Shown one piece after another: positions 1-64,000 of a DNA stretch of 64,000 bases. The translations under genes were made by a program, and so were the position numbers. Source of the stretch: Hyphomicrobiales bacterium (GTDB taxonomy: Bacteria > Pseudomonadota > Alphaproteobacteria > Rhizobiales > Xanthobacteraceae); contig JAFKKN010000010.1 in assembly GCA_017305535.1 (NCBI GenBank), positions 124,001 to 188,000 on the forward strand, read 5' to 3'. Each line of letters begins with the position of its first letter. Position 1 is the first letter of the stretch. Under the pieces are notes generated by a model. The model was not told the DNA's origin. It saw only the letters and a list, made by a program, of their open reading frames with translations, and did no database searches.

Positions 1-1
1 G

Positions 2-754
2 CCGGCGTGGCGCAGCGCTGACGAAACGTCCGCGTCGGCATTTTTCACGCTCGACAACATGTCGGTGGAACTGCTGGCGCCAGCGGCGGGCGCGGCAGGC
101 GATCATATCCGCAGCACCATCGACGCGAACGGCGAGGGACTGGCGAGCCTCTGCCTGCGCGTCGAGGGTATCGCCGACTGGCACCGGCGGCTGGATCGCC
201 TCAATCTGAAGCCGGAAGCGGTCAGCGACGGTAGCAGCCGCAATCTGCTCGACGGTGCATCGCTGTCGTGGAAGCGCACCCGCGCGGCGACCGACGCGGC
301 GCATGGCGTGCGGTTGTTTTTTCTCGACATGAATGGTCAACGCCCGGTTTCGGAGGTCAGCACAGATGCGCCGATCACCGGGCTCGATCATGTGGTGGTC
401 GAGACCGCCGATCCCGAGCGCGCCGCGGCGCTGTACGGTGCGCGGCTCAGGCTCGATATGCGGCTCGATCGTTCGCACGCGGACTGGGGACACCTGATGT
501 TCTTCCGCTGCGGCGATCTTATCGTCGAGACGGTGAAACGCGCAGGCAAGGATTATTCCGATGGCCGGGACCGGCTGTGGGGGTTGAGTTTTCGTGTCGA
601 CGATATTGCGGCGGCGCGGAAGCGAATGCTGGCGTCCGGCATCGATGTGTCGGAGCCGCGCGCGGGGCGCAAGCCGGGCACACAAGTGGCGACAGTGCGC
701 AGCGGCACTTGTGGCGTGCCGACGATTTTGCTTCAGCCGCCGGCGCGAGTGTAA
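2..754 (+). CDS. VOC (glyoxalase/bleomycin-resistance fold) family protein, 5'-truncated by the window edge
   Basis: The reading frame is already open at base 2, so the N-terminus lies outside the window; the first internal Met codon is at 59. About 250 residues are visible. The C-terminal half is a recognisable VOC module: a beta strand with GLDHVVVETAD (the His is a usual metal ligand), an AALYGARL helix, and the strand DLIVETVKR whose Glu is a usual second ligand. A more degenerate first module (LCLRVEGIADWHRRLDRL) precedes it, so this looks like a two-module protein. The substrate cannot be deduced. It converges on the TauE-type gene across a perfect palindrome just after its stop. Confidence 0.8.
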   Translation, partial: PAWRSADETSASAFFTLDNMSVELLAPAAGAAGDHIRSTIDANGEGLASLCLRVEGIADWHRRLDRLNLKPEAVSDGSSRNLLDGASLSWKRTRAATDAAHGVRLFFLDMNGQRPVSEVSTDAPITGLDHVVVETADPERAAALYGARLRLDMRLDRSHADWGHLMFFRCGDLIVETVKRAGKDYSDGRDRLWGLSFRVDDIAAARKRMLASGIDVSEPRAGRKPGTQVATVRSGTCGVPTILLQPPARV

Positions 755-778
755 CGCGGCAAATCATATGCTCTCGGT

Positions 779-804
779 GTCGTCCCCGCCTGCGCGGGGA
801 CGAC
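779..804. repeat. Short palindromic repeat, GTCGTCCCC family
   Basis: A perfect inverted repeat: GTCGTCCCCG, six loop bases, then CGGGGACGAC. It lies between two convergent genes. The same unit recurs near 32503 and 32641, and a diverged version lies at 62878, so it is an interspersed repeat. It could also act as a bidirectional transcription stop, but there is no T-run. Confidence 0.75.
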
Positions 805-840
805 GCTTTGCGTGTTGCAGGTCTGCGTACAAAGCCAATT

Positions 841-1602
841 CTACTGCATCAAACCGCGCGCGCCTTGCCACAGCAGCGCGGCGGAGATGATGAACAGCAG
901 CACGTAAGCGATCTGGTAGAACAATCCCGTCGGCGTCTTCCGCACCAGCCAGACGCCAGCAAGGTTCGCGGCAGCGGCGATGGGAAGCAATATCAGCGAC
1001 GTGGTGAAGTTGGCCGTCGTGAACTGGCCGAGCGTGAGGTACGGCCCGATCTTCAGCGCGTTGATCACGGCGAAGAAGATCGTGGTGGTGCCGACCAGCG
1101 TGAGCTTTGGCAGCCGTTGCGGCAGCACGTAAACCTGGAACGGCGGCCCGCCGCCTTGCATCATGAACGAGGTGAAGCCGGACACGCCGCCCCAGAATAT
1201 CCCGCCGGCGACGTGCCCTCTTGTTGGCGCTTCGGCCTTGCGTTGCAGCCACATGTTGGCGACGAAGGCGACGCCGACCAATCCCACGATGATGCGGATG
1301 GTGTCGTCGGAGACGTAGGACGCCGTCAGCCACGCCAGCGCCATACCGGTGAGTGCACCGGGCAGCATGATCTTGAGGTTGGTTGCATCCCAGTCGCGGC
1401 GATAGACGTAGAGCGAAATCAGATCCTGTGTGATCAGCACCGGCAGGATCAGCGCGGCGGCCTCTAACGGCGGCAGATAAAGCGCGACCAGCGGCGTCGC
1501 CGCAGTGCCGATGCCGGCAAACCCGCCTTTCGACAGCCCGAGCAGGATCACCGCTGGAATCGCGACCGCGTAAAAAAACGGTTCAGTGATGAGAGGCGGC
1601 AC
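841..1602 (-). CDS. Sulfite exporter TauE/SafE family membrane protein
   Basis: A 253-residue, very hydrophobic protein with about seven or eight predicted membrane helices. The N-terminal GLSKGGFAGIG segment after the first helix, and the later FTSFMMQGGGPPFQVYVLP segment, are typical of the TauE/SafE (DUF81) family, proposed to export sulfite, sulfoacetate or other small organic anions across the inner membrane. It uses a GTG start 18 bases after the P450 stop on the same strand, so the two are probably co-transcribed. Substrate unknown. Confidence 0.88.
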   Translation of the reverse strand: MPPLITEPFFYAVAIPAVILLGLSKGGFAGIGTAATPLVALYLPPLEAAALILPVLITQDLISLYVYRRDWDATNLKIMLPGALTGMALAWLTASYVSDDTIRIIVGLVGVAFVANMWLQRKAEAPTRGHVAGGIFWGGVSGFTSFMMQGGGPPFQVYVLPQRLPKLTLVGTTTIFFAVINALKIGPYLTLGQFTTANFTTSLILLPIAAAANLAGVWLVRKTPTGLFYQIAYVLLFIISAALLWQGARGLMQ

Positions 1603-1620
1603 GGTGACTTTCGAGATGCA

Positions 1621-2844
1621 TCACGCGCCGAGCTTGCATGGCACGCTGGTGAAGCCGCGGAAGCGGGCGCGTCCGCCCCGCACCGGTTCGCCGGCCAGTT
1701 CGTAGCGCGGGAAGCGTGCGAGGAAATGCGAGATGGCAATGGCGCCTTCGAGCCGCGCCAGCGCCATGCCGGCGCATTGATGCACGCCGGTGCCGAAGGC
1801 GAGGTGACGGTTCGGCGTCCGTGCGATGTCAAAGCGCTCGGGATCGGGAAACTGCGCCGGGTCGCGATTGGCGGCGCCGATGCACAGCGTCACCGATGTT
1901 TGCGGCGGTAAAGTCACGCCGCCGAGTTCGACGGTTTCGGTGGTCATGCGATTGCCGAGCTGGTTCGAACTTTCGAACCGCAGGATTTCCTCGACGGCGG
2001 TTTTGATCAGGTCGGGTTGCGCAATCAGGCGCGCCTTCTGCTCGGGATAGTGCAGCAGCGCGACCAGCCCGTTGCCGATCAGGTTGGTGGTGGTCTCGTG
2101 GCCGGCGTTGAGCAGGAAGATGCAGTTGTGCAGCAGTTCCTTCGCGGTCAGTCGCTCGCCGTCGGTTTCACCCTGAATCAGTTTCGTCAGCACGTCGCGT
2201 TCCGGATTGCCCGGTTTGGCGCGGCGGCGCTCGACCAACACGTCGAGGTAGGCGAGGAAGTCGCGCACGGCATCGTTGCCGCGCTTGAAGGCTTCCGCGC
2301 TGATGACCGGCTCGAGCGCGCCGAGAATCGCCAGCGACCAGTCGCGCAGCGGGCCGCGCTCATCATGCGGAACGTCGAGCAGGTTGCCGATCACCTGCAC
2401 CGGAATGGCGGCAGCGAAATCCTCGATCAGTTCGGCGTGGCCCTTCGCTTCCATCGCGTCGAGCAGGCGGTCGACCAGCGCGATCAGGCCCGGCTCCATC
2501 TCGGCGATGGCGCGCGGCGACAATGCGCCCATGATCAGGCGGCGCACCCGTGTATGGGCCGGCGGATCGTTGAAGACGAGGCTGGTGGTGTGATGCTCGT
2601 AAAGCAGCGACGTGCCGTATTTCGGCGCGAATTCGCGTTTCTTGTCCGAGCTGTAAGCCCGCGTCGTTTTGTAGGCGGTGACGAGGTCGTCGTAGCGCGT
2701 CAGGAAATAGCCGCCGTTCGGCAGCCGCTTCAGCGGTGCAAGCTCCCGCAGCGCGCGATAGGTCGGGTAGGGATCGGCGTAAAATTCCGGCGTCAGCTTC
2801 TCGATGTCGAATTTCGCCGCGAGGTCCTGTGGGGTTTCCGTCAT
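1621..2844 (-). CDS. Cytochrome P450
   Basis: A 407-residue soluble bacterial P450, a haem-thiolate monooxygenase needing ferredoxin/reductase partners that are not encoded nearby. The I-helix oxygen-activation motif AGHETTTN is near residue 248, the K-helix ExxR (EEILR) near 286, and the haem-binding loop FGTGVHQCAG with the axial Cys near 353. Length is normal for bacterial CYPs. It is divergent from the TetR gene, and the TetR palindrome at 2963-2978 lies in the shared upstream region, so it may be controlled by that repressor. The substrate and CYP subfamily cannot be read from the sequence. Confidence 0.95.
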   Translation of the reverse strand: MTETPQDLAAKFDIEKLTPEFYADPYPTYRALRELAPLKRLPNGGYFLTRYDDLVTAYKTTRAYSSDKKREFAPKYGTSLLYEHHTTSLVFNDPPAHTRVRRLIMGALSPRAIAEMEPGLIALVDRLLDAMEAKGHAELIEDFAAAIPVQVIGNLLDVPHDERGPLRDWSLAILGALEPVISAEAFKRGNDAVRDFLAYLDVLVERRRAKPGNPERDVLTKLIQGETDGERLTAKELLHNCIFLLNAGHETTTNLIGNGLVALLHYPEQKARLIAQPDLIKTAVEEILRFESSNQLGNRMTTETVELGGVTLPPQTSVTLCIGAANRDPAQFPDPERFDIARTPNRHLAFGTGVHQCAGMALARLEGAIAISHFLARFPRYELAGEPVRGGRARFRGFTSVPCKLGA

Positions 2845-2948
2845 GTTTTGTCTCGTTTCCCGAGGGATATACGTTTTTGGCGACCGTGCGAAGCCAGGGA
2901 CGGAACCTGTGCTTGATCAGCCTGTTATGGTGCGTTGCAATATTCGGC

Positions 2949-2980
2949 TTGACTTTGAATAAGTGAGTGTTTACTCACGT
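2949..2980 (+). promoter_or_regulatory. Promoter and palindromic operator of the TetR/RND operon
   Basis: GTGAGTGTTTACTCAC (2963-2978) is an inverted repeat with 6-bp arms around 4 bases. It overlaps a plausible sigma70 promoter: TTGACT at 2949-2954, a 17-base spacer, then TACTCA at 2972-2977. Transcription from this promoter would start at or next to the ATG at 2984, giving a nearly leaderless message. A palindrome over the promoter directly before a TetR gene is the usual sign of autorepression. Confidence 0.6.
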
Positions 2981-2983
2981 CGA

Positions 2984-3685
2984 ATGAGCACCATCCGCAT
3001 GACCAGCGACCTGCGGCGAGAGCTGATTCTGTCGGCGGCGAAGCGTTGCTTCGCGCGGACGGGGTTTGCAGGCACGACGACAAAAAGCATTGCCGCGACG
3101 GCTTCGATTTCAGAAGGATTGCTGTTCAAGCATTTTCCGACTAAATCCGCCCTCTACGCCGCGATTCTGGCAGAAGCCTGCGAGGCCGATCCGAAGCTGG
3201 TGACGTTGCTCGGATTGGCGCCGTCGACCGAGACACTCGTTGTACTGATCCGTGGCATGGTCGGGCACTTTCTTCAGACGTCCGATGAACCGGACGAGGA
3301 AGAGGCCCAGCAGTTGCGGCTCATGATCACGAGCCAACTGGATGACGGCGAGTTCGCGCGCGTTCTTTATGAAAAGATAGGAGAGCTCATCGGCCCCGTC
3401 TTTACCGCATCGCTCAGGCGGGCTGTCGAGACGGGAGATGCATCGGAAGTCGGGCAACGGCCGATCAATCTGTTCTGGTTCGCTCACCACATGGTGCTGC
3501 AACTGGTGCTGACGAGGCTGCCGCCGACGGATTGTTTGTCTTACGGGGAGACCGCTCAGTTCGAGCGGCAAGTCTGCGAATTTATTCTTCGCGGAATTGG
3601 ATTGAACGAAAAAGCGATCGCCGCGCATCTGGACCGCGACCTTCCGCCGGACCTGATGCCGCAGAGAGCCGCGGAAAGTGCATGA
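2984..3685 (+). CDS. TetR/AcrR family transcriptional regulator
   Basis: About 233 residues. The N-terminal helix-turn-helix is clear: LRRELILSAAKRCFARTGFAGTT, then SIAATASISEGLLFKHFPTKSALYAAIL, followed by an all-helical ligand-binding domain. The ATG at 2984 is preferred over the in-frame GTG at 2963, because that GTG lies inside the putative operator. The stop codon overlaps the start region of the efflux adaptor gene, so the regulator and pump are translationally linked. It most likely represses its own operon and perhaps the divergent P450 gene. The inducer is unknown. Confidence 0.92.
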   Translation: MSTIRMTSDLRRELILSAAKRCFARTGFAGTTTKSIAATASISEGLLFKHFPTKSALYAAILAEACEADPKLVTLLGLAPSTETLVVLIRGMVGHFLQTSDEPDEEEAQQLRLMITSQLDDGEFARVLYEKIGELIGPVFTASLRRAVETGDASEVGQRPINLFWFAHHMVLQLVLTRLPPTDCLSYGETAQFERQVCEFILRGIGLNEKAIAAHLDRDLPPDLMPQRAAESA

Positions 3686-4919
3686 CATGACACTAGCGAC
3701 GGAATCGAACATGCCGGCCAACGCCGAGAAGATTCAACAACACGAGACAAGTGCACGTGGCCCGGGCGAGCAGCCGCGCGGCAGCAAACCGGTGCGCCGC
3801 GTGCGCTGGTTCATCATCGTTGGCATTTTGCTGGCGGTCCTCGTCGGCGGACTGGTTGGCTTCAACGCCTTCCGCAGCCACATGATCGCGCAGTTCTTTG
3901 CCAACAATAAACCGCCGCCGGTGACGGTGAGCGCCGCCGAGGCCAAATCGGAAGTGATTCCGAACCTGCTTCGCGCGGTCGGCGAACTCGCCGCGGTGCA
4001 TCAGGTCAACGTGACGTCGGACGTTTCGGGCCGCATCACCGACATCCTGTTCACGGCGGGTGCGCATGTGACCAAGGGCACGCCGCTGGTGCAACTGTTC
4101 GACAAACCGGATCAGGGCGATCTCGCCAGCTACAAGGCGCAAGCCAAGGTGGCGGAACTGTCGCTCGATCGCGCCAAGCAACTGGCTTCGCGTCAGTTCG
4201 GGCCGCAGGCAACCGTCGATCAGGCGCAGGCGGCGTTCGATCAGGCCAATGCCGGCATCGCCAAGACCGAAGCGATCATCTCGCAAAAGCTGGTGCGTGC
4301 GCCATTCGACGGCGTGCTCGGTGTGCGTCACGTCGAGGTCGGCCAATTTCTCACGGCAGGCACGCAGATCGTCTCGCTGACGGATCTGTCGACGCTGTTC
4401 GCGAACTTCACCGTGACGGAAAAGGACAGCGGCAAGCTTGCGGTCGGGCAGGTGGTGCGCGTCGAGGTTGACGCCTATCCCGGCAAGACCTTCGACGGCA
4501 AGATCACCACCATCGAACCGCAGATCTCGACCGATACCCGCAACATCCGCGTGCAGGCGACCATCCAGAATCAGGAAGGCATCCTGAAACCGGGCATGTT
4601 CGCCACCACCACGGTGGTGCTGCCCGAGAAGCCCGCGGTGGTCACCGTTCCGGAAACCGCGGTCGAGTACACGCTGTATGGCGACTCCGTTTATCTCATC
4701 AAGGAGAAGAAGGCGGACGACGGCAAGACCAGCCTCACCGCCGAGCGGACCTTCGTGCGCACCGGCGACCGGGTCAACGGTCGCGCGGTGATCACCAAGG
4801 GCTTGCAGGCGGGCGACAAGGTCGTCGCCGTCGGACAATTGAAGCTGCAATCGGGCGCCGCCGTGGAGATCTCGAAGGACCCGCTGCCGCCGATCAAGAA
4901 TCCGCCGCCACGGAACTGA
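3678..4919 (+). CDS. RND efflux periplasmic adaptor (membrane fusion protein)
   Basis: About 410 residues. A membrane anchor at roughly residues 44-63 is followed by a biotinyl-lipoyl-like half (GELAAVHQVNVTSDVSGRI), a short helical hairpin (AQAAFDQANAGIAKTEAII), the returning lipoyl half (VRAPFDGVLGVRHVEVGQFL), a beta-barrel and a membrane-proximal domain. This is the HlyD/AcrA architecture that joins an RND pump to a TolC-like channel. The GTG at 3678 overlaps the end of the TetR gene; an ATG at 3687 is an equally good start. No outer-membrane channel gene is present, so TolC is presumably supplied from elsewhere. Confidence 0.95.
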   Translation: MHDMTLATESNMPANAEKIQQHETSARGPGEQPRGSKPVRRVRWFIIVGILLAVLVGGLVGFNAFRSHMIAQFFANNKPPPVTVSAAEAKSEVIPNLLRAVGELAAVHQVNVTSDVSGRITDILFTAGAHVTKGTPLVQLFDKPDQGDLASYKAQAKVAELSLDRAKQLASRQFGPQATVDQAQAAFDQANAGIAKTEAIISQKLVRAPFDGVLGVRHVEVGQFLTAGTQIVSLTDLSTLFANFTVTEKDSGKLAVGQVVRVEVDAYPGKTFDGKITTIEPQISTDTRNIRVQATIQNQEGILKPGMFATTTVVLPEKPAVVTVPETAVEYTLYGDSVYLIKEKKADDGKTSLTAERTFVRTGDRVNGRAVITKGLQAGDKVVAVGQLKLQSGAAVEISKDPLPPIKNPPPRN

Positions 4920-5022
4920 TTCACGGAACTGATACCTGGGGCCGCGTCGCGCGGCCCCGGTCCGATCCAACGTTTCCCGGTCGAACCCGAGAGGGCGTCG
5001 ACCGTTCATGGAGCGCCTGCAA

Positions 5023-8000
5023 ATGGCATTCACCGATATCTTCATCAAACGGCCGATCTTGTCGGTTGTCGTCAGCCTGCTGATCCTGCTGATTGGCGCC
5101 GCTGCCGCCTTCAAACTGCCGATCCGGCAATATCCGAAGCTGTCGAACACGGTGATCACCGTGACGACGGCCTATCCGGGTGCGTCGCCGGAACTGATGC
5201 AGGGCTTCATCACCACGCCGATCGAGCAAGCGGTGGCCTCGGCCGAAGGCGTCGACTACATCACGTCGAATTCGACCCAGAGCCAGAGTCAGATCAAGGT
5301 TTTCGTCAAGCTGAACTTCGACCCGAACGCGGCGCTGACCGAAGTGCTGTCGAAGGTCAATTCGGTGAAGTACCTGATCCCGAAGGAAGCCAATGACCCG
5401 GTGATTCTGAAGTCCACCGGCGAAACCACGGCGGTGATGTATCTCGGCTTCTCCAGCGACGAACTCTCGGGCTCGGCGATCTCCGACTATCTGACTCGCG
5501 TGGTGCAGCCGATCCTGTCGACGGTCGATGGCGTGGCGTCGGCCGATATTCTCGGCGGCCAGACCTTTGCCATGAGGGTGTGGCTCGACCCGGTGAAGAT
5601 GGCGGGCCGCAACGTGACCACCACCGAGGTCACCGCCGCGATCGCCGCCAACAACTTCCAGGCGGCTGCCGGCCAGACCAAGGGCTACTATACGATCTCC
5701 AACGTCTCCACCAACACCGACCTGCAAAGCGTCGAGCAGTTCAAGCGTATGACGGTGAAGGCCAAGGACGGCGGCTTCGTGCGCATGGAGGACGTTGCCG
5801 ACGTCGAACTGGCGGCGCAAAGCACCGACGCCAGCGTCGCCTTCAGCGGCCAGCGGGCCATCTTCATCGGCGTGCAGGCGACGCCGCAAGGCAATCCGCT
5901 GAACATCGTGCAGGGTGTGCGCAAGCTATTCCCCGACATCCAGCGCAATCTGCCGCCGTCGATGAAGATGAAGGTCGCCTACGACTCGACCAAGTTCATC
6001 ACCTCGTCGATCGAAGAAGTGCGGAACACGCTGGTCGAGGCGGTCGCCATCGTCATCGTGGTGATCTTCCTGTTCCTGGCGTCGCTGCGCTCGGTCATCA
6101 TCCCGGTGGTGACGATCCCGCTGTCGCTGGTCGGCGTCTGTGCGCTGATGATCGCCGCGGGTTTCAGCTTCAACCTGCTGACGCTGCTGGCGATGGTGCT
6201 GGCGATCGGCCTCGTGGTCGACGACGCCATCGTCGTGGTGGAAAACATCCACCGCCATCTCGAGGAAGGGAAGACGCCAGTTCAGGCGTCGCTGCAAGGC
6301 GCGCGCGAAATCGTCGGCCCGGTCATTTCGATGACCATTACGCTGGCGGCGGTGTACGCGCCGATCGGCTTCCTCGGCGGTCTCACCGGTGCGCTGTTCC
6401 GTGAATTCGCCTTCACGCTGGCCGGCGCGGTGATCGTCTCCGGTATCGTGGCGTTGACGCTGTCACCGATGATGTGCTCGGTGCTGCTCAAGCACGAGTC
6501 ACAAAGCTGGTTCGCGCGGAAGGTCGACACCGTCTTTACGGCGGTCACCAACTGGTACGGCCGCCAGCTCGATCGTTCGCTGGACTATCGGCCCATCACC
6601 GCGCTGTTCGCGGTCACCATCCTTGGGCTGGTCGGTTTCATGTACATGCACACGTCCAAGGAACTGGCGCCTGAAGAAGATCAGGGCATCGTGTTCGCGG
6701 TGCTCAAGGGACCGAAATACGCCAACATCGATTACATGGACTTCTACGGCGACAAGCTCGACAAGGCTTTCGCGAGCTTCCCCGAAACCGACCTGCGCTT
6801 CATGATCAATGGCATCGCCGGCATCAACAACGGCATCGCCGGCATGCTGCTGAAGCCGTGGGAGGAGCGCAAGCGCTCGTCGATCGTGCTGAAGCCGCTG
6901 GTGCAGGCGGAGATCAGCAAGGTCGAGGGCGTCCAGGCTTTCGCCTTCAACCTGCCGCCGCTACCGGGCGGGCCGGGCGGTCTGCCGGTTCAGATGGCGC
7001 TCTATTCCACCGCCGGTTTCCAGGCGGTCTACGAGGAGATGAGCAAGCTGAAGGCGGCTGCGCAGAAGAGCGGCCTGTTCATCGTGACCGACAGCGATCT
7101 CGACTTCAACCAGCCGGTGGTGCGTGTCGCCATCGATCGCACCAAGGCCAACGATCTCGGTGTGACGATGCAACAGCTCGGCGCGACGCTGGCGACCCTG
7201 CTCGGCGGCAACTACGTCAACCGCTTCAATCTGGAAGGACGTTCCTATCAGGTGATCCCGCAGGTGCCGCGTGCGTTGCGGCTGTCGCCGGAATCGCTCG
7301 ACGGTTATTACGTGCCGAGTTCAAGCGGCCAGCAGATTCCGCTGTCCACACTGGTATCGATCCAGAACGGGACCGATCCCAACGCGCTCTCGCATTATAA
7401 CCAGCTCAACGCCGCGACTTTCCAGGCGGTGCCGATGCCCGGCGTCACGGTGGGGCAGGCGGTCGACTTCCTCGAAAGCCAGGCGAAGAATTTCCCGGCC
7501 GGCTTCAGCCACGACTACCTCGCGGATGCGCGGCAGTACGTGACGGAAGGCAACCAGTTGGCGATCGCGTTCGGCTTCGCGCTGATCATCATCTTCCTGG
7601 TGCTGGCGGCGCAATTCGAGAGCTTGCGCGACCCGCTGGTTATTCTGATCAGTGTGCCGATGGCGATCTCGGGTGCGTTGATCCCGCTGTTCTTCGGTGT
7701 CGCGACCATCAACATCTATACCCAGGTCGGCCTGCTGACGCTGATCGGCCTGATCAGCAAGCACGGCATCCTGATGGTGGAGTTCGCCAACGAATTGCAG
7801 CTTAACGAGAACCTGAACAAGCGCGCCGCGATCGAGAAGGCGGCGCGGGTCCGGCTTCGGCCGATCCTGATGACGACCGCCGCGATGGTCACGGGTTTGC
7901 TGCCGTTGCTCACGGCGACCGGAGCGGGCGCGGCGAGCCGTTTCTCGATCGGCCTTGTCGTGGTGGCCGGCATGACCATCGGTACGCTGTTCACGCTGTT

Positions 8001-8103
8001 CGTGCTGCCGGCGGTGTATGTCGCCATCGCCACCGATCACCAGGCGGAGCTGACGTCGCAGCGGACCAAGGAGATCAAGGCGTTCGAACTCGGCCGCGCG
8101 TAA
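5023..8103 (+). CDS. RND multidrug efflux pump, inner-membrane permease
   Basis: About 1,026 residues, AcrB/MexF-like. It begins MAFTDIFIKRPILSVVVS, the classic RND start; the ATG at 5023, with GGAG at 5010-5013, is preferred over the ATG at 5008. The two-fold RND repeat is visible: 1+5 membrane helices around a large periplasmic loop, then a second set after about residue 520. The proton-relay helix reads LAIGLVVDDAIVVVEN, with the paired Asp expected in helix 4. This is a proton-driven drug/proton antiporter. It is 103 bases after the adaptor gene and ends in a strong terminator. Confidence 0.96.
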   Translation: MAFTDIFIKRPILSVVVSLLILLIGAAAAFKLPIRQYPKLSNTVITVTTAYPGASPELMQGFITTPIEQAVASAEGVDYITSNSTQSQSQIKVFVKLNFDPNAALTEVLSKVNSVKYLIPKEANDPVILKSTGETTAVMYLGFSSDELSGSAISDYLTRVVQPILSTVDGVASADILGGQTFAMRVWLDPVKMAGRNVTTTEVTAAIAANNFQAAAGQTKGYYTISNVSTNTDLQSVEQFKRMTVKAKDGGFVRMEDVADVELAAQSTDASVAFSGQRAIFIGVQATPQGNPLNIVQGVRKLFPDIQRNLPPSMKMKVAYDSTKFITSSIEEVRNTLVEAVAIVIVVIFLFLASLRSVIIPVVTIPLSLVGVCALMIAAGFSFNLLTLLAMVLAIGLVVDDAIVVVENIHRHLEEGKTPVQASLQGAREIVGPVISMTITLAAVYAPIGFLGGLTGALFREFAFTLAGAVIVSGIVALTLSPMMCSVLLKHESQSWFARKVDTVFTAVTNWYGRQLDRSLDYRPITALFAVTILGLVGFMYMHTSKELAPEEDQGIVFAVLKGPKYANIDYMDFYGDKLDKAFASFPETDLRFMINGIAGINNGIAGMLLKPWEERKRSSIVLKPLVQAEISKVEGVQAFAFNLPPLPGGPGGLPVQMALYSTAGFQAVYEEMSKLKAAAQKSGLFIVTDSDLDFNQPVVRVAIDRTKANDLGVTMQQLGATLATLLGGNYVNRFNLEGRSYQVIPQVPRALRLSPESLDGYYVPSSSGQQIPLSTLVSIQNGTDPNALSHYNQLNAATFQAVPMPGVTVGQAVDFLESQAKNFPAGFSHDYLADARQYVTEGNQLAIAFGFALIIIFLVLAAQFESLRDPLVILISVPMAISGALIPLFFGVATINIYTQVGLLTLIGLISKHGILMVEFANELQLNENLNKRAAIEKAARVRLRPILMTTAAMVTGLLPLLTATGAGAASRFSIGLVVVAGMTIGTLFTLFVLPAVYVAIATDHQAELTSQRTKEIKAFELGRA

Positions 8104-8124
8104 GCGTCGCTCGTTGCGAATGCG

Positions 8125-8158
8125 AAAGGGCGCGGAGGAAACTCCGCGCCCTTTTTTT
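8125..8158 (+). terminator. Rho-independent terminator of the RND operon
   Basis: A GC-rich stem (GGGCGCGGAG, loop GAAA, then CTCCGCGCCC) is followed directly by seven T residues, 24 bases after the pump stop codon. It is one of the clearest intrinsic terminators in the window. Confidence 0.93.
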
Positions 8159-8197
8159 GCCCACGGTCGTATTGCTGGGCTCGATGCAATCCGCCAT

Positions 8198-8307
8198 CGT
8201 CATGCGCGGACTTGATCCGCGCATCCATCTTCTTGAAAGGATGGATTGCCGGGGCGTAGGCGAGCGAAGCGACGCCGTTCTTCGAACAGCTATGCCCGGC
8301 AATGACG
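8198..8307. repeat. Interspersed palindromic element, variant of the CGTCATG...CATGACG family
   Basis: The element opens with CGTCATGCGCGGAC, continues with nested inverted segments (GCGCGGACTTGATCCGCGC) and ends GCCCGGCAATGACG. It fills the space between the RND terminator and the end of the GMC gene. It is related in plan to the elements at 11391, 20271 and 32534. Confidence 0.7.
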
Positions 8308-8314
8308 GCCCGCG

Positions 8315-9934
8315 CTACCGCGCGTCCGCCAAAATCATCGCCGATGCCTTCGATGCGATCATGGCGGTCGGCGTGTTGGTGTTGCCCGAGGTGATCGTCG
8401 GCATCACCGAAGCATCGACCACACGCAGGCCTTCGACGCCGTAGAGCCGCAGCCGCTCGTCCACCACGGCGGCCGGATCGCTCGACAGTCCCATCTTCGC
8501 GGTACCGACCGGATGGAAGATCGTGGTGCCGATGTCGCCGGCGGCTTTCGCCAGCGAGGCGTCGTCGTCGCCAACCTTCGGGCCGGGCAGATATTCGTCC
8601 GGATGATACGGCGCGAGCGCCTTCTGCTTCATCAGCCGTCGCGTCACGCGAATGGCGTCGGCTGCGACCTGCTTGTCTTCCTCGGTGCCGAGATAATTCG
8701 GCGCGATCAGAGGTGCGGCGTCGGGCGCGGTGGAGCGCAGGCGAATGGTGCCGCGCGAGGTCGGTTGCAGATTGCAGGCGCTCACCGTCACCGCCGGGAA
8801 GCGATGCAGCGGATCGCCGAATTTCTCCAGCGACAGCGGCTGCACGTGAAATTGAATGTTCGCGCGTTCGCGCTTCGGATCGGAGCGGGTGAAGATGCCG
8901 AGTTGCGACGGCGCCATTGTCATCGGGCCGCGTCGCCGCAACAGATATTCCGCACCCATCAGGCCGCGCCCGATCAGCGAGGCATAGGTTTCATTGAGCG
9001 TCTTGACGCCGGAGACCTTGTAGATCGCCCGCTGCTGCAAATGGTCCTGCAAGTTGCGGCCGACGCCGGGCCGGTCGGCGACGACATCGATGCCCATCGT
9101 GCTCAGCCAGTCGGCGGGACCGATGCCGGAGCGTTGCAGGATCGCGGGCGAGCCGACCGCGCCGGAGCACAGGATCATCTCGCCCTTGGTGCGTGCTTCG
9201 AAAACCTCGCCGCCGCGCGAGAAGCGCACGCCGACCGCGCGGCCGTTTTCGATTACCAGCCGATCGACCAGCACGTCGGTCTCCAACCGCAGGTTGGATC
9301 GGTTCAACGCCGGCTTGAGGAAGCCGCGCGCCGCCGACCAGCGCCGTCCGCGCTTCTGGTTGACGTGGAAATAGCCGACACCTTCGTTGTCGCCGGTGTT
9401 GAAATCGTCGCTGCGCGGAATGTTCATTTCCACGGCCGCGTTGCGGATCGCGTCGAGGATGCTCCAGGTCAGGCGCTGCTGTTCGATGCGCCAGCCGCCG
9501 CCGCTCGCGTGATGCTCGGTGGCGCCGAGGAAATGATCCTCCAGCCGCTTGAACTCCGGCACGACATCGTCCCAGCCCCAGCCGGTGAGGCCGAGTTGGC
9601 GCCAGTGATCGTAATCCGCCGCCTGGCCGCGCATCGAGATCATGCCGTTGATCGCCGAGCAGCCGCCGATCACCTTGCCGCGCGGATAGTTCAGCGCGCG
9701 GCCGTTGAGGCCCGGCTCCGCTTCGGTCTTGAACAGCCAGTCGGCACGCGGATTGCCGATGGCGAACAGGTAGCCGACCGGAATGTGAAACCAGATCCAG
9801 TTGTCGCGGCCGCCAGCTTCCAGCAACAGCACGCGATGCTTGCCGCTTTCGGTGAGGCGGTTGGCGGTGACGCAGCCCGCCGTGCCCGCGCCCACGACGA
9901 TGTAATCAAATTCGCCCTCGATCCGTTTCACCAT
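8315..9934 (-). CDS. GMC family FAD-dependent oxidoreductase (choline/alcohol dehydrogenase-like)
   Basis: 539 residues. The N-terminal FAD dinucleotide-binding motif is FDYIVVGAGTAGCV. It is followed by the GMC signature region (NYPRGKVIGGCSAINGM) and the second signature (CSGAVGSPAILQRSGIGP). The C-terminal block HPVGTAKMG...VVDASVMPTITSGNTN carries the catalytic His/Asn region of the family. Members oxidise alcohols to aldehydes with FAD. It resembles the BetA/PEG-dehydrogenase branch, but no betaine genes are nearby, so the substrate is left open. It is divergent from the M20 gene. Confidence 0.93.
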   Translation of the reverse strand: MVKRIEGEFDYIVVGAGTAGCVTANRLTESGKHRVLLLEAGGRDNWIWFHIPVGYLFAIGNPRADWLFKTEAEPGLNGRALNYPRGKVIGGCSAINGMISMRGQAADYDHWRQLGLTGWGWDDVVPEFKRLEDHFLGATEHHASGGGWRIEQQRLTWSILDAIRNAAVEMNIPRSDDFNTGDNEGVGYFHVNQKRGRRWSAARGFLKPALNRSNLRLETDVLVDRLVIENGRAVGVRFSRGGEVFEARTKGEMILCSGAVGSPAILQRSGIGPADWLSTMGIDVVADRPGVGRNLQDHLQQRAIYKVSGVKTLNETYASLIGRGLMGAEYLLRRRGPMTMAPSQLGIFTRSDPKRERANIQFHVQPLSLEKFGDPLHRFPAVTVSACNLQPTSRGTIRLRSTAPDAAPLIAPNYLGTEEDKQVAADAIRVTRRLMKQKALAPYHPDEYLPGPKVGDDDASLAKAAGDIGTTIFHPVGTAKMGLSSDPAAVVDERLRLYGVEGLRVVDASVMPTITSGNTNTPTAMIASKASAMILADAR

Positions 9935-10184
9935 GGCCCACCGTCGTTTCTTCTATGTCAGGTCCTTCTGCGCGAAGGCTTCGGAACCGGTCTTGCCTTG
10001 AATGGCATAACGCCGCGTCGGGGGGCTGTACATTGGCTATCTGGCGGAATTTTTGCCTCCTCGGCTTTGCGCGGCTTCTCACGGACGGTTCTGTTGGGCG
10101 ATTCCCTTGGGCGAAATGTCCCGCCGTGCTAGCCTGACTGTTCCCGAATTTTCACCCGCGCGTCCCGCGCCTTCGAGGTTCGTC

Positions 10185-11354
10185 ATGCCCGTCATCAATC
10201 GTGTCGCCGATCTGCAACCGGACATCATGGCCTGGCGGCGGCATCTGCATGCCCATCCCGAGCTGATGTACGACGTGCACGGCACCGCGGCGTTCGTGGC
10301 GGAACGGTTGCGCGAATTCGGCTGCGACGAGGTGGCGACCGGGCTCGGCCGCACCGGCGTCGTCGGCGTCATCAAGGGCCGCAAGCCGGCTTCCGGCGAC
10401 CTCAAGGTGATCGGCCTGCGCGCCGACATGGATGCGCTGCCGATCGAGGAGGAAACCAATCTGCCGTACGCGTCGAAGATGCCGGGCAAGATGCATGCCT
10501 GCGGCCATGACGGCCACACCGCGATGTTGCTGGGCGCGGCGCGATATCTGGCGGAGACGCGCAATTTCGCAGGCGACGCGGTGGTGATCTTCCAGCCGGC
10601 GGAGGAGGGCGGTGCCGGCGCCGACGCCATGATCAAGGACGGCCTGATGGAGCGCTTCAGGATCGAGCAGGTCTACGGCATGCACAACGGCCCCGGCCTG
10701 CCGGTCGGCTCGTTCGCGCTGCGGCCGGGTCCGATCATGGCGGCGACCGATGCCATCGATATCCGCATCGAGGGCCTCGGCGGCCACGCGGCGCGGCCGC
10801 ACAAGTGCATCGATTCCGTATTGGTCGGCGCGCAACTCGTCACCGCGTTGCAATCGATCGTGTCGCGCACTGTCGATCCGCTGGATTCGGCAGTGCTCTC
10901 GATGTGCGAATTCCACGCCGGCAATGCGCGCAATGTCATCCCGCAGATCGCGGAACTGAAAGGCACCGTGCGCACGCTGACGCCGGAGGTGCGCGATCTG
11001 GTGGAGCGTCGCGTGCGTGAAGTGGTCGCCGGCGTGGCGCAACAGACCGGCGCGACAATCGATCTGATCTACGAGCGCGGTTATCCGGTGACGGTCAATC
11101 ACCCCGAGCAGACCGATATCGCCACGCGTATCGCCAGCGATGTTGCCGGCGCGGCCAATGTCCACGCGGTGCCGCCGATGATGGGCGCCGAGGATTTCGC
11201 CTACATGCTGGAAGCGCGGCCCGGCGCGTTTATCTTCGTCGGCAACGGCGACAGCGCGGGCCTGCATCACCCGGCCTACAACTTCAACGACGAGGCCATC
11301 GTCTACGGCACCTCGTATTGGGTGAAGCTGGTCGAGCACACGCTCGCGGCGTAG
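10185..11354 (+). CDS. M20 family amidohydrolase (hippurate hydrolase/IAA-amino-acid hydrolase-like)
   Basis: 389 residues. It starts at the ATG at 10185 (MPVINRVADLQPDIMAWRRHLH), with GAGG about 7 bases upstream; the frame is open further upstream without homology-like sequence. Metal-site motifs are in order: LHAHPE, GLRADMDALPIEEET, HACGHDGHTAMLLGAA, FQPAEEGGAGA and a late DFAYM segment. This is a cytosolic two-metal N-acyl amino-acid amidohydrolase. Neighbours give no substrate clue. Confidence 0.93.
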   Translation: MPVINRVADLQPDIMAWRRHLHAHPELMYDVHGTAAFVAERLREFGCDEVATGLGRTGVVGVIKGRKPASGDLKVIGLRADMDALPIEEETNLPYASKMPGKMHACGHDGHTAMLLGAARYLAETRNFAGDAVVIFQPAEEGGAGADAMIKDGLMERFRIEQVYGMHNGPGLPVGSFALRPGPIMAATDAIDIRIEGLGGHAARPHKCIDSVLVGAQLVTALQSIVSRTVDPLDSAVLSMCEFHAGNARNVIPQIAELKGTVRTLTPEVRDLVERRVREVVAGVAQQTGATIDLIYERGYPVTVNHPEQTDIATRIASDVAGAANVHAVPPMMGAEDFAYMLEARPGAFIFVGNGDSAGLHHPAYNFNDEAIVYGTSYWVKLVEHTLAA

Positions 11355-11390
11355 TTGCTAGAGTCTTTGGCTTTTGACGGTATCAACCGC

Positions 11391-11487
11391 CGTCATGGCC
11401 GGGCTTGTCCCGGCCATCCACGCCTTTCGTGCAAATTGTAGAGCGAAAGAGAAGACGTGGATGCCCGGGACAAGCCCGGGCATGACG
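11391..11487. repeat. Interspersed palindromic element (CGTCATGGCCGGG family)
   Basis: The outer arms are CGTCATGGCCGGGCTTGTCC and the near-complement GGACAAGCCCGGGCATGACG; an inner pair CATCCACG/CGTGGATG surrounds a variable centre. It is closely matched by 20271-20360 and 32534-32623. It lies between two convergent genes, M20 and udgX. Confidence 0.9.
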
Positions 11488-11541
11488 AAGAGCGTTTACG
11501 AACTAAACAGCCTGAAGCCTGCTTGCAGATCGTTTGGTCTC

Positions 11542-12168
11542 TCAAGCTGCGCGCGCAATCTTGCGTAACTGTGTGCCAGCCATTTTCAAGTCATCGACAA
11601 AACGCTGATACTCGCGCGCGCGGGTTTCCTGATCCGGCAGCCGCAGCAGGTAGGACGGATGCACCGTCACCAATGCCTGCGCGCCGTCGTCGAGGGCGAG
11701 CAGGTGGCCGCGGTTCTTGTTGATCGGCGTGATCTTGCCGAACACGCTTTGCGCCGCTGTCGCGCCCATCGCCACCACCAGCGCCGGCTTCACCGCCGCG
11801 CGCTCTCGTTCGTACCAGGGGCGGCACGCCTTGATCTCGGCGGTGTTCGGCTTCTGGTGCAGGCGGATCTTGCCGCGCGGCACGAACTTGAAATGCTTCA
11901 CCGCATTGGTGACGTAGACTTTCTTCCGATCGATGCCGGCCTCGTCCAAGGCACGGTCGAGCATCTGGCCGGCAGGACCGACGAACGGCTTGCCGGCGAG
12001 GTCTTCCTTGTCGCCGGGCTGTTCGCCAACCAACATCAGTGGGGCATGGGAGGGGCCTTCGCCGAATACCGTCTGCGTCGCATTCTCCCAGAGCGGGCAG
12101 GCGCGGCAGTCCGCCGCCTCAACGCGCAGCGTCTTCAGGTCGGTGGCGGCAAACAGGGATGACATCAT
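11542..12168 (-). CDS. udgX: UdgX family uracil-DNA binding/crosslinking protein
   Basis: 208 residues, uracil-DNA glycosylase superfamily. Motif A is GEQPGDKEDL at 48-57, with the Gln typical of UdgX rather than the family-4 GEAPG. The insertion loop RGKIRLHQKPN places a His at residue 104, where UdgX proteins have the KRRIH-loop His that bonds covalently to uracil-DNA. The C-terminal HPSYLLR motif is at 170. Cys21, Cys24 and Cys115 are likely Fe-S ligands; His92 replaces the usual fourth Cys (inference). UdgX flags uracil in DNA by suicide crosslinking. It is divergent from the SOS mutasome operon, which suggests a repair role. Confidence 0.9.
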   Translation of the reverse strand: MMSSLFAATDLKTLRVEAADCRACPLWENATQTVFGEGPSHAPLMLVGEQPGDKEDLAGKPFVGPAGQMLDRALDEAGIDRKKVYVTNAVKHFKFVPRGKIRLHQKPNTAEIKACRPWYERERAAVKPALVVAMGATAAQSVFGKITPINKNRGHLLALDDGAQALVTVHPSYLLRLPDQETRAREYQRFVDDLKMAGTQLRKIARAA

Positions 12169-12347
12169 GCTGACGGTTCGCTTTCATGGACCGTGGGGCG
12201 TTAACCGGAAATGATATCGATCGTTCCTCGCGTGGCTGGTGTCGGCCATAGAGGCAGGAGCAATGATTTGATTTTGCTTATGAAAAACTTTTCCGACCGT
12301 CGTCGATCGAGTTTTGTTGACTCACAGGGCCAGGTTGGTCTTTACTA

Positions 12348-12362
12348 GAACATAACGTGAAC
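12348..12362 (+). promoter_or_regulatory. SOS (LexA) box of the imuA-imuB-dnaE2 operon
   Basis: GAACATAACGTGAAC is a perfect GAAC-N7-GAAC, the complement of the direct-repeat GTTC-N7-GTTC box recognised by alphaproteobacterial LexA. It lies 78 bases before the first imuA start codon, where a LexA operator would block the promoter. Confidence 0.9.
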
Positions 12363-12439
12363 AATAGGGCTGGATACGCGTTCTCGCGTCAGTCCGCAGT
12401 CACGGTTTTTGAAAGCCATCGAACCACCGGGAGCGGCGC

Positions 12440-13357
12440 ATGGAGAGCGCGCGCAGCGTATTTTCGCGCGACGAGGAGGCCGGTCGTCGCCGGGTCATGG
12501 CCGGCTTCGGCCCGGCGACGGTCGGGTCGCATAACGACCATGCATCTCAGCACGGTTCCACCCTCGCGCGTCTGCGCAGGGACATCGGGCGCCTGGAAGG
12601 CGATGGTCTCTCCTTCGGCGGCGAGGGACCGCCGCGCGTAGCGCTCGGCCATGATGAAGCCGATGCGACGCTGCAAGGCGGCCTGCTGCGCGGCGCGTTG
12701 CACGAAGTGTTCGCGAGCGGCGCGCAGGCGGCGAACGCCACCGGTTTTATCGCCGGGCTGGCGTCGCGCGTCGCGGCGCGGCGGCCGCTGATATGGGTCC
12801 GGCAGGATTTTTCCGAGCGCGAGAACGGTCAGCTCGCGATGAGCGGCTGGTGTGAACTCGGCCTCGATCCGCGCGCGGTGGTGACGGTGCGCGCGCCCGA
12901 TATCGAAGCTGCGTTGCAGATCACGGCGGATGCTTTGGCCTGCGATGCGCTTGGCGCCGTCGTCACCGAGATCTGGGGCGAGACCCGCTATGTCGATCTG
13001 GTCGCCAGCCGCAAGCTGACATTGGCGGCGCGTGGTTCCGGCGTCGCCAGCCTGATGTTGCGGATCGCGGCGTCGCCGTCGCCGAGCACGGCGGAGACGC
13101 GATGGGTGGTGCGCGCGGCACGCTCGCCGCCGCGTTCGTCGTGGCAGGGGTGGGGCGCACCCGTGTTCGACGCTCAACTGGTTCGCAATCGTCATGGCCA
13201 GACCGGCCAGTGGATCATGGAATGGAATTGTGATGAGTGCCTTTTCCGTGACGCCCTCTTCGGAGGTCCGGCGACGCATCCTCAGCCTGTGGCTGCCGCG
13301 CCTGCCGACCGATCGCATCAAGCGGCAAATGTCATGTACCAGCGGCGCGCAGGTTGA
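12440..13357 (+). CDS. imuA: ImuA, RecA-like component of the SOS mutasome
   Basis: 305 residues if started at 12440; an in-frame ATG at 12497 gives a shorter form. ImuA is a RecA-fold protein that, with ImuB and DnaE2, performs mutagenic translesion synthesis after DNA damage. The conserved body begins at STLARLRRDIGRLEG and runs through RPLIWVRQDF, DALGAVVTEIWG and LRIAASPSPS to the C-terminal HGQTGQWIMEWNCDECLF. The segment before it overlaps a perfect inverted repeat (12485-12519), so the N-terminus is probably repeat-derived. Its last 125 bases overlap imuB in another frame, an unusually long overlap. SOS-controlled by the box at 12348. Confidence 0.92.
   Translation: MESARSVFSRDEEAGRRRVMAGFGPATVGSHNDHASQHGSTLARLRRDIGRLEGDGLSFGGEGPPRVALGHDEADATLQGGLLRGALHEVFASGAQAANATGFIAGLASRVAARRPLIWVRQDFSERENGQLAMSGWCELGLDPRAVVTVRAPDIEAALQITADALACDALGAVVTEIWGETRYVDLVASRKLTLAARGSGVASLMLRIAASPSPSTAETRWVVRAARSPPRSSWQGWGAPVFDAQLVRNRHGQTGQWIMEWNCDECLFRDALFGGPATHPQPVAAAPADRSHQAANVMYQRRAG
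12485..12519. repeat. Inverted repeat at the start of imuA, probable palindromic-element remnant
   Basis: CGTCGCCGGG and CCCGGCGACG form perfect 10-bp arms around a centre containing TCATGGCCGG, which echoes the CGTCATGGCCGGG repeat family. The in-frame ATG at 12497 is inside it. Confidence 0.6.
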
Positions 13358-14822
13358 TGAGACGCCTTGCATCGTCGTCGCCAAGGATCACAACGCGCTG
13401 GTGATCTCGGCGCTCAACGATGCTGCAACGCGGCTAGGGTTCGAACCCGGACTGCCGCTGGCCAACGCGCGCGCGATCTGCCCGGACATCGCGGTGTTCG
13501 ATGCCGACGACGTGGCCGATGCACAGACGTTGAACGCTATCGCCGACTGGTGCGACCGCTTCACGCCGCTGGTGGCGCTCGATCCACCGCATGGCCTGCT
13601 GCTCGACATCAGCGGTTGCGCGCACCTGTTCGGCGGCGAAGCAGCGATGTTGAAGACCATCTGCGACGCCTTGCGCCGGCAAGGCTTTGTCGTTAGCGCC
13701 GCCATCGCCGGCACCGCCATCTGCGCGCGGACGCTGACGCGCGGGCGTTCCGGTTGCGTCGTTGCCGAGGGGCAGGAGGCGGCGGCGGTCACGGCGCTGC
13801 CGGTGTTCACGCTGGGGGCCGACGATGCGATCACGCGCGGCTTGCGTCGTGCCGGATTGAAGACCATCGGCGACGTCGCCGCGCGCGGCCGTCACGAGAT
13901 CGCCGCGCGGTTCGGCGCCGAGTTCGTCGCGTTGCTGGAGCAGGCGCTGGGCGCGCGCGATGCGCCAATCTCGCCGCGCAAGCCGTTGCCGGACTATATC
14001 GCGGAGCGGCGGTTCGCCGATCCGGTCGCGACCGACACGGTGATCGTCGCGACGCTATCCCGTCTGGCACAAACACTGATCGCCAGCATGAACCGCGACG
14101 GCAAGGGCGCGCGGCGGCTGGAGGCGAGTTTCTTCCGCACCGACGGCGCGGTGCGCACGATCGGCGTCGAAACCGGATTGCCGGTGACGCGTGGCGACAT
14201 CATCGATCGTCTGTTCCGCGAGCGGCTCGACGCGCTGGCCGATCCGCTCGATCCAGGTTTCGGCTTCGACCTGATCCGGCTTGCCGCAAGCCGCACCGAC
14301 GACGTGGTCGCGGCGCAACGCGATCTCGACGCGCATGTCCATGATAGCGACGAGGTGGCGGCGCTGATCGACCGCATCGCGGCGCGGATCGGCGGCAGCC
14401 GCATCGTCGTGCACCTGCCGCAGGACACGCACATCCCCGAGCGCGCCATGCTCGCGGTGCCGGCGCAGCATCATGTCGCGGCGGCGACGGTGGCCGCATG
14501 GCCCGCGCGCACTGAGGCCGAACCGCCGCTGCGTCCGCTGCGGCTGTTCGCGCAGCCGGAGCCGGTGGAGGTGTTGGCGGATTTTCCGCACGGCCCACCG
14601 GCGGCGTTCCGCTGGCGCCGCGCGTTCCATCGCCTCGCGCTGATCGAGGGCCCGGAGCGCATCGCCATGGAATGGTGGCGGCTCGGCGACCGCGACGATC
14701 TCACGCGCGATTATTTTCGCGCTGAGGATTCCGACGGCGCGCGATTCTGGCTCTATCGCGAAGGCATTCATCGTCGCGAGGTCGTCAGCTTTCGCTGGTT
14801 TCTGCATGGACTGTTCGCATGA
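13233..14822 (+). CDS. imuB: ImuB, catalytically inactive Y-family polymerase-like hub of the mutasome
   Basis: 529 residues from the ATG at 13233; the upstream extension to 13194 is only the imuA overlap. It opens with the family's RRRILSLWLPRLPTDR. The Y-family palm is recognisable (ALVISALNDAATRLGFEPGLPLANARAICP, then HGLLLDISGCAHLFGGE), but the paired acidic residues of active polymerases (the DE of SxDEAYxD) are absent, as is usual for ImuB. It acts as a scaffold linking ImuA, DnaE2 and the sliding clamp. The C-terminal REVVSFRWFLHGLFA block is also typical. Its stop overlaps the dnaE2 start (ATGA). Confidence 0.93.
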   Translation: MSAFSVTPSSEVRRRILSLWLPRLPTDRIKRQMSCTSGAQVDETPCIVVAKDHNALVISALNDAATRLGFEPGLPLANARAICPDIAVFDADDVADAQTLNAIADWCDRFTPLVALDPPHGLLLDISGCAHLFGGEAAMLKTICDALRRQGFVVSAAIAGTAICARTLTRGRSGCVVAEGQEAAAVTALPVFTLGADDAITRGLRRAGLKTIGDVAARGRHEIAARFGAEFVALLEQALGARDAPISPRKPLPDYIAERRFADPVATDTVIVATLSRLAQTLIASMNRDGKGARRLEASFFRTDGAVRTIGVETGLPVTRGDIIDRLFRERLDALADPLDPGFGFDLIRLAASRTDDVVAAQRDLDAHVHDSDEVAALIDRIAARIGGSRIVVHLPQDTHIPERAMLAVPAQHHVAAATVAAWPARTEAEPPLRPLRLFAQPEPVEVLADFPHGPPAAFRWRRAFHRLALIEGPERIAMEWWRLGDRDDLTRDYFRAEDSDGARFWLYREGIHRREVVSFRWFLHGLFA

Positions 14823-17800
14823 CCGCCTATGCTGAAATCGGCGTCACCAGCAATTTCTCGTTCCTGCGCGGCGCGTCGCATCCGCAGGAATATGTGCGGC
14901 GCGCCAGCAAATACGGCCTCTATGCCATCGGCATCGCCGATCACAACACGCTGGCGGGGGTGGTGCGTGCTTACAGCGAATACGGCAACCGGAAGCGCGT
15001 GCGTTACAAGCCGAAGCTGTTGGTCGGCACGCGGCTGGTATTCACCGACGGTACGCCGGATATCCTGGCCTATCCGCGCGACCGCGCCGCCTATGGGCGG
15101 CTCTGCCAATTGCTCAGCAAAGGCAAGCTCGCGGCGGAGAAGGGCGAGTGTCATCTGCGCTTCGCCGATCTGGCGGAGTTCAGCGATGGTCTGCTGCTGG
15201 TGGTAATGCCGGAGTATCGCATCCGCATCAAGATCACGCTGACGACACTCGATGCGCTTTCGCGTCTTCCCGCCGAGGGCGTGTGGCTCGCGGCATCGTT
15301 GCATCATCACGGCGACGATGAGCGGCGCATGGCGCGGCTCGAACGGATCGCGACGACGGCACGCGTGCCGCTGATCGCCACCAACGACGTGCTCTATCAT
15401 GTGCATCAGCGCCGACCGTTGCAGGACGTCTTGTGCTGCATTCGTGAGAAAGTGGCGATCACGGCTGCGGGTCGCAAGCTGCAAGCCCACGTCGAACGCC
15501 ATCTGCGTTCGGCGAACGATATGGCGCGGCTGTTCCGGCCATGGCCGGATGCGCTGGCTGAAACGGTGCGTTTCGCCGACCGCATCACCTTCACGCTCGA
15601 TCAACTGCAATATCAGTATCCCGATGAGCCGGTGCCGCCGGGCAAGACCGCGCAACAGCATCTCGAAGACCTGACATCGGCGGGCGTCAAAAAATATTTC
15701 CCGGAAGGTATCGACGACAAATTGCGCGCGACGCTGGACAAGGAACTCGCGCTGATCGCGGAGCTGAAATACGCGCATTACTTCCTCACCGTGCACGACA
15801 TCGTGCACTGGGCGAGGGCGCAGAACATTCTCTGTCAAGGGCGTGGCTCGGCGGCCAATTCCGCGGTCTGTTATGTCCTCGGCATCACGTCGGTGAATCC
15901 GGCCGAGATCGACGTGCTGTTCGAGCGTTTCATTTCCAAGGAGCGGCTGGAGCCGCCGGATATCGACGTCGACTTCGAGCACACCCGCCGCGAGGAGGTG
16001 ATGCAGTATGTCTATCGCCGCTATGGGCGCCACCGTGCGGCGATCATTGCCACCGTCATTCATTATCGGCCGCGCAGCGCCATCCGCGATGTCGGCAAGG
16101 CGCTGGGCCTGACCGAGGATGTCACCGCCGCGCTGGCCGATACGGTGTGGGGTCACCATGGCGACGACCTCGACGACAAGCAGGTGCGGCAGGCCGGACT
16201 GGAGCCAAATAATCCCACGGTGGCGCGCGCGGTGCGGCTGGCGACGCAACTGATCGGCTTTCCGCGTCATCTGTCGCAGCATGTCGGCGGCTATGTGCTG
16301 ACGCAGGACCGCCTCGACACCTATGTGCCGATCGGCAACGCCGCGATGGCGGACCGCACCTTCATCGAATGGGACAAGGACGACGTCGACGCGATGCGGA
16401 TGATGAAGGTCGACGTGCTGGCGCTCGGCATGTTGACCTGCATCCGCAAATGTTTTGACATGATCGCGCAGCATAAGGGCGAATGCTGGGAGTTGGCGAC
16501 GATCCCGCGCGAACTTCCCGAGGTCTACGACATGTTGTGCGAGGGCGAATCTCTCGGCGTGTTTCAGGTCGAAAGCCGAGCCCAGATGAACATGCTGCCG
16601 CGCCTGAGACCGCGAGAATTCTACGATCTCGTCATCGAGGTCGCCATCGTGCGGCCGGGGCCGATCCAGGGCAACATGGTGCATCCGTATCTTAAACGTC
16701 GGAACGGGATCGAAAAAATTTATTATCCGGCGCCATCACCGGAACATGGTCCACCTGACGAATTGAAGAAAGTGCTGGGCCGAACCAAAGGTGTCCCGCT
16801 GTTTCAGGAACAGGCGATGCGCATCGCCATCGAAGCCGCGAAGTTCACGTCGGAAGAAGCCAACGGCCTGCGCCGGTCGATGGCGACATTCCGCAATCTC
16901 GGCACCATCGGCACGTTCGGAACCAAGATGGTCGGCAACATGATCGCACGCGGTTACGATCCGGAGTTCGCGAAAAACTGTTTCGAGCAGATCAAGGGTT
17001 TCGGCAGCTATGGTTTCCCGGAAAGCCACGCCGCCGCCTTCGCGCAGCTTGTCTATGTTTCATCGTGGTTGAAGAAATTCCATCCCGATGCATTCTGTTG
17101 CGGGTTGTTGAATTCGCAGCCGATGGGATTTTACGCACCGGCGCAGATCGTCGGTGATGCGCGCAAGAACGGCGTTGAGGTGTGCGAGATCGATGTGTCG
17201 TTCAGCTTCAGTCAGAACACGCTGGAAGCATGCGGCGGCAAATATCACGCGGTGCGGCTCGGCTTCCGCCAGATCGACGGGTTCAAGTGGATCGATCCGG
17301 ATGAGGAACGGATCAAGCAGCAAACGGTCAATGGCGAGTCGTTCCCTCCCCCCTTGTGGGGGAGGGCTAGGGAGGGGGGTATCGCGGATGCTGAGCCTGA
17401 AATTTATCCCCCTCTCCACCTCTCCCCCACAAGGGGGGAGAGAGCAGGTCGTGGGTGGATCGAGACCTCGTCAAATTCGCTGACGTGTAAACAATCAGAA
17501 CCGTCCCCGGTCAATAAAGACGACTGGGGCGAACGCATCGTCGCCGCGCGTGAACGGCGGCCGTTCACGTCGCTGGAGGACTTCGCCCGCGATACGAAGC
17601 TGCCGAAGCGCGCGCTGATCCTCTTGGCGGATGCCGATGCATTCCGTTCGCTCGGGCTCGACCGTCGCGCCGCGCTGTGGGCAGTGCGCCGTTTGCCGGA
17701 CGACGCGCCGCTGCCGTTGTTCGAGGCGGCCATCGCGCGGGAGCAGCCGGACGAAGGCGCGCAACCGTTGCCACGGATGCCGCTGCCGGAGCAGGTGATG

Positions 17801-18334
17801 GCGGATTATCAGACCGCGCGGCTGTCGCTGAAAGGCCATCCGATGCAGTTCCTGCGCGATGGCTTTACAGCGGAAGGCGTCGCCGCCTGCCGCGAGGTGT
17901 CCGACGCGCGCGATGGGCAGCCGATCCGCTGCGCCGGCGTGGTGCTGGTGCGGCAGCGGCCGGGCAGCGCCAAGGGCGTGGTTTTCATGACGCTGGAAGA
18001 CGAAACCGGCATCGCCAATGTCGTGGTGTGGCCGAAGGTGATGGCGCAATTCCGGAAAGAGGTGATGGGCTCGCGGCTGGTGCTGGTGGAAGGCCGCATC
18101 CAGAGCAGCCCCGAAAAGGTTGTGCATCTCGTCGCCGACCGCCTGATCGACCGCTCCTACGATCTGGTCGGACTTGCCAATGATGCGCTGGTCCGCAAGC
18201 GCGCTTTGCCGACGGGCGCGATGCTGGTCGAGCCGATCAACGATGATCGCCACGCGCAACCGGATATTCCCGCGCAGAAGCACCGTCATCCGCGCAACGT
18301 GCGCATTCTTCCGCCGTCGCGGGATTTCCATTGA
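14819..18334 (+). CDS. dnaE2: DnaE2 (ImuC), error-prone DNA polymerase III alpha subunit
   Basis: 1,171 residues. Order: PHP domain (EIGVTSNFSFLRGASHPQEYV), C-family palm with PPDIDVDFEHTRREEV around residue 380, the TGxPLFQEQ-type region, fingers, a helix-hairpin-helix region and a C-terminal OB-fold (GVVFMTLEDETGIANVVVWPKV). It is the catalytic translesion polymerase of the SOS mutasome. Residues about 834-900 contain a low-complexity insertion (PPPLWGRAREGG, then PLHLSPTRGE) encoded by a 95-base palindromic element at 17346-17440; the frame stays open across it, and conserved sequence resumes at DDWGERIVAARERRPFTSLEDFARDT. Whether the extra loop affects activity is unknown. Confidence 0.95.
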   Translation: MTAYAEIGVTSNFSFLRGASHPQEYVRRASKYGLYAIGIADHNTLAGVVRAYSEYGNRKRVRYKPKLLVGTRLVFTDGTPDILAYPRDRAAYGRLCQLLSKGKLAAEKGECHLRFADLAEFSDGLLLVVMPEYRIRIKITLTTLDALSRLPAEGVWLAASLHHHGDDERRMARLERIATTARVPLIATNDVLYHVHQRRPLQDVLCCIREKVAITAAGRKLQAHVERHLRSANDMARLFRPWPDALAETVRFADRITFTLDQLQYQYPDEPVPPGKTAQQHLEDLTSAGVKKYFPEGIDDKLRATLDKELALIAELKYAHYFLTVHDIVHWARAQNILCQGRGSAANSAVCYVLGITSVNPAEIDVLFERFISKERLEPPDIDVDFEHTRREEVMQYVYRRYGRHRAAIIATVIHYRPRSAIRDVGKALGLTEDVTAALADTVWGHHGDDLDDKQVRQAGLEPNNPTVARAVRLATQLIGFPRHLSQHVGGYVLTQDRLDTYVPIGNAAMADRTFIEWDKDDVDAMRMMKVDVLALGMLTCIRKCFDMIAQHKGECWELATIPRELPEVYDMLCEGESLGVFQVESRAQMNMLPRLRPREFYDLVIEVAIVRPGPIQGNMVHPYLKRRNGIEKIYYPAPSPEHGPPDELKKVLGRTKGVPLFQEQAMRIAIEAAKFTSEEANGLRRSMATFRNLGTIGTFGTKMVGNMIARGYDPEFAKNCFEQIKGFGSYGFPESHAAAFAQLVYVSSWLKKFHPDAFCCGLLNSQPMGFYAPAQIVGDARKNGVEVCEIDVSFSFSQNTLEACGGKYHAVRLGFRQIDGFKWIDPDEERIKQQTVNGESFPPPLWGRAREGGIADAEPEIYPPLHLSPTRGERAGRGWIETSSNSLTCKQSEPSPVNKDDWGERIVAARERRPFTSLEDFARDTKLPKRALILLADADAFRSLGLDRRAALWAVRRLPDDAPLPLFEAAIAREQPDEGAQPLPRMPLPEQVMADYQTARLSLKGHPMQFLRDGFTAEGVAACREVSDARDGQPIRCAGVVLVRQRPGSAKGVVFMTLEDETGIANVVVWPKVMAQFRKEVMGSRLVLVEGRIQSSPEKVVHLVADRLIDRSYDLVGLANDALVRKRALPTGAMLVEPINDDRHAQPDIPAQKHRHPRNVRILPPSRDFH
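17346..17440. repeat. Palindromic repeat element inserted in frame inside dnaE2
   Basis: Perfect 19-bp inverted arms, CTCCCCCCTTGTGGGGGAG at 17346-17364 and its exact complement at 17422-17440, flank 57 bases. The element is translated as part of DnaE2 without a stop or frameshift. Its arms resemble CTCCC-TTGTGGG-GAGGG units scattered in related genomes. Confidence 0.85.
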
Positions 18335-18349
18335 AATGAGTTGCTTCAT

Positions 18350-18433
18350 CGTCATTGCGAGGAGCGCAGGCAACGAAGCAATCCAGTTTTTTCTTGCGGC
18401 TTTCTGGACTGCTTCGTTTCGCTCGCAATGACG
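18350..18433. repeat. Interspersed palindromic element (CGTCATTGCGAG family)
   Basis: It opens CGTCATTGCGAGGAGCG and closes CGCTCGCAATGACG, with inner arms AACGAAGCAATCCAG/CTGGACTGCTTCGTT. It sits between the convergent dnaE2 and small-membrane-protein genes. A distinct family from the CGTCATGGCCGGG elements. Confidence 0.85.
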
Positions 18434-18449
18434 AGGCGTGGATGCGTGT

Positions 18450-18737
18450 CTAATCCGGTGAAGCCCCGACCGGCGGGCCGCCGGGCGGGCGATGCAGGAA
18501 GGTGATCGTCGCATAAGCGCCGATCCACGAGCCGATCGCGGCGAAGGCGACATAGACCCAGTTCTCGGTGTAGCTGATCACGGCGTAGGACGAGAGCAGG
18601 TACCAGACGCTGCTCCATGTCGCGGCGGGTACGCGCCGTCGCGCTACCACCGCGGATGTGAACATGACGTAGACGGCGTCGGTTGCGGCGGTTGCCAGCA
18701 ACACGCCGGCGGCGGTCAGGGGATCGATGGCGGCCAT
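18450..18737 (-). CDS. Small three-helix membrane protein, function unknown
   Basis: 95 residues from the ATG at 18737, which has a good ribosome site (GAGGAAG) just upstream; a longer open frame to 19088 overlaps the CoA-transferase gene antisense and is rejected. Three predicted membrane helices: residues about 7-32, 42-62 and 64-83, ending in a Pro/Gly-rich tail. The WSSVWYLLSSYAVISYTENWVYVAFAAIGSWIGAY core looks like a conserved small transmembrane protein of this bacterial group, but no function is recognised. Confidence 0.7.
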   Translation of the reverse strand: MAAIDPLTAAGVLLATAATDAVYVMFTSAVVARRRVPAATWSSVWYLLSSYAVISYTENWVYVAFAAIGSWIGAYATITFLHRPPGGPPVGASPD

Positions 18738-18855
18738 TGCGGCTTCCTCATGGCTGGTCGGAGCGGCGCGATATCCACTTCGTGCAAAAACGCGATAAGC
18801 TCCCGCGCGCGACAGTTTTATCAAAAATACGCCGACAGTTATTCGGGAATCATCG

Positions 18856-20253
18856 ATGCAATCGACCCACGACATTCTCGCCGATCTCTGGGCGCAAGCC
18901 GGAGGTAAACCCACCTCGCTCGAAGCGGTCAAACTCACCGGTGATGAGCCGACGCTGCCATCGTCGTTTCGTGTCGCGGCGGCGGCGCAGGCCAGCATCG
19001 CGGCAACGGGCCTCGCGGCCGCCGAGATCGCGCGGCTGCGTGGCGGTCCCGCGCAAACCGTATCGGTGGATATGCTGCACGCCGCCATCGAGTGCCGTAG
19101 CGAGCGTTATCTGCGTGTCGACGACAAGCCGCCGCCACCGGCGTGGGATGCCATCGCCGGCGTCTACAAGACCGGCGACGGCCGCTTTGTCCGGCTCCAC
19201 ACCAACTTTCCGCATCATCGCGACAACATCTGCAAGCTGCTCGATTGCGCGCCGGAGCGCGACGCGGTGCAGGCCGCGCTGATGACATGGAAAGGCGAGG
19301 CGTTCGAGACCGCCGCCTATGCCGGCGGTTGCGTGGTGTCGCTGATGCGCTCGCGCGAGGCGTGGCTGGCGCATCCGCAGGCGAAGGCGTTGAAGGCGTT
19401 GCCGCTGATCACCATCGAGCGCATCGGCGAGGCCGCGCCGCGCGCATGGCCGAACGGAGACCGGCCGTTGTCGGGATTGCGCGTGCTCGATCTGTCGCGG
19501 GTGATCGCGGGGCCGGTGGCGGGGCGGGCACTCGCCGCGCATGGCGCCGACGTGATGCTGGTGACCGGGCCGACATTGCCGTCGATCCCATGGCTCGTCA
19601 TCGATACCGGGCGCGGCAAGCTGTCGTGCTCGCTCGATCTCAAGAGCGAGGAGGGCCGTGCGTCGCTGCGTAAGCTGATGAGCAGCGCCGATATCATGGT
19701 GCAAGGCTATCGACCGCAAGCACTGGCGGCGCTCGGCTTCTCGCCGCAGGATGCGGCGCTGCTCAACCCCGGCATCGTCTACGTCTCGCTCTGCGCTTAT
19801 GGCCATGTCGGGCCGTGGGCGGAGCGGCGTGGTTTCGACTCGCTGGTGCAGACCTCGACCGGCTTCAATCATGCCGAAGCGCATGCTGCCGGCGTCGACG
19901 GACCGAAGGAACTGCCGATGCAGATCCTCGATCATGTCACCGGTTATCTGATGGCATTCGGCGCGATGATGGCGCGGGCGCGGCAGGCGCGCGAGGGCGG
20001 AAGCTGGCACGTCCGCGTGTCATTGGCGCAGACCGGCCAATGGCTGTGGAATCTCGGACGGTTGCCGAAGGGGCTGGAGACGCCGGATATCGCGGCGGAC
20101 GCGGTGGCGTCCTTCATCGAGGAGAGCGATTCCGGCTTCGGCCGACTCCGCGCGGTGCGGCATTCCGCGATCCTGTCACGCACGCCGGCGATGTGGTCTC
20201 GTCCGTCCGTGCCGCTCGGTCACGACGCCCCCGAGTGGCCGCCGCGCGGGTGA
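18856..20253 (+). CDS. CoA transferase, family III (CaiB/BaiF)
   Basis: 465 residues. The N-terminal half is a diverged family-III domain (YLRVDDKPPPPAWDAIAGVYKTGDGRFVRLHTNFPHHRDNICKLL). The C-terminal half carries the familiar LSGLRVLDLSRVIAGPVAGRALAAHGADV, followed by GRGKLSCSLDLKSEEGR and ELPMQILDHVTGYLMAFGAM; the Asp in QILDH is where the catalytic Asp is expected. Such enzymes move CoA between carboxylic acids through acyl-anhydride intermediates. The swapped order relative to single-domain members suggests the two-lobed long form. It converges on an enoyl-CoA hydratase, but no operon links them. Confidence 0.9.
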   Translation: MQSTHDILADLWAQAGGKPTSLEAVKLTGDEPTLPSSFRVAAAAQASIAATGLAAAEIARLRGGPAQTVSVDMLHAAIECRSERYLRVDDKPPPPAWDAIAGVYKTGDGRFVRLHTNFPHHRDNICKLLDCAPERDAVQAALMTWKGEAFETAAYAGGCVVSLMRSREAWLAHPQAKALKALPLITIERIGEAAPRAWPNGDRPLSGLRVLDLSRVIAGPVAGRALAAHGADVMLVTGPTLPSIPWLVIDTGRGKLSCSLDLKSEEGRASLRKLMSSADIMVQGYRPQALAALGFSPQDAALLNPGIVYVSLCAYGHVGPWAERRGFDSLVQTSTGFNHAEAHAAGVDGPKELPMQILDHVTGYLMAFGAMMARARQAREGGSWHVRVSLAQTGQWLWNLGRLPKGLETPDIAADAVASFIEESDSGFGRLRAVRHSAILSRTPAMWSRPSVPLGHDAPEWPPRG

Positions 20254-20270
20254 GGGACCGACGGATGACT

Positions 20271-20360
20271 CGTCATGGCCGGGCTTGTCCCGGCCATCCA
20301 CGTTCTTCCTGATAGCCTGCCTCAAAGACGTGGATGCCCGGGACAAGCCCGGGCATGACG
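20271..20360. repeat. Interspersed palindromic element (CGTCATGGCCGGG family)
   Basis: Outer arms CGTCATGGCCGGGCTTGTCC and GGACAAGCCCGGGCATGACG, inner arms CATCCACG/CGTGGATG. Nearly identical in its arms to 11391-11487, with a different centre. Between two convergent genes. Confidence 0.9.
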
Positions 20361-20400
20361 ACATTGAGTCTGCCTTGCGCAATGACGAAGGAGGGATCGC

Positions 20401-21180
20401 TCAGCGGTTCCTGTTGTTCGGCTTGCGCTTCTCGATGAAGGCGGCCATGCCTTCGGAGCGGTCTTCCAGCGCGAAGGTGGCGCGGAACAGGTCGCGCTCG
20501 ACGTTCATGCCTTCGGTCAGCGGCGTCTCGAAGGCGCGGTTCACTGCGAGCTTTGCCATCTCGGCGGCGGGGCGCGACATGGTGGCGATCTTCTCGGCGG
20601 CGGCGAGTGCTTCGTCCATCAGCTTGTCGACGGGCACGATGCGGCTGACAAGGCCGGAGCGCTCGGCTTCGTTGACGTCCATCATGCGGCCGGTGAGGCA
20701 GAGGTCCATCGCCTTGGCCTTGCCGATGGCGCGGGTGAGGCGTTGTGTGCCGCCGATGCCGGGAATGGTGCCGAGCGTGATTTCCGGCTGGCCGAACTTC
20801 GCGGTGTCGGAGGCGATGATGAAGTCGCACATCATCGCCAGTTCGCAACCGCCGCCGAGCGCGTAGCCGCTCACTGCCGCGATGGTCGGCTTGCGGCAGG
20901 TTGCGACGCGGTCGCCGCCGATCTGCTTGAAGTCTTCGTTGAACATGTCGATGAAGCCTTTCGGCTGCATCTCCTTGATGTCGGCGCCGGCGGCGAAGGC
21001 TTTTTCGTTGCCGGTGATGACGATGCAGCCGATGGCGTCATCGGCCTCGAGGTCGTCGATGGCGGTCGCGATTTCCTTGAACACTCCGAACGACAGCGCG
21101 TTGAGCATCTTCGGACGGTTCAGGCGAAGAAGGCCGACAGCGCCTTTTTTCTCGACGATGATGTGTTCGAACGTGCTCAT
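20401..21180 (-). CDS. Enoyl-CoA hydratase (crotonase family)
   Basis: 259 residues from the ATG at 21180 ([20 protein letters not shown]); the upstream open frame lacks similarity. Crotonase features: [12 protein letters not shown], the oxyanion-hole segment [33 protein letters not shown] with the first catalytic Glu, and [22 protein letters not shown]. It hydrates trans-2-enoyl-CoA in beta-oxidation. The full-length match to short-chain enoyl-CoA hydratases is good. It stands alone between convergent and divergent neighbours. Confidence 0.93.
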
Positions 21181-21291
21181 GATCCACCCTTGCTTGCGCT
21201 GTTGAAGCCCTCTCGGGACGCGCGCAATTTGCCCGCTGCCGGGCGATGCCGCAAGGGCGCGCCATGCGCAGAAATGCACAAGGGCGGATGG

Positions 21292-21340
21292 AAAAATGCC
21301 GCGCCTTCGTCGCGGGAGGAAAAACGACGAAGGCGCGGCA
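21292..21340 (-). terminator. Rho-independent terminator after the secreted Ala/Pro-rich protein gene
   Basis: Perfect 16-bp arms (21297-21312 and 21325-21340, TGCCGCGCCTTCGTCG and its complement) with a 12-base loop. Read on the minus strand, the stem is followed by five T residues at 21292-21296. It lies 15 bases after the stop of the 21355-22263 gene. Confidence 0.9.
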
Positions 21341-21354
21341 GGACGGCTTCGACG

Positions 21355-22263
21355 TTACGCGATGAGCATGCGCACGGCCGAAGCCAAGGTCAGCAATCCC
21401 CCGAAGCCGATGAAGATTTTGCCGATCAGCGAGGCCTGCGCCCAGCTCGAATTGTCGTCGCCGGCGGAGGCGGCCTGTCCGGTGGTGACCGATCCGGGTG
21501 TGTTGACGGATGCGAGCGCCAGCGTCGGTGTCGGCTCGCTCTGTGCGGCCATCGCGCGATCGACGTCGTTGACTTCATCGGAGGAAACAACGCCCGCTTC
21601 GTTCTTGGCCTCCGTATTGGCATCAGCCTTGGGGGCCTCGGTGGCGGCTGCGATTCCAGGTTGTCGCGCCGGGGAGGCGTCGTTCAGCGCCGCGGGCGAC
21701 GACCGATCCGCAATCGAAGCAGGGGCAGGTGTGAGCGGCGCGGCGTTGCCGGTCGTCGGGTGATTGTCGAGCAACTGCGCCTTGGCGTTGGCGATCGACG
21801 ATGCGAGTGGGGCTGCGGCGTCCTTTGCCGGCGCCGGCGTCGCTTTCTCCGGAACGGTGGCATTGTCGGCATCTGCGACGCGGCCGTCCGTTGCGGACTC
21901 CGTCTTCGCTTCCGCCTTGGATTCCGATGCTGCCTTGTCCTCGGCAACAGCCTTGCGCGAATGTCGATGCGACCGCGATGCTCTGTGCCGTCGGCTGTGA
22001 CGCGAGGATGTCTTGCGATATTTGCTGAGTGAAACCGGTTGGCCGGATTCCGCGGCGGCAGCGGGTTCTTCCGTGGTCGGCGCGGCCGCCGGAGCCGGTT
22101 TGATTCCAAATAATTGTTGCAGCGGATTGGGCTGCGTCGCCGGTTGCGCGGCGGCCGGCGGCGCGGCCTGCGTCGCCTCCTGTGCCTGAAGCGGCCCAGC
22201 GCACCAGAGCCAAATTCCTGCTGCAACCATCAATGCCGAGCGCCCGCTGGCCTTGATATTCAT
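21355..22263 (-). CDS. Secreted or membrane-anchored Ala/Pro-rich protein, unknown function
   Basis: 302 residues from the ATG at 22263. The N-terminus MNIKASGRSALMVAAGIWLWCAGPLQAQ is a typical Sec signal peptide with likely cleavage after AQA. The mature part is disordered: an Ala/Pro stretch, a very basic patch around residues 83-105 (SSRHSRRHRASRSHRHSRK), then acidic/Ala-rich sequence. The C-terminus (WAQASLIGKIFIGFGGLLTLASAVRMLIA) is one hydrophobic helix, so the protein may be anchored at its C-terminus with the basic region in the periplasm. No domain recognised. It ends in a strong terminator. Confidence 0.7.
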   Translation of the reverse strand: MNIKASGRSALMVAAGIWLWCAGPLQAQEATQAAPPAAAQPATQPNPLQQLFGIKPAPAAAPTTEEPAAAAESGQPVSLSKYRKTSSRHSRRHRASRSHRHSRKAVAEDKAASESKAEAKTESATDGRVADADNATVPEKATPAPAKDAAAPLASSIANAKAQLLDNHPTTGNAAPLTPAPASIADRSSPAALNDASPARQPGIAAATEAPKADANTEAKNEAGVVSSDEVNDVDRAMAAQSEPTPTLALASVNTPGSVTTGQAASAGDDNSSWAQASLIGKIFIGFGGLLTLASAVRMLIA

Positions 22264-22581
22264 GGCAGTCTCCCCGTTTTCACTCGTGTCCCGAATCCGA
22301 AGTTCGCTCACTTCGACAGCGGCCTTCGCGCGAACTTCCGAACCGCCGCGTTGGTCCCTGTGCGCAGAGAGACTCCCGGCGTGACCACACCGCGGCAAAA
22401 TAAGGGAATCTTTCGACAAACGCGGGAACCCGCGCGCGTGCGCCGATCGTGTCAGCCGACTGGATCAATGCTATGGATGAGCGTGGCCGGCGAAGCGGCT
22501 CCACCGAAAGGAATTTCCGGGATGCCGTAGCGGTGTAGGCATCTGGGTGCCTGCGTCATGTTCACGATTTCGTGATCATGG

Positions 22582-23181
22582 ATGTATGAGCGTAATAACC
22601 TCTCGCGGCTGCCGAATGGTTTTGCAGGAGCGCGTGTGCGCGGACGTGACGATGAATGGACTGGCCTGATGCGCGCGGCGAACGCGGGCGATGCCACGGC
22701 TTACCGGCGTCTGCTGGAGGCCGTCGCGCCGGTGCTGCGCGCGGCGACCCATCGTGGCCTTGCGCGCGCCGGTCAACCGGTCGATCAATCCGAGGATATC
22801 GTGCAGGAGATTTTGCTGGCGGTGCATCTGAAGCGACAGACCTGGGACGCGACCGCGCCGTTCGCGCCGTGGCTGTTCGCGATCGCGCGCAACAAGCTGA
22901 TCGATGCGCTGCGCCGGCGCGGCCGGCGGGTGTTCGTCAATATCGACGACTTCTCCGAGACGATGGCGGCGCCGGCACCGAGCGAAACGCTGTCGGCAGG
23001 TGAGGTCGCCACGCATCTCGATGGATTGCCGTCACGTCAGCGCGACGTGTTGAAATCGATCGCGGTGGAGAGTGCATCGATCAAGGAGACCGCGACACGC
23101 CTCGCGATGACCGAAGGCGCGGTCCGCGTTGCGTTGCATCGCGGCCTCGCCAGCCTCGCGGCGAAACTGCGGGAGCCATGA
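22582..23181 (+). CDS. ECF-type RNA polymerase sigma factor (SigF/NrsF-associated)
   Basis: 199 residues from the ATG at 22582; a GTG at 22636 with GGAG 5 bases before it is a credible shorter start. Region 2 is visible (LMRAANAGDATAYRRLLEAVAPVL, SEDIVQEILLAVHLKRQTWD, PWLFAIARNKLIDALRRRGRR), and so is region 4 (LPSRQRDVLKSIAVESASIKETATRLAMTEGAVRVALHRGL). Its stop overlaps the start of a six-helix NrsF-like anti-sigma gene, so it belongs to the SigF-NrsF type. In Caulobacter that system responds to heavy-metal stress. Confidence 0.92.
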   Translation: MYERNNLSRLPNGFAGARVRGRDDEWTGLMRAANAGDATAYRRLLEAVAPVLRAATHRGLARAGQPVDQSEDIVQEILLAVHLKRQTWDATAPFAPWLFAIARNKLIDALRRRGRRVFVNIDDFSETMAAPAPSETLSAGEVATHLDGLPSRQRDVLKSIAVESASIKETATRLAMTEGAVRVALHRGLASLAAKLREP

Positions 23182-23822
23182 CCATGCAGACCGATCGCCT
23201 GATCGCCGCGCTTGCCACTGACACTCGCACCGCGCCGCGCCGCATCGGCCCGGTGCTGGCGCTGGCGCTGTTGGCCGCGCTGCCGGTGGCCGTCGCGTTG
23301 TTCATGGCGATCCTCGGGATGCGCTCTGATGTGCGGACCGCGATGCATAATCCGTTTTTCGATCTGAAGTTCGTGGTGACGCTGACGCTGGCTTTCGCGG
23401 CCATCGTCGTCAGTCTTCATCTCACGCGCCCGGAGGCATCATTCGGCAGATGGGGGTGGCTACTGTTGCTTCCGGTCGTTGTCATCGTCTCAAGTCTCGC
23501 GGCCGAGATGATGATGCCGCACCAGCGGCCGTGGCTCGCGCGATTGATCGGCAACAACGCAATGGCCTGCATGGCATCGATTCCGCTGTTCGCGCTGCCG
23601 TTTCTCGCGGCTGCGCTGCTGGCCTTGCGGCGCGGCGCGCCGGCGAATCCGGGGCTTGCGGGCATGACGGCGGGACTTCTCGCGGCGGGGCTCGGCGCGA
23701 CGCTCTATGCGTCGCATTGCACCGACGATTCTCCGCTGTTCGTGGTGGTGTGGTACTCGATCGCGACGGCGTTCGTCGCTGCCGTCGGCGTCTTCGCCGG
23801 TCGCCGCATGCTGCGCTACTGA
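23178..23822 (+). CDS. NrsF family (DUF1109) anti-sigma factor
   Basis: 214 residues with six predicted membrane helices after a short cytoplasmic N-terminus (TDRLIAALATDTRT), which is the part expected to bind the sigma factor. Overlapping the upstream ECF sigma gene by 4 bases marks it as the cognate anti-sigma. Two Cys residues, Cys131 (NAMACMAS) and Cys181 (YASHCTDD), are the only cysteines; paired conserved cysteines are reported as important for signal sensing in NrsF proteins. Likely role: hold the sigma factor at the membrane until metal or redox stress. Confidence 0.88.
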   Translation: MTMQTDRLIAALATDTRTAPRRIGPVLALALLAALPVAVALFMAILGMRSDVRTAMHNPFFDLKFVVTLTLAFAAIVVSLHLTRPEASFGRWGWLLLLPVVVIVSSLAAEMMMPHQRPWLARLIGNNAMACMASIPLFALPFLAAALLALRRGAPANPGLAGMTAGLLAAGLGATLYASHCTDDSPLFVVVWYSIATAFVAAVGVFAGRRMLRY

Positions 23823-23831
23823 AGCACGCGA

Positions 23832-24944
23832 TCAGAGTTTCGGCTTCGGCGCCGTGGCTTCCTGCATTTTGTGGAAACGGAGCACCTGTTGGGCGGTGGA
23901 CAGGCGAAGCCGTTCGTAGGTCTGACGGGTTTCATCGAGATCGGCCACCGGTCTGCCCGTCACTTTGTCGCGCATCTCGATGATCAATTTCACCGTCGGC
24001 CATGACAGCTCGGACACCTTGGCGAGGATCAGAATGCCCTCGGTATGGGACTCGACCATCATGGTTTCGGCGAGCGACACCGGCACCTTGGCGAGGCAGG
24101 CGATCGCCGCGTTGGTCTCGTCGAACTTGCCGGCGGAGGCGAATTTGTGGATTTCCTGCTCGTCGAGTCGACCGTCATCGTGGAGCAGCTGCACCAATCC
24201 ATGCGCGATTTCGGTCGCGGCGCTGATAGCTTCCGGCGCCGTGGCCGCCTGCTTGGTAACCGCCGTCACCGCCGCGGCAATGTCGGCCGCGCGTTCCGGG
24301 TGAGCTTCGGCAAGTCGCGCGCGGACCGAGGCCGAGGCCCTGGCGATCAGTTTCAGGAAATGATGGCGCGGGATCGACGGTCGCGAGCCGAGGCAGACCG
24401 CGATGCCCTCGTCGCGCTCCGCGTGGGTGAGGAGATCGCGGTAGCCGTCCTCGGTAAAGCTCGCGCCCGGATTGCTGGCGGTTCGCTGGAGCACTTCGCC
24501 GTTGCCGTGCGCGATCAGCGCGTCGGTGACCGCGCCGCTGAGATTGCGGCGGCCCGAGATGGCGAGCAGATGCGCCTGGCTCTTGCTCCGCGCGCTGGCG
24601 ATCAACATGTCGTCAGTGAGGCGCTCGGATTGCGCCAGCATCGGCGCGGCGACTTCGATCAGGTCGTCGAACGCCAGCGTTCGCGCCGTCTGCGGCGGCG
24701 CCTTGGCGACCGGAGCCAGCCGATTGGACAGCATGACCTTCGCGGAGGTCTCGATGTGACGCATCAGGCAATGAAAGACGTCGTCGAACAGATCGATCTG
24801 TTCGTCGGAATAGTCATCGACGGCATGAAGAAAGAGATCGGTGACCCGGCGCAGCGTTTCCACCCGGCGTGCCACGGTGCCGTGGGCCAGGGCGGTTTGC
24901 AGTTCGTCCAGCAGATTGATCTTCGGGGCAGGCGCCGTACTCAT
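23832..24944 (-). CDS. DUF2336 domain-containing protein
   Basis: 370 residues, helix-rich and soluble. The family hallmarks are an N-terminal segment on counting or rounds of helices (RRVETLRRVTDLFLHAVDDYSDEQIDLFDDVFHCLMRHIE), repeated ARMxLSxRLAPVxxAP-like motifs (KVMLSNRLAPVAKAPPQT) and LLAISGRRNLSGAVTDALIAHG. DUF2336 proteins are widespread in Alphaproteobacteria, but their function is unknown. A second paralogue is at 53824-54804. It converges on the NrsF gene with almost no space between them. Confidence 0.88.
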   Translation of the reverse strand: MSTAPAPKINLLDELQTALAHGTVARRVETLRRVTDLFLHAVDDYSDEQIDLFDDVFHCLMRHIETSAKVMLSNRLAPVAKAPPQTARTLAFDDLIEVAAPMLAQSERLTDDMLIASARSKSQAHLLAISGRRNLSGAVTDALIAHGNGEVLQRTASNPGASFTEDGYRDLLTHAERDEGIAVCLGSRPSIPRHHFLKLIARASASVRARLAEAHPERAADIAAAVTAVTKQAATAPEAISAATEIAHGLVQLLHDDGRLDEQEIHKFASAGKFDETNAAIACLAKVPVSLAETMMVESHTEGILILAKVSELSWPTVKLIIEMRDKVTGRPVADLDETRQTYERLRLSTAQQVLRFHKMQEATAPKPKL

Positions 24945-25023
24945 TCGGAACTCTATTCTGGAGTGGTCTTATCGTGAGGAGACAGCTTCTGTGTCTCCGG
25001 CAGATGCGCGGTTTGGTAAGTCG

Positions 25024-26172
25024 TCAGGCGCGGGCGACCTGGTTGCGTCCGGCCTTCTTGGCCGCATAGAGGGCTTCGTCGGCGCGTGCCAGCAACGCGT
25101 CGGGGGTTTCGGTGGGTTTGAGTTCGGAGACGCCGGCGGAAATCGTTACGGCCATGCCGGCCGAGAACGCGCTCCAGTCCAGTTCGGCGACGATCAATCG
25201 CAGACGGTCGAGGATCTGGGCGGCCGCGGTCGACGACGTTTCCGGCATGATCAGCAGAAATTCTTCGCCACCGTAGCGGCCGAACCGGTCGATGTTGCGA
25301 ATGTTGGCGAAGACCGTGATGGCAAAGGTGCGCAGCACCTCGTCGCCGATCGGGTGGCCGTGGGTGTCGTTGATGCGCTTGAACCAGTCGAGGTCGATCA
25401 GCGCGACCGAGCAGGGTTTGTTGTTGCGCTGCGCGCGGGCGACTTCGTCATCCAGCATCCGCATGATGCAGCGGCGGTTGAAGGAGCCGGTCAGTTCGTC
25501 AAGCTCCGCCAGTTCCTCGATCCGCCGGTAGGCTTCCTTGAGCTGGACGCTCTTGTTGTAAAGGGATTCTCGCAGTGAGTTGGCGAAGATGCCGATGAAC
25601 ATGCAGCGACCGATGGTCAGTGCGAAGGCCAGCATGGAAGCGACACGATCGGGGAAGGTCGCAAGCGGCAGTCCGATCGGCTTGTCCGTGCCGAGAAACA
25701 GCAAAATCAGGCCGATGGCCATCGCCGTCCACACCACTGCGGTTTCCCGCGCGGAGGCCCGGAGCGAACTGAAACTGAACACGATGAAGAGGTTGCAGAG
25801 AAACAGGAAGCCAGCCTGCGGCGCGACCCAGGTAAAGGCCAGCATCAACAGAAGGCCGACAATGGCCTGCGGGATCACCAGAAACGCATCGGTGAAGTGT
25901 TTGCCGAGCCGGGTTTCGTAGAGGATGCCGAAGCCGAATATCGATCCGACCCCGCAGGCGAGATACGCCGGCGGGATTTCCCAGGGGATGGCGCCGGTTT
26001 CCGCGTAAACGCTCAGGAGAATCGCGTCGACGAAGTAGCTGATGCAGACATAGCCGAGCATGATCCGGCGGATCTTGGCGTTCCGGCGACGGGCTCCCAG
26101 ACTCGAACGCCTTTCCTGATCCACGGGCTTCGCGGCGAATAGGCTCGACAGGGATGTCGCGGCGGTCTGCAT
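25024..26172 (-). CDS. Membrane-bound diguanylate cyclase (GGDEF domain)
   Basis: 382 residues. A basic N-terminus is followed by about six membrane helices (residues about 37-190, e.g. IMLGYVCISYFVDAILLSVY), a short coiled linker (LKEAYRRIEELAELDELTG) and a GGDEF domain. The active-site loop is GRYGGEEFLLIMPE near residue 299, a GGEEF variant compatible with activity. DLDWFKRINDTHGHPIGDEVL carries the metal-binding Asp. It makes cyclic di-GMP. No RxxD inhibitory site is seen directly before the GGEEF loop. The N-terminal membrane part probably senses an unknown signal. Confidence 0.93.
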   Translation of the reverse strand: MQTAATSLSSLFAAKPVDQERRSSLGARRRNAKIRRIMLGYVCISYFVDAILLSVYAETGAIPWEIPPAYLACGVGSIFGFGILYETRLGKHFTDAFLVIPQAIVGLLLMLAFTWVAPQAGFLFLCNLFIVFSFSSLRASARETAVVWTAMAIGLILLFLGTDKPIGLPLATFPDRVASMLAFALTIGRCMFIGIFANSLRESLYNKSVQLKEAYRRIEELAELDELTGSFNRRCIMRMLDDEVARAQRNNKPCSVALIDLDWFKRINDTHGHPIGDEVLRTFAITVFANIRNIDRFGRYGGEEFLLIMPETSSTAAAQILDRLRLIVAELDWSAFSAGMAVTISAGVSELKPTETPDALLARADEALYAAKKAGRNQVARA

Positions 26173-26564
26173 GGCCTGGCCGTCAAATATGAATTGTCTG
26201 CTAAATCAGCGGCTGGAACTTTACCGGTGAAAGCCTTTAGGTTTGGTATCCTTCGGCCGCCAATCAGGGACTTGACCGGCCCGGGAGGGCTTTTCCCCGC
26301 CTCACGACCGGGGGCCATTTCCGCAAGCCGGGTCCTTTTCGGCCAGCCCCACCGCGTGGTGCCAGGCGGGCAGGGTGACGAACACCTGTATTCCCTTTGC
26401 CCCCTACGCTTTTACAGACATTTCACCAGCCGACTTGCGCCAAATCGCCGATTTGGGGCATTTTGGCGGCGACCACGCGCGTCGGTTCCCTTTCGTCTGA
26501 AAGTTTTGATCCTGCGCCTCGAACCTTCTCTCGGCTCAGGCCGACCCACTTCGCGAGATGGCCA

Positions 26565-27134
26565 TTGAGTTCGACGTCGGAGACCACGGACGAAGCCCTG
26601 ATTGCCCGAATTGCCCAAGGCGACAAGGCCGCCATGCGGGTCCTGTACGGCCGCCATCACGTCCGGGTATTCCGCTTCGGACTTCGCCTGGTGCGGAACG
26701 AACAGCTCGCGGAGGATCTTATCAGCGAGGTATTCCTTGACGTCTGGCGCCAGGCAGGCCGGTTCGAGGGCCGGTCGGCGGTTTCGACGTGGCTGCTCGG
26801 GATTATGAGATTCAAGGCGCTCTCGGCCCTGCGGCGCAGGACGGATGCGGAACTGGACGACGAGACGGCGGGATCGATTGCCGACACCGCCGACGACCCG
26901 GAAGTGACGGTACAGAAGAAGGACACCGGCGATGCCTTGCGCGCGTGCTTGACCTCTCTCTCTCCAGAGCACCGGGAGATCATCGATCTGGTCTACTACC
27001 ACGAGAAGTCGGTGGAAGAGGTCGCCGAGATCGTCGGAATACCGGAGAACACGGTCAAGACGCGATTGTTTTATGCGCGGAAGAAGCTGGCCGTCTTGCT
27101 CCAAGCCGCCGGTATCGAACGAGGCTGGCCATGA
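26565..27134 (+). CDS. ECF-type RNA polymerase sigma factor
   Basis: 189 residues if started at the TTG at 26565; the frame is open back to 26397 but that part looks non-coding. Region 2 reads ALIARIAQGDKAAMRVLYGRHHVRVFRFGLRLVRN, QLAEDLISEVFLDVWRQAGRFEG, STWLLGIMRFKALSALRRR; region 4 reads LSPEHREIIDLVYYHEKSVEEVAEIVGIPENTVKTRLFYARKKLAVLL. The stop overlaps the ATG of the next gene, its probable anti-sigma factor. Target promoter and stimulus unknown. The start codon is uncertain. Confidence 0.9.
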   Translation: MSSTSETTDEALIARIAQGDKAAMRVLYGRHHVRVFRFGLRLVRNEQLAEDLISEVFLDVWRQAGRFEGRSAVSTWLLGIMRFKALSALRRRTDAELDDETAGSIADTADDPEVTVQKKDTGDALRACLTSLSPEHREIIDLVYYHEKSVEEVAEIVGIPENTVKTRLFYARKKLAVLLQAAGIERGWP

Positions 27135-28042
27135 GAGCAACGAGCAACAAGATCATGGACGAACCGGAAGAGATCGAGGCGCTGTTGCCGTGGTATGCCG
27201 CGGGCACTCTCAGTGCGCGTGATGCACGCCGCGTGGAGGACGCGCTCAAGCAGGACGCCGCGCTTCAGAAACAGTATGCGGTCATCCGGGAAGAATACGC
27301 CGAAACCGTCGCGCTCAATGAAGAGCTCGGCGCGCCGTCGTCGCGCGCCTTGCAAAAATTGATAGCGGCGATTGACGACGAACCGGCGCGCGCGTCCTCG
27401 GCGTCGTCGCGGCCCGGTCGCTTCGCCGGCTTTTTCGCCAGCCTCTCGCCGCGGACGCTTGCGTGGTCGGCATCGTTCGGAGCGCTGGCGGTGGTGGTGC
27501 AGGCCGGCTTGATCGGCACCATCCTGATGCGGAGCGGGCTCGAGGCCTTCCAGAGCCCGGCCTATCAACAGCATGTCGAGCAGAGGTCCGCGCGTCCGGC
27601 GCCGGCAAGCCCCGCCGCGGTCCCCCAGCAAGAACAAAAGGTTCAATCCTCGGCGGATCTGGCCAGTCGCGAACGGGCCATCCAGAGCGTGCCGGCACCG
27701 GTCCAGCAAGAGCCGTCGTTGTCGCCGTCACTGCAAGCCGATCAGGCGCGTTCGAACAGTTCGGTCGCTGCCGCCCGACCGGCGCAGCCGCAGAACACCA
27801 AGCGGTCCATGACCGGCGCGGCCGCCACCAAGGAGGTGGTTGCCGCCGTGACGTTCCGTCCCGACGCCAAGATCTCCGACGTTTCGGCGCTGCTTAGCAG
27901 CTACCGGGCCTCGGTGATCGGGAGCGAGGGCGGCGTATTGCGATTGCAGTTCGAAGGCATGACGACGGCACCCGATCTGAACGTGATCCTTGCCGCGCTG
28001 CGCAAGGAGCGGATCGTCGAGGAAGCCGTCGCCGTGCCCTGA
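27131..28042 (+). CDS. Transmembrane anti-sigma factor (zinc-finger-less ASD type)
   Basis: 303 residues, starting in an ATGA overlap with the sigma gene. The cytoplasmic N-terminus (EEIEALLPWYAAGTLSARDARRVEDAL) matches the helical start of anti-sigma domains, but it lacks the HxxxCxxC zinc motif. One membrane helix at about 110-133 is followed by a Pro/Gln/Ser-rich periplasmic linker and a small folded C-terminal module of about 75 residues (VVAAVTFRPDAKISDVSALLSSYRASVIGSEGGVLRLQF). Likely holds the upstream ECF sigma factor; the C-terminal module may sense a periplasmic signal. Confidence 0.82.
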   Translation: MRATSNKIMDEPEEIEALLPWYAAGTLSARDARRVEDALKQDAALQKQYAVIREEYAETVALNEELGAPSSRALQKLIAAIDDEPARASSASSRPGRFAGFFASLSPRTLAWSASFGALAVVVQAGLIGTILMRSGLEAFQSPAYQQHVEQRSARPAPASPAAVPQQEQKVQSSADLASRERAIQSVPAPVQQEPSLSPSLQADQARSNSSVAAARPAQPQNTKRSMTGAAATKEVVAAVTFRPDAKISDVSALLSSYRASVIGSEGGVLRLQFEGMTTAPDLNVILAALRKERIVEEAVAVP

Positions 28043-28081
28043 GGGCGCGTGCAAAGTCATTTCCAGACTGACCTGAGATAC

Positions 28082-28122
28082 GAAAACCGTCGTCTCCGCC
28101 CCGGCAGAGATGACGGTTTTTG
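28082..28122 (+). terminator. Rho-independent terminator after the anti-sigma gene
   Basis: AAAACCGTC (28083-28091) pairs with GACGGTTTT (28112-28120), closing a GC-rich loop and ending in a T-run, about 40 bases after the anti-sigma stop. Confidence 0.7.
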
Positions 28123-28144
28123 CATTGTGACCGCGACCCGCCGC

Positions 28145-28310
28145 CGTTCAAAAAAATGCGGATGCGTTTGAACGTTTCCGGTGCCGTGACGACCTATAAC
28201 CGTGGGAGCGCAACATCCCCCACCTAAGGCCGTATTTGGCGCGAGCGCCCATCCACCCCTGCGCCCATATGGCTTGACCCGCCCGGTTGTCCCCCCGGGC
28301 GGGTCTCTTC
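28145..28310 (+). ncRNA. Candidate structured non-coding RNA ending in a GC-rich hairpin
   Basis: The gap 28123-28519 has no convincing gene. It contains a perfect CGTTCAAA...TTTGAACG inverted repeat (28145-28174), a TATAAC hexamer at 28195-28200, and then several consecutive stems: GTGGG/CCCAC near 28203-28223, GGCG-CGAG-CGCC near 28240-28250, and an 11-bp stem GACCCGCCCGG/CCGGGCGGGTC (28276-28286 and 28295-28305) followed by TCTTCGTTTG. The order promoter-like box, stems and terminal hairpin suggests a short RNA of about 100 nt on the plus strand. I could not match it to a known family. Confidence 0.3.
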
Positions 28311-28519
28311 GTTTGTGGATGCCGCATGATGTTTTGCTCCGTCGTCCCTGTCATGCATGGCGGCCGCTTGACGCGGATCGCGCATGAAAAAGCGGGCATC
28401 CCGAGCAAATGCGCACGACGGACTGGACACCGCTGGAGTTTTCCACAGTATATGAAGATAGTTCCATAGTGATTCGTCGCGTTGCGTCCGTGTCCGTTTT
28501 CCTCCTTGCGGACTTTTTC

Positions 28520-28966
28520 ATGGCACAACGAACCGATGTCGAACGTGGCCGCGCGATTATCGAACGCTGGTGTGCTCTCGCCGAGCAAAGACTGGATTAT
28601 CTCGTCGCATTGCAGGAAAGCGGGCGCTGGCAGCGCTTTCACAGCGAGCCGGACTTTCTCGACAATCTCCGCGAAGCTCAAGCCGCCGTCGAAACATGGC
28701 GTCTGCTAGCCTCGCGCGAAGCGTCGCTGGACAACCGGCCGATCGACTTCGCCTGGCTGGGGCAGGGGACGGTGCCGCTGGCGCAGCGCGATATCGTCAA
28801 GCGCGCCGATTGCGCGACGGCCGCTGCACCGATCGCGAGTCCGCCGGTCGCGCCGGCGATCGACGTACCAAGCGTGGCCGTTGCTTTACCGTTGCCGGGG
28901 CAAGCCGCGAGCCTCGATCTCGCGACGATGCAGAACCGCTATCCGCTGCTCCGCAACGCGCTGTAG
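28520..28966 (+). CDS. TIGR03809-like conserved hypothetical protein
   Basis: 148 residues from the ATG at 28520; a longer frame from 28409 is less likely. The N-terminal part (ERGRAIIERWCALAEQRLDYLVALQESGRWQRFHSEPDFLDNLREAQAAVETWRLLA) matches my memory of a small protein family restricted to Bradyrhizobium/Rhodopseudomonas relatives (TIGR03809). The rest is Ala/Pro-rich with a short conserved-looking end (TMQNRYPLLRNAL). It converges on the Tat-exported beta-helix gene, 16 bases away. Function unknown. Confidence 0.7.
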   Translation: MAQRTDVERGRAIIERWCALAEQRLDYLVALQESGRWQRFHSEPDFLDNLREAQAAVETWRLLASREASLDNRPIDFAWLGQGTVPLAQRDIVKRADCATAAAPIASPPVAPAIDVPSVAVALPLPGQAASLDLATMQNRYPLLRNAL

Positions 28967-28982
28967 CGCGAAAGGCTTTACG

Positions 28983-30356
28983 CTACCGCACCGTGTTGAC
29001 GCCGAGCGCGATCTGCTTGAAGCGCGCGGCACCGTCGCGGGTGAGATCCGGCGTCACCGGCTTGGCGTGATCGAGGCCGACCACCGCGCCGCGCGGCGCA
29101 TCCGAAATCAGGTTGCCGTTGACCAGCGCCGTGCCTGCGCCATCCGCCACCGAGACGCCGATACCGATGAAGGCCTTGCGGATCACGTTGCCGGTGATCG
29201 CGACGTCGCGTAGATACTTGCCCCAGCCGGCGACGATGCCGAAGGCCGGCGCGTTCTCGATCACGTTGCCGGACACCGCGCTGTCGGCCTCGATGTAGAT
29301 GCCGATGCCGGCGTCGTCTTCCGGCGCGGTGGCAATCGGGCGCTTCGGCAGCAGATTGCGGATGATGTTGCCCTGCACGACGGCGATGCGGCCGCCTTCG
29401 TTGAAGTTCGCCACCGAGACGCCGACGGCCGCGCGGTCCACGGTGTTGTTGGCGATCACCGCACCTTCGAAGGCGAATTCGGAATACAGCGCCACCTCGC
29501 GCACGTCGCTGACGCTGTTGCCGGTGATCTGGATGTTCGATGAAGAGTTGCCGCGGACCGCCGAGTAATCGCAATTGCGGATGCGGTTGCCGCGCACGAT
29601 GACGTTGCCGGCGCGAAACGCGTTGATGGCGTTGCCGTACTGGCCCGAGCCGCCGGGGCCGGCCTTGATGTCCTCGATGCGGTTGTCGATCACCTGCGTG
29701 CCGTCGTCGCCGATCGCGGTGCGCAGGATTTCGATGCCGTTGTCGTTGGTGTCGGCGATGGTGTTCTGTGCCACCAGCAGGCCCTGCGCGTCGAACGAGA
29801 CGACCGCCGTGGTGGCGATATGACGAATGATATTGCCGCGCACCTCACCGGCGACGTTCTCAAGCCAGACGCCGTTGCCGCCGCTGCGCACGATCTCGCA
29901 ATCGGTGATGCGGACGTCGCGCCCCGCGCCGCAATGGATCAGGCCGCGCCGCTGCGGCAGCGCGATGCCGCTGCCGTCGAAGGTGATATCGCGCAGGCCG
30001 ATACTGTTCGCGCCTGCCGCCGTCAGCAACGACGGGCCGCCGGTGAAGACGAATTTCGTTGCGCCGCGCACGCCGACAAGCTGCGCGCCATTGGAAAGAT
30101 TGAGTGCGCCGGTGCGATAGACCCCCGGCGGCAGCGCCAGCGGTGCTCCCGCGCGTGCCGCTTCATCGAGCGCGCGTTGCAGTACGCGGGTCTGATCGTC
30201 GGGACTGCCAGGCCGCACGCCATAATGCGTGGCGTCGTGGCCGAGCGTCGATGTTAGCGGCGCGGCTTTCGGCGCGCGTTGCGCCCATGCCGGTGTCGCA
30301 CCGGCGAGCAAAGCGGTCGCGGCGATCCCGATAGCATCACGACGGTTGATTTCCAT
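28983..30356 (-). CDS. Tat-exported right-handed beta-helix repeat protein (TIGR03808-like)
   Basis: 457 residues. The N-terminus MEINRRDAIGIAATALLAGATPAWA is a twin-arginine signal (RR at 5-6). The body has many short repeats of the pectate-lyase/NosD beta-helix kind: VRGNIIRHIA, VAQNTIADT, VIDNRIEDI, VRGNRIRNC, ITGNSVSDV, IANNTVD, VQGNIIRNL, VSGNVIENA, ITGNVIRKA, VNGNLISDA. The start (GVRPGSPDDQTRVLQRALDEAARAGAPLALPPGVY) is typical of pectate-lyase-like folds. It is probably folded before export to the periplasm. Catalytic role unknown. It follows the Bcr/CflA exporter on the same strand. Confidence 0.85.
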   Translation of the reverse strand: MEINRRDAIGIAATALLAGATPAWAQRAPKAAPLTSTLGHDATHYGVRPGSPDDQTRVLQRALDEAARAGAPLALPPGVYRTGALNLSNGAQLVGVRGATKFVFTGGPSLLTAAGANSIGLRDITFDGSGIALPQRRGLIHCGAGRDVRITDCEIVRSGGNGVWLENVAGEVRGNIIRHIATTAVVSFDAQGLLVAQNTIADTNDNGIEILRTAIGDDGTQVIDNRIEDIKAGPGGSGQYGNAINAFRAGNVIVRGNRIRNCDYSAVRGNSSSNIQITGNSVSDVREVALYSEFAFEGAVIANNTVDRAAVGVSVANFNEGGRIAVVQGNIIRNLLPKRPIATAPEDDAGIGIYIEADSAVSGNVIENAPAFGIVAGWGKYLRDVAITGNVIRKAFIGIGVSVADGAGTALVNGNLISDAPRGAVVGLDHAKPVTPDLTRDGAARFKQIALGVNTVR

Positions 30357-30412
30357 GCGTTACTCCGGCCGGTCCCCTGACAACGGACACTGTGGAGATA
30401 ACGCGAAAACAT

Positions 30413-30452
30413 GAAGGCGCGCGGCTCAACACCGAGCGAGCTACGCGCCTTC
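30413..30452 (-). terminator. Hairpin after the Bcr/CflA exporter gene
   Basis: GAAGGCGCG (30413-30421) and CGCGCCTTC (30444-30452) form perfect 9-bp arms, 35 bases after the exporter stop; on the minus strand the stem is followed by ATGTTTTC. The T-run is weak, so termination is likely but not certain. Confidence 0.5.
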
Positions 30453-30487
30453 CTGTCGGTAGGGTTAATTAAAACAGCCGCTTTCGC

Positions 30488-31735
30488 CTAATGCGCCTGC
30501 TTGCTCGGCGTGAACATGCGGCCGCGCTCGGTGATCAGCACGATCACCACCGATGCCAGGGTGCAGATCAGCGAGCCGATGGCGAACGGCAATAGCGTGC
30601 CGTCGTAAACCTGACCCAGCGTGACGCCGACGGCGATGCCGATCAGCGTCGTGATCGAGCCGTAAAGCGACGAGGCGGTGCCGGCGATGTGACCCTGCGG
30701 CTCCATCGCCAGCGCGGTGAAGTTCGACATCATCAGGCCGAAGGTGAACAGCGCGACCGATGACAGCACCATGTAGAGCGCCAGCGGCAGCATGTGGGTC
30801 GCGGCCGCAACCAGCATCACCGCGGCGACCAGCGCATAGATCACCAGCGCGGTATGCGAGATCACCCGCATCCCGAGCCGGATGACGAGGCGCGAGTTGA
30901 GGAATCCGGCGAGCGCGATGCCGATCGCGATGGTGGCGAAGGCCAGCGGGAAGTGGTGACCGAGGTGATAGATTTCGGTGAACACCTGCTCCGATGAGAA
31001 CACGTAGCCGAGCAGCGTCCCCTGCACGCCGCCGGCGGCGAGCGCGTAGCCGAGCGTCTGCCGGTTGGTCAGCGTCTGGCGGAAACTATCCAGTACCTGC
31101 CGCACCGTCAGCGGCTTGCGGCCGCTCGCCGGTAATGTTTCCGGCAGGCGAAGCGCGCTCCATGCCAGCGCCAGCACGCCGTAGGCCATCAGCACGATGA
31201 AGATGCCGCGCCATTGCGCGACGGCCATCACCGCCTGTCCGAACGACGGCGCGATGATCGGCACCGCGACGAAGATCATCATCACCAGCGACATCACACT
31301 GGCCATGCGGCGGCCGGCGTAACAATCGCGCACGACGGAGGTGGCGATGACGCGGGTGGCGGCGGTGCCGAGCCCTTGCAGCGCGCGCGCCACCAGCAGC
31401 ATCTCGAACGAGCGCGTGAACAGCGCCAGCGCGCTGGCGAGGCCATACAGCACCATGCCGCCGAGCAGAATCGGGCGGCGGCCAAAACGGTCCGACAACG
31501 GGCCGATCACGAATTGGCCGATGCCGAAGCCGAGCATGAATGTCGACAGCACGCTTTGCAGGTAGTTGCCATTGCTGATGCCGAAGCTCGCGCCGATGTT
31601 CGGCAGCGCCGGCAGCATCATGTCCATGGCAAGCGGATTCAGCGCGATGATCGAGGCGACGATCGCGACGAATTCAGGGAATCGCATCGGGCGGTGGGTC
31701 GCGGAAACCCACGCGGCGGTATTCGTATCGGTCAA
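30488..31735 (-). CDS. MFS drug exporter, Bcr/CflA family
   Basis: 415 residues with twelve predicted membrane helices. The family features are the N-terminal MDMMLPALPNIGASFGISNGNYLQSVLSTFMLGFGIGQFVIGPLSDRFGRRPILLGG (motif A, GPLSDRFGRRP, in loop 2-3) and RALQGLGTAATRVIATSVVRDCYAGRRMASVMS (motif B-like). Bcr/CflA proteins are 12-helix proton antiporters for drugs such as bicyclomycin or chloramphenicol, or for natural metabolites. Substrate not predictable here. It stands alone upstream of the Tat beta-helix gene. Confidence 0.92.
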   Translation of the reverse strand: MTDTNTAAWVSATHRPMRFPEFVAIVASIIALNPLAMDMMLPALPNIGASFGISNGNYLQSVLSTFMLGFGIGQFVIGPLSDRFGRRPILLGGMVLYGLASALALFTRSFEMLLVARALQGLGTAATRVIATSVVRDCYAGRRMASVMSLVMMIFVAVPIIAPSFGQAVMAVAQWRGIFIVLMAYGVLALAWSALRLPETLPASGRKPLTVRQVLDSFRQTLTNRQTLGYALAAGGVQGTLLGYVFSSEQVFTEIYHLGHHFPLAFATIAIGIALAGFLNSRLVIRLGMRVISHTALVIYALVAAVMLVAAATHMLPLALYMVLSSVALFTFGLMMSNFTALAMEPQGHIAGTASSLYGSITTLIGIAVGVTLGQVYDGTLLPFAIGSLICTLASVVIVLITERGRMFTPSKQAH

Positions 31736-31849
31736 GGGAATCTCTCAAGGCTTTGTGGTGCCATGATGGGGGTGGATGCTGCGATGCACAACCCGCCATT
31801 CGGGAATGGCTGGTCCGCCGAAAACCGCAGACGCCGCCACGGGTTGCCC

Positions 31850-32497
31850 TTATTTGCGGCGTGCGGGCGACACTTTCGCGAGTGCCGCCATTTGCAGCAG
31901 CAGCGCTTCGCCGGCTCTGGCCAGCTCGCCGGCGGTCGCGGGGCCGGGTGCGACCGGCGGCACGTGGATGAAGGCGGCGAGGCGAGGACCGCTGCCGTCG
32001 CGGGCGGCTTCAAGCGCCCGCCAGCACAGGTAGTTGCACAGATAGCTGCCGGCATCGCGTGACAGTTTCGCATCGACGCCGCTCGTCTGCACCGCGCGCA
32101 GCAGGCGGCTTGTGTGCGAGCCGAACGCCATTGTGCCCACACCGGCGACGATCGCGCCAAGCCTGTTGTAACGGCCGTCGCGATCCGGCCAGCGGGTGGT
32201 AATCGTGTTGCGCGCGCGGGTCTCGATGCGAAGGTGCGGCGTGCGTGCGGCGAGGCCGAACATCAGGAGCGCGTGCGGTTGGTGGCGTGACAACAGCTCC
32301 GGCAATTCGCGATCGACGGCACTGTACGACACTTCAAAGACGTGGCCGATCACCGTCACATCGGCGAGCGCCGGGCGGCGCAACCGCGTCAGCGCCGTGA
32401 CCAGCGCCTGCGTCGGGTTACGCGGCGCGCCGGGGAACGGCCCGAAGCCGGTGACGAGGATGCGGAGCGGTCTGTCACTCAAGCGAAGCGCTTCCAC
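31850..32497 (-). CDS. Pyroglutamyl-peptidase I family cysteine peptidase (C15)
   Basis: About 215 residues from the GTG at 32497; the frame is open back to 32560, but that part is made of palindromic-repeat sequence. It starts RPLRILVTGFGPFPG, the family hallmark. The triad is at family spacing: Glu92 (RIETRARN), Cys154 (GSYLCNYLCW) and His178 (AFIHVP). The enzyme removes N-terminal pyroglutamate from peptides in the cytosol. The C-terminus is Ala-rich. It lies downstream of meaB across a composite repeat, so it is probably a separate unit. The TTG a few codons later is an alternative start. Confidence 0.85.
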   Translation of the reverse strand: MEALRLSDRPLRILVTGFGPFPGAPRNPTQALVTALTRLRRPALADVTVIGHVFEVSYSAVDRELPELLSRHQPHALLMFGLAARTPHLRIETRARNTITTRWPDRDGRYNRLGAIVAGVGTMAFGSHTSRLLRAVQTSGVDAKLSRDAGSYLCNYLCWRALEAARDGSGPRLAAFIHVPPVAPGPATAGELARAGEALLLQMAALAKVSPARRK

Positions 32498-32502
32498 TTG
32501 TT

Positions 32503-32664
32503 GTCGTCCCCGCGCAGGCGGGGACCTCCCCGTCGTCATGGCCGGATATATTTCGGCCATTCACGTCTTTGCAGAGATCCAACATGAAGAACGTGGATGG
32601 CCGGGACAAGCCCGGCCATGACGGAAACAATGGCATTCTGGGTCCCCGCCTGCGCGGGGACAAC
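32503..32664. repeat. Composite of two palindromic repeat families
   Basis: GTCCCCGC units at 32503-32525 and 32641-32664 (GGTCCCCGCCTGCGCGGGGAC) bracket a CGTCATGGCCGG...CCGGCCATGACG element at 32534-32623 with inner arms TTCACGTCTT/AACGTGGAT. One family appears nested inside a pair of the other, and the left unit supplies upstream sequence to the peptidase frame. Confidence 0.85.
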
Positions 32665-32719
32665 GCTGCGAATTTTTGAGAGCGCGGCGATACCCATCAC
32701 CGCGACAAGTCCGCATGCA

Positions 32720-33700
32720 CTACCGCAACAAATCCGCGATCTGCTCGGCCGCGAGCGCCGGCGAGGTGCTGCCGTTGCCGACACGCGCCTCGATCTGTTT
32801 CACCTTAGCGCGGATCGTGACATCGCTGCGCAGCCGCGCCTTCATGCGGTCCTCGAACATCGACCACATCCACTTCACCTGCTGTTGACTCCGTCGCTCG
32901 GCGAATTCGCCCGACGCATTCATCGCGGTGCGATGCTCGACGATCTTTTGCCACAGCTCCGGCACGCCCGCGCCGGTGAGGCCGGAATAGGTCAGCACCG
33001 GCGGAAACCAGTGTTTTGAGCGCGGCGTCAGGATTTTCATCGCGCCGCGATAGTCGGCGGCGGTGCGATTGGCGCGCTTGACGTTGTCGCCGTCCGCCTT
33101 GTTGATGGCGATCATGTCGGCGAGTTCGATCAGGCCCTTCTTGATGCCCTGCAATTCGTCGCCGCCGCCGGGCAGCATCAAGGCGAGGAAGATGTCGGTC
33201 ATGTCGCAGACCGCGGTTTCCGACTGGCCGACGCCGACGGTTTCCACCAGCACGACGTCGAAGCCCGCCGCCTCGCACAACAGCATCGCCTCGCGCGTCT
33301 TGGCGGCGACGCCGCCGAGCGTGCCGGAGGACGGCGAGGGACGGATGAAAGCGCGCTCGTCGTTGGAGAGTAGCGCCATCCGCGTCTTGTCGCCGAGGAT
33401 CGAGCCGCCGGTGCGCGCCGACGATGGATCGACCGCCAGCACGGCGACGCGATGGCCTTGCTCGATCAGATACATGCCGAGCGTATCGATGGTGGTCGAT
33501 TTGCCGACGCCGGGCGATCCGGTGATGCCGACGCGATAGGCCTTGCCGGTCGAGGGCAGCAGCGCCTGCACCAGTTCGCGCGCGGCTGCCTGATGATCCT
33601 CGCGACGGCTTTCCACCAGCGTGATGGCGCGCGCCAGCGCGGCGCGGTTGCCGGCGCGAATGTCTGCGGCGAGCGAGGAGGAAACGGCGGGGCGGTTCAT
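32720..33700 (-). CDS. meaB: Methylmalonyl-CoA mutase-associated GTPase MeaB (ArgK family)
   Basis: 326 residues from the ATG at 33700. It is a SIMIBI-class GTPase: Walker [10 protein letters not shown] at 61-69, switch region [30 protein letters not shown] (DxxG-like) and NKAD for guanine recognition, and a C-terminal dimerisation region. MeaB gates loading and protection of adenosylcobalamin in methylmalonyl-CoA mutase, whose subunits are encoded just upstream on the same strand. Its start overlaps the stop of the DUF3298 gene (ATGA), so it is the distal gene of the mutase region operon. Confidence 0.95.
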
Positions 33701-34491
33701 TTGCTGTCGGTCTTGGTTTCGTGCGGCTTGTGGCCCGCAAAGATCGCCGCGCCCTGCGGCGAGAGATGCGCCTTGAACGCCTCCCACGGCACGAACACGA
33801 TGTAGCTGCCTTCGGCATAGGCCCCGACCGCATAGGGCGAGTAATGGAACTCGAGCCCCGCGCTCTTGCCCGCGACGGTCGATGGCGCCAGCGACACCGC
33901 GCCGACATTCAACAGTTTCGGCTCGATGCCGCGCTGCCAGTTGCCGTCGTCCTCGACCTCGCGCGCCTTCTTCTCGGCCCTGACCGCGTCGATGGCGGCG
34001 GCCTGCAACGCTTTCATTGTCGGGCCGTCATCAGCTGTTTCCGTGAAGAACGGCCGCACGCTGATCTGCTTTTTGGCGTCAATGTCCCACAGGATGGTGT
34101 TGATCTCGGTGTTGGGATGCGCGCCACCGGTGTAGACGTAGTCGGTGCGCACGATGCTGACGTAACGGCCGCCGACCTTCGAGGCCTGGCTGTAATTGCG
34201 TTCGAACGTCCACGCGCGTCCGTCGCGGAACAGTTCCGGATCGGACTTGAATTCCGCAGCGGCCTCGGCGCGGTTTTTCTCGATCCAGCGCTTGCCCTCG
34301 GCGAGCAGATTGGCCGCAAGCGGCGCATCGCTGCGGATCGCGGCGTCGAGCGTCGCGCTGGCATCGACGTACTGAGTCTTCACCGTGGTGTCGGGCTTTG
34401 GCTTCGGCGCAGCGGCGAGGACGGGTGAAAGCAACAACAAGCCAAGCAACAGTGTAAGGGATATCGCCGAGCCGCGATGTGAAGCGATCAA
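33697..34491 (-). CDS. Secreted DUF3298/PdaC-like (RsiV-type) domain protein
   Basis: 264 residues with a TTG start at 34491 overlapping the hepT stop. The Sec signal peptide is [19 protein letters not shown]. The mature protein has the DUF4163/DUF3298 pattern: [52 protein letters not shown], then [33 protein letters not shown]. The tandem fold is shared with PdaC N-termini and the RsiV lysozyme-binding anti-sigma domain. It is periplasmic, possibly binding a cell-wall ligand. It is translationally coupled to both hepT and meaB, an odd pairing. Confidence 0.85.
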
Positions 34492-34832
34492 TGATTCGAT
34501 CCTTTGATCATTTGTCCAACGAACGTCTTGAGAGGCTCAAGATCGTTTTGAACCATGTCCCACAAAATTCCGGCATCGGTTCGATGATAGGCATGCCGAA
34601 GCCAATTGCCGAGGTCGGCCAGCCTGCGCCAGTTGATGGTTTGCTCGCCGGCTTTCAAGTCCGGGGGGATGTGCCGCGATGCCTCGCTAATGATTTCGAG
34701 CGATCGTTCGACAGCCAATCGTAGGATCATGTCTTCGGCGAAAGCAGCGCGCGTGCGACCTGCCAACATCTGTCGAATATTATCGATCGCCTCATCGATA
34801 TGGGTAAGGCGTTCGGCAACGGTTGGCCGCAC
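34488..34832 (-). CDS. HepT-like (DUF86) HEPN toxin
   Basis: 114 residues from the GTG at 34832, one base after the mntA stop; a longer overlapping frame to 34928 is rejected. All-helical: ERLTHIDEAIDNIRQML, FAEDMILRLAVERSLEIISEASRHIP, then INWRRLADLGNWLRHAYHRTD. Classical HepT RNases carry RX4-6HXY; here the first Arg is Gly (LGNWLRHAY), with an Arg next to the His, a variant I associate with other DUF86 proteins. In MNT-HEPN systems the antitoxin AMPylates the Tyr of this motif. Paired with the nucleotidyltransferase directly upstream. Confidence 0.88.
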   Translation of the reverse strand: MRPTVAERLTHIDEAIDNIRQMLAGRTRAAFAEDMILRLAVERSLEIISEASRHIPPDLKAGEQTINWRRLADLGNWLRHAYHRTDAGILWDMVQNDLEPLKTFVGQMIKGSNH

Positions 34833-34833
34833 G

Positions 34834-35148
34834 TCAGAAAACCTCAACGATATCGTCAGCGATTCTTTCGGCGAAACGCGGTGGAATTGATCGGCGCATC
34901 GTCGCTTGGGTATGCAAACCCGTCGCATCGTTGATGATATGTTCGACGCCGATCAGATTGAGAATCGAAAACGATACGTCGGAGGGGACCTCGACAAGCA
35001 CGTCCAGATCGCTGTCCGGGCTATTGTCTCCCCGCACACGTGACCCGAAGAGGGCAAGTTTGTTCACGCCCTCCGCCTTGATGGCGTGAGCATTTTCACG
35101 GATCGTCTGGATGATCTCGTCGCGTGTCATCGAAGCCGCCTTGTTCAC
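34834..35148 (-). CDS. MntA-like minimal nucleotidyltransferase antitoxin
   Basis: 104 residues; the start is 35148, or the Met at 35130. The nucleotidyltransferase signature GSX10DXD is complete: GSRVRGDNSPDSDLDVLVEV with Gly35-Ser36 and Asp47/Asp49. The C-terminal half (VSFSILNLIGVEHIINDATGLHTQATMRRSIPPRFAERI) is the usual short lid. MntA antitoxins transfer AMP to the HepT toxin and silence it. It is 20 bases after the mutB stop and next to hepT, so the module sits inside the mutase operon. Confidence 0.9.
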   Translation of the reverse strand: MNKAASMTRDEIIQTIRENAHAIKAEGVNKLALFGSRVRGDNSPDSDLDVLVEVPSDVSFSILNLIGVEHIINDATGLHTQATMRRSIPPRFAERIADDIVEVF

Positions 35149-35168
35149 GGTCCAATGCAGCCTATCAG

Positions 35169-37325
35169 TTACTCCGCCGCCTCGCTATGCCCGAGCCGCG
35201 CGTTGAGCTTGTGGATCAGCTCCTCGGCGGCGTCGGCGATGACGGTGCCAGGTGGGAAGATGGCTTCGGCGCCGGATTTGTAGAGCGCATCGTAATCCTG
35301 CGGCGGCACCACGCCGCCGACGATGATCATGATGTCCTCGCGGCCCTGCTTCTTCAGCGCGGCCTTCAATTCCGGCACGGCGGTGAGATGCGCGGCGGCA
35401 AGCGACGACACGCCGAGAATATGCACGTCGTTTTCCACGGCCTGCCGCGCCGCCTCGTCGGCGGTGGCGAACAGCGGCCCAATGTCGACGTCGAAGCCGA
35501 TATCGGCAAACGCGGACGCGATCACCTTCTGGCCGCGGTCGTGGCCGTCCTGGCCGATCTTGGCGACGAGGATGCGCGGGCGGCGTCCTTCGGCGTCCTC
35601 GAAGGCGTCGATCAGTTCCTGCACCCTCTCGACGCGGTTCGACATGGCGGAGACCTCGCGCTTGTAGACGCCGGTGATGGAGCGGATTTCGGCGCGATGG
35701 CGGCCGAACACCTTCTCCATGGCATCGGAAATTTCGCCGACGGTGGCTTTCGCGCGCGCGGCGTCGATGGCCAGCGCCAGCAGGTTGCCTTCGCCGGTCT
35801 CGGCGCTCTTGGTGATGGCGTCGAGCGCCGCCGTTACCTCGGCTTCCTTGCGCTCGCCGCGCAGGCGCTTCAGCTTGTCGATCTGCAAGCGGCGCACCGT
35901 GGTGTTGTCCACCTTGAGCACGTCGATGGCGGCTTCGCTGGTCGGCTTGAACTTGTTGACGCCGATCACCGATTGATAGCCGGAGTCGATCCGCGCCTGC
36001 GTCTTCGCGGAGGCTTCCTCGATGCGCAGCTTCGGAACGCCGGCCTCGATGGCCTTGGCCATGCCGCCGAGTTCTTCGACTTCCTGAATGTGGCCCCACG
36101 CCTTGGCGGCGAGATCGTGCGTCAGCCGTTCGACGTAGTAGGAGCCGCCCCACGGATCGATGATGCGCGAGGTGCCGCTTTCCTGTTGCAGGAACAGCTG
36201 CGTGTTGCGGGCGATGCGCGCGGAGAAATCGGTCGGCAGCGCCAGGGCTTCGTCGAGCGCGTTGGTGTGCAGTGACTGGGTGTGGCCCTGCGTCGCCGCC
36301 ATCGCCTCGATCGCGGTGCGCATCACGTTGTTGAACACGTCCTGCGCCGTCAGCGACCAGCCGGAGGTCTGGCAATGGGTGCGCAGCGACAGCGACTTCG
36401 GATTCTGCGGATTGAACTGCGTCAGCAGCTTGGCCCACAACAGCCGCGCCGCGCGCATCTTGGCGACTTCCATGAAGAAGTTCATGCCGATCGCCCAGAA
36501 GAACGACAGCCGTGGTGCAAAACGATCCACGTCGAGCCCGGCCTTGATGCCGGCGCGCAGATATTCGACGCCGTCGGCCAGCGTATAGGCCAGTTCGAGA
36601 TCCTGCGTCGCGCCGGCTTCCTGCATGTGGTAGCCGGAAATGGAAATCGAATTGAACTTCGGCATCCGCTGCGATGTGTAGGCGAAGATGTCGGAGATGA
36701 TCCGCATCGAGGGCGTCGGCGGATAGATATAGGTGTTGCGCACCATGAACTCTTTCAGAATGTCATTCTGAATGGTGCCCGACAGTTTCTCCGGTGGCAC
36801 GCCCTGTTCCTCGGCGGCGACCACGAACAGCGCGAGGATCGGCAGCACCGCGCCGTTCATGGTCATCGACACGCTCATCTTGTCGAGCGGGATGCCGGCG
36901 AACAGCGTGCGCATGTCGTAGATCGAGTCGATCGCCACGCCGGCCATGCCGACGTCACCCGAGACGCGCGGATGATCCGAGTCGTAGCCGCGATGGGTGG
37001 CGAGGTCGAACGCCACCGACAGGCCCTTCTGTCCGGCCGCGAGGTTGCGGCGATAGAAGGCGTTGGAATCCTCCGCCGTCGAGAAGCCGGCGTATTGGCG
37101 CACCGTCCACGGCTGGTTGACATACATGGTCGGGTAGGGGCCGCGCAGGAACGGCGCGATGCCCGGCCAGGTGTCGAGGAAGTCGATGCCTTTGAGATCG
37201 CTCTCGGCATAGCTGGCGTTGACCGGAATTTCCTCCGGCGTCAGCCACGGCTTGGCCTCGCCGGTAGCGGCGGCCGGCGCGACGGCTTCGAAAGCAACAT
37301 CTGCGAAATTGGGTATGCGGCTCAT
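35169..37325 (-). CDS. mutB: Methylmalonyl-CoA mutase large (catalytic) subunit
   Basis: 718 residues. The N-terminal TIM-barrel substrate domain includes [46 protein letters not shown] and [25 protein letters not shown]. The C-terminal cobalamin-binding domain has [15 protein letters not shown] near residue 593, with the DxHxxG motif whose His ligates cobalt. It converts (R)-methylmalonyl-CoA to succinyl-CoA with adenosylcobalamin, the end of propionyl-CoA, odd-chain and branched amino-acid degradation. Partner subunit upstream, meaB downstream. Confidence 0.97.
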
Positions 37326-37373
37326 GGTGTCACCATTCTAGCATAAACGGGCCGTGACGTCGCACTGGCCATC

Positions 37374-37838
37374 TCAATCGTGGTCCGGATGCTGGTAGCT
37401 GACGATCTGTGCCGTCTTCTCCGCTCCGAAATTGTCCGATGTAGTCGCGCCCGGCAGATTGGCGATGGACATCGCCCAATCGAGCCGGGATTCCGTTCCA
37501 AACTGCCTGTTCGGGATCACGTCCTGCGGCCGGTCGAAGGCGCCCGTCATGATCTCGACCCGCGGCCTGCCGATCATGCGATAAGCGACGGGCGTACCGC
37601 AGGCGGCGCAGAAATCGCGCATCGCAATCGACGACGACTGAAACGTCGCCGGTTTGCCGCGCGTCCAGGTGACGTGCTCCTCGGGAATGTCCGCGAGCGA
37701 GGCGAACGGCGCACCGGTCGCCTTCTGGCACATCCTGCAATGGCAGATCCCGATCCGGGTCGGTTGCGTGGACACCGCAAAGCGGATCGCGCCGCATTGG
37801 CATCCTCCGGTCAGGACGGGTTGCGTGGTTCCCGGCAT
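37374..37838 (-). CDS. GFA family (glutathione-dependent formaldehyde-activating-like, CENP-V fold) protein
   Basis: 154 residues. Zinc-ligand pattern of the GFA fold: GGCQCGAIRF, ICHCRMCQKATGAPFAS and FCAACGTPVAYRM, plus the end stretch DWAMSIANLPGA. Most members are of unknown function; Gfa itself promotes the glutathione-formaldehyde adduct. The gene starts three bases after the mutA stop and ends 48 bases before mutB, so it is embedded between the two mutase subunits. A formaldehyde role is not established. Confidence 0.9.
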   Translation of the reverse strand: MPGTTQPVLTGGCQCGAIRFAVSTQPTRIGICHCRMCQKATGAPFASLADIPEEHVTWTRGKPATFQSSSIAMRDFCAACGTPVAYRMIGRPRVEIMTGAFDRPQDVIPNRQFGTESRLDWAMSIANLPGATTSDNFGAEKTAQIVSYQHPDHD

Positions 37839-37841
37839 CGC

Positions 37842-39704
37842 TCAGGCCATCCGGTCGTAAGCCGCGGTCAGCATCGCCAGCGCATTGCCGCCGGCGAAGG
37901 CAAAATCGCCGATCCCGGCGGCGCGGAACTCGGCTTCCTTCTCGCCGGGACGCCCTGCCAGATAGATATGGGCTGTGCCGGCCTGTTGAAGGGCCTTGGC
38001 GGCCGCTGCGGCATGATCGGCATAGAGCGCATCCGACGAGCAGAGGCAGGCGAGCCGCGCGCCCGAGGCCTTGAAGGCGTCCGCGAGGGCGGCGGGGTCG
38101 ATGGTGCCGTCGCTGTCCAGCGCCTCGATGCCTCCGGCCTCGAACAGGCTCTTGGCGAACGTGGCACGCGCGGTGAAGTCCGATGGCTTGCCGAGATTGG
38201 CGAGGAAGACCTGCGGCCGCTTGCCGGTCTTCTTGAGGATGGCGTCGGAGCGGTCGCGCAATGCTTCGAACGAGGCGGCGAGGCGGATCGGTGCCAGCGC
38301 CTCGAAGGCGATGGCTTCCTTGGCGTGCGGTGTCGGCGCGGCGGCGGGCGCCAGCACGTCCGGCGTCGCTTCCTTGAGGTTCGGGAATTCGCTGACGCCG
38401 GTGACGACGTTCTTGCGCCTGGCGATGTCGGCGTCGCGCGCCGCGCGCACCGAAGCGATCTTGCTCTGGATCAGACCCGCTTGCAGTGCCGCGAACGCGC
38501 CGCCGGCCTTCTCGATGTCCTGGAACAGTGCCCATGCGCTGTCGCAGAGTTGCTGCGTCAGCGTCTCGATGCCGCCCGCGCCCGCGGCCGGATCGGCGAC
38601 CTTGGCGAGATTGGACTCTTCAAGCAGGATCAACTGCGTGTTGCGCGCGACACGGCGCGCGAAAGCGTCCGGCAATCCCACCGCCAGCGAATGCGGCAGC
38701 ACGCTGATGGCGTTGGCGCCGCCGAGCCCGGCTGAGAAAGTCGCGATGGTGGCGCGCAGCATGTTCACGTCGCTGTCGCGGCGCGTCAGCATCCGCCATG
38801 CGGTCTCCGCGGTGACGAACAACGGCTTCGGCGCAAGGCCGCATGCCTGCTCGACGCGCGCCCACAGCAGCCGCAGCGCGCGGAATTTCGCCATGGTGAG
38901 GAACTGGTCGGCATCGGCCGCAAGCCGCGCCTGAATGGCGTCGCGTGCGTCTTCCAGCGACAGCCCGGCCGCTTCCAGTGCGCGCAGATAGGCAACGCCG
39001 GTCGCAAGCACGAAGGCCAGCTCCTGCGCCTCCGAACCGCCGGCATCGTGGATCACCCGCCCGTCGGCAGCGGCGAAGGGGCCACGGAAGCCGAGCGCTT
39101 TCAGCTTTGCGATCTTCGCTCCGAAGCGCGGAGCCATCGATGCCCAGTCGCCGGCGAAGCCGCCGCGCACCGCCGCGCCGCCGATCGGATCGAAGCCGAA
39201 CCGCACGTCGACAGCGCTCGGCGCGATCTTGCGCGCTTCGAGCAGCGCGGCAAGGTGATCGCCGATGTCGCGGCCCTGCGGACTGATCTCCAGTTCGAGC
39301 GCGATGTCGGCATCGAGATAGACACCCTCGAGCGCACGCGCCAGTGCTTCCTTGGTCGGCGGCAGGCCGAAACCATGCGCGGCATTGCTGTCCGCGAACA
39401 CCAGCGTCAGTCCGCTGGCGCCGTTGACGAGATCTTCCAGCGCCTGCTTGTTCGCGTTCGCCGGATCGGCATGATCGATCCGTTGCATGATCTGCCACGG
39501 CGCCGCCAGCGCGCGGCCGACCACCGGCGCGTGCCCCTGCGCGCGCTGATAGATCGGATCGATGCGCAGTCCGTCGGCGGTCTTGCCGACCAGCTTCTCG
39601 AACGGAGCGCCCTTCAGCACACCATCGACGAGTTGTCGCCAGTTGTCGTAGTTCGCCGGCGCGAAATCAGCCGCCAGTTTCAGATCGTCGGTGGTCGCAG
39701 ACAT
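37842..39704 (-). CDS. mutA: Methylmalonyl-CoA mutase small (non-catalytic) subunit
   Basis: 620 residues from the ATG at 39704. It is homologous in layout to the large subunit: an N-terminal barrel (FEKLVGKTADGLRIDPIYQR, WQIMQRIDHADPANANKQALEDLVNGASGLTLVF) and a C-terminal flavodoxin-like domain (RPQVFLANLGKPSDFTARATFAKSLFEAGGIEALD). That domain lacks the DxHxxG cobalamin motif, as expected for the non-catalytic partner of the heterodimer. First gene of the mutase region; no cobalamin riboswitch was recognised in the 139 bases before it. Confidence 0.93.
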   Translation of the reverse strand: MSATTDDLKLAADFAPANYDNWRQLVDGVLKGAPFEKLVGKTADGLRIDPIYQRAQGHAPVVGRALAAPWQIMQRIDHADPANANKQALEDLVNGASGLTLVFADSNAAHGFGLPPTKEALARALEGVYLDADIALELEISPQGRDIGDHLAALLEARKIAPSAVDVRFGFDPIGGAAVRGGFAGDWASMAPRFGAKIAKLKALGFRGPFAAADGRVIHDAGGSEAQELAFVLATGVAYLRALEAAGLSLEDARDAIQARLAADADQFLTMAKFRALRLLWARVEQACGLAPKPLFVTAETAWRMLTRRDSDVNMLRATIATFSAGLGGANAISVLPHSLAVGLPDAFARRVARNTQLILLEESNLAKVADPAAGAGGIETLTQQLCDSAWALFQDIEKAGGAFAALQAGLIQSKIASVRAARDADIARRKNVVTGVSEFPNLKEATPDVLAPAAAPTPHAKEAIAFEALAPIRLAASFEALRDRSDAILKKTGKRPQVFLANLGKPSDFTARATFAKSLFEAGGIEALDSDGTIDPAALADAFKASGARLACLCSSDALYADHAAAAAKALQQAGTAHIYLAGRPGEKEAEFRAAGIGDFAFAGGNALAMLTAAYDRMA

Positions 39705-39763
39705 TCGGCAGATACTCTCTGGAGGTATATTGTCCTGTTTCGGGGTGAAATTGCCATGCCGGA

Positions 39764-39794
39764 TGGCCAGCCGCAACCTGCCACAGGTTGGCCA
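39764..39794 (-). terminator. Hairpin between folK and mutA
   Basis: AACCTG-CCA-CAGGTT is extended, after a bulge, by TGGCC/GGCCA. There is no T-run, so it may be a weak stop after folK or an RNA leader stem of mutA. Confidence 0.3.
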
Positions 39795-39843
39795 CGGGAT
39801 TGCCGCAAGAATCCCGAGGCAAATCGGCTTTGCAAAAATCCAG

Positions 39844-40329
39844 TCAGTGGAGGTCCGGCAGCCGCTCGATCCCCTCGGTCGAGAGTTGCGCCAGCGCGGC
39901 GGCGACCGATCGGCCTGCGATCACCCGGTCCGGCGCGATTTCCGCGAGCGGCACCAGTACGAAGGCGCGTTCGAACAGCCGCGGATGCGGCAGCGTCAGA
40001 TCCGGCTGGTTGATGACGGCGTCGTCATAGGCCAGCAGGTCGAGGTCCAGCGTGCGCGGCCCCCAACGCTGATCGCGCACGCGACCGAACCGCTTCTCGA
40101 TCTTCTGTAGCGTGAACAGCAGCGCATGAGGATCGAGGCTGGTTTCGACTTCAACGCAGGCATTGATGAAGGGGTCCTGCGCCTCTTCGCCCCATGGCGG
40201 CGTACGATAGTCGGACGAGCGCGCCAACAGCGTAGCCTGCGCCATGCCGAGGATGTTGCTGATCGCTTTCGGGAAGGTCGCGCGAACGTCACCGATATTG
40301 CCGCCTAGCGCAATCAAGACATTGCCCAT
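39844..40329 (-). CDS. folK: 2-amino-4-hydroxy-6-hydroxymethyldihydropteridine pyrophosphokinase
   Basis: 161 residues. HPPK features: VLIALGGNIGDVRATFPKAISNIL at the N-terminus, YRTPPWGEEAQDPFINACVEVET, and the signature RWGPRTLDLDLLAYDD with the metal-binding Asp pair. HPHPRLFERAFVLVPLAEIAP completes the fold. It activates 6-hydroxymethyl-dihydropterin with ATP for dihydropteroate synthase. It is the last gene of folP-folB-folK, six bases after folB. Confidence 0.95.
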   Translation of the reverse strand: MGNVLIALGGNIGDVRATFPKAISNILGMAQATLLARSSDYRTPPWGEEAQDPFINACVEVETSLDPHALLFTLQKIEKRFGRVRDQRWGPRTLDLDLLAYDDAVINQPDLTLPHPRLFERAFVLVPLAEIAPDRVIAGRSVAAALAQLSTEGIERLPDLH

Positions 40330-40335
40330 GGTCGT

Positions 40336-40698
40336 TTACCGGCTGCGGGTCAGAATGATGCCGACGTCGTCGAAGATTGCGGCGATGGGCGCGTGCGGCT
40401 TGTGGACCGTTACCTTCACTGTACTAATACGCGGGAAGGTCGCGAGAATGGCTTCCGCGACCGCACCGGCGGCGCGTTCGAGCAACTTGTAATTCGTATC
40501 CTTGAACGCCGCGCTGGCACAGGCCACGACGTCGGAATAGGAGACCGTGTCCGCGAGGCGATCAGTGCGCGAGGATTCCGAGAGGTCGGCCGCGAGTTCG
40601 AGGTCGATGACGAAGCGTTGGCCCACTTCGGTCTCGTGCGCCATGACGCCGTGCCGCGCGTGCATCACCAGACCGCGGATGAAGATGGTGTCGCTCAT
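40336..40698 (-). CDS. folB: Dihydroneopterin aldolase
   Basis: 120 residues. IFIRGLVMHARHGVMAHETEVGQRFVIDLELAADL is the classic FolB start with the active-site Glu. DTVSYSDVVACASAAFKDTNYKLLERAAGAVAEAI includes the Tyr and the YKLLERAA segment, and STVKVTVHKPHAPI includes the catalytic Lys. It cleaves dihydroneopterin to 6-hydroxymethyl-dihydropterin. It overlaps the folP stop by an ATGA. Confidence 0.94.
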   Translation of the reverse strand: MSDTIFIRGLVMHARHGVMAHETEVGQRFVIDLELAADLSESSRTDRLADTVSYSDVVACASAAFKDTNYKLLERAAGAVAEAILATFPRISTVKVTVHKPHAPIAAIFDDVGIILTRSR

Positions 40699-41543
40699 CG
40701 TTTGTCCTTGATGGCTGCCGTGACCCGCAGCGCCTGAACGGTTTCCGCGACATCGTGGGCGCGAACGATGCGCGCGCCGCCTTCCACCGCCAGCAGATGC
40801 GCGGCGATCGAGCCGCCGAGCCGCTCCTGCGGTTTCGAGGGCGTGATGGTGTCGATGAAACGCTTCCGCGAGGCGCCGATCAGCAGCGGCAATCCGAAAG
40901 CGGACAATTCATACTGGCGCGCCAGCACCGTCATGCTCTGGTCGTGGGTTTTGCCGAAGCCGATGCCGGGATCGAGAATGATATTGTCCCTGGCGATGCC
41001 TGCGTGCTCGGCGATGTTCAGCGAGCGGGTAAAGAACGCCGCGATATCCTGCATGATATCGATGTTGGCGTCGGCACGCTCGCGATTATGCATGATGACG
41101 ACCGGCGCGCGGTGCGCGGCGACGACGCGGGCCATGTCCGGATCGCGTTGCAGGCCCCAGACGTCGTTGGCGATCACCGCGCCCGTCCGCAGCGCCCAAT
41201 CGACAACGTCCGCCTTCATACTGTCGATTGAGATGGGGACGCCCAGCGCGATGATCTCGGGCAGCACCGGCTTCAGCCGCCGCATTTCCTCGTCCGCCGA
41301 GATCGCCGTCGAGCCGTAGGGGCGGGTGGATTCCGCACCGACATCGATGATGTCGGCGCCCTCGGCGATCATGCGCCGGGCCTGTCTGAAGGCGTGCTGC
41401 GGTTCGAGAAATTGTCCGGCGTCGGAAAATGAATCCGGGGTGATGTTGAGCACCCCCATGACGGCCGGGTAGGGGCGAGACAGCAACGCATCCAGGAGCT
41501 TATGTCCGGTCATTGGCGCTGCTCGGGAAGCCGTCGAAATCAT
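40695..41543 (-). CDS. folP: Dihydropteroate synthase
   Basis: 282 residues from the ATG at 41543; the Met at 41513 is also possible. Both DHPS signatures are present: VMGVLNITPDSFSDAGQF and ADIIDVGAESTRPYG. Pterin-site segments ANDVWGLQRDPDMARV and DPGIGFGKTHDQSM and the late ASRKRFI are also seen. It condenses pterin pyrophosphate with p-aminobenzoate and is the sulfonamide target. First gene of the compact folate operon. Confidence 0.95.
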   Translation of the reverse strand: MISTASRAAPMTGHKLLDALLSRPYPAVMGVLNITPDSFSDAGQFLEPQHAFRQARRMIAEGADIIDVGAESTRPYGSTAISADEEMRRLKPVLPEIIALGVPISIDSMKADVVDWALRTGAVIANDVWGLQRDPDMARVVAAHRAPVVIMHNRERADANIDIMQDIAAFFTRSLNIAEHAGIARDNIILDPGIGFGKTHDQSMTVLARQYELSAFGLPLLIGASRKRFIDTITPSKPQERLGGSIAAHLLAVEGGARIVRAHDVAETVQALRVTAAIKDKR

Positions 41544-41640
41544 GCGCTCGCTTTGCGCGGTTCCGGCTTCCGAGTCAATATTCAATATATTGTATGTTGG
41601 ACGAAGGGATGGCGGCGTGATCACCCCGTTGGGGGCCACC

Positions 41641-42048
41641 TCAGTAGCTGATCTTGAGCGGCAGCTTGCGGGCTTGTTCGATCAACTGTCCGATTGATTT
41701 TTCCGATGGCAGCACGCGCACCAGCTTCCGCTTGCCATTGGCATCCTTCATCGCCTGCGCCAGCCGCGCAGGGTTGCGATGCGTGAACTCGCGCACGGTG
41801 GTGACGCCGGCGGCGCGCAGCAGTTCGGCCTTCGCCTTGCCCATGCCGGGGATGCGCATGCAATCGGCGATGTTGGCCCATTCCAGCAGTTGTTGTTCGG
41901 TGAAGTTGGTCTTCGCGGCCAACGTCTTCCGCCCCTTGGCTGTGCGTGCGGCTTCCAGCAGTCCTTCCGTCGTACGAATGCCCGCCGCTTTGAGTTTCGA
42001 CGCAGCAAAGGCCGTCATGCCGTCAATTTTAGAGATAGGATATGTCAT
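41641..42048 (-). CDS. DUF4332 helix-hairpin-helix protein
   Basis: 135 residues made of two helix-hairpin-helix-like halves: KIDGMTAFAASKLKAAGIRTTEGLLEAA and MRIPGMGKAKAELLRAAGVTTVREFTHRNPARLAQAM, each with a GMG/G-hairpin, ending in a Lys-rich tail. It resembles the DUF4332 family, often compared with the HhH-HhH of NAD-dependent ligase. DNA contact is plausible but not shown. It precedes folP by about 97 bases on the same strand. Confidence 0.83.
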   Translation of the reverse strand: MTYPISKIDGMTAFAASKLKAAGIRTTEGLLEAARTAKGRKTLAAKTNFTEQQLLEWANIADCMRIPGMGKAKAELLRAAGVTTVREFTHRNPARLAQAMKDANGKRKLVRVLPSEKSIGQLIEQARKLPLKISY

Positions 42049-42701
42049 GGTGCTCGGCGGTAAGAAGGTGCTTAGGCGAACGGTGTAAAGCCGAACGAAG
42101 CGTGTCTGGATGTCCCTGCGCGGATCGCGCCCATGCGATCCGCTTCAACTCTGTCGCGGAAGGACCCGGAAAGTTCACCGGTAAAAACAATCGCGCCGCG
42201 GGTTCCCGCGTTCCTTTGCATTGCTTTTCGTGAAACCGTGATGCGGATGCAGCGACTATGCTGGCTTGTTGTTGACCGGAAGCAATGAGGCGGAAAGATC
42301 TGACCCGCGCTTCCAATATCGCGTTCGGCCCCTGCCGTCACGCTCAGACAATCTTGACTCATACGCCCCGCCCCAGCCGATTGATTATCGGCACGTTGTT
42401 GTGTCGGTCCATTGTGGGCTTTTGCAACGGGAAACACAAGCAGCGCAGGCGCTTCTGCTTTCGTCCCGTGACAATCGCACAAGGACTGTTGCAGTAATGC
42501 AAGAGCAAATGCCAACGCAAGTTCAAAATTCCATCCTCGGGAGAGATTTTGGATTTGCATTGCAACGAATTGCGTTTTTCCGGCCTCTATAATTCGCAGC
42601 GTCGATTTGTCGTCTTTCGAATTGCAACCTGTTCCACCTGAGCTGCAACATGCGTTAGAATGGTGCAACCCTCAACCCGAGCGCGCGATAGAGGCTGAGC
42701 G
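42049..42701. other. 650-base intergenic region with a clustered TGCAAC motif
   Basis: No convincing gene: short open frames exist but lack family features. TGCAAC occurs five times on the plus strand (42423, 42561, 42623, 42644, 42664), and its complement GTTGCA occurs at 42488. The last four starts are spaced 62, 21 and 20 bases apart, close to whole helical turns, and the last lies 38 bases before the HerA-like gene. This suggests cooperative binding of an unknown regulator at that promoter. Confidence 0.4.
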
Positions 42702-44264
42702 ATGCCGACGACCGACACCACGACTGACACAAGCGAAGCAATCTTCATCGGCAAAGGCGAACAGCCTGCGTGGCTGACGCTGGCGCTCGCCAATCGCCAC
42801 GGCCTCGTCACCGGCGCGACGGGAACCGGCAAGACTGTTTCCTTGCAGGTGATGGCCGAAGGTTTTGCGCGCGCAGGCGTTCCGGTATTCGCCGCCGATA
42901 TCAAAGGGGACTTGTCCGGCATTGCCGAAGTCGGCGAGAGCAAGGATTTCATCCTCAAGCGCGCCAAGGAGATCGGGCTGAACTTTCAGCCGGATCAATT
43001 CTCGACCGTGTTCTGGGATGTGTTCGGCGAGCAGGGGCATCCGGTTCGCGCCACGGTGTCGGAGATGGGGCCGCTCTTGCTGTCGCGGATGATGGACCTC
43101 AACGACGTGCAGGAAGGCGTCCTCAATATTGCCTTCCGCGTCGCCGACGAGCAGGGCCTGTTGCTACTCGACATGAAGGACCTGCGCGCCATTCTCAGCT
43201 TCGTTGGCGAGAACGCGGCGCAACTCACCACGCAATACGGCAACGTCTCCAAGCAGTCGGTGGGCAGCATCCTGCGTCAGCTTCTGGTGCTGGAAAATCA
43301 AGGAGGTGACAAGTTCTTCGGCGAGCCGGCGTTGCAATTGAAGGATTTCATGCGCACCGATCGTGACGGCCGCGGGATGGTCAATATTCTCGTCGCCGAC
43401 AAGCTGATGGAAAATCCGCGGCTTTACGCCACGTTCCTGCTCTGGATGTTGTCGGAATTGTTTCAGGAGCTTCCGGAGGTCGGCGACCCGCCCAAACCGA
43501 AATTGGTTTTCTTCTTCGACGAGGCGCATTTGTTATTCAACGACGCGCCAAAGGCCTTGATGGAGAAGATCGAGCAAGTGGTGCGGCTGATCCGCTCCAA
43601 GGGCGTCGGCGTCTATTTCGTCACCCAAAACCCGGTCGACGTTCCGGACAAGGTGCTGGCGCAGCTCGGCAACCGCGTGCAGCATGCGCTCCGCGCTTTC
43701 ACCCCGCGCGATCAGAAGGCCGTCGCGGCCGCGGCGCAGACATTCCGCCCCAACCCCAAACTGAACACCGCGCAGGTCATCACCGAACTCGGCACCGGCG
43801 AGGCGCTGGTGTCGTTCCTGGAGCAGAAGGGGATGCCTTCGATCGTCGAGCGGGTGTTGATCCGGCCGCCATCGGCGCGGATCGGGCCGGTGACTCCGGA
43901 AGAGCGCAAAGCCATTCTGGCCAACAGCCCGGTGAAGGGCAAATACGACACCGCGATCGATTCTGAATCGGCGTATGAGGTTTTGCAGAAGCGCGTCGCC
44001 GGCGGCGCTGCGCCCGCGGATGGTTCGGGAGGCGGTGTGCTTGGCCAGATTGGTTCGATCGTCGGCAGTATTTTCGGCACCAATACGCCGCGCGGAAAAC
44101 TCTCGACCGGGCAGGTGATCGCCCGCGATGTTACCCGCTCGGTGACCAATAAGGTCGTCGGTGGTGTTGTTGCCGATCTCGGAAAATCAGTCGGCGGCTC
44201 GCTGGGCGGCTCGATCGGCCGTTCGATCGTGCGCGGCGCGCTTGGCGGCCTGCTGCGGCGCTAG
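42702..44264 (+). CDS. HerA/DUF853 (YjgR-like) AAA+ family ATPase
   Basis: 520 residues. An N-terminal [24 protein letters not shown] leads to Walker A GATGTGKT at 38-45. [17 protein letters not shown] follows, then Walker [14 protein letters not shown] near residue 269 and the sensor/arginine-finger region [30 protein letters not shown]. The C-terminus is a Gly/Ser-rich hydrophobic tail ([24 protein letters not shown]). DUF853 proteins are HerA/FtsK-type hexameric ATPases of unclear role. It is monocistronic, possibly controlled by the upstream TGCAAC cluster. Confidence 0.92.
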
Positions 44265-44295
44265 GGTCGGGCGGATAGCGTTTCGAAAAGGATAA

Positions 44296-45708
44296 ATGAT
44301 GTCGACGAACAACCTCGCCGCGGTGCTCGACCATATCGATGCGGATTTCGATCATAGTCTTGAGCGACTGTTCAAGCTCTTGCGCATCAAGTCGATCTCG
44401 GCGGACCCGGCCTTCGCTGGCGACTGCAAGACGGCGGCCGATTATCTCGCCGGCGACATCGCCTCGCTTGGCTTCAAGGCAGAGGTGCGGTCGACCGGCG
44501 GGCATCCGGCCATCGTCGCCAAGCCGAACGGAAACGCTAATGGTTCGCGGCCGCATGTCCTGTTCTACGGACACTATGATGTGCAGCCGGTCGATCCGGT
44601 GGAGTTGTGGCACTCGCCGCCGTTCGAGCCGGTGGTCACCGATCATGCCGATGGCCGCAAGATCATCGTCGCGCGCGGCGCGCAGGACGACAAAGGCCAA
44701 TTGATGACCTTCGTTGAAGCCTGCCGGGCCTGGGTCGCGGTCACGGGCTCGCTGCCGCTCGATGTCACCTTTCTGATCGAGGGCGAGGAGGAAGTCGGCT
44801 CGAAGCACCTTGTCAGTTTTCTTGAAAATAACCGGAGCGACCTCAAGGCCGACTTCGCGCTGGTCTGCGATACCAGCATGTGGGACCCGAACACGCCGGC
44901 CATTACCACCGCTTTGCGTGGGCTGGTCTATGACGAGGTGCGGATCACCGCCGCCAATCGTGACCTGCATTCCGGGTTGTTCGGCGGTGCCGCGCAGAAT
45001 CCGATCCGCGTGCTGACGCGCATTCTCGGTGGACTGCACGACGACAACGGCCGCGTCACCATTCCCGGCTTTTACGACGGCGTGAAAGATCTGCCGCCGG
45101 ATATCCTGGCGCAGTGGAAGGCGCTCGACTTCACGCCAGACTCCTTTCTCAAGCCGATCGGCCTGTCGCTTCCCGCCGGCGAGAAAGACCGGCTGCTGAT
45201 CGAGCAGGTGTTCTCACGGCCGACATGCGACATCAATGGCATCTTCGGCGGCTATACCGCCGAGGGCTCCAAGACGGTGATCCCCTCGCACGCCACCGCC
45301 AAGATATCGTTCCGGCTGGTCGGCGGTCAGGACCCGGACAAGATCCGCGCCGCGTTCAGGGATTTCGTCCGGGCGCGCGTACCGCAGGACTGCCGCGCCG
45401 ACTTCATCGATCATTCCGGCGCGCCGGCGGTGTCGCTCGACTGGAACATGAAGCCACTTGCGGCCGCGAAGCGCGCGCTGACCGAGGAGTGGGGCCGCGA
45501 GGCGCAACTGATCGGCTCAGGCGGCTCGATCCCGGTGGTCGGCGACTTCAAGCGGGTGCTGGGACTGGACAGCGTGCTGGTCGGTTTCGGTCTCGACGAC
45601 GACAATATCCATTCGCCGAACGAGAAGTACGATCTCAAGAGCTTCCAGAAAGGCATCCGCTCCTGGGCGCGCATCCTTGCCGCGCTGGCGGAAGCGCCGA
45701 AGGCGTGA
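44296..45708 (+). CDS. M20 family dipeptidase (CNDP/PepV-like)
   Basis: 470 residues; two adjacent ATGs (44296, 44299) can start. Metal-site motifs: HVLFYGHYDVQPVDPVELWHSPPFEP, ARGAQDDKGQLMTFVEA and FLIEGEEEVGSKHL. The lid domain carries DLHSGLFGGAAQNPIRVL, and ITTALRGLVYDEV precedes it. The late NEKYDLKSFQKGI holds the last ligand region. It hydrolyses dipeptides or similar amides with two Zn or Mn ions in the cytosol. Confidence 0.93.
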   Translation: MMSTNNLAAVLDHIDADFDHSLERLFKLLRIKSISADPAFAGDCKTAADYLAGDIASLGFKAEVRSTGGHPAIVAKPNGNANGSRPHVLFYGHYDVQPVDPVELWHSPPFEPVVTDHADGRKIIVARGAQDDKGQLMTFVEACRAWVAVTGSLPLDVTFLIEGEEEVGSKHLVSFLENNRSDLKADFALVCDTSMWDPNTPAITTALRGLVYDEVRITAANRDLHSGLFGGAAQNPIRVLTRILGGLHDDNGRVTIPGFYDGVKDLPPDILAQWKALDFTPDSFLKPIGLSLPAGEKDRLLIEQVFSRPTCDINGIFGGYTAEGSKTVIPSHATAKISFRLVGGQDPDKIRAAFRDFVRARVPQDCRADFIDHSGAPAVSLDWNMKPLAAAKRALTEEWGREAQLIGSGGSIPVVGDFKRVLGLDSVLVGFGLDDDNIHSPNEKYDLKSFQKGIRSWARILAALAEAPKA

Positions 45709-45751
45709 GTCTGGGCGCTAGAGTGTGATCGGCTTGAATTGAAGCGCGTGC

Positions 45752-45843
45752 CGTTATCCTGAGGTGCGAGCAAAGCGAGCCCCGAAGAATCGCAGCCGTC
45801 GCCCTTCGAGGCTGTCGCTGCGCGCGAGCATCTCAGGGTGACG
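45752..45843. repeat. Interspersed palindromic element (CCTGAGG/CTCAGGGTGACG family)
   Basis: It opens CGTTATCCTGAGGTGCGAGC and closes GAGCATCTCAGGGTGACG, with an internal CCTTCGAGGC block. A fourth repeat family in the window, again between convergent genes. Confidence 0.8.
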
Positions 45844-45896
45844 ACCTCAGATTCAGCCTCGGCAAATCATGCTCACGTCAAGAAGGCGTGACGTAA

Positions 45897-45924
45897 AAAC
45901 GCCGCCCGGAATTGGGCGGCGTTT
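45897..45924. terminator. Bidirectional hairpin between the dipeptidase and aldolase genes
   Basis: AAACGCCGCCC, loop GGAATT, then GGGCGGCGTTT: a perfect 11-bp stem with A/T ends on both sides, positioned between two converging genes. It probably stops transcription from both directions. Confidence 0.75.
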
Positions 45925-45965
45925 GAAGACGTGTAGAGGTTTATGGCGATAGTCTACAGTAAACC

Positions 45966-46745
45966 TCAGGTCTTGTAACTGGGGTCGAGCCGGTCGAGCT
46001 TCCGCAGCAGCGGCGGCCATACCAGCTTGGTGGCGCGTAGTTCGGCCCGGTCGCGGTTCTCCACCAGCCGCGCATTCTTGTCGATCACCGCCTGTTCGAC
46101 GGGATAGGCGGTCGGGCCGAGCATCCGCGTACGCACCTGCATGGTGCAGGCTCGCTCCAGATGGAACATGCGCTCGAATGCGGAGGCCACCGAGCGGCCG
46201 ACCGTCAGCGTGCCGTGATTGCGCAACAGCATATGGTTCTTGTCGCCGAGGTCCTTTTGCAGGCGCGGGCGCTCATCGTGATCGAGTGCGATGCCCTCGT
46301 AGTCGTGATAGGCGAGGTCGTGGGTGACGAGCTGCGCGGTCTGGTTCAGTGGCAGCAGTCCTTCCATGCAGCTTGCCACGGCGGTCCCATCCGGGGTGTG
46401 AAGATGCAGCACGCAGCCGGCATCCTCGCGCACTTCATGGATCGCGGAATGGATGGTGAAGCCGGCGGGGTTGATGCTGTATTCGCTTTCGGTGAGCTGG
46501 TTGCCGTCGAGATCGACCTTCACCAGGCTCGATGCCGTGATTTCATCGAACATCAATCCATAAGGATTGATGAGGAAGTGATGCTCCGGTCCCGGCACCC
46601 GCGCCGAAATGTGGGTATCGACCAGATCGTCCCAGCCGTAGTGGGCGATGAGACGATAGGCCGCCGCGAGATTGACGCGCTGGTCCCATTCCGCCTCCGT
46701 CATCGTTGCCGAAACGTCCTTCAGGCGTGCTTCCGCTGGCGACAT
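45966..46745 (-). CDS. Class II aldolase/adducin family protein
   Basis: 259 residues. Family features: NLAAAYRLIAHYGWDDLVDTHISARVPG, FLINPYGLMFDEITASSLVKVDLDG, the zinc-ligand segment GCVLHLHTPDGTAVAS, and HGTLTVGRSVASAF with the third His. These metal-dependent proteins cleave or decarboxylate sugar phosphates or related acids; this longer, adducin-like branch has unknown substrates. The gene stands alone. Confidence 0.92.
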   Translation of the reverse strand: MSPAEARLKDVSATMTEAEWDQRVNLAAAYRLIAHYGWDDLVDTHISARVPGPEHHFLINPYGLMFDEITASSLVKVDLDGNQLTESEYSINPAGFTIHSAIHEVREDAGCVLHLHTPDGTAVASCMEGLLPLNQTAQLVTHDLAYHDYEGIALDHDERPRLQKDLGDKNHMLLRNHGTLTVGRSVASAFERMFHLERACTMQVRTRMLGPTAYPVEQAVIDKNARLVENRDRAELRATKLVWPPLLRKLDRLDPSYKT

Positions 46746-46945
46746 AATGTTTCCTCCGTCAGGCCGTTGCGATCACTGAACCGTAGACCTGTGGTTGGTG
46801 ACCAGCAAGCCACGAAGCTGGGAGGGCCGACGTTTCATCCTGCATGGGTTTATCCCGGAACCGGCGCGATTGCGGTTGTCGATTGTGACGATAAGACGCT
46901 ATCGTATCCATTGGATGGGACGGTCGCCGAAGCGACGCAGAGGGG

Positions 46946-47848
46946 GTGGAGTTCGATATGCTGTTGCTGGTGATTGCCGGTGTCGCCGCTGTCGTGGCGG
47001 GCGGCGTGGCAATCTGGTTCGGTATCCCCGTGAAGGAATTCAGCTTCGGCAACACCATGATCCTTGCCGGAGCGATGGCGATCTGTAGCGGGCTGTTGCT
47101 GATCGGCCTGGGCCTTGTGATTCGCGAACTCAAGGCCATCAAGCAGAGCCTGCGGGAGCGTGTGCTGGACGCCGATCCTCGTGAGGCGAGTGGGCCGCTC
47201 CTTCCCGCCGGGTCGATTGCCGGACGACGTGACCGATCTGATCGCGACGAATTCGATGTCCGTCATGTCGCGTCGGAAAGCCTTGCCCCTGCGGGACCCC
47301 GGCGACCGACCGCGCTCCAGCCCAACGGGAGCGATGTATCGGGGCAGGATGCTATGCGTTCCGAGACGGACGACGGCAAATCCGAGCCCGAAGTCGCGCC
47401 GCAGACGCCGCCGGTCAAAGGGCGGCGCAATCTCCTGTTTTCATCCTCCCGCAAGGAACGCGAAAACGCGCGATCTGGCCAGTCGGAACGGCCAGCGGGG
47501 CACTCCGTCAATTTGCCTATGACATCCCCGGCAACCGGAGTTGAAGCCGAGGGAGGGGTCGAGCCCCACCCAAGCTTCACCAACACGTGGCCGCGCGTCG
47601 AACGCCCCCCGGGTGCTGGCCTGGCCGCGCCGCGCCGCGATGCGTCGCTTCCGCCGCCGTTGCGCGCGGATAGGGCATCCGTGTCAGGGGAGGGCGCGCC
47701 GGCCGCAACTGTCGTGAAATCCGGCACCGTCGATGGCATGGCCTATTCGCTCTATTCCGACGGTTCGATCGAAGCTCAGATGCCGGAAGGCATGATGCGG
47801 TTTGCCTCTATTGACCAACTGCGCACTCATCTTGACCGTCCCCGATGA
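46946..47848 (+). CDS. Membrane-anchored protein with a long disordered region, unknown function
   Basis: 300 residues from the GTG at 46946; the ATG at 46958 is an alternative with GTGGAG as its ribosome site. Two N-terminal membrane helices (residues about 5-28 and 37-60) are followed by a charged coil (IRELKAIKQSLRERVLDADPRE). About 180 residues of Pro/Ser/Arg-rich, likely disordered sequence come next. The C-terminus ends in a small ordered motif (VVKSGTVDGMAYSLYSDGSIEAQMPEGMMRFASIDQLRTHLDRPR). The C-terminal strand pattern looks conserved, but I do not recognise the family. It precedes mucR on the same strand. Confidence 0.7.
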   Translation: MEFDMLLLVIAGVAAVVAGGVAIWFGIPVKEFSFGNTMILAGAMAICSGLLLIGLGLVIRELKAIKQSLRERVLDADPREASGPLLPAGSIAGRRDRSDRDEFDVRHVASESLAPAGPRRPTALQPNGSDVSGQDAMRSETDDGKSEPEVAPQTPPVKGRRNLLFSSSRKERENARSGQSERPAGHSVNLPMTSPATGVEAEGGVEPHPSFTNTWPRVERPPGAGLAAPRRDASLPPPLRADRASVSGEGAPAATVVKSGTVDGMAYSLYSDGSIEAQMPEGMMRFASIDQLRTHLDRPR

Positions 47849-47899
47849 TGGTTCGGTCTCCGCATTTGTTTCGCCAGCCCTTCTCAACGAAAGATCACA

Positions 47900-48316
47900 T
47901 TGATGGTTGATACGCCGGGCAAGAGTTTCATCGACCTGACCGCGAATATCGTGTCCGCCTATGTCAGCAACAATCCGACCTCGGCATCCGAGATTCCAGC
48001 CTTGATCGGCCAGATCCATGCTGCATTGGTCCGCGTCGCGACGGGACGGGTCGAGACGCCGCTCGAACCGGCGAAGCCCGCCGTGGCGGTCAAGAAATCG
48101 GTGACGGCCGAGTATCTGGTCTGTCTGGAGGATGGCAAGCGCTTCAAGTCGCTCAAGCGCCATCTTCGTACCCAGTACAACATGACGCCGGAGCAATATC
48201 GCGACAAATGGGGCCTCCCGCCGGAATACCCTATGGTGGCGCCGAACTACGCGGTGGCGCGCTCGCAGCTCGCGAAGAAGATGGGACTTGGGCAACAACA
48301 GCGACGGCGGAAATAG
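47900..48316 (+). CDS. MucR/Ros family transcriptional regulator with degenerate zinc finger
   Basis: 138 residues. N-terminal oligomerisation helix (FIDLTANIVSAYVSNNPTSASEIPALIGQIHAAL), then the Ros-type finger (YLVCLEDGKRFKSLKRHLRTQYNMTPEQYRDKWGLPPEYPMVAPNYAVARSQLAKKMGLG). The canonical Cys2His2 set is incomplete: Cys75 and His88 remain, but the second Cys is Asp78 and the second His is Gln92. Family members without zinc binding are known in rhizobia and still bind DNA. MucR proteins are H-NS-like binders of AT-rich sites. AT-rich inverted repeats lie just downstream (48334-48402). Confidence 0.93.
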   Translation: MMVDTPGKSFIDLTANIVSAYVSNNPTSASEIPALIGQIHAALVRVATGRVETPLEPAKPAVAVKKSVTAEYLVCLEDGKRFKSLKRHLRTQYNMTPEQYRDKWGLPPEYPMVAPNYAVARSQLAKKMGLGQQQRRRK

Positions 48317-48333
48317 CGACCGGCCGTAGCCTC

Positions 48334-48354
48334 GCGAAATTTTTCCCATTTCGC
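48334..48354. repeat. Inverted repeat after mucR
   Basis: GCGAAAT-TTTTCCC-ATTTCGC: perfect 7-bp arms, 18 bases after the mucR stop. It could end the mucR message or be a protein-binding site. Confidence 0.5.
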
Positions 48355-48377
48355 TATCCCCGGTCTTGGAACTTGGA

Positions 48378-48402
48378 CTAGGATATAAGAAAATAATCCT
48401 AG
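48378..48402. promoter_or_regulatory. AT-rich palindromic operator candidate before the DnaA-like gene
   Basis: CTAGGAT (48378-48384) and ATCCTAG (48396-48402) are perfect arms around the AT-only-but-one spacer ATAAGAAAATA, ending 12 bases before the ATG at 48415. Its position and base composition suit a repressor site; MucR, encoded immediately upstream, prefers AT-rich targets (inference). Confidence 0.5.
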
Positions 48403-48414
48403 GAAAAGTATCTG

Positions 48415-48831
48415 ATGAACCGATCTCTGTCCTCCGCCTCCGCGAATTCTCTATCTCCCACGCGCACATCACCGCCCGAACAGGTTCTGCGGTTCGTCAC
48501 GTTGCGCGTGGCGCGTGACTTCGGGCTTGATCAGGGCGCCTTGCTCAGGCCGACCCGAGGTACGCCGCAAGTCGCGTTCGCCCGGCAGGTCGCCCTTTAT
48601 CTCACGCACGTCTGTTTCGGCCTGAGTTTCGCGGCGGTCGGCCGCATGTTCCATCGTGATCGCACGACGGTGGCACATGCCTGCCGGGTGATCGAGGATC
48701 GCCGCGATGATCGCGAACTCGATCGCCGCCTGGCGGCACTGGAGCGTGCGTGCCGGCGATCGTCAGAGGGAACGGATGGTTTCCGTGGAGAACTGCAGCA
48801 TTCGCGTCCCGTGGTGGAGGCAGGGCGATGA
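48415..48831 (+). CDS. Stand-alone DnaA domain IV (helix-turn-helix) protein
   Basis: 138 residues. A disordered N-terminus is followed by a domain matching the DNA-binding domain IV of the replication initiator DnaA: PQVAFARQVALYLTHVCFGLSFAAVGRMFHRDRTTVAHACRVIEDRRDD. The DnaA signature RDHTTVxHA appears as RDRTTVAHA, so the His that contacts the DnaA box is Arg, while Asp, both Thr and the final His are kept. The AAA+ ATPase domain is absent. Its stop overlaps the DUF6456 gene (ATGA). It may bind DnaA-box-like DNA and influence replication or transcription; this is inference. Confidence 0.85.
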   Translation: MNRSLSSASANSLSPTRTSPPEQVLRFVTLRVARDFGLDQGALLRPTRGTPQVAFARQVALYLTHVCFGLSFAAVGRMFHRDRTTVAHACRVIEDRRDDRELDRRLAALERACRRSSEGTDGFRGELQHSRPVVEAGR

Positions 48832-49460
48832 CGATGGCCAGTCAAGCACGTCGTCGCAAGCGAAGCGCACACCGCGATTCCGCGGCCGCGTCGGCCCCCG
48901 ACATCGGTGCGTTCAGGGCACAGCATCTCGATCTTGCCGCGCGGGAGATCATGACGGACGAAGGTATCGCCCGCGTTCTGATGAACGACGGCGAAAGTCC
49001 GCTGGCATGGTTGGCGCGGCGCAAGGGCCGCGATGGTCGCGCCATGATCGAGCCGATGCAGTTCGTCGCCGGCGAAAAACTGCGCGCGGATTTCACGCGT
49101 GCGCAACTGACGCCGCGTGTCACGTCAAACTGGATGACACCCACCGGCGGAAGATCGTGCGGAAACGGCACGGGGGAGATGACCGATCTGATTGTTGCGT
49201 CACGCCAACGGGTGCGGCTGGCGCTGGAAGCGTGCGGGCCTGAATTCGCCGGCGTGCTGCTGGATGTTTGCTGCTTCCTGCGCGGGTTGGAAGACCTCGA
49301 ACACGAACGTGGCTGGCCGTCACGATCCGCCAAGGTGGTGCTGCAACTGGCGCTCAGTCGTCTCGCCCGGCACTACGGCCTGGAGCGCGGTGATGCGAGT
49401 TGTGACGGCGGGCGCCTGCGCACCTGGCTCGCGGACGATGCCAGATTCACCGGCGGCTGA
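48828..49460 (+). CDS. DUF6456-like protein coupled to the DnaA-domain gene
   Basis: 210 residues from the ATG at 48828, overlapping the upstream stop; an earlier frame from 48750 is out of context. N-terminal basic tail (ARRRKRSAHRDSAAA), then RAQHLDLAAREIMTDEGIARVLMNDGESPLAWLARRKGRDGRAMIEPMQFVAGEKLRADFTRAQLTPRVTSNW. A helical half follows with RQRVRLALEACGPEFAGVLLDVCCFLRGLEDLEHERGWPSRSAKVVLQLALSRLARHYGL. The last part resembles phage DUF6456/helix-turn-helix regulators. Function unknown; the coupling suggests it works with the DnaA-like protein. Confidence 0.8.
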   Translation: MTMASQARRRKRSAHRDSAAASAPDIGAFRAQHLDLAAREIMTDEGIARVLMNDGESPLAWLARRKGRDGRAMIEPMQFVAGEKLRADFTRAQLTPRVTSNWMTPTGGRSCGNGTGEMTDLIVASRQRVRLALEACGPEFAGVLLDVCCFLRGLEDLEHERGWPSRSAKVVLQLALSRLARHYGLERGDASCDGGRLRTWLADDARFTGG

Positions 49461-49527
49461 CGCGGGACGGGTTGGGCAAAGTGTGGTCTGGTTTTCCGCG
49501 CGCATCCCATGCCGGGTATGGGGCAGA

Positions 49528-49968
49528 TCAGGATGCAGCCGCGATATTTTCCTGCGCGTCGCTGCGGATGCGCTCCACCATGGAGCGCAAACCGTTCGAG
49601 CGTTGCGGCGTCAAGTGCTCGCGGAATCCCAATTCGTCGAACACAGAGAGGGCGTCGGTCGCGAGAATTTGTTGTGGCGTATGGTTGCCATAGAGGGTCA
49701 GCAGGATCGCGATCAGGCCGCGGACGATATGAGCATCGCTGTCGCCGAGATAGCGAAGAACGATTTCGCCGTTGGCATTGCGGTCAATGCGGCGCGACAG
49801 CCAGACTTGGCTGGTACAGCCATTGACCTTGTTCTGTGCCGAGTGCTCCGCTTCCGGCATCGGCTCGAGCGTGCGGCCGAGTTCGATAACGTACCGGTAA
49901 CGGTCGTCCCACTCCTCCAGCAATTCAAAATTGTCGCGAATCTCGTCGATCGTCATGGTCGCCTGCAT
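49528..49968 (-). CDS. sufE: SufE family sulfur-acceptor protein
   Basis: 146 residues. TIDEIRDNFELLEEWDDRYRYVIELGRTLEPMP and the active-site loop KVNGCTSQVW with Cys51 are diagnostic; LRYLGDSDAHIVRGLIAILLTLYGNHTPQQIL completes the fold. SufE takes persulfide sulfur from the cysteine desulfurase SufS and passes it to the SufBCD iron-sulfur scaffold. The rest of the suf operon is not here. It ends with the LTPQRSNGLRSMVERI helix typical of the family. Confidence 0.95.
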   Translation of the reverse strand: MQATMTIDEIRDNFELLEEWDDRYRYVIELGRTLEPMPEAEHSAQNKVNGCTSQVWLSRRIDRNANGEIVLRYLGDSDAHIVRGLIAILLTLYGNHTPQQILATDALSVFDELGFREHLTPQRSNGLRSMVERIRSDAQENIAAAS

Positions 49969-50016
49969 TGTTGCCTATGGCATTACATAGGGATGCGGCG
50001 GACTTAAAGCGATAAT

Positions 50017-50032
50017 TCGTATGAAAATACGA
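50017..50032. repeat. Small hairpin before sufE
   Basis: TCGTAT-GAAA-ATACGA, a perfect 6-bp stem with a GAAA loop, in the 77-base gap between the end of the DUF5330 gene and the sufE start. Confidence 0.4.
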
Positions 50033-50045
50033 TAAATCTGTCCGA

Positions 50046-50438
50046 TCAATTGGTTGCGGAGGTGCCATTCAGCCGCCATTCGGTGCGGGTATCCTCCGCC
50101 GTCAAGGTGTTCGCCGACGAACCGGCCGTGGCGGAACTATCCGCACCGCCGGCGATCGACCCGGTTTGGTCCGAATGCCGATCGGTGATGATCCTATAGA
50201 GCTTGCGGGCGCCGTCCTGGGCGCGATGACCGATCACGGTGGCCGCCTGGCCGCCCACCTCGCAGGCCGCCGGTTGGCGCGTGCAGAACTGCGTCATATC
50301 GGAGACGGCAGCCGTCGCCGCTGAAATCGCCTCGCTTGCGCCGACCTGTGGCAGCTTGTTCGATTCCGGTGTGGCGTCTCGCGGCAGCAGCACGAGCACA
50401 AGCCCGAGCCAGAAGGCCATTCGAAGCAGGAAAAACAT
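50046..50438 (-). CDS. DUF5330 domain-containing protein
   Basis: 130 residues. It starts MFFLLRMAFWLGLVLVLLP, a signal-anchor or signal peptide, followed by VGASEAISAATAAVSDMTQFCTRQPAACEVGGQAATVIGHRAQDGARKLYRIITDR, the DUF5330 pattern with its two Cys, and a Ser/Ala-rich tail. Periplasmic or membrane-tethered; function unknown. It is divergent from the histidine kinase gene, with a regulatory-looking gap between them. Confidence 0.87.
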   Translation of the reverse strand: MFFLLRMAFWLGLVLVLLPRDATPESNKLPQVGASEAISAATAAVSDMTQFCTRQPAACEVGGQAATVIGHRAQDGARKLYRIITDRHSDQTGSIAGGADSSATAGSSANTLTAEDTRTEWRLNGTSATN

Positions 50439-50858
50439 CTCGCGTCCCCGTCGTCTCGTTCACTCGTTGCGATTCAGTTTCGCAATCTGCTTTCCTCATA
50501 ACAGCCTCGAATAAATCCTCCGTGTTCGCGGTCGGCGCAGTTGTCGGAAAATTTGCGGAAAATTTGAACGATTGGATTTGCCGTAAATTTTCGATTGAGG
50601 CGAGTATGCGGGGATGTGGGATCGAAATTCGCGCATCCACACTTTCGAAACCATAACGGGTACGGATTGGAAACCGTGCGTTCACCATTCGGGCCGAATG
50701 CCGCCCGGATCGCGGGTGAATGTCCCGTCTTGAGGTCGAGTTTGCGCTCGCGGCGCGCGGCCTTAGCGTTCGCTTAAGTTCGGTCTGACACGGTGCCCCA
50801 ACGATAAAGGGGGCGTTCCGGTCCGTCTGCCCAGACGACCAAGCCGAAGCGCAAGATT
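50439..50858. other. 420-base divergent intergenic region with an 11-bp tandem repeat
   Basis: It separates the DUF5330 and kinase genes and holds no gene. CGGAAAATTTG is repeated exactly in tandem at 50545-50555 and 50556-50566, and a related inverted TAAATTTTCG follows near 50585. The 11-base period is one helical turn, so the A/T tracts are in phase, favouring bent DNA or two copies of a binding site on one face. Confidence 0.5.
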
Positions 50859-52688
50859 GTGACAGCATCGACCGTTCTTAAAGGCTGCCTTGACGAATTG
50901 TTGCATCCGTCCGTGCGTCACGACGTACTGGCCGGCGCGCGGCATCGTGCATTCATGGCGCCGCGTCTGTTGGGCAGCTTCGCAGCCTTTGCCGCCTTTC
51001 CGGTCTATCTCGCATTTCGCGGCGCTCCCAGCGCCATGGAAGTGGTTGCGGTCGCGTGGCTGATCGCCCCTATTTTGCTGTCCTATTTTCTGTCTCGCAC
51101 CGGACGCTATGAAACGGCGCATATCCTGTCGTCGGTCGCGTTGGTGGGACTGGTGATGATGCTGGCGACGGCGACTGGCGGAATCCAATCCTTCGCCGCG
51201 GTCTGGTTGATCGTGGTGCCACTGGAGGCCGCGCTGTCGGCATCGCGGCGCGTCGTCGGTTTTGCTTCGCTCCTGACGCTGGCGGCCGTGGCGGCGCTGA
51301 TCGGTGTGAGCTATTTCGAGGTGTCGCCAACTGCATATGCCGGCGTTGCGTCGAGCCATGCTCTCGTCGGATTCGGTATCGGGTCGGCCGCGCTTTACGC
51401 GGCCGGACTGGCGGTGGGCGCGCAGTCGCTGACGCAAACCAGCGCGTCCCTGCTCAATGTTGAAGAAGACCGATATCACCTGCTGGCGCGTCACATGAGC
51501 GACGTGATTTCCCGCCATCGCCGCGACGGTGCGGTGGAATTCATATCTCCGGCCGCGGAGGGGCTTTTCGGTGTTTCGACATCCGGACTGGTTGGACACG
51601 GGTTGTTCGAACGCGTTCACGTTGCCGATCGGCCCGCTTATCTGACGGCTCTCTCCGATGCCGCGCGTGGCGGGCTGTCACGCGACGTCGAGTTTCGTGT
51701 CCGGCGCGACGTCGCGCGCACGACGGAAGATGATCGTCCGAACGCATCGGAATTCATCTGGATCGAGATGCGGTGCCGGCCGCTGGAAACCACGTCTGAC
51801 GGTACGACACGGTCGGATGCCGATGTTGTCGCTGTGATGCGCGATGTGACGGATCGGAAGCATCAGGAATACGCGCTCGAAGCCGCGCGCGCCGCTGCCG
51901 AACGCGCCGATGCATCGAAAAGCCAGTTCCTCGCCACCATGAGCCACGAACTACGCACGCCGCTTAACGCGATCATCGGCTTTTCCGAGATGATCGTGCA
52001 TGAAGACACGATGCAGATCGACGCCGCGCGCCGCAAGGAATATGCCCAGCTCATCAACGATTCCGGTCAGCATCTGTTGGCCGTCGTCAACGGCATTCTC
52101 GATATGTCGAAAATGGAATCGGGGACGTTCGAGATCGCGCCGGAGCCGTTCGATCCGCAGCCGGCTCTGATCAACTGCTGCAACCTTCTGGCATTGAAGG
52201 CGCGCGATAACGGTATCGATCTGGTGACCATCGCTCCGGATGACCTGCCGCGGATCGTCGCCGATCCGCGCGCGTTCAAACAGATTGTGTTGAATCTGGT
52301 ATCGAACGCCATCAAATTCACGGAGCACGGCGGCAGCGTCACGGTTTCGGCCAGGATGGAGCGCGAGAATCTGGTGCTGCGCGTTCGCGATACCGGCGTC
52401 GGTATCGCGGCCGACGATCTCAAGCGGATCGGCGATCCGTTTTTCCAGGCCGGCAAGACCTATCAGCGGCGTTACGAAGGGACGGGCCTTGGTCTGTCGA
52501 TCGTCAAAAGTCTGGTGATCCTGCACGGCGGTGAGATGTCGCTGGACAGCAAACTGGACGAGGGCACCACGGTCACCGTCGTATTGCCGTTGCAGCCGGC
52601 GGTGGCGCCGGCGACTGATAATATCGCGACGCTAACGCCAGTGTCGCGGCAAGTGATGACGACAGATCGAGTGAGGAAACGTGCCTAA
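50859..52688 (+). CDS. Membrane PAS-domain sensor histidine kinase (DivJ/PdhS-like)
   Basis: 609 residues with a GTG start. N-terminal region with about six membrane helices (residues about 33-190). A PAS domain follows (HLLARHMSDVISRHRRDGAVEFISPAAEGLFG, then DVVAVMRDVTDRKHQEYALEAARAAAERAD), then HisKA with FLATMSHELRTPLNAIIGFSEMI (phosphorylated His near 364). The HATPase has N box LNLVSNAIKFTEHGG near 477, G1 VRDTGVGI near 509 and G2 GTGLGLSIVKSL near 541. The layout and dimerisation helices resemble alphaproteobacterial cell-cycle kinases. No response regulator is adjacent. Its stop overlaps the next gene. Confidence 0.93.
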   Translation: MTASTVLKGCLDELLHPSVRHDVLAGARHRAFMAPRLLGSFAAFAAFPVYLAFRGAPSAMEVVAVAWLIAPILLSYFLSRTGRYETAHILSSVALVGLVMMLATATGGIQSFAAVWLIVVPLEAALSASRRVVGFASLLTLAAVAALIGVSYFEVSPTAYAGVASSHALVGFGIGSAALYAAGLAVGAQSLTQTSASLLNVEEDRYHLLARHMSDVISRHRRDGAVEFISPAAEGLFGVSTSGLVGHGLFERVHVADRPAYLTALSDAARGGLSRDVEFRVRRDVARTTEDDRPNASEFIWIEMRCRPLETTSDGTTRSDADVVAVMRDVTDRKHQEYALEAARAAAERADASKSQFLATMSHELRTPLNAIIGFSEMIVHEDTMQIDAARRKEYAQLINDSGQHLLAVVNGILDMSKMESGTFEIAPEPFDPQPALINCCNLLALKARDNGIDLVTIAPDDLPRIVADPRAFKQIVLNLVSNAIKFTEHGGSVTVSARMERENLVLRVRDTGVGIAADDLKRIGDPFFQAGKTYQRRYEGTGLGLSIVKSLVILHGGEMSLDSKLDEGTTVTVVLPLQPAVAPATDNIATLTPVSRQVMTTDRVRKRA

Positions 52689-53373
52689 AGCGATGACAGC
52701 CGATGGCGGCGCGAGCCGGCGCCGTCGTCGATCGGTCGAGGTTGATGCGAAGCAGAAGCCGAAGGCGGAACGTGGAATGGTGATGCGGATCTTGCTGCAT
52801 AGTCCGAAGGACACGTTCGCGGCGGCGCTTGCGATCGCCGCGGTTATCGCCATTCTCATCAACGCGCTGTTCTTGCAGGCCGGGCATCATCCGTCGCCGA
52901 TGTTCGGCAAGTCGGTGGCCGTTCCGTTGGCCGCGCCGTCGGAAACCGCCGCGCTTCTGTCCACCAGCCCGCTGCCTCGGCCCCGGCCGAGCGAAGCCGC
53001 GATCAGCCGTGCCGAAGCCGCGGCGGCGGATTCCGGCCCGACGGAGACGAAAAGCATCGACATGCCGCAGCCGGCCAAGCCCGTCGCGTCGCCGCCGCGC
53101 GCCCCTGCGGTCAAGCAGGCGGCGGCGCATCCGGCCGCCACGCACAACGATCCGCTCGGCGATCTGATCACGTCGACGCGCCGCACCGCGAGTGTGCAAC
53201 GCGCGCTCACCAAATACGGTTACGGCCAGTTGAAGCCGACCGGCAATGTCGGATCGGATACGCAGGCCGCGATACAGAAATTCGAGCGCGAGCGTAAGTT
53301 GCCGGTGACCGGCAAGATCTCCGACCGGTTGGTGCGTGAACTGAGTGCGGTGACCGGCCAGGCGATCGACTGA
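52681..53373 (+). CDS. Membrane-anchored peptidoglycan-binding domain protein
   Basis: 230 residues with a GTG start inside the kinase gene's end. A basic cytoplasmic N-terminus (ASRRRRRSVEVDAKQKPK), one membrane helix at about 46-67, and a Pro/Ala-rich periplasmic stretch lead to a C-terminal PG_binding_1 module (TASVQRALTKYGYGQLKPTGNVGSDTQAAIQKFERERKLPVTGKISDRLVRELSAVTG). It probably attaches to the cell wall. The overlap with the kinase gene suggests that kinase signalling is linked to the envelope. Confidence 0.88.
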   Translation: MPKAMTADGGASRRRRRSVEVDAKQKPKAERGMVMRILLHSPKDTFAAALAIAAVIAILINALFLQAGHHPSPMFGKSVAVPLAAPSETAALLSTSPLPRPRPSEAAISRAEAAAADSGPTETKSIDMPQPAKPVASPPRAPAVKQAAAHPAATHNDPLGDLITSTRRTASVQRALTKYGYGQLKPTGNVGSDTQAAIQKFERERKLPVTGKISDRLVRELSAVTGQAID

Positions 53374-53478
53374 CGGCGATTCAAAAACGAAGAGCCCAAG
53401 GCAGCGACTAAGGCAACGACCAGGGCAATCACCAATGCACCACTGGCATTGGTGGCGCTGCCCCTCTATCGTAATCCC

Positions 53479-53823
53479 ATGAGATTGAAATCAGCCATCT
53501 GGGTCGCCGCCTATCTGCGACGCTGCCAGACCGAAGGAATTTTTGGCGCGGTGCGCCGGCGTGGCGCCGAGGAAGCGGGGGCGGTGTTTGTCAAGCTGGC
53601 GCTGCTGGATGGTCGGGCGTGGTTGTTTACGCCGGCGCCGCAAAGTGCCTATGACGATAGCCATCCGGTCGAGCGCGTTTTCGCTCCGACGTCGCCGGAT
53701 GCGATCGCAGAGCAGGCCGTCGAGGAACGGATCGTCAAGGAAGTCCGGTTCGATCCCGATGCCTGGATCGTCGAGATCGAGGACAAGGCCGGTCGTCACT
53801 TTCTGGATTTGGCGAAGGCCTGA
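53479..53823 (+). CDS. DUF1491 family protein
   Basis: 114 residues from the ATG at 53479 (MRLKSAIWVAAYLRRCQTEGIFGAVRRRGAEEAGAVFVKLALLDGRAWLFTPAP). The YLRR...GAVFVK...GRAWLF...DAWIVEIED...GRHFLDLAKA pattern is that of the alphaproteobacterial DUF1491 family. Soluble, function unknown. It ends against the convergent DUF2336 gene without a gap. Confidence 0.9.
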   Translation: MRLKSAIWVAAYLRRCQTEGIFGAVRRRGAEEAGAVFVKLALLDGRAWLFTPAPQSAYDDSHPVERVFAPTSPDAIAEQAVEERIVKEVRFDPDAWIVEIEDKAGRHFLDLAKA

Positions 53824-54804
53824 TCAATCGTCGGATGAGCGACGAGCATTCATCCGCGAGGGCGCATCGTTGTTGCTCTTGTGCGCAGGTTCGGTGCGCG
53901 GATGGGACGAGCTTGCGCGTGCGCGATGACGTTCATCGTCGTGCAACAGCGGGCGGTATTTCGCACGGGCGACCGGCATGGTTGCGCCGCGCCATGCAGC
54001 AAGCAGGGCAAGTGCGGCGTGCTCACTCATCTGGTCGTAGAGCCGCGACAAGCGATAGACCGTGGTGACGGAAGCGCCAACCTCGGGATTGAGAAACAGC
54101 AATACGCGCTGGAACGCGGCGCTGTTCATGCCCAGCGCTTTCAGCGCGCAGGCCAATGGCTCGCCGCCGGGATCGTCGATCACTTGCGCGGCAACGCGTG
54201 TGGGAAGGATCAGTGCGTCGGCCAGTTCGCGCGAAAAATTCTCGGTATCCACCGCGAACGCCGCCATCTCCAGAATCTGGATCGCTTGCGCCGCGCGCGG
54301 GGCCGGAATGCGGGATGCGGTCTTCAAGGGCACGTCGGCCAGATGGAACAGGATTGCCGCGCGTTTGCTGGAGTCGGCCGCGAAGAACATCTCGCTGAGT
54401 TGCGCCGCGTCGTTCGGCAGCATCGGCAACGGCGTGGCGGAAGGCGCGCTGTCGCCGGCGCTGGTCTCGATCTGGCGGGCGGGTTCAGGATTTGGCTTTG
54501 CAACGGGTCGCGCGATCGGCGACTGATCCCGCGACTGAATTTCGAGTTGGCTGGCGATGACAGCGGGCGTCTGCGGATAGATCGCGAGTCGGGCTCGAAC
54601 CGCGGCACGCGTTGCGTCATCGACCTGATCGATCAGACGTGACGCGAGTTCGACGAATTGCCGCTCTTCATCGTCGGTGTGCGACGGCGCCTGTACATAA
54701 AGATCGGTCAGCACCCGCAGCAAGGTCGGTCGAATATCGACGCCTTCGCGGCGCGACAGCGACATCAGACCATCGAGGCCGGAGAGCAGGGGAGGTGTTG
54801 TCAT
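53824..54804 (-). CDS. DUF2336 domain-containing protein (second copy)
   Basis: 326 residues. N-terminal helical block (RPTLLRVLTDLYVQAPSHTDDEERQFVELASRLIDQVDDATRAAVRARLAIYPQTPAVIASQLE), a Pro-rich linker, a second helical block and a basic disordered tail. It has the DUF2336 pattern of ARLA..P.TP..V...L motifs. It shares the family with 23832-24944 but is otherwise diverged. Its upstream region holds the CtrA-type box at 54857, so it may be cell-cycle controlled (inference). Confidence 0.85.
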   Translation of the reverse strand: MTTPPLLSGLDGLMSLSRREGVDIRPTLLRVLTDLYVQAPSHTDDEERQFVELASRLIDQVDDATRAAVRARLAIYPQTPAVIASQLEIQSRDQSPIARPVAKPNPEPARQIETSAGDSAPSATPLPMLPNDAAQLSEMFFAADSSKRAAILFHLADVPLKTASRIPAPRAAQAIQILEMAAFAVDTENFSRELADALILPTRVAAQVIDDPGGEPLACALKALGMNSAAFQRVLLFLNPEVGASVTTVYRLSRLYDQMSEHAALALLAAWRGATMPVARAKYRPLLHDDERHRARASSSHPRTEPAHKSNNDAPSRMNARRSSDD

Positions 54805-54856
54805 ATTCGCGTGTACGCTGACCGGGGAACCTGATCCCGACTCTAGCGTGTGGGCT

Positions 54857-54871
54857 TTAACGAGCGGTTAA
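54857..54871. promoter_or_regulatory. Candidate CtrA-binding box
   Basis: TTAACGAGCGGTTAA is a perfect TTAA-N7-TTAA, and its right half continues as TTAACCAT, the stricter CtrA half-site. A GANTC (GACTC) CcrM methylation site lies at 54839-54843. It is between the divergent DUF2336 gene and the small basic protein/lipoprotein genes. Confidence 0.7.
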
Positions 54872-54933
54872 CCATGACCGATCTTAATAACTTGACGCGG
54901 CCAGCCTGTTCTGGTGGGCGGCAGGAGAGCGAG

Positions 54934-55137
54934 ATGGGCATTGTTATTCAATTTCCGGTCGAAACGGCGGCGCGCCGGCCTGGTTCGGCTACGGATAGCG
55001 CCCGATGCGGGACGACGGGCGATGTGCTGATCCTTCCCGTGGTTCGAATCGAACGCGCGACGGATGAAACCAGCGGCAACAGTCCGGACGAGGGAACCGC
55101 GGCGGGACGCCGCCGCCGTCGTCGCGCGCGGTCCTGA
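54934..55137 (+). CDS. Small Arg-rich protein, unknown function
   Basis: 67 residues from the ATG at 54934, preceded by AGGAGAG; an upstream ATG at 54874 abuts the CtrA box and is less likely. It starts MGIVIQFPVETAARRPGSA, continues TTGDVLILPVVRIERATDETSG and ends in a polyarginine tail (GRRRRRRARS). Short MGxxIQFP-starting proteins of this build occur in related bacteria as far as I recall, but no function is known. It is 20 bases before the lipoprotein gene, so the two may be co-transcribed under CtrA control. Confidence 0.6.
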   Translation: MGIVIQFPVETAARRPGSATDSARCGTTGDVLILPVVRIERATDETSGNSPDEGTAAGRRRRRRARS

Positions 55138-55157
55138 ACAGCGCCGGATTCGTTTCC

Positions 55158-55913
55158 ATGACAGCATCGTTGTCGCGCGTGCGGGCAACAGCGTTATCGC
55201 TGCTATGTCTTGCGATCGGATTGGGTGGTTGCAGCGGCGGCGATTTCGGCCGCGCGCGTCCCGACGTGCGCAGCGACGACATGCATCGCTGGATCGGCGT
55301 CGAGGCGACGGGAAGCGTCGGCTTACCGGCATCGCAATTCCAGCTCACCGACAACGAGCGGCAATTGCGCGATCTGGCTTATCCGCTGATCGAGCCGCCG
55401 CATTCGCGTCCGGCGAAAAGAACCGTGGTCGGCGACTACAAGCCGATGCCGTCGCCGTGGCGCGAGAAGGTCGTGTTCGACCGCACCGCTTATGGAAAGC
55501 TGCTGATCGACGAGCCGCATCGCTCGCATGCGTCGCGCTACGCGCAGTTGATGGACGATGTGCGTAACGACATTACGCGCTTCGATTCCTTCTTCCCGGT
55601 GGCGGATCGCGTCATCAGCCTCGATCGCAAGCGGCACGCCAGCCTGAAATACATTTCCGAACTGTCACCGGCGGAACGCGCCGATGCGACAGCGCGGATG
55701 GAAGAGAATGCGCTGATCGTGCAGTGGGTGCAGCAGTGCTTGCAGCAGCGGGTGTCGTCCTATCGCTGGGCGCTGGAGCGGCTGGTGATCCACGCTCCCG
55801 ATGGCATGGCGGCCGATGCGGATCGCCTGATCAAGCAGCTCGCGGCGCAAGCCTCCAATGTCGCCATCGCCACACCGCCGGTGCCGGGCCGCGTGCTCAG
55901 CACGCGTGGATGA
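55158..55913 (+). CDS. Putative lipoprotein, unknown function
   Basis: 251 residues. N-terminus RVRATALSLLCLAIGLGGCSGG with lipobox LGGC, so it is likely cleaved before Cys25 and lipidated. The mature protein is helical and charged (FQLTDNERQLRDLAYPLIEPPHSRPAKRTVVGDYKPMPSPW, then YAQLMDDVRNDITRFDSFFPVADRVISLDRKRHASLKYISELSPAERADATARMEENALIVQWV). No known domain is recognised. It converges on the DUF1254 gene with 4 bases between them. Confidence 0.78.
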   Translation: MTASLSRVRATALSLLCLAIGLGGCSGGDFGRARPDVRSDDMHRWIGVEATGSVGLPASQFQLTDNERQLRDLAYPLIEPPHSRPAKRTVVGDYKPMPSPWREKVVFDRTAYGKLLIDEPHRSHASRYAQLMDDVRNDITRFDSFFPVADRVISLDRKRHASLKYISELSPAERADATARMEENALIVQWVQQCLQQRVSSYRWALERLVIHAPDGMAADADRLIKQLAAQASNVAIATPPVPGRVLSTRG

Positions 55914-55917
55914 TGTC

Positions 55918-56505
55918 TTAACGCCCCGCGCGCGGTGTTGCGCCGGGTTTCTGCGGCGGTTCGGTCTGCACCTTGCAGGTCGCTGCTGCGAGCGAGGCCT
56001 GTGCCTGCGCCATCAGGCCAGTATCCGCCGCCAGCGCCTTGAGGACGATGAGGCCCGTCGATGTCGGCGAGTCGACAATCAGCCGGTCCGCCGCGGTGAT
56101 ATCTTCGTCTTCCGGCAGTGCCGTGTGTTGCGACTCGGTCATCAGATCGAGCTCGATCACCTTGCGTCCCGCCGAGCGATCGTTGATCGCGTAGTAGGCG
56201 ACGTCGCCATCGGTATAGAACGACACCGACGTGTAAGCCTGACTGACCGGCACGGCGAGCTTGATGGGGCCGTTCGACAGATCATAACGGCAGATCGCGG
56301 TGGCGAATGCCGGGTCCATGAACGGGATCGGCGCGTTATTTGGGTCAGCAAGCGGAAGTGCTTTCACCGCGTTGACCGGTGTGATCCGTTCAAGCCTCGA
56401 ATAAGCATCTTGGGAAGCGATGCGCGGCAGTGCCAGAACGCTCACCAGATGCACGAGGCCGCCGAGCAGCAGGCCCGCGAGAAGTGTTGCCAGCCACCGG
56501 ATCAT
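55918..56505 (-). CDS. DUF1254 domain-containing membrane protein
   Basis: 195 residues. One N-terminal membrane helix (WLATLLAGLLLGGLVHLVSVLALPRI) is followed by a periplasmic DUF1254-like domain (FMDPAFATAICRYDLSNGPIKLAVPVSQAYTSVSFYTDGDVAYYAINDR). Its ATG overlaps the stop of the DUF1214 gene. In larger proteins these two domains are fused; here they are separate coupled genes, probably forming a complex. Function unknown. Confidence 0.88.
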   Translation of the reverse strand: MIRWLATLLAGLLLGGLVHLVSVLALPRIASQDAYSRLERITPVNAVKALPLADPNNAPIPFMDPAFATAICRYDLSNGPIKLAVPVSQAYTSVSFYTDGDVAYYAINDRSAGRKVIELDLMTESQHTALPEDEDITAADRLIVDSPTSTGLIVLKALAADTGLMAQAQASLAAATCKVQTEPPQKPGATPRAGR

Positions 56506-57080
56506 GAGCAGCCCGCCGTGGCGATGGTTGGCATCGGGGCGTCGCGTTGCGTTCGCGTGGCGATGCCCACCGGCGTATCGTAAAGGCGCAACATCAATTG
56601 ATAGCGTTCGATACCGCCGGTCGGCAGCCAGTTGCCGGAGCGTGCGCGCGACGCCAAGCGAATGACGAATGAACCGTCAGCGTTGCGCACGATCTCTTCG
56701 CTGGTGAAGCCGTAACGCTGCAACGCGTTGGCGACCAGATGACCCTTGGTATCGTACAAGGTCAGTGTCCAGAAACGCGCAGGCGGCGTGATGCCGCTGA
56801 CGGTGACGTCGCAGCGGCCGTCGAGCGGGCGCTTGGCGTCATCGGCGGTCGCGATGAAGGCAATGCCGTCGCCGGTGCCGAGTGGGAGTTCACCGCTGCG
56901 AACCACGGTCGCGCGCGCGTAAGGATTGATTTCGGTGGTGCCGATGCGCGGCCGCGCGGTCCATGCCCCGATGGTCAGCGTGCCGAGATCGGTGCCGCGT
57001 GTTGCCGTCATCCACGTCGCGCCGAGGCCGACGACGGTGGCGATAACCAGGATCAACAATGCCATAAAAATCAGGCGCAC
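56502..57080 (-). CDS. DUF1214 domain-containing membrane protein
   Basis: 192 residues from the GTG at 57080 (VRLIFMALLILVIATVVGLGATWMTATRG); the ATG at 57065 also fits, while the open frame back to 57302 overlaps the PBP gene. One membrane helix is followed by the domain TLTIGAWTARPRIGTTEINPYARATVVRSGELPLGTGDGIAF, then PARFWTLTLYDTKGHLVANALQRYGFTSEEIVRNADGSFVIRLAS and GNWLPTGGIERYQLMLRLYDTP, the DUF1214 pattern. It is coupled to the DUF1254 gene. Function unknown. Confidence 0.88.
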   Translation of the reverse strand: MRLIFMALLILVIATVVGLGATWMTATRGTDLGTLTIGAWTARPRIGTTEINPYARATVVRSGELPLGTGDGIAFIATADDAKRPLDGRCDVTVSGITPPARFWTLTLYDTKGHLVANALQRYGFTSEEIVRNADGSFVIRLASRARSGNWLPTGGIERYQLMLRLYDTPVGIATRTQRDAPMPTIATAGCS

Positions 57081-57120
57081 GTCTGGACCGTTATCATTGT
57101 TGTCGCGCCAAACGATGCCA

Positions 57121-59382
57121 TCAGTTCTTGCGCGCCGGGGTCGGAGTTTGATCTGCCGGCGATGTCGCCGAAGCAATGCTGTTTGCCGGCGATACCGATC
57201 CGGTGGTGACCGGATTGGCTGAATCCAGTGACGATGTCTTGCCGACTGTTTTGCCGGCATCATCCAGCATCTTCTCGATGCGGACCAGAATTTCCGCGCC
57301 ACGTCGCGTCAGGACCGGCGGGGGGGCGACCCTGGCATCGTCGTCCTGCGCCGCGAGTGCGGCCGCATTTGCCGCCGCCGGTTTTGCCAGCACTTCAACG
57401 CCGGGAATGGGCTTGATCTCGACGCCCTGATGCGCGGCGACCATGATGTCGTGCCATGTTTGTGCCGGCAGTGAGCCGCCGGTCATGCGGTTGGTCGGCG
57501 AGTAATCGTCGTTGCCATACCACACCGCGCACGTGAAGTTGCCGGTGTAGCCGACGAACCACGCATCGCGATAGTTGTTGGTGGTGCCGGTTTTGCCCGC
57601 GGTCGGAATGCCGTCGAGCGCGGCGCGGCGTGCCGTGCCTTCGCTGACGACATGACTCATCATGCCCGCCATATCGGCGGCGACCGACGCCGGAATGATC
57701 TGCCGCGGCTGCGGTCCGTCGCGATCCCACCGCCACACCAGATCGCCGGCGCCAGTGCGTACTTCGAGGATCGCGTGCGGCGTCACCGCCTTGCCCTTGT
57801 TGGGGAAGGCGACATAGGCGACGGCGTGCTCGAGCACGTTGACTTCATCGGCGCCGATCGGCAGCGATGGCGTATCCGGCAGCGGTGTCACGATGCCGAA
57901 CCTGCGTGCCACTTCGATGATCTTGGCGCGACCCGCCTTGGGTCCGGATTTACCGCCGAGCGCGATGGAGAGTTTCACCGGCACGACATTGATCGATCGC
58001 GTCAATGCCTGTGTCAGCGTCACTGTGCCTGAATAAGAGTGGCCGTAATTCTGCGGGCACCAGTTGCCGATGCACACCGGCCCGTCCACGATTGTCGAGG
58101 TGGGCTTGAAGCCGTTGAGCAATGCGGTCGTATAGACATACGGCTTGAACGACGAGCCGGGCTGGCGCATCGCGTCCACCGCGCGATTGAACTGGCTCGC
58201 ACCGTAGTCGCGGCCGCCGACCATCGCGCGCACGCCGCCATCGAGATCGGAGACGACGGTGGCCGCCTGCGTCGCATGATAATCGCGGCCGAACTGTCGC
58301 AACTGGTTTTCGATCGCGGCTTCTGCGGCGTGCTGCACGTTCATGTCGATCGCGGTGCGGACCACGAAAACGCGCTCGGTGTAGGACTTCGGGAAGGTGT
58401 CGACCACCTTGCGCATCTCGTCGAAAGCCCAGTCGAGATAGTAGTTCGGCGAATTCTCATCGCGACGATCGACGGCGGTGGCGGGATTGCGCCGCGCGCC
58501 GAACACCTGGCCTTCGGTCATGAAACCTGCTTCGACCATGTTGTCGAGCACGACGTTGGCGCGCGCGCGCGCAGCGGGCAGGTTGATGTGCGGCGCGTAT
58601 TTCGTCGGCGCCTTGAACAGGCCCGCGAGCATCGCGGCTTCAGCGAGATTGATATCGCGCACCGACTTGTTGAAATAGAAGTGTGCCGCGCCGTCGACGC
58701 CGAAGGTGCCGCCGCCCATGTAGGCGCGATCGAGATAGAGTTTGAGGATTTCGTTCTTGGTCAGCCGCGTCTCGAGCCAGATCGCGAGGAACGCTTCGTT
58801 GACCTTGCGCTCGATGGTGCGTTCGTTGCTGAGGAAGAGGTTTTTCGCGAGCTGCTGCGTGATCGACGATCCGCCTTGCCGCACGCCGCCGGCTTGCGCG
58901 TTGGTGACGAGCGCGCGGAAAGTGCCGGCGACATCGATGCCGAAGTGATCGTAGAAGCGGCGGTCTTCGGTCGAGAGCGTTGCCTTGATCAGGTTGTCGG
59001 GAAAGTCTTCGAGCGGGATCGCGTCGTTGTGCTTGATGCCGCGGCTGCCGATCGGATTGCCGTAGCGATCGAGGAACGTCACCGCGAGATCGGATTTCTT
59101 CAGCCAGTTGTCGTCGGCGGTCTCGCGAAACGCCGGCACCGCGAGCGCAAGTAACAACACGAAACCGGCAAGGCCGATTGTCGCGGCTTCCGATAACGGC
59201 TCGATGAAAATCCAGCGCTTCCAGCGGCCGACATAGAACCGGTCCATGAAGGCGGAGTAGCGCTCGTAGAGTTCGCGCGTGGCCGCGCCGGAGGAAAACA
59301 CGGTGGAGTCGATGCGCGCGTCGAAGTCCAGCAGGAAATGCCGGAGTTGTTGCTTCCAATCGCTTGGCAACAGTTGGCGCAC
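57121..59382 (-). CDS. Penicillin-binding protein 1A (bifunctional transglycosylase/transpeptidase)
   Basis: 753 residues. Membrane helix at about 69-90. The GT51 transglycosylase includes ALSTEDRRFYDHFGIDVAGTFRALV and RQGGSSITQQLAKNLFLSNERTIERKVNEAF. The transpeptidase has SSFK (PGSSFKPYVYT) near residue 410, SxN (RSINVV) near 462 and KTGTTN near 597. The C-terminus is a Pro/Ala-rich tail. It polymerises and crosslinks peptidoglycan at the outer face of the inner membrane. It ends 40 bases before the DUF1214 start, so an operon is possible. The upstream 5' end may extend further. Confidence 0.95.
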   Translation of the reverse strand: MRQLLPSDWKQQLRHFLLDFDARIDSTVFSSGAATRELYERYSAFMDRFYVGRWKRWIFIEPLSEAATIGLAGFVLLLALAVPAFRETADDNWLKKSDLAVTFLDRYGNPIGSRGIKHNDAIPLEDFPDNLIKATLSTEDRRFYDHFGIDVAGTFRALVTNAQAGGVRQGGSSITQQLAKNLFLSNERTIERKVNEAFLAIWLETRLTKNEILKLYLDRAYMGGGTFGVDGAAHFYFNKSVRDINLAEAAMLAGLFKAPTKYAPHINLPAARARANVVLDNMVEAGFMTEGQVFGARRNPATAVDRRDENSPNYYLDWAFDEMRKVVDTFPKSYTERVFVVRTAIDMNVQHAAEAAIENQLRQFGRDYHATQAATVVSDLDGGVRAMVGGRDYGASQFNRAVDAMRQPGSSFKPYVYTTALLNGFKPTSTIVDGPVCIGNWCPQNYGHSYSGTVTLTQALTRSINVVPVKLSIALGGKSGPKAGRAKIIEVARRFGIVTPLPDTPSLPIGADEVNVLEHAVAYVAFPNKGKAVTPHAILEVRTGAGDLVWRWDRDGPQPRQIIPASVAADMAGMMSHVVSEGTARRAALDGIPTAGKTGTTNNYRDAWFVGYTGNFTCAVWYGNDDYSPTNRMTGGSLPAQTWHDIMVAAHQGVEIKPIPGVEVLAKPAAANAAALAAQDDDARVAPPPVLTRRGAEILVRIEKMLDDAGKTVGKTSSLDSANPVTTGSVSPANSIASATSPADQTPTPARKN

Positions 59383-59672
59383 CAGGACCCTTGATCACTT
59401 GCGGCGTTCGAACAAGCCCGAGCGCTCTCAAAACGTCGTCCGGGAATCTTGCGGCAATCCCATGGCGCTTTTGCGTCCGGATTGGCCGGGCCATCTTCTA
59501 ACCGAGGCCGGGCCATAAACCAATGGCGTCGTTGGCTTTTCCGCCGGTACGGATAACGGCCCGAACGCACCGCGGCGGGGATAGGAGGGCTCCACGGCGG
59601 ATGCTTGCTTGCGCGACGGGGGCGGCTGCCCCTACATCGTCGCTAAATTCCTCGCTCGGATATCTCGACCCG

Positions 59673-60185
59673 ATGACGCGTCGCCCGCCACAGCCTTCCG
59701 CCCAGGAGGGTTTCTTCTGGAAAACCAAGACGTTGGAAGAAATGTCCAGCGCCGAATGGGAAAGCCTGTGCGATGGCTGCGCCCGTTGCTGCCTGGAAAA
59801 GCTCGAGGACGAGGACACCGGGAAGATCTATTTCACCCATGTCTCCTGCAAATTGCTCGATGCCGGGACCTGCGGCTGCAAGGATTATGCGAATCGCTCC
59901 GCCAAGGTCGCGGACTGCGTGCGGCTGACCCCGGAGAACGTTCGGACCTTGAACTGGCTGCCGCCGAGCTGCGCCTACAAGCTGGTGGCGGAGGGGCGGG
60001 ATCTCTACTGGTGGCATCCGCTGATTTCCGGCGATCCGAATACCGTGCATGAAGCTGGCGTATCGGTGCGCGGACGGGTGTTCGGTACCGAGGACGACGT
60101 TCCGGACTCGGAACTGGAGGATCACATCGTGCGCTGGCCGGCGCTGTTGCCCAAGCGTGCGCGGCTGAAGAAGCGGCCGGACTGA
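59673..60185 (+). CDS. YcgN/UPF0260 family Cys-cluster protein
   Basis: 170 residues from the ATG at 59673; a longer frame from 59523 lacks similarity. It starts [92 protein letters not shown]. Eight or more Cys in CxxCxxCC, CKLL and CxC arrangements match the YkgJ/YcgN zinc- or iron-cluster family. Function unknown. It is divergent from the PBP gene. Confidence 0.92.
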
Positions 60186-60299
60186 TCCATCCCCTCGGCC
60201 GCTCTTGACGATACTCACGCGCGCGATGCTCACGCGGACGTCATCGCGTATGCAGCGCCGCGCTGCACCCATGCGCCGCTGTGGCTGGGCGAATGAACT

Positions 60300-60311
60300 T
60301 TAACACGTTAA
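60300..60311. promoter_or_regulatory. Inverted repeat upstream of the EmrB-type exporter
   Basis: TTAAC-AC-GTTAA, 58 bases before the exporter start. It is a possible repressor site; the spacing does not fit a CtrA box. Confidence 0.35.
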
Positions 60312-60369
60312 TGAGTCGCGGTGTGATGCGCGGCGACGGTAGCACCGCTCTCTATTTCCAGCGACCGGA

Positions 60370-61959
60370 ATGAGCAAGTTCGAACCCCATAACAGCGGAG
60401 CGGGCGAGGTGCGATCCTTGTCGGCGGCTGATGCAAGGCGGCTGACCGACGAGGTGATCGAGCTCGACGGCGCGCCGCCGCTCGCGCCCGGCGATGCCCT
60501 GACGCAAGGCGAGGTTCGCACCATTCTGATGAGCCTCATGCTGACGATGTTCCTGGCCGCGCTGGACCAGACCATCGTGGCGACGGCGCTGCCGACGATC
60601 GGCGGGCAATTCCGCGACGCGGCCAACCTGTCGTGGGTCATCACCGCCTATCTGCTGGCCTCGACCGCGGTGGCCCCCGTGTTCGGCACGCTCAGCGATA
60701 TCTACGGCCGCAAGGCGATGATCGTGCTGGCGCTCAGCCTGTTCATCGCCGGCTCGGTGATGTGCGCGCTGGCCCCGAACATGACGGTGCTAATCATCGC
60801 GCGCGGTGTGCAGGGGCTCGGCGGCGGCGGCATCATGCCGATCGTGCAGACCATTATTTCCGATGTGGTGACGCCGCGCGAGCGTGGTCGCTATCAGTCC
60901 TATTTCAGCGGCGTCTGGGTGGCGGCCGGCATCGGCGGGCCGGTGCTCGGCGGCGTGTTCGCTGAACACCTGCACTGGTCGCTGATCTTCTGGATCAACG
61001 TGCCGCTGGCGCTGGCGGGACTTGGCCTGCTGCTGCCGCGTATGAAGCGCATTCCGGTGTTTCACCGTCGCCGCAAGGTGGATTGGCTCGGCGGCGTGCT
61101 GCTGATGGCCGGTGCGGTGATCTTCACGCTGCTGCTCACCTGGGGCGGCACGCGGCTGGCGTGGTCGTCGCCCGAGGCGCTGCTGATGATCGGCGCCACG
61201 GTGCTGTGCGCGACGGGATTCGTCTGGCACGCCGGACGCGTCAACGAACCGTTCGTGCCGCTGCCGCTGCTCGGCGGCAGCGTGGTGCCGTTCGGCATTC
61301 TCGCCGGCGGCTGCGCGGTCGGCGCCATCGTCGGGTTGACGGTGCATCTGCCGATCTACTACCTCGTCGTCTATGGCCTCAGCGCCAGCGAAGCCGGCCT
61401 TGCGCTGATTCCGCTGGTGGCGGTCTCGGTGCTGGGTGCGTGGACCGCTGGTCGCGCGATGGCGACGCTGCCGCGCTATAAGTACGTGGCGATCCTCGGC
61501 ACCGGCACGGCGGTCGTCACCGGACTGGTGATGATGTTCGTCACCTTGCCGCTATGGGCAATGTTGAGTGTGCTGTCCGTGTTCGCCTTCGGGCTCGGCA
61601 CCACGTTCCCGGTCAGCGTGGTCTCGATCCAGAACGCGGTAGCGCGGCCGCAGGTCGGCACCGTCACCGGCGCGATGAATTTCTTCCGCGCGTTGATGGC
61701 GTCGTTCGCGGTGGCGGCAATGACCGCGCTGCTGTTGATGGCGCTGGGGCAGGGCATGACGCCGCCGGACGCCGCCGGGCATGGCATCGCCGCCGATGCC
61801 TTCCACAACGCGACCGCCACGCAGATGATCGGAGCGTTCCGCTATGTGTTCGGTGCGGCGGTGGCGCTGCTCGGTGTTTCGTTCACGTGCATGTTGCTGA
61901 TGGAGGAGCGGCCGCTGGCCGGCCCCGCCACGCCTCCGGCGGTGGAAATGGCCGAGTAG
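60370..61959 (+). CDS. MFS drug exporter, EmrB/QacA (DHA2, 14-helix) family
   Basis: 529 residues with fourteen predicted membrane helices. MTMFLAALDQTIVATALPTIGGQF is the DHA2 motif D1 region; APVFGTLSDIYGRKAMIVLAL is motif A; GVQGLGGGGIMPIVQTIISDVV is motif B; GPVLGGVFAEHLHWSLIFWINVPLAL is motif C of drug/proton antiporters. A soluble N-terminus of about 55 residues precedes the first helix. It may work with an EmrA-like adaptor, but none is nearby. Confidence 0.94.
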   Translation: MSKFEPHNSGAGEVRSLSAADARRLTDEVIELDGAPPLAPGDALTQGEVRTILMSLMLTMFLAALDQTIVATALPTIGGQFRDAANLSWVITAYLLASTAVAPVFGTLSDIYGRKAMIVLALSLFIAGSVMCALAPNMTVLIIARGVQGLGGGGIMPIVQTIISDVVTPRERGRYQSYFSGVWVAAGIGGPVLGGVFAEHLHWSLIFWINVPLALAGLGLLLPRMKRIPVFHRRRKVDWLGGVLLMAGAVIFTLLLTWGGTRLAWSSPEALLMIGATVLCATGFVWHAGRVNEPFVPLPLLGGSVVPFGILAGGCAVGAIVGLTVHLPIYYLVVYGLSASEAGLALIPLVAVSVLGAWTAGRAMATLPRYKYVAILGTGTAVVTGLVMMFVTLPLWAMLSVLSVFAFGLGTTFPVSVVSIQNAVARPQVGTVTGAMNFFRALMASFAVAAMTALLLMALGQGMTPPDAAGHGIAADAFHNATATQMIGAFRYVFGAAVALLGVSFTCMLLMEERPLAGPATPPAVEMAE

Positions 61960-62122
61960 GGATGCGGCTGCTTTGGCCGGTCCCGCGTCAAAATAGATTG
62001 CATTTGATCGATCGCTCCTCATTCGCGTTAGCGGCTGCGCAATCTTTTCCCATTAGTCTGCGTTGCGCTCGTGCAGCCATGTCGCTGCGACGGATGCGCT
62101 GGCCCGACCACAGGAGACTCCC

Positions 62123-62299
62123 GTGCGGCCGTTGCTGATACGATTTCTCAACGACCGATCCGGCGCGACCGCGATCGAATACGCGTTGATCGCCATGGGA
62201 ATTGCCGTGGCGATTGTGTCCGTCATCCAAGCGCTCGGCACTACGACGGCTGGCAAATATCAGTCTGTCCAGGACGCGTTCCAGCAGACCGGGCCGTGA
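62123..62299 (+). CDS. Flp/Fap type IVb pilin
   Basis: 58 residues from the GTG at 62123, with AGGAG six bases before it. The type IVb prepilin hallmark is clear: a basic leader (LLIRFLNDRSG), cleavage before ATAIEYALIAMGIAVAIVSVIQAL and the Glu/Tyr (EY) pair of the mature N-terminal helix. Flp pilins need the Tad export machinery, which is absent nearby, so this is an orphan copy served by a distant locus. Confidence 0.93.
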   Translation: MRPLLIRFLNDRSGATAIEYALIAMGIAVAIVSVIQALGTTTAGKYQSVQDAFQQTGP

Positions 62300-62338
62300 A
62301 CGCGCTGCCTTCGATTTTTGGCTATAGGAATTTATACC

Positions 62339-62367
62339 TTGACAGCGTGACGCTGCTCGGGTAAGGT
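62339..62367 (+). promoter_or_regulatory. Sigma70-type promoter
   Basis: TTGACA at 62339-62344, exactly 17 bases, then TAAGGT at 62362-62367. It points toward the small membrane protein gene at 62570, leaving a leader of about 190 bases. Confidence 0.55.
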
Positions 62368-62569
62368 TACGCCATACTCCACAATTGGGTTTCGCGGACG
62401 GCTGTGCGAGGCATCGCGGCGCTGGTGTCGGGTGCGATCGAGACGTTCCATGAAGGCCGTGCGGCATGTCCACGCGGCCTTCAACTCGTTGAGCAGGAAC
62501 AATCATTCTTTGCTGTGCGTTGCCTCGACGTCGTCGGTCCAATGGCCGGCGGAAGAGGAGCGAGGACAC

Positions 62570-62722
62570 ATGGCAACCAAGCAACACGGACAGATCGTCG
62601 AGACACCGACCGAGGCGCGCCAGGGTGAACGCGGACCATCGGTACTCGCTTTGCTGGTGATCAGTACCGGGTTGGCCGTCGTTATCCTCGGCGTTATCTG
62701 GTTCGTCTTCATTCGCGGCTAG
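62570..62722 (+). CDS. 50-residue single-helix membrane protein
   Basis: Starts at the ATG at 62570 after GCGAGGAC. Polar N-terminus (ATKQHGQIVETPTEARQGERGPS), then one membrane helix (VLALLVISTGLAVVILGVIWFVFI) ending in RG. Simple enough that homologues would be hard to tell from chance, but the ribosome site and the promoter at 62339 support it. Function unknown. Confidence 0.65.
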   Translation: MATKQHGQIVETPTEARQGERGPSVLALLVISTGLAVVILGVIWFVFIRG

Positions 62723-62877
62723 CGGGTCGATTGATTGACCTCACTTCGTTGTCAGAAGCACTCGTGTCAGTGCCCCCTTGTCCGGGAACACGCTTTGCGG
62801 CGAAGTCGTCCGGCATCGTCCCGAGTTGGAGCCCGGCCGGGAATTCGTTTTGCAGGCAAACTTCCCGCTCGAGAAGT

Positions 62878-62969
62878 GTCGTCCCTGCGAAGGCTGGAAC
62901 CCATAGGCCGCAACGGTTCGGTTCAATAACGTTGCCAGGGGTTAGGGCCCCTGCCTTTGCAGGGTCGAC
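62878..62969. repeat. Diverged palindromic element (GTCGTCCC family)
   Basis: GTCGTCCCTGCGAAGG (62878-62893) and CCTTTGCAGGGTCGAC (62954-62969) match as inverted arms at 14 of 16 positions. It occupies most of the 62723-63045 gap, which otherwise holds nothing recognisable. Confidence 0.65.
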
Positions 62970-63045
62970 GTTGAGGCCGGATGACCGGCTTCGTAGCGCA
63001 GATACTGATGCGGCGCGCATTGCGCGGCGCGGGAGCAAATTTCAC

Positions 63046-63831
63046 ATGGCGGTGAAGCGGACGAAGAAACCGGTGACGTCGCCGGTCGAAACCGCACGCG
63101 CCGGTGTCAAGAAACGCGTCGCGAAAAAAACGTCGGCGAAGAAGAAGGTTGCCACGAAAAAGGTGGCTGCCAAGAGAACTGCCAAGAAAACAGTGGTCAA
63201 GAAAACAGGTCTTGCCGCGAAGACGGCGGTCAAGAAGACATCGGCCAAAACATCAATCAAGACTTCGGCGAGGACTGCGGCGAACGCGGCGACGGCAAAG
63301 GTCATCGCGGCACGGACGACGCATGCCAGCGCGGCTCGCAAGGCCACCGTCGCCAGGACGCAGCGGCTGGTCGACGAGACACCGCTCGTCGTCGATGACG
63401 GCGACGGCCTCGCGAAAGTTAAAATCGCCGCGCTGCGCGAGGCGAAAGCAAGAGCCTCGGATCATCAGGGGCGCGCCAGACGGAGCGCGGTTGAGCGGGC
63501 CAACGATCCGCCGCCCGCCGCGGGGCAGGCGCTGATTGCACGCGTGAGCCATGCCATCGAACGCGAGCTGACCCAGATCGAAGCGATTGTCGGCGGCCAC
63601 TACGTCGCGCCGCGCCAGCGGACCGAGGCGGAGCGCCGCGCCCGCACGCTGGCGTCGCTGGCGCGTACCTTGCGCGAAGTGACGACGCTGCGGCTGAGCG
63701 AAAAGAAAGAGAAGCGCGAGGATGACGACGCCGTGCCCCGTGACCTCAGCGAGCTTCGACTGGCGCTCGCGCGACGCCTGGACCAGCTTGTCGCCGGCGC
63801 AAAGACTGCACATCCTGACGCAACTGAATGA
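63046..63831 (+). CDS. Histone-H1-like Lys/Ala-rich protein preceding a terminase
   Basis: 261 residues from the ATG at 63046. The first 110 residues are almost only Lys, Ala, Thr, Val and Arg in AKK/TKK-type repeats (KKRVAKKTSAKKKVATKKVAAKRTAKKTVVKKTG), like the C-terminal tails of histone H1 and of bacterial H1-like proteins. The C-terminal part is helical: ALIARVSHAIERELTQIEAIVGGHYVAPRQRTEAERRARTLASLARTLREVTTLRL, then DLSELRLALARRLDQLVAG. The last 110 bases overlap the terminase gene, so the C-terminal part may be a small-terminase-like subunit (inference). Confidence 0.75.
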   Translation: MAVKRTKKPVTSPVETARAGVKKRVAKKTSAKKKVATKKVAAKRTAKKTVVKKTGLAAKTAVKKTSAKTSIKTSARTAANAATAKVIAARTTHASAARKATVARTQRLVDETPLVVDDGDGLAKVKIAALREAKARASDHQGRARRSAVERANDPPPAAGQALIARVSHAIERELTQIEAIVGGHYVAPRQRTEAERRARTLASLARTLREVTTLRLSEKKEKREDDDAVPRDLSELRLALARRLDQLVAGAKTAHPDATE

Positions 63832-64000
63832 AGCGGAGCTGGAAACGCTTGCCACCACGTGGGAGATTTTCGCGCATCCGCATCAATGCCCGCCGCCACT
63901 TGCGCCCAACGGCGTGCCGTGGCTGACGTGGCTGCTGGTCGGCGGGCGCGGCGCGGGCAAGACGCGCGCCGGCGCGGAATGGATCCGCGCGCAGGCGCTC
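63722..64000 (+). CDS. Terminase large subunit (phage or gene-transfer-agent DNA packaging), 3'-truncated
   Basis: Starts at the ATG at 63722, overlapping the preceding gene; the visible 93 residues run past the window end. After a short variable start comes LATTWEIFAHPHQCPPP, then PWLTWLLVGGRGAGKTRAGAEWIRAQ, with the Walker A GGRGAGKT typical of the terminase ATPase of alphaproteobacterial gene transfer agents and related prophages. It pumps DNA into capsids. Whether the locus is a GTA or a prophage needs the sequence beyond 64000. Confidence 0.9.
   Translation, partial: MTTPCPVTSASFDWRSRDAWTSLSPAQRLHILTQLNEAELETLATTWEIFAHPHQCPPPLAPNGVPWLTWLLVGGRGAGKTRAGAEWIRAQAL

Follow-up and report, generated by a model that had tools for sequence, protein, structure and literature searches.

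RIME are elements of about 100 bp that carry two palindromes, occur in many copies in Rhizobiales and are described as intergenic. They are mentioned as Rhizobium-specific intergenic mosaic elements in the part of PMC2573895 consulted here. The Rickettsia palindromic elements (RPE, ~105-146 bp) and their Wolbachia counterparts (WPE), as presented in the consulted parts of PMC2229807 and PMC4224334, are palindromes that are translated in frame in conserved proteins and tolerated there. A third class, the GTAG and CGTC REPs, is also palindromic, often arranged as inverted dimers, and intragenic: the consulted part of Di Nocera et al. 2013 (PMC3733652) places REPs within many genes, many of them for DNA repair, and names DnaE2 and UvrA. 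In that same part, inserts at nearly the same site are reported for recB only, in two species, and for other genes within one functional category the REP sites differ.

Here, we describe a palindromic repeat that is translated inside dnaE2, the gene of an error-prone DNA polymerase, in a 64,000-nucleotide stretch of DNA from Hyphomicrobiales bacterium (the window). Likened by description and not by sequence, it resembles RIME in its size of ~100 bp, its two palindromes and its many copies, but RIME are intergenic by description, whereas the copy in dnaE2 is translated. Similar to RPE and WPE, it is palindromic and dispersed, occupies a conserved protein-coding gene without breaking the frame and is missing from some orthologues; unlike them, again comparing descriptions and not sequences, it lives in a 4.7 Mb genome and is mostly intergenic. 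With the GTAG/CGTC REPs it shares stem-loop units arranged as inverted dimers, but the consensus of seven copies of the window element lacks the GTAG or CGTC end tag and, unlike what is expected for GTAG REPs, no RAYT (Y1 transposase) came to light, since PF01797 gave 0 matches in the element's own genome in a search whose control matched 5/14 named genomes.

The preliminary description of this locus held that in-frame palindromic elements are known mainly from Rickettsia. This view is outdated, given the intragenic repeats of many bacteria, DnaE2 among the hosts named, in the consulted part of PMC3733652; in fact, repeats inside DnaE2 and UvrA have been known since that 2013 paper. As far as the literature searched shows, what is added here is that unrelated repeats recur in, and replace one another within, the same loops of DnaE2, and how often they do so. 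Compared with the REPs of PMC3733652 as the consulted part presents them, unrelated kinds return here to the same DnaE2 loops, and same-site DnaE2 cases may be contained in the supplementary table of that paper.

The repeat and its host gene

The host gene can be assigned to the DnaE2 class because its product scores 1541.6 bits against the family model PRK05672 (cut-off 939) and because it stands in a cassette with imuA- and imuB-like neighbours, which match their own families weakly (Table 1). DnaE2 is a dispensable polymerase. Residues D381, D383 and D532, which we take to be catalytic by comparison with E. coli DnaE, are invariant in a 63-sequence alignment. The possible SOS box upstream of the cassette was matched with a motif that we take to be the alphaproteobacterial one, and the window contains 3 sites for this motif against 2.2 expected by chance.

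Table 1. Features of the dnaE2 locus (positions in the window)
Feature	Position	Strand	Remarks
Possible SOS (LexA) box GAACATAACGTGAAC	12348..12362	.	Upstream of cassette; motif match
imuA-like gene	12440..13357	+	Weak family match, below curated cut-off
imuB-like gene, cassette partner	13194..14822	+	ORF; Y-family polymerase models, below NCBIfam cut-offs
dnaE2, error-prone DNA polymerase, 1171 aa	14819..18334	+	ORF; PRK05672
DNA of disordered loop, residues 839-896	17333..17506	+	Predicted; pLDDT under 50; between helices 827-838 and 903-913
Dispersed palindromic element	17342..17444	+	Units 17342-17380 and 17408-17444 inverted, variable spacer; DnaE2 residues ~842-875
Left 19-bp perfect arm CTCCCCCCTTGTGGGGGAG	17346..17364	+	Perfect reverse complement of right arm
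Right 19-bp perfect arm CTCCCCCACAAGGGGGGAG	17422..17440	+	57 bases between arms
HHH_6 (Pfam), second part of helix-hairpin-helix domain	17528..17671	+	Model positions 38-89, residues 904-951

The perfect 19-bp inverted repeat first noticed at 17346..17440, with its 57-base centre, is as described: the arms are exact reverse complements and the whole lies in frame inside the 1171-aa reading frame. When extended by a repeat finder, the arms reach 39 nt each (17343-17381 and 17405-17443) at 85% complementarity. The RNA fold of the repeat amounts to -84.5 kcal/mol (z -6.8), with 0/200 shuffles as stable, and a 107-bp query matched the own genome 27 times, a count that includes both orientations and half copies. 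Thus, the repeat is not a chance palindrome. Rfam matches in the region are of the miRNA type and score below the gathering thresholds; we attribute them to chance similarity with a long hairpin.

Two palindromic units of ~38 bp each, inverted relative to one another, enclose a variable spacer and make up an element of ~107 bp overall. A covariance model made from 7 copies gives 34 matches at 17 places in the own genome, and the weaker ones may belong to a related repeat instead. The preliminary description had suggested looking for the same arms inside other genes: the element does recur at these ~17 places, but at none of the 16 loci examined does a copy other than that of dnaE2 lie in the interior of a recognisable conserved gene, the others being intergenic or ahead of gene starts. 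Context was judged by eye from open frames and covers the model places, of which the seventeenth came without a locus, and not the half copies seen only with the 107-bp query. A plasmid search with the element returned one partial Deinococcus match only. Elsewhere in the window, three CGTCATGGCCGG-type inverted dimers (11391-11487, 20270-20361 and 32534-32623), apparently all intergenic, look by eye like the repeat that is translated in the DnaE2 of another genome (L023).

At the protein level, the initial estimate of about 45 added residues roughly holds if the edges of the element are included, and the whole unstructured loop is larger, spanning the residues given in Table 1. An in-frame palindromic repeat within this SOS polymerase is thus supported, and the insert maps to the helix-hairpin-helix (HhH) region, where the HHH_6 match is confined to the part after the insert.

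Descent and conservation of the insert

Among congeners, three further genomes (G003, G005 and G006) carry the insert at the identical site and in the identical frame. In each of them the window copy is matched best by the genome's own dnaE2 copy, which argues for common descent. An assembly or sequencing artefact, named at the outset as one way in which the observation could fail, has next to no credibility when four separate congener assemblies carry the same insert, each in frame. The other such case, orthologues with conserved but unrelated sequence of equal length, did not occur either: what they have at this point is a shorter native loop or another repeat. In the alignment of DnaE2 from relatives, one congener (G002) shows a short native loop without the insert, another (G001) has a different repeat at the same place, and a search at E<=1e-10 found the element in neither of these two genomes. 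A clean empty site did not turn up: the loop of the congener without insert measures 11 residues against 77, a gap larger than the element, and a target-site duplication is therefore not readable.

The neighbouring genus g20 has the same repeat kind at the same DnaE2 loop in L289, L290 and L293, two of which share the exact 23-base unit. The insertion may thus be older than the genus, and it possibly predates the split from g20. Two side observations belong to this group of genomes. In the congener G004 (L018 / L048) dnaE2 is broken: the frame stops soon after NSQPMGFYAP, and a different frame encodes the C-terminal part. Moreover, an intergenic copy shared by L395, L164, L394 and L396 has its unit types swapped in L395 (G005), as if inverted in place.

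How is the insert evolving? dN/dS is 0.10-0.18 outside the element and 0.35-1.77 inside it, where sites are few, and synonymous divergence in the flanks is 0.4-0.8. Across the four species, variable columns number 4/76 in the arms and 15/27 in the spacer (p 9e-8). The arms are thus near-invariant while the flanks have diverged, which plain neutral decay does not fit. This pattern might suggest that the hairpin acts as nucleic acid, slowing translation of the dnaE2 mRNA or altering its stability and thereby keeping the mutagenic polymerase low. The very stable fold and the conservation of arm nucleotides between diverged flanks would suit such a role, but an intergenic copy of the element common to the same four genomes keeps its unit cores too, and a congener as well as 95/132 sequences of the family show no such insert in dnaE2; we regard this regulatory reading as improbable. 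In fact, because the intergenic copy keeps its unit cores, arm conservation points to the element and not to the protein. It is probably a property of the element, arising through recent homogenisation, arm-to-arm correction or a function at the DNA/RNA level, and probably does not constitute evidence for a role in DnaE2.

Recurrent inserts in DnaE2 loops

We followed inserts through 107 aligned DnaE2, mostly alphaproteobacterial as judged by title or kinship, with one Pirellulales record, leaving out L018 and L048 (one genome, broken gene) and L044 (same genome as L019). In this set, 34 inserts that are 25 aa or longer and fold at z <= -3 are spread over 31 sequences, the fold cut-offs having been set after the data were seen. 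These sit at residues ~123, 138, 553, 803-807, 823, 913, 960 and 976; another 17 inserts of at least 25 aa outside residue 63 miss the cut-off. Inserts at residue 63 are common to relatives and provide an internal control: 0/9 have z <= -3 in the 107-sequence set, and in the family set one of 18 gets to z -2.8. On a predicted model, by our own reading, the insert sites map to loops that connect secondary-structure elements, with 553 at a helix end.

A survey of the own family, comprising 132 aligned sequences (two copies from some genomes) fetched from part of the 172 matching genomes among 198 searched, finds translated palindromic inserts in 37/132 DnaE2, again in a few loops; this count includes inserts below the cut-off that bear the motif of a kind, kinds being assigned by peptide motif. 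On a family tree built from alignment columns with at least 60% of rows occupied, inserts changed at least 13 times. The loop at residue 822 alone went through at least 9 changes between no insert and four assigned kinds, and L295 has a fifth kind nested within one of the four. By peptide motif, a repeat nested in another kind is apparent at 822 both in L295 and in L070. At the same position, the short loop of L016 contains CCCGGAATAACGA, which looks like a remnant of a CGTC-type repeat. In genus g29, nine DnaE2 (L023, L332 and L335-L341) share a repeat at residue 124 and differ by in-frame length changes, forming a natural decay series.

Are these inserts dispersed repeats in their own genomes as well? 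For 25 inserts from other genomes, searched by scoring the best candidates per genome, further copies were found directly in 16/25. In three more (L014, L055 and L067), they appeared only by way of a same-kind sibling insert that was part of a joined query, and the remaining six (L013, L033, L057, L066, L088 and L103) have no further own-genome copy among the matches listed.

The extra loop could instead be an adaptive feature of the protein, altering for example the contact with DNA or the way in which the HhH region touches ImuB. It does lie within the HhH region, the same loop has received inserts repeatedly, and an interface between the DnaE2 HhH region and ImuB has been modelled (PMC12926913, part consulted). 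Against this stand the raised dN/dS within the element, the predicted disorder, and the fact that differing repeats and two frames yield unrelated peptides: the own genus, g20 and L064 all read an exact 23-mer in one frame and L041 reads it in another, which makes it unlikely that the peptide itself is being preserved. We thus find an adaptive loop very hard to credit.

To explain these results we propose, at a probability of about 0.8, that a dispersed repeat inserted in a variable loop of DnaE2, where it has been tolerated and is probably near-neutral, and that such loops are hit recurrently. A ~107-bp palindromic repeat, mobile or once mobile, would have entered an already variable loop of the HhH region in the ancestor of the genus. 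The copy in dnaE2 has no stop codon in 3/6 frames, which is why the frame stayed open; with three of six frames stop-free, reading would have survived the insertion, and the open frame may be what keeps the repeat in a dispensable polymerase. The enzyme, which we infer to be made and to work with its insert, would have tolerated the insertion, as the residues gained make up a flexible loop. A few loops of DnaE2 would then serve as repeated landing places, at which unrelated repeat families are gained, lost, replaced and nested. Of this account, the data themselves show that the insert is a repeat, that its frame is open, that it descends at one site, that kinds turn over and that the sites are in loops, with disorder predicted. 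Judging from the alignments, dnaE2 looks like a hotspot, with few loops that repeatedly receive unrelated repeats.

Inserts in other genes and their meaning

Relatives carry such inserts in DnaE2 (10/36), UvrA (5/39) and DnaE1 (1/40), and none was found in MutS (0/42), PolA (0/38) or AddA (0/40). The matched DnaE2 set of 36 leaves out the partial genes of G007, G011 and G014, plus G016. The control sets come from overlapping, not identical, genomes and comprise the best 30 loci by score with some added, so that strongly interrupted copies may be under-sampled among them. After the four congeners L009-L012 are collapsed as one descent, the only shared descent so treated, DnaE2 stands at 7/33 (p 0.002-0.02 against each of DnaE1, MutS, PolA and AddA; p 0.36, not significant, against UvrA). 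DnaE2 thus exceeds four of the five comparators. The single DnaE1 case lies ahead of the HhH region, seemingly at the 803-807 site of DnaE2. Three PolA inserts ahead of the matched part of the gene (z -2.9 to -3.6, two being long upstream frames) and a palindromic-repeat-like MutS insert ahead of the gene (L240, z -5.3) were left uncounted. In a different set, ImuB has 5/89 sequences (6 inserts) at z <= -3 with mononucleotide shuffles, two of the five positives being close to the N-terminal end, whose start position is uncertain. All UvrA cases are in one loop, at residue 239, which holds two more inserts below the cut-off. Around this position, L453, L460, L470, L471 and L474 carry different translated palindromic repeats.

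The genes with most inserts raise the possibility that SOS-regulated genes are preferred places for repeats to enter or to persist, DnaE2 being hit through its mode or timing of expression. In favour of such a preference, DnaE2 and UvrA contrast with 1/160 for DnaE1, MutS, PolA and AddA pooled, and among 30 loci each the SOS-box motif occurs near uvrA in 22/30, addA in 1/30, mutS in 0/30 and polA in 1/30. Damage-induced genes would then be the preferred targets of palindromic repeats in Alphaproteobacteria, and repeats would move or be retained under active SOS, so that genes for the mutagenic polymerase and for excision repair keep gaining and swapping them in the same loops. But the comparison spans seven gene families only, ImuB inserts are few, and all UvrA cases share one tolerant loop. 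To our knowledge, polA, ligase, recBCD, addA, addB and priA are not SOS genes. Published cases include polA, ligase and recBCD (PMC3733652, part consulted) and, in Wolbachia, addA, addB and priA (PMC4224334, part consulted). Because the published cases include such genes, we treat SOS control as a lead only: a preference for SOS genes is an unlikely explanation, and its wider form, with damage-induced genes as the preferred targets, is equally doubtful. Insertion of a dispersed repeat into a tolerant, variable loop remains the reading that we favour.

What could these inserts mean for the enzyme family? The consulted part of PMC3919608 describes DnaE2 core lengths as heterogeneous and leaves repeats unmentioned. 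Translated repeats may explain part of this length variation, though the reduced cores are, in that part, mainly in Bacteroidetes. Scattered repeat DNA has repeatedly been turned into protein here, each time within a small set of loops in a single DNA repair enzyme, and natural pairs of enzymes with and without these loops provide a means to ask whether repeat-derived loops alter mutagenesis.
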